Origin: Cochliopodium minus
Lineage: Eukaryota; Discosea; Himatismenida; Cochliopodiidae
Length of the DNA stretch: 26,275 bases
Direction: 5' to 3'
Assembly: GCA_024220525.1 (NCBI GenBank)
Contig: JAMYWO010000038.1
Location: forward strand, 192,985 to 219,259
Positions 1 through 26,275 of this stretch are shown piece by piece. The notes beneath the pieces are model-generated. The model saw nothing but the letters and a program-made list of their open reading frames with translations, searched no databases and was not told the DNA's origin. A program made the position numbers and the translations under genes. Each line of letters begins with the position of its first letter. Within the stretch, counting starts at the first letter, position 1.

Positions 1-564
1 ATTTACTGGACTTATGAAGAGAATAAAATTACCAAAAAAAAATCTGTCAGGAGGAATCTTGATCACCTTTATTTGTCAGGAGCTGGATCTTCTGTCTTGG
101 GCTTCTGATTTCGAAAAATAAACAATTTCTTACTATTCTAAACAGTTCTTCCGAACAAAAAAAATACCCACCCTTTCTTAACTGAATGGTATTGGAAAAA
201 TGAAGCTTTTATTTGCAAAACAAGAATCATTCTAAATATCTTGCCAATCTACAATAAAGAAAGAAAGTGCAAACTTTGCTCGGAGAAAATCAGCAACATT
301 TTGTTAGATTGTAAAGCAGCAGAAAGGAACCAACTGGACACACTAAAAGAATTAGGATCTACAGATTTGAAGGAACTCAAGAACCGAAAATCCAGATATC
401 AAAGCGTGTTATTGAAAATGTCCTATCGGGAATAGAAAGCAGTTAAAAGCTGAAAAACAAACCCATAGTTTTTTAATTTTGTTTCCAAAAAGGAATAAGC
501 AAAAGAGAGAATTTTTAATTAAACAATTTTTTCAATGAGAAAAAATTCAAAAAAAAAAAAAAAA
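1..564 (+). mobile_element. Decayed 3' end of a non-LTR (LINE-like) retrotransposon
   Basis: The stretch has coding-like but broken reading frames. It starts with an open frame (frame 2) to about position 120, followed by a second open block (frame 1, 142-435) that resembles the C-terminal zinc-ribbon tail of LINE reverse transcriptases. A roughly 100-base A-rich 3' UTR and a terminal run of 15 or more A residues at about 549-564 follow. The order RT tail, 3' UTR, poly(A) is the known layout of a non-LTR element inserted on the plus strand. The 3' UTR is repeated at 2121-2224. The element lies tail-to-tail with the gene that ends at 649. It continues beyond the left window edge, so its family and full length cannot be judged. 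The repeat is seen directly; the LINE assignment is inference. Confidence 0.6.
142..435 (+). pseudogene. Reverse transcriptase C-terminal (zf-RVT-like) fragment
   Basis: Frame 1 is open from just after a TAA at 139-141 to a TAG at 433-435, with no credible ATG start. The translation contains EWYWKNEAFICKTRIILNIL followed by P-I-Y-N-K-E-R-K and then CKLCSEKISNILLDC. This matches the shape of the zinc-ribbon tail after the RT domain of many LINEs and RT-derived ORFs (R-x-x-L-x-x-LP, then C-x2-C, then a usually His-containing H-x-L-x-x-C motif). The usual His is Asn here. A stop and a frame change upstream (between about 120 and 141) indicate decay. It cannot encode an active enzyme from what is visible. 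The family match was read by eye and needs a profile search. Confidence 0.5.
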
Positions 565-648
565 TCGAAGAAATTTTTAAAACTAAAAACATATTAATTC
601 TCACAGTGGAAAAAATTAATTATTGTTCGAAAAACAAAAATGTTTTAA

Positions 649-3600
649 TTATTTCTTTTCAAGCAATGGCTCTTCTAAACCTTGATTACTGTTTGTTGAG
701 CGTTTTTTGACATAGAAAACAACTAAAATAAAAGGTTTGAATAAATTTTTTAAAATTAATTGAGGAATTCGATCGAAATTACCAAAAGCAACTACCAAAG
801 CAACCACAAGAAAAGCCACAATAGGTGCTACAATCAATACTGCCAAACTTGGAGAGGAACCATTATTGGATGTGGTAGATGATTTAATAGGAGATGAGTT
901 AACGAGCTCTTTTAAAACAATTAAATAAATAAAAATACAATTTTTTATAAAATTACCTCTCAAACTTGAACTAGGACTAGTAACATAGATAGGCAAGTTG
1001 GAAGTACAAGAAGCACTCTTCAAGTCAAAAGGACCGATATCATAAGGAGATGCCCTGGTGTTCAAACAGTAATCGAATTTGACATCAGTTACAGTGTCTC
1101 CTTTACCACTTACTGCAGTTCTACCTGCAGTAGTGAGACGAAAATCGTACAGAGTAGGGTTGGTGACATAGGTGTTGAAAGTAGCAAGGTTTCCTACTAG
1201 TACGTTGGCTCCTACTGTTGACACTCCACTATCCCTGTTTTTAAATCTTCCATTGTAAAGATTGTTCCTCAATATTGCATTGGAAGGTGAAAAACGGATG
1301 TCTTTATAAAAAATTATTTAAAATAATGAAAAATATATTAAATATTTTGGTTTTAATAATATTAAAATGAATTTTACCAACTCCGACTGTATCATAAAGA
1401 ATGTTGTTGAAAATGTTGATCAAAGTAGCTCTTTCTAGGTAAATTCCCACATCACTTGTGGAAGCAATGATATTGTTCATGATGTATGATACACCATTGG
1501 CGTCTTTCAAATAAATACCAAAACTGGTTCCTGATTTGGAATTAAGAACCAAATTTGAATCAATAGTGACACTTCCAAAAGAGGCTACTATCACACCACC
1601 TTTTAAAAAAATATAAAATTTAAAAATGGTGATGTTTTAAAGAATAGTTATTACCCGCAGTGTTGGAAGCAGTAGAAATATCATGAAAATAATTTCCTTT
1701 GATTACCCAGTTATTACCACCTGTGATTGTGATCTTATAAGTGGAAGCAGGTCTTGGAACTCTATCATAAAAATTGTTTCCAATGATCAACCCAGAAACA
1801 CTAGTAGCAGAGTTAACTTTTATTTGATAGTTAAAATTGATGATTTCATTGCTCCTGATGATCAAGTTGCTGGAGTTTCCCTTGATATGAAAGGCGTGGT
1901 CACAGTAAGCAGGATCTTGACATTTTCCTTCGATAACAAGGTTTTCAAAAGTCCATCCAGATGATGAATCAACTAGTAGGTTTTTTATTATTTATTTAAT
2001 TAATTTATTTCTATTTCATTAGTTACCAACAAATCCTTCGACAACACTCGACCCAGGGTTGATAAATTTAATCTAATTTTGATTTTATTTTAATTTATAC
2101 AATTAAAATATAAAAAATTTCATAGTTTTTAAATTTTGTTTCCAAAAAGGAATAAGCAAAGAGAGAATATATAATAAACGATTTTTTTTGAAAGAAAAAA
2201 AATAAATAAAAAAAATAAAAAAAATTTTTACAAAGACAGTTTGTTTTGTTTGTGCTCTCAGGGTTGCATTTGGTAAATTGGCCACATTAATTCTTGACAA
2301 GTTGAAAGTATAAGTACCAGGAGAAATGGTGATAGTATCTCTTGCTCGAGCATTTGCTTTTTTCATGAAAATTTATAAAGAATGTTTTAATATAAAAGAT
2401 AAGTAAAATATATTTACCTATTGCACTCAAAATATCATTGTTGGTTGCTACAGTGATAACTCTTCCTGAAGGAACTGTTGCTGTAGTTGTTGGTGTGAGA
2501 GTGGACGGTTTGAGGGATGAAGGCGTGAGAGTGGATGACTTTGTAGTTGGAGTAAGAGTTGATGGAGTAAGCACTGTTTGTTTTATTGTTGGAGTGAGAG
2601 TGGTTGTTTTGGTGGTTGGAGTGACGGTAGACGGTTTGAGTGTGGATGGAGTGAGAGTGGATGGCCTTAGTGTGGATGGAGTAACAGTAGAAGCTTTGGT
2701 AGTTGGGGTAAGTGTAGATGGTATTTGAGGAACAACAGTGGTTTGTATTGTAAGAGGCTCGATAATAATGTAATCCAAAAACTTTAAAAATTAAAAATAA
2801 TTTTAAAAATGAGTTTAAAAAAAGTGAATTTACAGTATACTCATTGTTATCCCCAATACTGAATGTTAAACAACAATCATTCAAATCAACAATGGCAGAT
2901 TTGGCAAGAATAGAGTTGGAAATATTGGTTGCTTGATTAAACCAGATGACTCCTTCTACTTCCAAGTAATGACAACAAGAGTACCCTTTTGTTGCCCTTC
3001 CAATTGAAACAGTTACATTGTATTTTCCATTAGGAACACACTAATAAATAATAAACAATAAATAAATATTAAATAATTTGTAATTACCCAGTTGTAAGTA
3101 AAAGCTTTTCCATAATCATCAAAAATACTAGTTCTAGTCTGCACAGAAAAACCAGAAACATCAATGAAACTATAAAGTTGACGTGCTGTGTTGGTAAGAA
3201 CTATTTTTAAAAAAAAATAAAAATAAAAATAAAAAAAATCGAAAAATTAAACTGTTTTGTTACCATTTCCTGTAAACCCTTTGGTTTTGTCAACAGCAAA
3301 ATCTGGTCCCCAACCTTGTTTTATCCAACCAACACCAAGGCCATAATCAACATTAGGATCTTGAAAGTTGATAGAATATTTTTGTAAAGGATTAGCATTT
3401 GGGCAAGAAGCAACGAGAGTAGGTAATGTTGAACGTTTTCCTTCGAGGTACAATCCAAGTTCTTGTCTCAATTTAGCATGTGCGTCACCATCTTGATTCC
3501 ATGTTTTAAGAGATGATGCAACTGTCTCAATCATTGGGTCCAATGGTGATGCAGACGCAAAATCTGGATATTTGTTTCCGTTAGCCATGAAGAGGTATTC

Positions 3601-5766
3601 ATAATCTTCTGATGATTCTCTAAACAATTCAAATCTTAAGTTTGGCTTTGACCCTGTGAAGAATTGGTTGATGGCATAATATCCCCTAAAAAACAGTTTT
3701 ATATAAATTAATTAATAAATTGATGAATCTTATTTACCAACCGCTTGCTCTCCACTTCCACCCAGCCCAACTGATAATTCTGACATGCATACCTTGACGA
3801 TTTACTCTTTTTTTAAAAATAAATTAATTAGATTATTATAATAAAATAATTTTTTTTTACTGAGTTGGATTGTAATATGGGTCTGTTATTTTTGTTTAAC
3901 AAAAAAATGATTAATTTAAAAAATTAACAATTTTTTTCAAACCAGAATCTTGTTCAAGAGAGTATAACCACAATAATTCGTCAGGATTATTTTTCATTCT
4001 AGTTTGAGCATACTCTTTGTTTCCCGGAAGATCAAACTGAACAAGACTTGCAATCCAAATATCGTACTTGGCATTTCCAAACTTTGTATTCTCACAAATT
4101 CCAGGTTTCATTTCCTCACTGATCATAATTTTAAGATCTGGTGCAACTGCTTTTATCAATCTAGAAAGAAAAGCTGCTTGGTCATAATCTTCTTGGTTTT
4201 GAGGTTCGTTTTGAACATAACTTTCAAAAAAGTTCAAAAAACCATAAATACTAATTTTAAAATAAATTCTTTACTAATATCCTTTGTTCAACATTCCATT
4301 GTTTGACAAATAGTCACGAAGTGCTTTGCAATAGTTTTGCCATTTAACATTATAAGGTAAAGCAGCAAGATCAGCATAAGAAGTAGCTATTTTATTTAAA
4401 GTTTAAATTCATAAATGAAATACTTTTGATTTTCCGAAATAAATTACGTGTTCCTGCAGTCGTTCTTCCATAATTATCTTAATTTCAAATTATTTATTAA
4501 AATAAGAAATAAAATGAATAATAATTTACCAACAGAGTTGTGCCCGCAAAATTTACTTGGTCTTTGTTGGGAGTTTGAAACAAAGTTAACAAAAACAGTA
4601 TCTGTAAAGCCAACCCCATTCCACCCAATTCCCTTGATCCATTTATCAGCAAGTGCTTTTAGTTGGTATTGTACGTTACGCTCTGTTACACTTTCGTCGT
4701 TGAAATAAGTACAGTTGTTGTTAGATGCATCGTAGGTGATTGCATAGTTAAATCCTGATGGCCATGTTGGTCCACCAGTTGGAGATCCTCTGTGGTTGAA
4801 GAAAATTTGTTTCATATTGTCATCAGTGCTTGATGCTCCAAGATGAGAATGGAAATTATATTTTGTTGGGAGAGCAAAATTGAATACATAAAGCTATATA
4901 TTCATACAATTTGATTAATATTATGATTATTGATAAGATATATGTTGATATAATTTCTTCAAATTCATTTGATATCTAAAATATCTTTTATATGATTGCA
5001 TAAATTGTATTGAAAAGTATATTTTTACGGTGATTGGAATGGTATATGATCCAATTTTCATATTGGTGGTATAATATCCTGCAGTAGCTGTAGGAGGAAC
5101 ATACACGGTGACCCAAATCAAATTATTGCGTGAACTAAAAGAAAATGGATGTAAATATTCAATAATTTGAAAAATAATATTTTACTTATCAACTGTTATT
5201 TGAGTACCTGTGACCAAATATTCAGGCCATTGTGTTTGAGTCTCATGATAATTCAATGAATCAATGGTAATTATTTGATTGGCGAGATTTGGGAAAGGAT
5301 CAACAGAGACAGACACTGTTCCCAAATTGCTGTTTGGACCAATAGCAATCTGAAATGGTTCATATTCATTTTTTGCAGATTCCAAATGAATACCACTCCC
5401 TAATAAGAATATAATCAAAAGCAAAAATAATTATTAAATTGGAGCATTATATATTTTCGATTATATTTTAAAATTTTACCTGTTGCAGTTGGAATTGCAT
5501 CTGATCTCAATATCTTTCTTGAATTGGAACTGTTAATAAAAGATTATTGTTGTTCGTAATTTTATATTCAAATTTAATAATTGACCTCGTAAAAAAGTTG
5601 ACTGATCCAGAGCTTTGGGTAAGTTTATATGTCCATGATTGAGAAGGATTTTGACCAAGACATAAAATCAAAAATAAAGATGCTACAATTAACACCTTGA
5701 TAGATATCCTGTTTCATATTCATTTGTAAATTTTGAATAGAATATATTAAAAAGGAGTAATTACAT
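649..5766 (-). CDS. Secreted membrane-anchored GH123-like / beta-helix fusion protein (multi-exon)
   Basis: Many short exons join into one protein of very roughly 1,300 residues. The order is: signal peptide (MISIKVLIVASLFLILCLGQ); beta-rich N-terminal domain (about 5640-4870); DUF4091/GH123-type catalytic-like barrel (about 4860-3600, with YDIWIASLVQF, GMHVRIISWAGWKW and FELFRESSEDYEYL); a beta-sandwich resembling a carbohydrate-binding or malectin-like module (about 3500-2780); a Thr/Pro linker (2480-2725); a right-handed parallel beta-helix, pectate-lyase/chondroitinase-B style (about 2450-1000, with AIANARARDTITISPGTYTF); and one C-terminal transmembrane helix (about 870-700) with a short tail ending EEPLLEKK. 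Known GH123 enzymes are beta-N-acetylgalactosaminidases. The Asp-Glu catalytic pair appears here as Asn-Glu at 4205-4210. The start codon seems split by an intron (5709-5764). The terminal 60-nt intron (723-782) is frame-neutral and could be retained. I see no promoter or stop between the two halves, so I treat it as one gene; two genes remain possible. Inferred site: cell surface or endolysosomal lumen. Confidence 0.75.
2121..2224 (+). mobile_element. Second copy of the retroelement 3' UTR, inside an intron
   Basis: From CATAG at 2121 the sequence matches 464 onward almost base for base for about 50 bases (shared core TTTTGTTTCCAAAAAGGAAT) and loosely for another 40. It then ends in an A-rich tail, as the first copy does. 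It lies antisense within the intron 2073-2231 of the beta-helix gene. That intron is 159 nt, longer than most introns in this gene. A severely 5'-truncated LINE insertion is the simplest explanation. Any target-site duplication is obscured by the A/T-rich flanks. Confidence 0.65.
2480..2725 (-). repeat. Coding minisatellite for Thr/Pro/Ser-rich linker
   Basis: The minus strand encodes about 15 variants of a five- to six-residue unit, S-T-L/V-T-P and T-T-K-x-S/T. On the plus strand this appears as repeated GAGTGAGAGTGGATGG-like blocks. Such linkers are usually heavily O-glycosylated and extended. Here it separates the GH123-like and beta-sandwich part from the beta-helix. Unit number may vary between strains. 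Confidence 0.85.
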
Positions 5767-5943
5767 TCTTTTGTAAAAATACTCAAAATGATTTTTTTTT
5801 ATATATTGAAAATTTATTGTTTATTTTTTTTAAACTATTAACTTTTCTTAAATTAAAATCAGAACCTTCCACAAATTATCCAAATCCTTGAAATCCAAAA
5901 AATTTGAATGTTCAATTCGTATATATTGAAATTTTAAAAAAAT

Positions 5944-7100
5944 TTATTTTCTCAAAAATTTGAGCATGTGCAGAAAAAGCCTTCTTGGTAAAATGGATAG
6001 GATCGTTTTCTTGGTAGATCTGATTTTCAACAACAATATTTTGATATGCTTGATATCTTGGTTGTTGTTGACCATTTCAAAAATTTTTTGTCTTATTTTA
6101 TCATCTTTGATAGAGTTTCCCTGAAGAAAATTAATGAAAATAATATTGGTATTTTCTTCCAACAAATTGCAAATGAAAGAAGAACATTCTTGTACGAGAC
6201 TACAATTAAGGATACTTAATTTTGAGACAGTTTCGTTGTATTTGAGAGCACTACATAAATCTTTGAGACCTTCAGCAAAGAAATGATTTTGGTTTAATTT
6301 GAGGGAATGTAAAGATCTGTTTACATACAAACACTCTGAAAACAATTTTATTTCTTCTTTTCCCATTAAGTTTTTTTCTAGATTCAAGTTTCTTATTTTC
6401 TTGTTTTCCTTTATAAATTCTGTAATTACTTTCACTCCTTTAATGGTTATTTTAATTCCTCTCAAAATCAAACTTTTTATTGAACTGTTTTCCTTTAGAG
6501 AATTGCACAAATACTCGATAGAAATATCAGTTATTCTGTTGTATCCTTTTTTTTTTTAGATTTATTGTTTTAAAAATATTAATTTTAAATTAAAATTTCA
6601 CCTAAATTTAATTTCTTCAATTTATCGTTTTTAGTGAGAGATGATGCAAAATATTTTATTCCTTCATCTGTAAAATCATTCATTGCTAAATTTATATTTT
6701 TCAATTTTTTGTTGTGTCTTATCATATCTGCAAATGACCTCAATCCTTTATCTGTCATATTATTTTTAGTGAGGGTTATATCCACAATATATTCATTTGT
6801 GTTCAAAAATGAAGCAATCATTTTCGATCCCTCATCCCCCAATGAGTTATAGGCCAAATTTATTGTGTTCAAATTTTTGTTTGAGAAGAGATCAAACATT
6901 ATATTTAATTCATTCGTTGTCATACAAGCATTAACCAATTTGATGATATTCAAATCTTCTGAATCTTTGAAATGCTTGACGATGTAGTAATAATCTTGTA
7001 ATTCCAATCTTTGAAAAAAATCCAAAATCCCATTCTTTATTATTGGTTTGTTTGTTTCCAAAATACTGGTTTTCAAAATAGCAGATGTATAGTTGCCCAT
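5944..7100 (-). CDS. Leucine-rich-repeat protein, ribonuclease-inhibitor type
   Basis: Two exons (7100-6602 and 6545-5944) joined over a 56-nt intron give 366 residues. The junction restores a textbook LRR motif (LKKLNLGYNRITD), which supports the splice. Repeats of the form L-x-x-I/L-x-L-x-x-N-x-x-x-x-x-G run from about residue 75 to 300, of the ribonuclease-inhibitor/NLR class, and form a curved binding surface. No kinase, NACHT or other effector domain is present. The N-terminus MGNYTSA has Gly2 and Ser6, fitting an N-myristoylation signal, so it may be membrane-tethered. The C-terminus (LPRRLFLHMLKFLRK) vaguely recalls F-box or SOCS-type helices, but this is weak. It lies upstream of, and on the same strand as, the GH123-like gene. 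Partner and role are unknown. Confidence 0.85.
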
Positions 7101-7308
7101 TTTCCAACTTCTCTTTTTTATTTTAGAAAATATTAAAAATAAAAAAAGAGGCTTCTTTATAATCTATATCTGATACTTCTATCAATCGATTTAAAACATC
7201 ATTATCTTGTTGCATATTCAAAATTTCAACATATTTTACTAAGATAGGATATTCTTCATTAAAAGAGAAAATCAATTTCAAAAAATTTAGAAACCAAATT
7301 TCATTGGA
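7101..7308. promoter_or_regulatory. Divergent intergenic region between LRR gene and transporter
   Basis: About 208 bp separate the two divergent start codons, so both core promoters should lie here. A-rich leader sequence precedes the LRR ATG (GAAAA-ATG). I see no clear TATA box or other named motif. A minus-strand open frame crosses the region but looks accidental. Confidence 0.4.
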
Positions 7309-9576
7309 ATGGATAACTATAATATCAATAGCAGTGTTGATTCTTATAAACCATTCAAAAAAAATATATCTTACACACTCGGGAATTATGCAGAGTTGGA
7401 TCCAGAGAATGAATCTCTCATTTCAGAAGAAGTTGAATATGGAAGAACTACACCAAACTATCAGATGCAAAAAATGTATCAATCAAGTCTATATATAGGG
7501 TAATTAACAAGATAATATAAAAAATAAAATCAGATTTCCATTATAGAAGTGTAATCTGAAATAAATTTTAAATAAAAAATAACTATTTCGAAAATACATC
7601 TAATTTTCAAATCAAATAAACAAATTCTATCCATTATTCCAATAATATCCAAAATTGATTAAATTTCACCAAAAAAAATTATTCAATTTCGAATAAATAG
7701 AATAAAACAGAGATACAGTAATGTAAAAAGACCAACAATGAACAAAAGATGGAGAACAATGGTAGGAAAATACGATGAACTTTTATCAGACAGACAAGAT
7801 CTAGTAGAAAAAGTAGAAAAGGACATGTCATCCACCCCCGAATTTAAAAGATGGAAATGGATAGTGTTAGTTTGTGTAATGTTAATTTACTTCGCGGGGT
7901 ACTTATCTTTTGATAGCATTGCCGCAATTGAAGACAGTGTCCAAACAGGACTCAATATTACTACTGAGCAACTTGGAATTGTTTATGCTGTTTACAATTT
8001 TCCAAACACAGTCATGGTTATCGTAGGGGGTGTTTTATTCGATAAGTTAGGTGTCAGGAAAAGTAAAAATGAAAAAATTATTCAAAATAAAAAATAAAAA
8101 TGAAAAAAATAATATAATTCAATAGGTACAATGTTGTATGTATCTTTACTGACAATAGGAAGTTTAATTTCGTCCTTCGCATTGGGACCATTTGTAAAAT
8201 CATATTACCTCTTGTTGATTGGAAGATTTATTTATGGCGTGGGCGCAGAGTCCACTTATATAGCTGTAGATAGTATTGTCGCGATGTGGTGGGACGGAAA
8301 AAATCTTGCTTTTGCAATGGGATTACAAGTAAAAAAAAAAAAATTATGAATAAATAAAATTAATAAATAATGATTAAAAATTTTAAATTTTTAGGTTGCA
8401 GCAGGTAGATTGGGTGATGTTTTTGGGTACATGATACTTCCAACTATTGCAAGTAAGATAGGATATTCTGGAGGTATTTGGATATGTACCATTGCCGTAT
8501 GCTTTTTTCAATAGGAATATTTTTTAAATTATAAATATTTTTTAAAGGTTATTATTGGATTTGGAGCCACCATTTACTTTTGTTTTCTCGACAGAAAAGC
8601 AGAAAACTTCAAAAAAATATTGGAGGAAGAATACGACGCAAAAGAAGAAAGAATAGTGAGTGACAGTGATCAAGGCTTTGATATAAATAACAAGGGACTT
8701 CTTGATAGTGAAAGATCTCTTATTAAATCATCCAAATATGACAACAATGAAAAATTAACTTGTAAAAAATTTGGTAATAAAATCTCCAAAAATATATTAC
8801 AATAACAAATCAAACAAATTATTTTTAACCACATGAATTTTCTAGGAAGAGATTTGATCGATTCGTTAAAACAGGTGAAAAACTTTTCTTTATTGTATTG
8901 GATCGTCACTATCATCGTAACTATCTATTTTTGTTGTGTATACACTTTCATGAATTATGCTGAAACTTTATTGGGAATTAACTATGGTTATGGTTCTGTT
9001 GCTGCTGGAAGGTAAGAATTAATAAAAACAAATGAAAATAAAAATAAAAAAATTCTAGAATAGCTTCTGTTGTAAGCTCTTCTGCTCTCGTTCTTTCGCC
9101 AGTTTTTGGTGTTGTATTGGACAGGATAGGTCATAGAGGACATGCTGTGTTGATATCTTCTTATGGGCTGACTCTTGCTTTCATAATTTTTGCTTTATCC
9201 CAAGATACAATTTTGATGTAAAATAAAAAAATAGAAAATTTTTAAATAATTTTTAAAATAAAAAAGGTATATTGCCATGTCTCTAATTGGGGTTGCCTTT
9301 TCTTTAGTAAGTGCAGGTCTTTGGCCTTGCATTACTTTTTTGGTTGAGGAAGATGCGTATGGGGCTGCGTTTGGAATAATGGGAGCAGGAATTAACACTG
9401 CTTCTCTTTTGGTAAATTATTTGTTGGGCTATTTCATCAACAAAAACCAAATGCAATATGCTATTCTCATCTGGCTCATTCTGGCAGTAATAAGTGTATT
9501 ATTTTGTGTTTGGTGGAATGTTCTTGATCGTAAAAAAGGATGTGATGCTCAAAAGCCTTCTGCAGATCTTGAATAA
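7309..9576 (+). CDS. MFSD1-like major facilitator transporter (lysosomal type)
   Basis: Eight exons (7309-7499, 7719-8062, 8126-8328, 8395-8496, 8548-8773, 8846-9011, 9059-9217, 9267-9576) give 566 residues in one frame. About twelve hydrophobic segments are split by a charged central loop, as in the MFS fold. Family hallmarks include the segment around YAVYNFPNTVMVIVGGVLFD, the helix GRFIYGVGAESTYIAVDSIV and W-x-x-GKNLAFAMGLQ, which match MFSD1. MFSD1 in mammals is a lysosomal dipeptide exporter that partners with GLMP. The first exon supplies a cytosolic tail with an acidic dileucine signal, ENESLI, of the kind that sorts proteins to lysosomes. The 219-nt first intron is the least certain part: translation could instead begin at the ATG at 7738. 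The gene converges on Vps34 with 77 bp between stops. Confidence 0.83.
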
Positions 9577-9653
9577 AATTGAAAAAAAAATTATTAAAAT
9601 TAATAATCAACAAAAAAAAAAAGATTGTTTTTAAAAGAATCTTTTAATTTTCT

Positions 9654-13429
<3,776 letters not shown>

Positions 13430-13501
13430 AATAATAAATCAATTTTATTTATTTTAATTTTTAATAAATAATTTTTAAAAAGAATTCAAAAAAAAAACTA
13501 T

Positions 13502-15259
13502 TTAAAGTTCATCATGAGAAATGAGCTTGACAGCTTCGGAAGCAGAGTTATCCTTAATCCAAGCAGCAATAGATTTAGCATCACGAGCACCTTGGAATTG
13601 AAGAGGGGTAGCCTTAGCATCACGCTTGTAAAGCAAGATGGTAGGGAAACCCTTAACATCAAAGTGGGCGGTATCAACATCATTAGCAGTGAGATCAATT
13701 TTACCAATGACAACATCATCAACCTTGGAGAAAAGTTCTCCTAACTTTTCGTATTCAGGAACCAAGTTCTTGCAATGTCCACACCATGGAGCATAAAACT
13801 CTACGAGGACATCCTTGGTGGTATCGTGAACGATTTCATCGAAATTCTTTCCGACTAAGGTGACAACATTTCCTTGGGTTTCAGGGACAGCTTCACTCTT
13901 TGATGCATATTTGTACTTTCCGCTGATGACTCCTTCGATCCATTCCTGAATGTTCTCTTCATTCCATTCTCCTTCAAAGACGATAGGCTTGTTATCAGTA
14001 AATGAAAGTAAGGTGATTGCAGGAACTACTTTTCCAGATGCTCCCATTCTATCCATGTTAGGTCCAAAGTTTTCGTGGCTGATATATCCAAAGGAGAATT
14101 GAGTATATTGAGTTGCAAATTTTGAAATCACATCAATTTCTTGTTGTGCATTTTCTCCTTTGGTCTTGATCCATGCCAATAACAATTTCTTTCCACGAGA
14201 TGCATAGTTCTTAAAGTTGGATGCATCAATTTCTTGGAATACAGGGAAGGTGCTGTCGAACAAAAAGGTTGCGAGTAATTCTGCGGTTGCCAAATTCTCT
14301 TCTGGAACAACTTGTTGACCATCCTTGGTGAAATATACAACAGATCCATCAACATTTCCATTAAACAATGCGCTATCAGAAACATATGCAAATTTCATTT
14401 CAGCCAATCTTGAATCTTCAGCTGCAACAAGATATGCTTTGAATGCTTTATATTTTTATAAAAAAAAGAGATTAATATCATTTGATTTCAAAGAATAAAC
14501 AAAGATTGGAATGAATAAACAAAAGATTAGAATGAAATATTCAATTGAATATATTATATTCTTTCCAATTAAAATATTAAGACAAGTGTTTTAAATTATT
14601 TAAATTTATTTCAATCATAGTAATGATTGAAGATCATATGTTGAAAGGAATTTTAAATATAATTTTATTAGATAAATTTATTATTATTTTTTACCATCAT
14701 TCTTTTGGGAAGAGTATGCAACAACATTGTTGGAGTTGGAGAATTCTTTAATAGATTCGGCAGTGGTGAGTTCAACTGCAATTGGTCCACTTTTCTTATC
14801 CAACCATGAAATGATTCCTTCAGTAGTTCTAGGTCCATCAAATTCTTTTTTATTTCCATTTTTGAAAAAAGCAACTGTTGGATATCCCCTAACATTATGT
14901 TGAGAGCAAAGATCATTCTCAACAGTACAATCTACTTTAGCAATAACATATTTTCCACCAACTTGAGTTGCAACTTCATCAAATACTGGTTTCAATGTTT
15001 TGCAATGTCCACACCCTTTATTATATAAAAATTATTATTTATAAAAATTAAAATATTTTGTAATGAATAGATGTTTAATAGAATTCAATAATGATTCTTT
15101 AAACTTTTATAAATTTTTACATGGAGCATAGAACATATTCAAGACAAATTCATTATCTTTGATGGTGCTTTCAAAAGTATCTTTGTTCAAATCCAATACA
15201 GATTGTCCATTTGCAAAGATGCAAAAGGCAAATAAAAGGGTAATAACCAAAAGTTTCAT
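13502..15259 (-). CDS. Protein disulfide isomerase, ER lumen, HDEL-terminated
   Basis: Three exons (15259-15121, 15015-14695, 14445-13502) give 467 residues. A signal peptide (MKLLVITLLFAFCIFANGQ) is followed by thioredoxin domain a with active site WCGHC at residues 47-51, two non-catalytic b-type domains, thioredoxin domain a' with WCGHC at residues 374-378, and the C-terminal ER-retention signal HDEL. This is the a-b-b'-a' layout of classical PDI, slightly shorter than animal PDI and without a long acidic tail. It oxidises and shuffles disulfides in secretory proteins. The first intron splits the active-site Trp codon (T|GG). Codons are richer in C and G than in neighbouring genes, as expected of high expression. 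An A-rich leader (AAAAAAAA-ATG) precedes the start. It diverges from Vps52 across 292 bp. Confidence 0.96.
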
Positions 15260-15551
15260 TTTTTTTTCAAATGGATAATATTTTTTGATTTTTTTTTTTT
15301 TTTAAAATAGTTCAAAAATTTCAACGTGAAAATTAAAAAAATATTAAGTCTATATTTTTTATAATTAGAATAGGATGACTCAAATATTAAATATTTAGTT
15401 TAATGGCAAAATATATTCCCTCATGTTTGAATTGTTTTATTGATCAAAGAAAAAAAAGCATTTATATGAATTTTTTTTTATATTTTCTCTTTTCAAATAT
15501 TCCAAAATATAAAAAAGATTGGAGGTAGATAAAGTCGAATTTTAAGACAAA
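15260..15551. promoter_or_regulatory. Divergent promoter region, PDI / Vps52
   Basis: This 292-bp AT-rich gap separates two divergent start codons. A run of about 15 T residues (an A tract on the PDI strand) lies within 45 bp of the PDI start and probably falls in its leader or core promoter. No ER-stress element or TATA box could be recognised with confidence. Confidence 0.45.
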
Positions 15552-18500
15552 ATGAAAGATTCAAAGGTAGAGAAATTGACACCAGAGCAAGAAAAGGAAA
15601 GAAATATGTTGTTTGGATCATCCAATAACAATAAAAAACCAATTACAACAAATATATCAAACAATAAACCATCTGAATCAAATAATGTTACTACACAAAA
15701 ATCAAAGAAAAATAATGGAGAAGATGAAAATTTGTTCGTTATAAATACAGATAATAACGAAATAGATTTATTGATAGGAAGTGAAACATTTGGAATGGAT
15801 TTGACAACAGAAAAAAGAGATTTTTCAGATTTGACATCATTGCTGGAAAAATTCAGCGATGATCCAAAAGTAAAAGATGCACTCGAGAAGGGTGTGGATA
15901 TGAGAGAATACACAAGACAAGTAGAAAAAGAATTGACACAAGTAGAAGAGGCAGCAATATCGGATTATCTTCAAGAAAGTGACAATTTTGCAGAATTATA
16001 CAATCAAATAAAGGGTTGTGATGAGATTCTTGAAACAATGGAAAATTTATTGGGTGGATTTCAAAGAGATTTGGGAAGCATCAGTAGTGACATTAATCTT
16101 CTTCAAGAACAATCCAATACTATGGCCATCAAATTGAAAAATAGACAAACCATCTCCAAGGAATTGTCCCAATTCGTTCAGAATGTATTCATCCCTGAAG
16201 GATTGGTAAAGAAGATCTGCGATGAGGAAATATCCGAAAATTATATTGAATATCTGAAGGAATTGGACAAAAAGGTATCTTTATATTTCTCAATTTAATG
16301 AAAAAATATTGATAATAAACCAAAAATTCTAAAAGATACTTTATAATCAATCATAATCAAAGCATAAAAATAATATTAACATCATAAATAAGTATTCATC
16401 AGAATTTGATTTCAAAAAACAATTTATATTACTTTAATTGTTTAAAAAAAAAAAAAAAGGTTTTATTCATCGATGAAAAGACAGGCAAAGAAAATGGGGA
16501 TATCAAATCATGCAAGGATCTGATCCCAGAGATTGACAAAATGAAATTTGCAGCAACCTCCAAGATAAGACAGTTTCTTTTACAGATGATTTACGGTCTC
16601 AAGAAGCCCAGAAGCAACATCCAGATTGTTCAACAGACCATCATCAAGAAGTACAAATATTTCATAAAGTTCCTCAACGACCATGCTCCTCAGGCTGCTA
16701 CCGAGGTTTTGAACGTATATACTGACACGCTTTCTAAAATATACACCGCTTATATGAAGACGTACATCACCAACATAACCAAACTTCGCGTAAACAAACT
16801 TTTTTTATTTTATTTTTATTTTTATTTTTATTTTTATTTTTATTTTTATTTTTATTTTCTCTTTTCTTTGTAATCCTATTGATTTTTTTTAAAATTTACA
16901 AAAAAATATTAATAAAATAGTGTTTTCTTGTTTATTAAATTTTTTAAAAATATTTGATACATAAAAAAAAAAAAAGAAAATTTCAAAAATCAATTTTACA
17001 TTCAATTTTTTTTCCTCTGGACATTATTTACAAGATCAATTCAAAAAAAATAAATAGTATATTTGAAATATTCTTCTTTACAAAATCAATTTTTTTTTCT
17101 TTGGAAAAAATTTAATTTTAATATGGATTATAGTTGATAGTAGCACAAAAACAAGACTTGATAGGAACAGATGAAGAAAAGTCCAAAAGTTGGTTCGGAT
17201 TCAAAAACACCAACAAACCCACCAATGTCTTCACCCTGGGAAAGAGAGACGCCATCCTCACCAACATTGAGGGTCCTGCCATAGTCCCTCACGAAGTTCT
17301 GGAGAAGGACGTCAAATATGCTTATGACGTATTGTACAGGAGCATCAATCATTATTTCATCGAGTCTGCTTCTGCTGAGTTTATTTTCATTTCTGACTTT
17401 TTTTCTGCTTGTGATGAGTTGACAAAGGTAAACATTTGAAATTTTTTTATTATTTTTGTTTTTTTATTAATACTTTATTTTCGAAAATATTAATTTTTTT
17501 TTTCTGCTCATTATTTTTTTCAAAAACATTTTTTTTTCTTTTTTATTTTTAATTAACATTTTTCATTATTTTTTTCTTTATTTTTTAATTTGTTATCAAA
17601 AAAGGGAGAGCAAGACACCATTTTTGCGGGTAAACTTGTCATTTCCATGTTCAAACCCTCCATTGAAATGATCAAAGAGAGCATCACCAACTTTCTCAAC
17701 ACCACTTTTGATTCTGTTGGACTTTTGTTACTCTTGAAGATATCTTCCCTTCAAAAGCAAATGATGCACAAAAGAGGTAAAAAAAATTTTTTTTTAAAAA
17801 ATAATTATTATTTTTAATTTTTTATCTATTTTGATTTTTATTTTTTATTTTTTATTTTTTATTTTTTATTTTTCATTTTTTATTTTTTAATTTTTATTTT
17901 TTATTTTTTTTTATTTTCATTATTTTTTCTTTTTATTTTTAATAACTTTCAGGAATGGAATTTTTGGACTATTTCTTCGAGAAAATAGACAACATGGTTT
18001 GGCCAAAATGGCAACAAGTAGTAGCAGCCAACATAGAAAGTCTCAAAACGCATACTAACGAGCCTTCCAACAAAGTGCCCGAACTCAAACCTCACTACGT
18101 CACCAAAAAATACGCTGACTTCATCTGTGCCATCCTCCACATCAGTAACAACTTTAAGGATTTCAGAATTGATGAAGCTCTCAATCAGTTACGTTCTGAA
18201 GTCATTTCTTTATTGAAAAGGTATTCAATTTTTTACATTTTTTATTTTTCATTTTATTAATATTAATATTTTTATTTTTATTTTTATTTATTATTATTAT
18301 TTTTATTTTTATTTTTATTTTTATTTTTTATTTTTCAGTTTTTTTTTCATTTTATATTTTAAATTTTTTGTTTATTTTAAATTTTAAATCAATACAGATT
18401 ATGTTTATATCAATTATTTTTTTTGTGTTTGTTTTTCTTAATTTTTATTTTTTTACAGGTTGACAAACCAGATTAACGGAAAGAAAGACAAGATTATCTT

Positions 18501-18972
18501 CAACGTTTCTAACATTGATCAAGTCCTTTCCGTTTTGAGAGAAAAGGAGATAGTTTCTACCGAGACCGTCATGTTCGAGGAGCTGATGAAAAAAGAGTCT
18601 TCACAATTCGTAGACATCGAACTAGCAAACTTTTATCCTGATCTCATAAAATTTGTAGAAGAAACGGAGCCTCTCATCAAACAAAAAAGTCAACTTGCCT
18701 TGGATCAAAATAAAGTTAGTACCATAGCAAGTAACTTTCGTGATAATTGGAAACGTGATGTCGAGGCTTTGGCTAAAAGCATTCTTTTCCATCATTTCTC
18801 CAACAACGTTTTGGGTTTCGAGATTTTGAAGGAATTGTTGCTGAAGCTCAGCATTTACAACAAAAAGTTTTGGGACATCATCAAGACTGCTTTTGGTTCC
18901 AACGCCCTTAACAAGTTTTATGTTGCTGATTTTATGATCATTGATGAATTTAAAAGGTGGCATAAGATTTAA
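15552..18972 (+). CDS. VPS52: Vps52, subunit of GARP/EARP tethering complexes
   Basis: Six exons (15552-16274, 16460-16789, 17134-17427, 17605-17776, 17953-18220, 18459-18972) give 766 residues in one frame. After an Asn/Lys-rich disordered start (about residues 20-65) comes the conserved Vps52 coiled-coil core: EEAAISDYLQESDNFAELYN, then IKGCDEILETMENLLGGFQ, DLGSISSDINLLQEQS and LKNRQTISKELSQFV. Later family blocks include DLIGTDEEK, VFTLGKRDAIL, ELKPHYVTKKYADF and the C-terminal MIIDEFKRWHKI. In yeast and animals Vps52 acts with Vps51, Vps53 and Vps54 (GARP) or Syndetin (EARP) to tether endosome-derived vesicles at the trans-Golgi or recycling endosomes. Introns are strongly T-rich with ATTTTT repeats. 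It converges on the Sel1-repeat gene with 101 bp between stops. All core parts are present and nothing suggests loss of function. Confidence 0.95.
16801..16858. repeat. (ATTTTT)n microsatellite in Vps52 intron 2
   Basis: About nine near-perfect 6-base units lie near the 5' end of the 344-nt intron 16790-17133. This is seen directly and is probably length-polymorphic. Confidence 0.9.
17833..17905. repeat. (ATTTTTT)n microsatellite in Vps52 intron 4
   Basis: Seven-base period T-rich units, with one C interruption, fill most of the intron 17777-17952. Confidence 0.9.
18270..18336. repeat. (ATTTTT)n microsatellite in Vps52 intron 5
   Basis: Six-base period units, with an ATT-rich interruption in the middle, lie in the 238-nt intron 18221-18458. 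Confidence 0.85.
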
Positions 18973-19073
18973 ATAAAACTTGATGGGGAAGGGAATTGTT
19001 ATAAATTATTAAAAAAAAAATTTAAAATTTCTTGTTTTTTTCTTTTTTTTTGTTTTTTATTTTTAACTTTCTT

Positions 19074-20476
19074 TTATAATCCTTTTTCATCACCAAATCC
19101 CATCTTTCCCATAAGATAACCCAAAACATTGTCGTTTCCGTGCATGGCAGCCAAATGATAATACTCTTTCATTTTTTCGAGATCTTTCTCCACACCTTTA
19201 CCTTTATAATACATTTTTCCCACTCTCTAAAAGTTTATAAAACAAAAAAATTTAAAATAGAAAAAAATAGAATAAAAACAGATTTTACCTCCATAGCATC
19301 ACTATCCCCTAAATCAGCCGCTTTTTTAAAATAATTGAAAGCTTGAGCGTAATCTTGTTCAACGATTTTTCCTTTGTAATAAAATTTTCCGAGTCTGTTG
19401 AGGCATTTCTCATTGTCCATATCAGCACCCTGCTTGAAAAACACAATGGCCTTCTCGTTGTCTTGTGGGAATCCTTCCCCGTTATAATGGTACATTCCCA
19501 AATCGTAAAAGGCATTAGAATTACCAGCCTCAATTGCCTTTTCAAAAAATTCTAAAAGTAAAAAAAAATAATAAAATATAAAAAGATAAAAAATAAAAAA
19601 TAACCAAGAGATTTCTCTGGATCTTCTTTTTCGATGTATACTCTTGCGGCTTTAATTAAACCTTCGGAATTCCCCATTTCGCTTAGTTTGACAAAGTATT
19701 CGATTGCTTTGTCAAGGTCTATATCCACTCCATCTCCATTTGTGTATGCCATTCCCAAAAACTCTAAAGCCTAAAAAAATTAATAAAAAATAAAAAATAA
19801 ATATAAATAAAAAAATTGAATTAGAAAAAAATTTTCTTAGAATTAAAACAATTTTTACATCAATATTTTGTTTCGACTCAGCCTCTCTCAAATAATTAAT
19901 CCCGAGTTTCTTATCCTCAGCTTCTTCCTCCCACAAATAAATGAACCCAAGCTTCGCCATCGCTCCCGCATCACCCCTGTCCGCAGCCATCTTAAGGTAC
20001 TTGATGGATTTCTTGATATCATATTCGACCAACTTTTCGCTGAGATACAATTCAGCTAATTTGATCAATGCTTCATTATTTCCAAATTGTGCCGCCATTT
20101 TATAATATTTGATCGTTTTTTTCATTTCGAATTCTTCTTCGTAGATTTCGGCTAATTTCAGCATCGCTTCTGCATTCTGATTCTCTTTTATTTTTCTCTT
20201 CAATTCTTGCTTCAAATCGCTATTATCTACCTCTATTTCTCCTTCCACATCTTCTACTTCATCATTTTGCTCCTCTCCTTCTATTTCTTCTATTTTCTCA
20301 TTTTTTTCTTCATAGATGGTGCTGTAAAGCATTTTTGTATGATTCCATTGCATTACATTCTCATTTATTTTCTGTTTGAAAAGATTAGTTTTTGTAAATA
20401 GATTTATTTTGGAGGCATTTTTTGAGACTGATTTGAAGAAGTTTTCCTTTCTTATTTTTACAAACAAATTCTTCAT
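19074..20476 (-). CDS. Sel1-repeat (SLR/TPR-like) protein, probably mitochondrial
   Basis: Four exons (20476-19859, 19770-19605, 19551-19289, 19226-19074) give 399 residues. About eight Sel1-type repeats of roughly 36 residues run from residue 100 to near the end, with signatures such as A-x-x-x-LG-x-x-Y-x-x-G-x-G-V/F and YF-K-x-A-A-D-x-G-D/N. These build a helical scaffold for protein binding. The splice junctions fall within repeats and keep their spacing, which supports the model. The first 50 residues are rich in Lys, Asn, Phe and Ser and almost free of acidic residues (MKNLFVKIRKENFFKSVSKN), like a mitochondrial presequence; an acidic segment (about 55-90) follows. No catalytic domain is present. 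The partner is unknown; ER-type Hrd3/SEL1L is unlikely because there is no signal peptide or membrane anchor. Confidence 0.88.
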
Positions 20477-20823
20477 TTTTTTTTATTTTTTCTCAATGTT
20501 TTTGAGATCATGATAAGTTCTTTTCTCAACAAAGAATGTTGATATATGATTGGGTTGAAATTTTATAATTAGGTTGAATCTTGAGATAATACAAGATCAT
20601 TGTGTTTCAAAACTTGATAAAATATCAATCATTCCAATTATTTGAATAAAAATTGAATGATATTAAGATATTGATTTAGTTTCATCCATATTTTCTTCAT
20701 TTGAATCTTGTTTGATTATGGATTTGAATCTTGTTTGATAGAAAAGTTTTGTTTGAAAAATCAAAAGAAATTTTTATTTGTGAAAAATTATAATAAAAAA
20801 ATTTGAATTTTAAATAAGAGGAA
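20477..20823. promoter_or_regulatory. Divergent intergenic region, Sel1-repeat gene / FKBP15-like gene
   Basis: This 347-bp AT-rich gap lies between two divergent starts. It holds an exact 18-bp direct repeat (see next entry) and several TTGAATCTTG-like relatives. Nothing resembling a further gene or RNA is seen. Confidence 0.45.
20699..20739. repeat. 18-bp direct repeat in divergent promoter
   Basis: ATTTGAATCTTGTTTGAT occurs exactly at 20699-20716 and again at 20722-20739, a 23-bp period of about two helical turns. A related GTTGAATCTTGA lies about 130 bp away (near 20573). The spacing would put two protein-binding sites on the same face of the helix, but no known factor motif is recognised. 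Confidence 0.8.
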
Positions 20824-23800
20824 ATGGATTCTCAATCTTTGCAGTATAAAGCACCAAAACAACCAGTCAAATCCAAACCAATTTTGATGCATTCTGAAAA
20901 AGCGAGTCTATTCAAATAGTAAGTGAAAAAAAAAATATATAATATTTCAAAAAAGAGAAAAATATATTTATTATAAAGATATCAATTCAAAATTCTATTC
21001 AATACATTTCAAAATCTCCATTAATATTCAAAAATTATTTTAATTTTCATCTTGAAGATGAATTAAAACAATATGAATGGATATATTCAATATAACATTT
21101 TAGAGATTATTATTTATTCATTTTGTTGAAAATCAAAAAAATTATGAAATATGTTCCAAAAATAAATTCAACATTAACCCAATGTTACCAAAATGAAGTG
21201 ATAGAAATACAAAATCATATGCTACAAAAGGATCAGTTGTAGCATCTGTACATTATCAACCAGATAATGCAGTATATCAATTCGTGGTTGCCTTTTCACA
21301 ACAGAATATAGCAACAACAATAGATATAAGTAGTAATTTCTCCTTCAAGGTACAAGCAAGTTCCTATACAAACTATAGCGACATTGATGGAAGTGCATAT
21401 TCCTTATATTTCAACGGAGATCAAACTGCAGCAGAAACATTCGCTAAATATATCGCCATTGCGAAATGTGCTGCAGATAAATATCAGAATGTGGTAACAC
21501 AGACATTAGTGGATGGAAAAGGAACTCCTATTGTGACTGGAGATTCTCTCGCTGTAAACATTCGAAAAAATTTAAAACAAAGAAAAAATATTTAATATTT
21601 CAAAGAATTTCAAGATCAATTTCGGATATTAATCTATCTTTTATTTTTATAGGTTGTTTATACTGGATGGTTGATAAAGACTGGGAAAGTAGATGTAGTT
21701 TTTGATACAAACAAAGGAAAGTCAGTTTTCAAATTGAAAATTGGAGAAGGAAAAGGTAAAAAAAAAACACTATTTTTTAAAAAGAAAACTTGAATCAAAT
21801 CATTCTATTTTAACAAAAAAAAAAAATAAAAGTTATAAAGGGATGGGAATCTGGATGTGTCGGAATGTTGAGAGGTGAGACAAGAGCCATTGTAATTCCT
21901 CCACAGTTTGGATATGGACAAAAGGGGTCAGGTCCAATACCACCAAACTCTGTTCTTTTGTTCGAAGTACAGTTGAAAAAGGTAAAGAGATCTAAAGAAG
22001 AAGGAGGAGGAGAAATACCTGAACCTATATTACTTTCTGAACCAACTCCATCCCCTACCAACAACAAATCAAACATTGTTGAAAGAATGAAGAAGTTGGG
22101 AGCTAACACATTAAACGTTCCACAGCCTACCATAGAAGAAGAGGAGGACGACTTTTTCGAGGAGGATATCCCTCAATCTATTCCACACCAGAGTGTTTCC
22201 CTTTATGTTCCTCCTCCTGAAGACAATGAAGAGTCCAGACGTCTCAAAGAACAAGTGGAGAAGATGAGAGAGCAAATGGAATTGATGAAACGCGAGCAAG
22301 AAAAAATAGAGGAGGAGAAAAAGAGAAAGCAAGAAGAGGAGTTAAAGAAGCAAAGAGATTTATTTGAGAAGCAAAAAGAGGAGTTGGAACAACAAAAGTT
22401 GAAACAAGAGCTCGAAAACCAGAAGGAACTCTTGAAGCAACAACTTCAAATGACTCAGATGCAACCCACCATCATCTCCCAACCTAGCCAGTCTGGAGTC
22501 AACCACGTCCAACAATACATCGAACAATCAAGCTTCCAAAAGAACATCATGAACATCGTCGACCAAGTTCTCAAGAAAGTTGTTAACATCGAAGAAAGAG
22601 TTGACAAGTCTTTCATCGGTACCAGCAGCGAAGGCACTTCTACTCTTACTGGACCCGTTCTTTTGAAGACCATCAAGAAGATCGTGGATGACAATGAAAC
22701 TATGAGAAAGGACTTGATTGATAAAACTGAGAAAGGAGAAATCCTCAGAGAGAGATTAAACTCCATCCACGAGAAGAACGAGCAGCTCATTGACGAGAAC
22801 AACTCTTTGCTCGAGAGAAAGAACGACTCGATGAAAGAGCAAGCCGAGCTCATCCGTAAGAAGATGAGATCTCTCATGAACGAAAAGGAGGAGATCGAAA
22901 ACGAGCACAACGCCTTGCAAGAAAAGATGGGAATCGCCAAAAAGAAATACATCGAATTGAGCAAGTCTTACGAGAGATTGAAAGACGAGTTGAGTTTGTT
23001 GAGAGAAGAAAAGGAGAAGAACAGAATCATCATTGAGAACGCTCATTCTACCAAGATCACTTATGAATCCAAGATCGAGAACTTGTCTAATGATTTGAAG
23101 AGTGAGAGGGAAGCTAAGAAGGAGGCTTTGAAGCTTGTTCAGTCTTTGAGAGACGACTTGCAAGAAGAAAAGAGTGAAGTTGAACGTCTCAAAGATTCCA
23201 TCAAAGTAAGAAAAAAAAAAAATTTTTTTAAATTTGTTTTTAATTTTTAAATTTTTAAATTTCCAATCACAAAATTAATTTATTAACATTTTATTTTATT
23301 TCAAAATTTTTTAACTTTAAAGTTTTTAAAATGCTTACAATAACACAAATTAACTTTTTATTAAAACAAAAATAAACAACTTTTAATAAACTTATTTTTT
23401 AGGAACGTAAAGAAAAATATGAGGAAATGGTACAAAGAATGCAATCCATTCATGAAGACGAGAAAAACACATTCAAAAGAGAAGTGGAAACCCTCGAAAG
23501 AACCCTCAAGGAAGAAAGACAAAGCAGCGGAACCCTCTCCGAAGAGCAGATTCAAAGATACGAAGAAAGAGAGAAAGATCTCCTCCTTCAGTTTTCCCAG
23601 CAAAAGAACAATGCAATTGAGTTGGCTTTGAAAGAGTTGAACCAGAAGTTTGATTTGGAAAGAAAAGAGATTCAAAATGAGTTTTTCCAAAAGGGAAAAT
23701 CTGAGGGTAACATTTTTTTTTCATTCAAAAAATTGTTTTATTTTTTATTTTCAAAATATTTTTCATTTAAAAATAAAACATTAAATAAATAAAATATTTG

Positions 23801-25526
23801 ATAAATAAAATATATTAACAAAAAAAAATATTTTCATAAAAAAAAATTTATCATTTTTTGAAATATTTTCTCAACATTTTTTTTAAAACATCCAAGGTTA
23901 AATATATATTTTATTTTATAGGTAAAAATGCATTGCAATTTTCAGTTGAGTCAGCAAATAACTCATCTCAAATACAAATCAATTTATTGGAGCAAAAGTT
24001 GAAGGAAGCAAAGGTGGAAATAGAAAAATTAAAGAAGAGTGGTTCTAATGGTTCCTCTTCTTCTGGAGGCATCTCACAAGAAGATCTCAAAAAAATCACC
24101 AAAAAAATCAACAATAAGAATAAAGAAGAGGTAAACTTATATTGAAATATAATAAATAAAATTAATTAATAAAAATAAAAATGTAAAACAAAAATAATAA
24201 ACCAAAAATAAAAATAATTTTTTAAAATTGTGAATATAAAAAATAAAAAATAAAAAATAAAAAATAAAAAATAAAAAATAAAAAATAAAAATAAATAAAA
24301 ATAAAAAAATAAAAAAATAAAAAATAAAATATTTTAATTTAAAAAAAACTCTTTTTAGGCAGTCTCAACAATCAAAGCAATCATGAATGGAGTTTTCCAA
24401 AAGGCAAGATCCCAATTCAGTGAAGAGTCTTACAATTCTCCTCAAATACACAAAAGTTTGTTAGAGGTCATTAAACAAAGCACTTTGGAAGCAATTGAAA
24501 AAATTAATGGAGATGAATCTGAAGAAAGTGAGAATGGTAATATTTTATTTTTTATTTTTTATTTTTATATATTTTTATTTTTATATATTTTTATTTTTAT
24601 TTTTTATCACATTTAGAAGAAAATCAAGAATCTAGTGAGGAAGAAGTACAAGAAAAAATAGAGAGCCAAAAAGAAGAGGAATGGGACGAAGATCCTAAAG
24701 AAAATAAAGAAGAACAAGGTAAAATTTTTAAAACTTCATTTTAATTTTATATTTTAACTATAATTTTATTTTTAATTTTAATTTTAATTTATTTTTATTT
24801 TATTTTTGTTTTTTTTTTTTGAAAGAAAATAATAATGAACCACCTCCACCTGAAGAAGAAGAGGATGACATCATAGCAGAAGAGCCAACTATCTCCAGAT
24901 CAGGCAAAGTTGAAGAAGAAGATGTAGAAAGCAGCATCCCCGAAGAAACTCCACAACAAGAAGAAACCAAACAAGAGGAAGAACCCAAACAAGAAGAACC
25001 CAAACAAGAAGAAGAAACTCAATTTGTAGAAGAAACCAAACAAGTTGAAGAAGAACCTCAACAAGAAACAAACGTAGAAGAAGAAAATAATGTAAAAGTC
25101 GAAGAAGAAGAAACAAAGGTGGTACAAGAAGAAGAACCAAAACAAGAAGAAGAAACAAAACAACCAGAAGTCGTCAAAAATAACTCGACCACTTCCAGTT
25201 TTGAAGATCCTTTCGGCATCACCAGCGATCCCCTTTCCACTTCCTCTTCAACTTCTTCCAACAACAACGTTGAAGATGAACTCTTTGGTTTTACATCCAC
25301 TCCCACAACTACCAAGGAAACTCCAAAAGAAACAGTTAGTGAAACTCCAAAGACTTCCACCCCTGTTGTCAATAAGGTAATCCAGAACCCTTTGTTTGAA
25401 GATGACGAATTTTTCAGCTTTTCTTCTCCTTCTACTGAGAAAAAGGTTGTTGAGAAGCCTAAAACTGTTGTTGTTACAAACAACAAGCCTTTGTTTGAGG
25501 ATGATGATTTTTTCAATTTCAATTAA
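20824..25526 (+). CDS. FKBP15/WAFL-like endosomal protein: WH1-like, FKBP, coiled coil, acidic tail
   Basis: Nine exons (20824-20918, 21199-21553, 21653-21755, 21833-23205, 23403-23706, 23922-24130, 24359-24536, 24617-24718, 24826-25526) give 1,139 residues. Residues about 30-145 match the PH/WH1-like domain of animal FKBP15 (SSNFSFKVQASSYTNYSDID, then ETFAKYIAIAKCAAD). Residues about 150-245 form an FKBP peptidyl-prolyl isomerase domain (VYTGWL, VFD, KVIKGWE, FGYG, LLFEV). A Glu/Lys/Gln-rich coiled coil follows to about residue 800, with a Ser/Gly-rich break. The last roughly 300 residues are acidic and low in complexity, ending with short acidic-aromatic motifs. Animal FKBP15 (WAFL) sits on early endosomes, binds actin and WIP, and is recruited by FAM21 of the WASH complex. 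Length is close to human FKBP15 (about 1,219). The exon 2 acceptor (21198) was chosen because it restores frame and WH1 similarity. Confidence 0.9.
24238..24330. repeat. (AAAAAAT)n microsatellite in FKBP15-like intron 6
   Basis: About eight seven-base units, followed by looser A-rich sequence, lie in the intron 24131-24358. The A-rich strand is the sense strand, unlike the T-rich repeats of the Vps52 introns. Confidence 0.9.
24957..25160 (+). repeat. Coding repeat of Gln-Glu-Glu/Lys-Gln units
   Basis: This stretch encodes imperfect tandem units of the type K-Q-E-E-E-P and E-E-T-K-Q within the acidic tail of the FKBP15-like protein (GAAGAA-rich DNA). It is probably disordered and prone to slippage. 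Confidence 0.85.
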
Positions 25527-25566
25527 ATAAATAATTTTTTATATTAATTTTTTTAATAAATAATTT

Positions 25567-26275
25567 TTAATTTGTCTCAAAAAGTGAATAATCAACACCA
25601 CATTGTACATTCAAAACTTTTAAATTTTTCTCCTCAAAAAACTTTACTTTTTCGGGAGTAGGTTGAGTCTTGAGATCAGGGAAGCCAAGAGCACCATGTT
25701 GACCAAAACCAAAGCCAAACACTCCATTAACTTTGTCAACAACGATGGAATGATCAAAACCACATTTTACAATACAGATGTCCTTGAATTGATCAAGTTC
25801 TACTTTGACAGGCTCAAACACATCCTTTTTGGAAGTTTCAATTCCTAACTTACCATCCCCACTGGATCTTTTAACAAAATTTAAATTAGTTTGAATTTTT
25901 TTTTATTTTTTTTTATTTTTAATTTTTTTTTACCCCATAACATATAAATTACTTTTTTCGGACACAAACAATGCATGTGAAGAAGAGCTCTCAATATTGA
26001 CAATTTTTTCATTAAAATGAATTTCTGCTACTTCTGCTAATTTCCCACCGCCATTTCTTTTACCACAAACACCATGAATATTGTTTCCTGAGTTTATAAA
26101 AAAAAAATAAAAAGTAAAAAGTAAAAATAAAAAAGAAAAAAGAAAAAAGAAAAACTAAAAACTAAAATAAAAAATAAAAATAAAATAAAAAAATAAAAAA
26201 AATAAAAAATAAATGAATAAAAAGAAAAGAAAAATCAATTCAAAATAAAGCTCATTTTTACAATAGTAATGAATG
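25567..26275 (-). CDS. RCC1-repeat protein, 3' part (5' end outside window)
   Basis: The last exons are 25867-25567 and 26087-25934, joined over a 66-nt intron whose removal gives VMGSSGDGKLGI. About three RCC1-type blades are visible, with the pattern SSHALFVSEKSNLYVMG, then FDHSIVVDKVNGVFGFGFGQ with HGALGF, then VQCGVDYSLFETN at the C-terminus. RCC1 repeats form a seven-bladed propeller; members range from Ran exchange factors to ubiquitin ligases and cannot be told apart from this part. A further exon probably begins at 26262 (frame reading HSLLL, typical of a blade), but its phase does not join cleanly to 26087 with the obvious GT/AG sites. One junction or a homopolymer length may therefore be misread. 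The stop lies 40 bp from the convergent FKBP15-like stop. Confidence 0.82.
26098..26240. repeat. A-rich low-complexity intron of the RCC1 gene
   Basis: AAAAAGTAAAAAG, AAAAAAG and AAAATA units fill the stretch between the last two visible RCC1 exons. No other content is seen. Confidence 0.7.

Follow-up and report, generated by a model that had tools for sequence, protein, structure and literature searches.

Introduction

Among the described systems closest to the gene analysed here are two groups of carbohydrate-active proteins. One comprises the β-N-acetylgalactosaminidases of the GH123 clan, GH123 being taken as the reconstituted family with groups 1-4; among them are NgaCa (group 1, PDB 8k2f) and NgaAt (group 2), to which PDB 8k2j was assigned on the basis of the paper. 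Besides a catalytic Asp-Glu pair, these enzymes possess the invariant residues D95, W115, Y392, G427, W431, Y466, and R478 (NgaLy numbering), and characterised members in which the Asp is mutated to Glu or Asn display little to no activity (PMC11087588). The other group comprises β-helix lyases such as the PL9 pectate lyase Pel9A, for which Lys273 is given as the base along with Asp calcium sites (PMC10992409), and RbmB from Vibrio, described as a β-helix lyase acting on a Vibrio exopolysaccharide (PMC11637428). No described example of a protein combining both kinds of module on a membrane anchor was found in a literature search that covered mainly open-access papers.

Results

The window, a stretch of 26,275 nucleotides from Cochliopodium minus, contains on its minus strand an intron-rich gene (whole coding region 649..5766; all coordinates below refer to this strand) for which a single spliced model of 22 exons was obtained from 5766 to 649, matching exactly the coordinates of the sequence-only reading. 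The final model encodes 1243 amino acids and has no internal stop and one terminal stop, and all of its 21 introns are of the GT-AG type with lengths of 47-159 nt after correction. The start codon is probably split by intron 1 between AT and G, as the model requires. A 24-nt intron 8 (4274-4251) in the first model was replaced by one of 54 nt (4274-4221, that is 4221..4274), which removed ten surplus residues. With the 54-nt intron the GH123 match became stronger: the E-value of the GH123 profile changed from 2e-15 to 1.1e-19, and while the uncorrected protein had given no hit to Pfam GH123_cat, the corrected one matched it with an E-value of 2e-4 and 21.3 bits (cut-off 23.1 bits). The predicted product consists, in this order, of a signal peptide, a GH123/DUF4091-like head, a middle domain, a Thr/Pro linker, a right-handed β-helix, one transmembrane helix, and a short tail.

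Signal peptide and transmembrane helix were called by hydropathy (19-residue window, threshold 1.6), and in the uncorrected protein just two segments reached 1.6, with starts at residues 1-4 and 1203-1221. The first corresponds to the predicted signal peptide MISIKVLIVASLFLILCLG (5654..5766), and the second to a predicted transmembrane segment within aa 1196-1223 (712..855) that is interrupted by intron 21 and aligns with the transmembrane segment of a paralogue described below; the sequence-only reading had placed one signal peptide at the start and one transmembrane helix at the end, in agreement with this result. According to the alignment, the short cytoplasmic tail (649..711) ends in EEPLLEKK, and the pattern of EPLL, then an acidic residue, then Lys recurs in the tail of the paralogue.

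The head was compared with a profile made from 14 relatives. For the alignment, 13 of 17 plasmid records were used (L024, which is the query's own record, H5-H11, H13, H14, and H18-H20) and H12 and H15-H17 were left out; locus L043 was used as well, and L044 was dropped as its long frames resembled other proteins by eye. Against the corrected protein the profile gave a whole-sequence E-value of 1.1e-19, a control in which none of 1000 shuffled sequences reached E 10 or better, and it matched three segments in the right order, the N-terminal domain (aa 32-180, iE 1.9e-8), the barrel (iE 0.0023), and the DUF4091 region (iE 0.91). When the head was used in a phmmer search of the PDB, NgaCa (2.8e-8) and NgaAt (9.4e-7) were matched. 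The GH123-like region postulated earlier is thus borne out, with the curated Pfam cut-offs missed by PF13320 (21.3 vs 23.1 bits) and PF22680 (16.6 vs 27 bits). From the profile segment and the alignment with NgaCa, a domain resembling the GH123 N-terminal beta-sandwich extends over about aa 20-175 (4864..5653), and it is followed by a region resembling the catalytic barrel and DUF4091 (about aa 176-540; 3436..4863), to which the NgaAt match and the GH123_cat match below cut-off apply. The head appeared as a single copy in the search made; a tblastn search for plasmid relatives gave none at E 0.1 and one at E 0.4, which was used as a stepping stone. Two pattern-based scans of viral contigs revealed no viral relatives.

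The head is laid out like the GH123-clan β-N-acetylgalactosaminidases, with an N-terminal beta-sandwich first, then the barrel, and then the DUF4091-like region, and it retains five of the nine residues invariant in characterised enzymes. Unlike them, it is fused to a β-helix and a membrane anchor and has Asn338-Glu339 (4205..4210) where the alignment with the 14 relatives places the catalytic Asp-Glu pair, so that only the Glu of the pair is kept. At the other seven positions, numbered as in NgaLy, W115, Y392, G427, and R478 are kept, whereas D95 is changed to Glu, W431 to Tyr, and the loop with Y466 is deleted; several structural residues are also kept. Among the 14 relatives, the pair is Asp-Glu in 11, Asn-Glu in one, and neither in two; the one with Asn-Glu is a Parabacteroides protein whose gene adjoins a SusD gene.

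For the middle domain (aa 541-714; 2752..3435), the lectin-like beta-sandwich suggested by the sequence-only reading found no confirmation, as no Pfam or NCBIfam match was obtained and the best PDB match had an E-value of 0.79. The subsequent linker (aa 715-806; 2476..2751) is rich in Thr, Pro, and Ser, and exon 2781-2418 carries an open frame that leads out of the middle domain, across this linker, and into the β-helix.

The right-handed β-helix module (about aa 807-1164; 997..2475) belongs to a Proteobacterial family (L023 and L025-L042): a profile of 19 homologues, aligned as 18 loci plus L023, matched aa 767-1163 with an E-value of 8.8e-64, and identity to these members is 27-33% over the whole module. 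The bacterial members, at 406-515 aa, differ in leaving no room for a GH123 head, and in all 19 the sequence beyond residue 100 is free of transmembrane-like segments. The predicted structure of a bacterial member, modelled from alignment rows that omitted L023 (1 of 19), has a lyase-type fold closest to PL9. The earlier description of the β-helix as being of lyase type is supported. For the protist module itself, a likeness to Pel9A and the PL6 alginate lyases may be one of fold rather than of catalytic residues. The sequence match to the PL9 structure 1ru4 covers the N-terminal part of 1ru4. A NosD label (35.8 of 300 bits) was rejected and taken as a generic β-helix signal.

Out of 37 residues invariant in the 19 bacterial members, the β-helix of the window keeps 26, among them K934, R956, D1038, D1063, R1065, and R1085; the paralogue c36a keeps 25, and 24 are kept by both. 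Eight of the 11 losses fall at aa 993-1036, and the alignment shows that in the stretch aa 993-1023 (1496..1588) the bacterial Lys, Ser, Gly-rich loop, and Cys are replaced; the loss of the invariant Lys and of most of the Gly-rich loop distinguishes both protist modules from the bacterial family. The family-invariant R1065 aligns with Arg241 of AlyGC in a second segment whose score is at chance level; Lys220 and Arg241 form the catalytic pair of AlyGC, a PL6 alginate lyase. Photobacterium members of the family are located in exopolysaccharide clusters, and such neighbours were found at none of eight loci from other bacteria. RbmB from Vibrio was absent from the matches of the bacterial family profile at E 0.001.

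A paralogue on contig C36 (c36a) has its own version of the membrane half, from linker through β-helix and transmembrane helix to tail, at 44% identity; it stands behind a different head, for which no plasmid relatives were found at E 0.001. As the same membrane half occurs behind another head, the predicted linker, β-helix, transmembrane helix, and tail constitute a reused cassette. That the β-helix and membrane anchor recur in this genome behind a further head was beyond the reach of the sequence-only reading. Between c36a and its near-duplicate on contig C36, dN/dS is 0.13.

Discussion

The sequence itself shows in what order the parts lie, what they are homologous to, that the cassette recurs behind a second head, and that residues of the GH123 active site are replaced. 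We see about an even chance that the gene encodes a single-pass, two-part membrane protein facing outward, at the surface or in endolysosomal compartments, in which a GH123-clan head that is glycan-binding or weakly active is carried on a reusable membrane cassette. The outer half would be the GH123-clan head, which is probably no ordinary β-N-acetylgalactosaminidase and might bind or slowly process GalNAc-type glycans, either of bacterial prey or of the organism's own coat. The membrane half, from the Thr/Pro linker through the β-helix and transmembrane helix to the EPLL tail, is a reusable cassette, and its β-helix would mainly act as a rigid stalk in contact with glycans, keeping interchangeable heads off the membrane; the location would be the surface or the endolysosomal system. 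With 26 of 37 bacterial invariants kept, including R1065, the β-helix may still cleave. One protist genome appears to have recombined bacterial-type polysaccharide-active modules on a membrane anchor, and if located at the surface or in phagosomes, such proteins would be candidates for the handling of bacterial capsules by microbial grazers.

The sequence-only reading had envisaged a machine handling two sugar linkages, in which an active GH123-clan β-N-acetylgalactosaminidase or hexosaminidase head is joined to an active polysaccharide lyase β-helix. Its two components, the GH123-like head and the lyase-type β-helix, stand, and activity of both would be consistent with the catalytic Glu retained in the head together with Tyr420 and Gly456, with the six kept residues of the β-helix named above, with its Photobacterium kin in exopolysaccharide clusters, and with the precedent of RbmB (PMC11637428). 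Dual enzyme activity is weakened, however, by the Asn-Glu pair, by the three other GH123 changes, and by the loss of 11 of 37 β-helix invariants: characterised enzymes with Asn in place of this Asp show little activity or none (PMC11087588), the equivalents of Asp95, Trp431, and Tyr466 are altered or lost, and both protist modules lack the invariant Lys of the β-helix family as well as the greater part of its Gly-rich loop. We consider two active enzymes in one protein unlikely. An equally tentative proposal is a plug-in surface system, in which one membrane-anchored β-helix carrier, of common descent with bacterial β-helix proteins from exopolysaccharide clusters, would be combined through Thr/Pro linkers with different carbohydrate-active heads, one of them a GH123 head working with Asn-Glu.

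Rather doubtful is a head that is active with an Asn-Glu dyad through a changed mechanism like that of GH85. GH85 enzymes use Asn in the role of the catalytic Asp, Asn338-Glu339 is in register with the Asp-Glu pair, and the Parabacteroides relative next to the SusD gene has Asn-Glu, too; yet three more invariants are changed, suggesting relaxed constraint on the site, and the protist Asn is known from a single sequence. The head offers a natural test of whether Asn-Glu can replace the Asp-Glu pair of GH123. That the gene is decaying, with a degenerate head free of selection, would fit a head found as a single copy in the search made and with replaced catalytic residues, but we regard it as very improbable, as the frame is open across 22 exons, several structural residues are kept, and the related C36 pair is under strong purifying selection.

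Two adjoining genes wrongly merged, one GH123-like and one encoding the β-helix and transmembrane helix, are least probable: an in-frame ATG at 2366 lies just ahead of exon 16, but a start there would cut off the linker along with the beginning of the β-helix, both present in c36a, and would provide no signal peptide, while the single open exon 2781-2418 spans the junction, no in-frame Met occurs between residues 508 and 1029, and c36a has the identical order of linker, β-helix, and transmembrane helix after a different head. The reuse of the membrane half in the C36 paralogue makes an artefact at the junction of head and β-helix unlikely, and the single fused gene of the sequence-only reading is retained.

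As regards possible inactivity of the GH123-clan head, an Asn-Glu pair is in itself no proof; the Parabacteroides relative likewise has Asn-Glu.

Gene model and relatives of the GH123-like head

The genome holding the window comprises 44.65 Mb in 598 contigs and is eukaryotic with numerous short introns; the GC content of the window is 28-31% (five profiled 5-kb stretches). A model of 22 exons, in which all introns are GT-AG, gives exactly the minus-strand coordinates (649-5766) claimed in the sequence-only reading. A start codon AT|G split by intron 1 is inferred, as it is required to put the signal peptide in frame. An intron of 24 nt at 4274, used in a first model, was dropped because it left ten surplus residues directly before the catalytic motif in comparison with NgaAt and relatives. 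Its replacement (4274-4221) has 54 nt, a length typical of most other introns, and eliminates the surplus residues. With the 54-nt intron, a GH123 profile of 14 relatives was matched at E 1.1e-19, versus 2e-15 with the 24-nt intron, its catalytic-region segment reached an iE of 0.0023, compared with 39 before, and a Pfam GH123_cat match emerged (E 2e-4; 21.3 bits, under the cut-off of 23.1). The corrected protein has 1243 residues.

When the corrected head, the GH123/DUF4091-like outer part, was searched against PDB sequences, the β-N-acetylgalactosaminidase NgaCa (8k2f, E 2.8e-8), 8k2j (9.4e-7) and 8k2h (1.4e-5) were matched, along with one more entry at E 0.85; 8k2j was taken as NgaAt. The head was aligned with 14 relatives: a Phocaeicola protein (L024, 1978-3666), 12 of the 16 further plasmid records it led to, and a single protein out of 398 sampled genomes. 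The Phocaeicola protein, reached from the head itself at E 0.4, matches 8k2j at E 6.9e-145 and GH123_cat at 1.2e-54; if 8k2j is Arabidopsis NgaAt, this would be a very close gut-bacterial relative of the plant group; alternatively, the assignment of the chain may be wrong. GH123_cat was matched in 2 of the 398 genomes sampled (one phylum), in one of them above the cut-off. No second copy of the head was found in the genome at E 0.001, all eight matches among the best candidates scored lying within the gene itself.

Active-site residues of the head

The head was checked against the 14-relative alignment at nine residues that Sumida et al. (PMC11087588) give as conserved in all groups (NgaLy numbering first). 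Five are kept (W115 = W137, E328 = E339, Y392 = Y420, G427 = G456, R478 = R474), three are changed (D95 to E118, D327 to N338, W431 to Y460) and the loop bearing Y466 is deleted. In the relatives D95, G427, W431 and Y466 are each present in 14 of 14, Y392 in 13, and W115 and R478 in 12. The catalytic pair is Asp-Glu in 11 relatives and Asn-Glu in one, a Parabacteroides DUF4091 protein adjoining a SusD gene (L045, 724-2547) with Asn-Glu-Asn in place of the family Asp-Glu. The remaining two relatives, bacterial GH123-clan-like proteins, have no such block (L043 and L055, the latter from Nostoc and flanked by glycosyltransferase and epimerase genes). Sumida et al. report 94% conservation of the pair across 734 DUF4091 sequences and find that replacing the Asp by Glu or Asn leaves little if any activity (PMC11087588). 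The head is therefore a descendant of the GH123 clan, but it should not be classed as a functional GH123 enzyme.

The product would be a type I membrane protein in which linker and β-helix present the GH123-derived head outward, and the head would most likely bind or slowly process GalNAc-type glycans. A machine of two active enzymes, head and β-helix lyase, as first proposed, is possible but less likely than binding or slow processing, given Asn-Glu and the lost family residues in the head. For the middle domain (residues 541-714) the label of a lectin-like β-sandwich remains a guess: neither Pfam nor NCBIfam gave a relative, and the best PDB match is at E 0.79.

A search of the literature covering a minority of subscription papers yielded no description of a GH123, β-helix and transmembrane combination, an amoebal DUF4091 or a GH123 pseudoenzyme; eukaryote protein collections lie outside its scope, and rarity of the architecture is not to be inferred from it. 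Within the same coverage, GH123 together with protists led to one termite-gut paper and DUF4091 together with eukaryotes solely to PMC11087588, neither of them dealing with this architecture.

A reused membrane cassette and a probable single fused gene

A search with the β-helix module of the membrane cassette (Thr/Pro linker, β-helix, transmembrane helix and tail) gave three further places in the genome, two on contig C36 and one on C155. The first (L019, 1016-5490) is a complete gene of 22 exons and 963 aa for a membrane protein with two β-helices, in which a signal-like N-terminus and a different β-helix head (Pfam Beta_helix, 1.5e-8) are followed by a TPAPS linker and the shared stretch; identity with the window gene across linker, β-helix, transmembrane helix and tail is 44%. 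Its tandem copy (L020, 1675-5620) breaks off at one N, which probably marks an assembly join. Comparison of the two copies over 783 codons gives a dN/dS of 0.13, with identity of 96.7% in exons and 91.2% in introns. On C155 (L021, about 5763-7569) the 3' part alone of the same gene family is found, with frame gaps and a stop, and is likely a pseudogene. At E 0.001 the second, β-helix head was detected in the genome in the C36 pair and nowhere else. The tails of the window gene and the C36 paralogue have an EPLL motif in common and otherwise differ; EPLL may be a sorting signal; it is an inexact fit to the acidic dileucine consensus.

The claim of a single fused gene is supported: no in-frame Met occurs between residues 508 and 1029; exon 15 (2781-2418) starts within the last part of the middle domain and runs without a stop across the linker and on into the β-helix, the in-frame stop upstream of it (2793) being intronic; and the linker-to-helix order is identical in the C36 paralogue. 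A separate β-helix gene could start at the ATG at 2366, which is in frame with the β-helix, but such a start would cut away the linker together with the beginning of the module and leave no signal peptide, and the paralogue's order also speaks against it. On this reading of the sequence, 649-5766 is very likely a single gene.

By eye, leucine-rich-repeat-like ORFs lie immediately upstream of the gene (5944-7100, minus strand), and a protein-disulfide-isomerase-like ORF (13502-14407, minus) and an FKBP-plus-coiled-coil-like ORF (21865-23250, plus) are seen elsewhere in the window.
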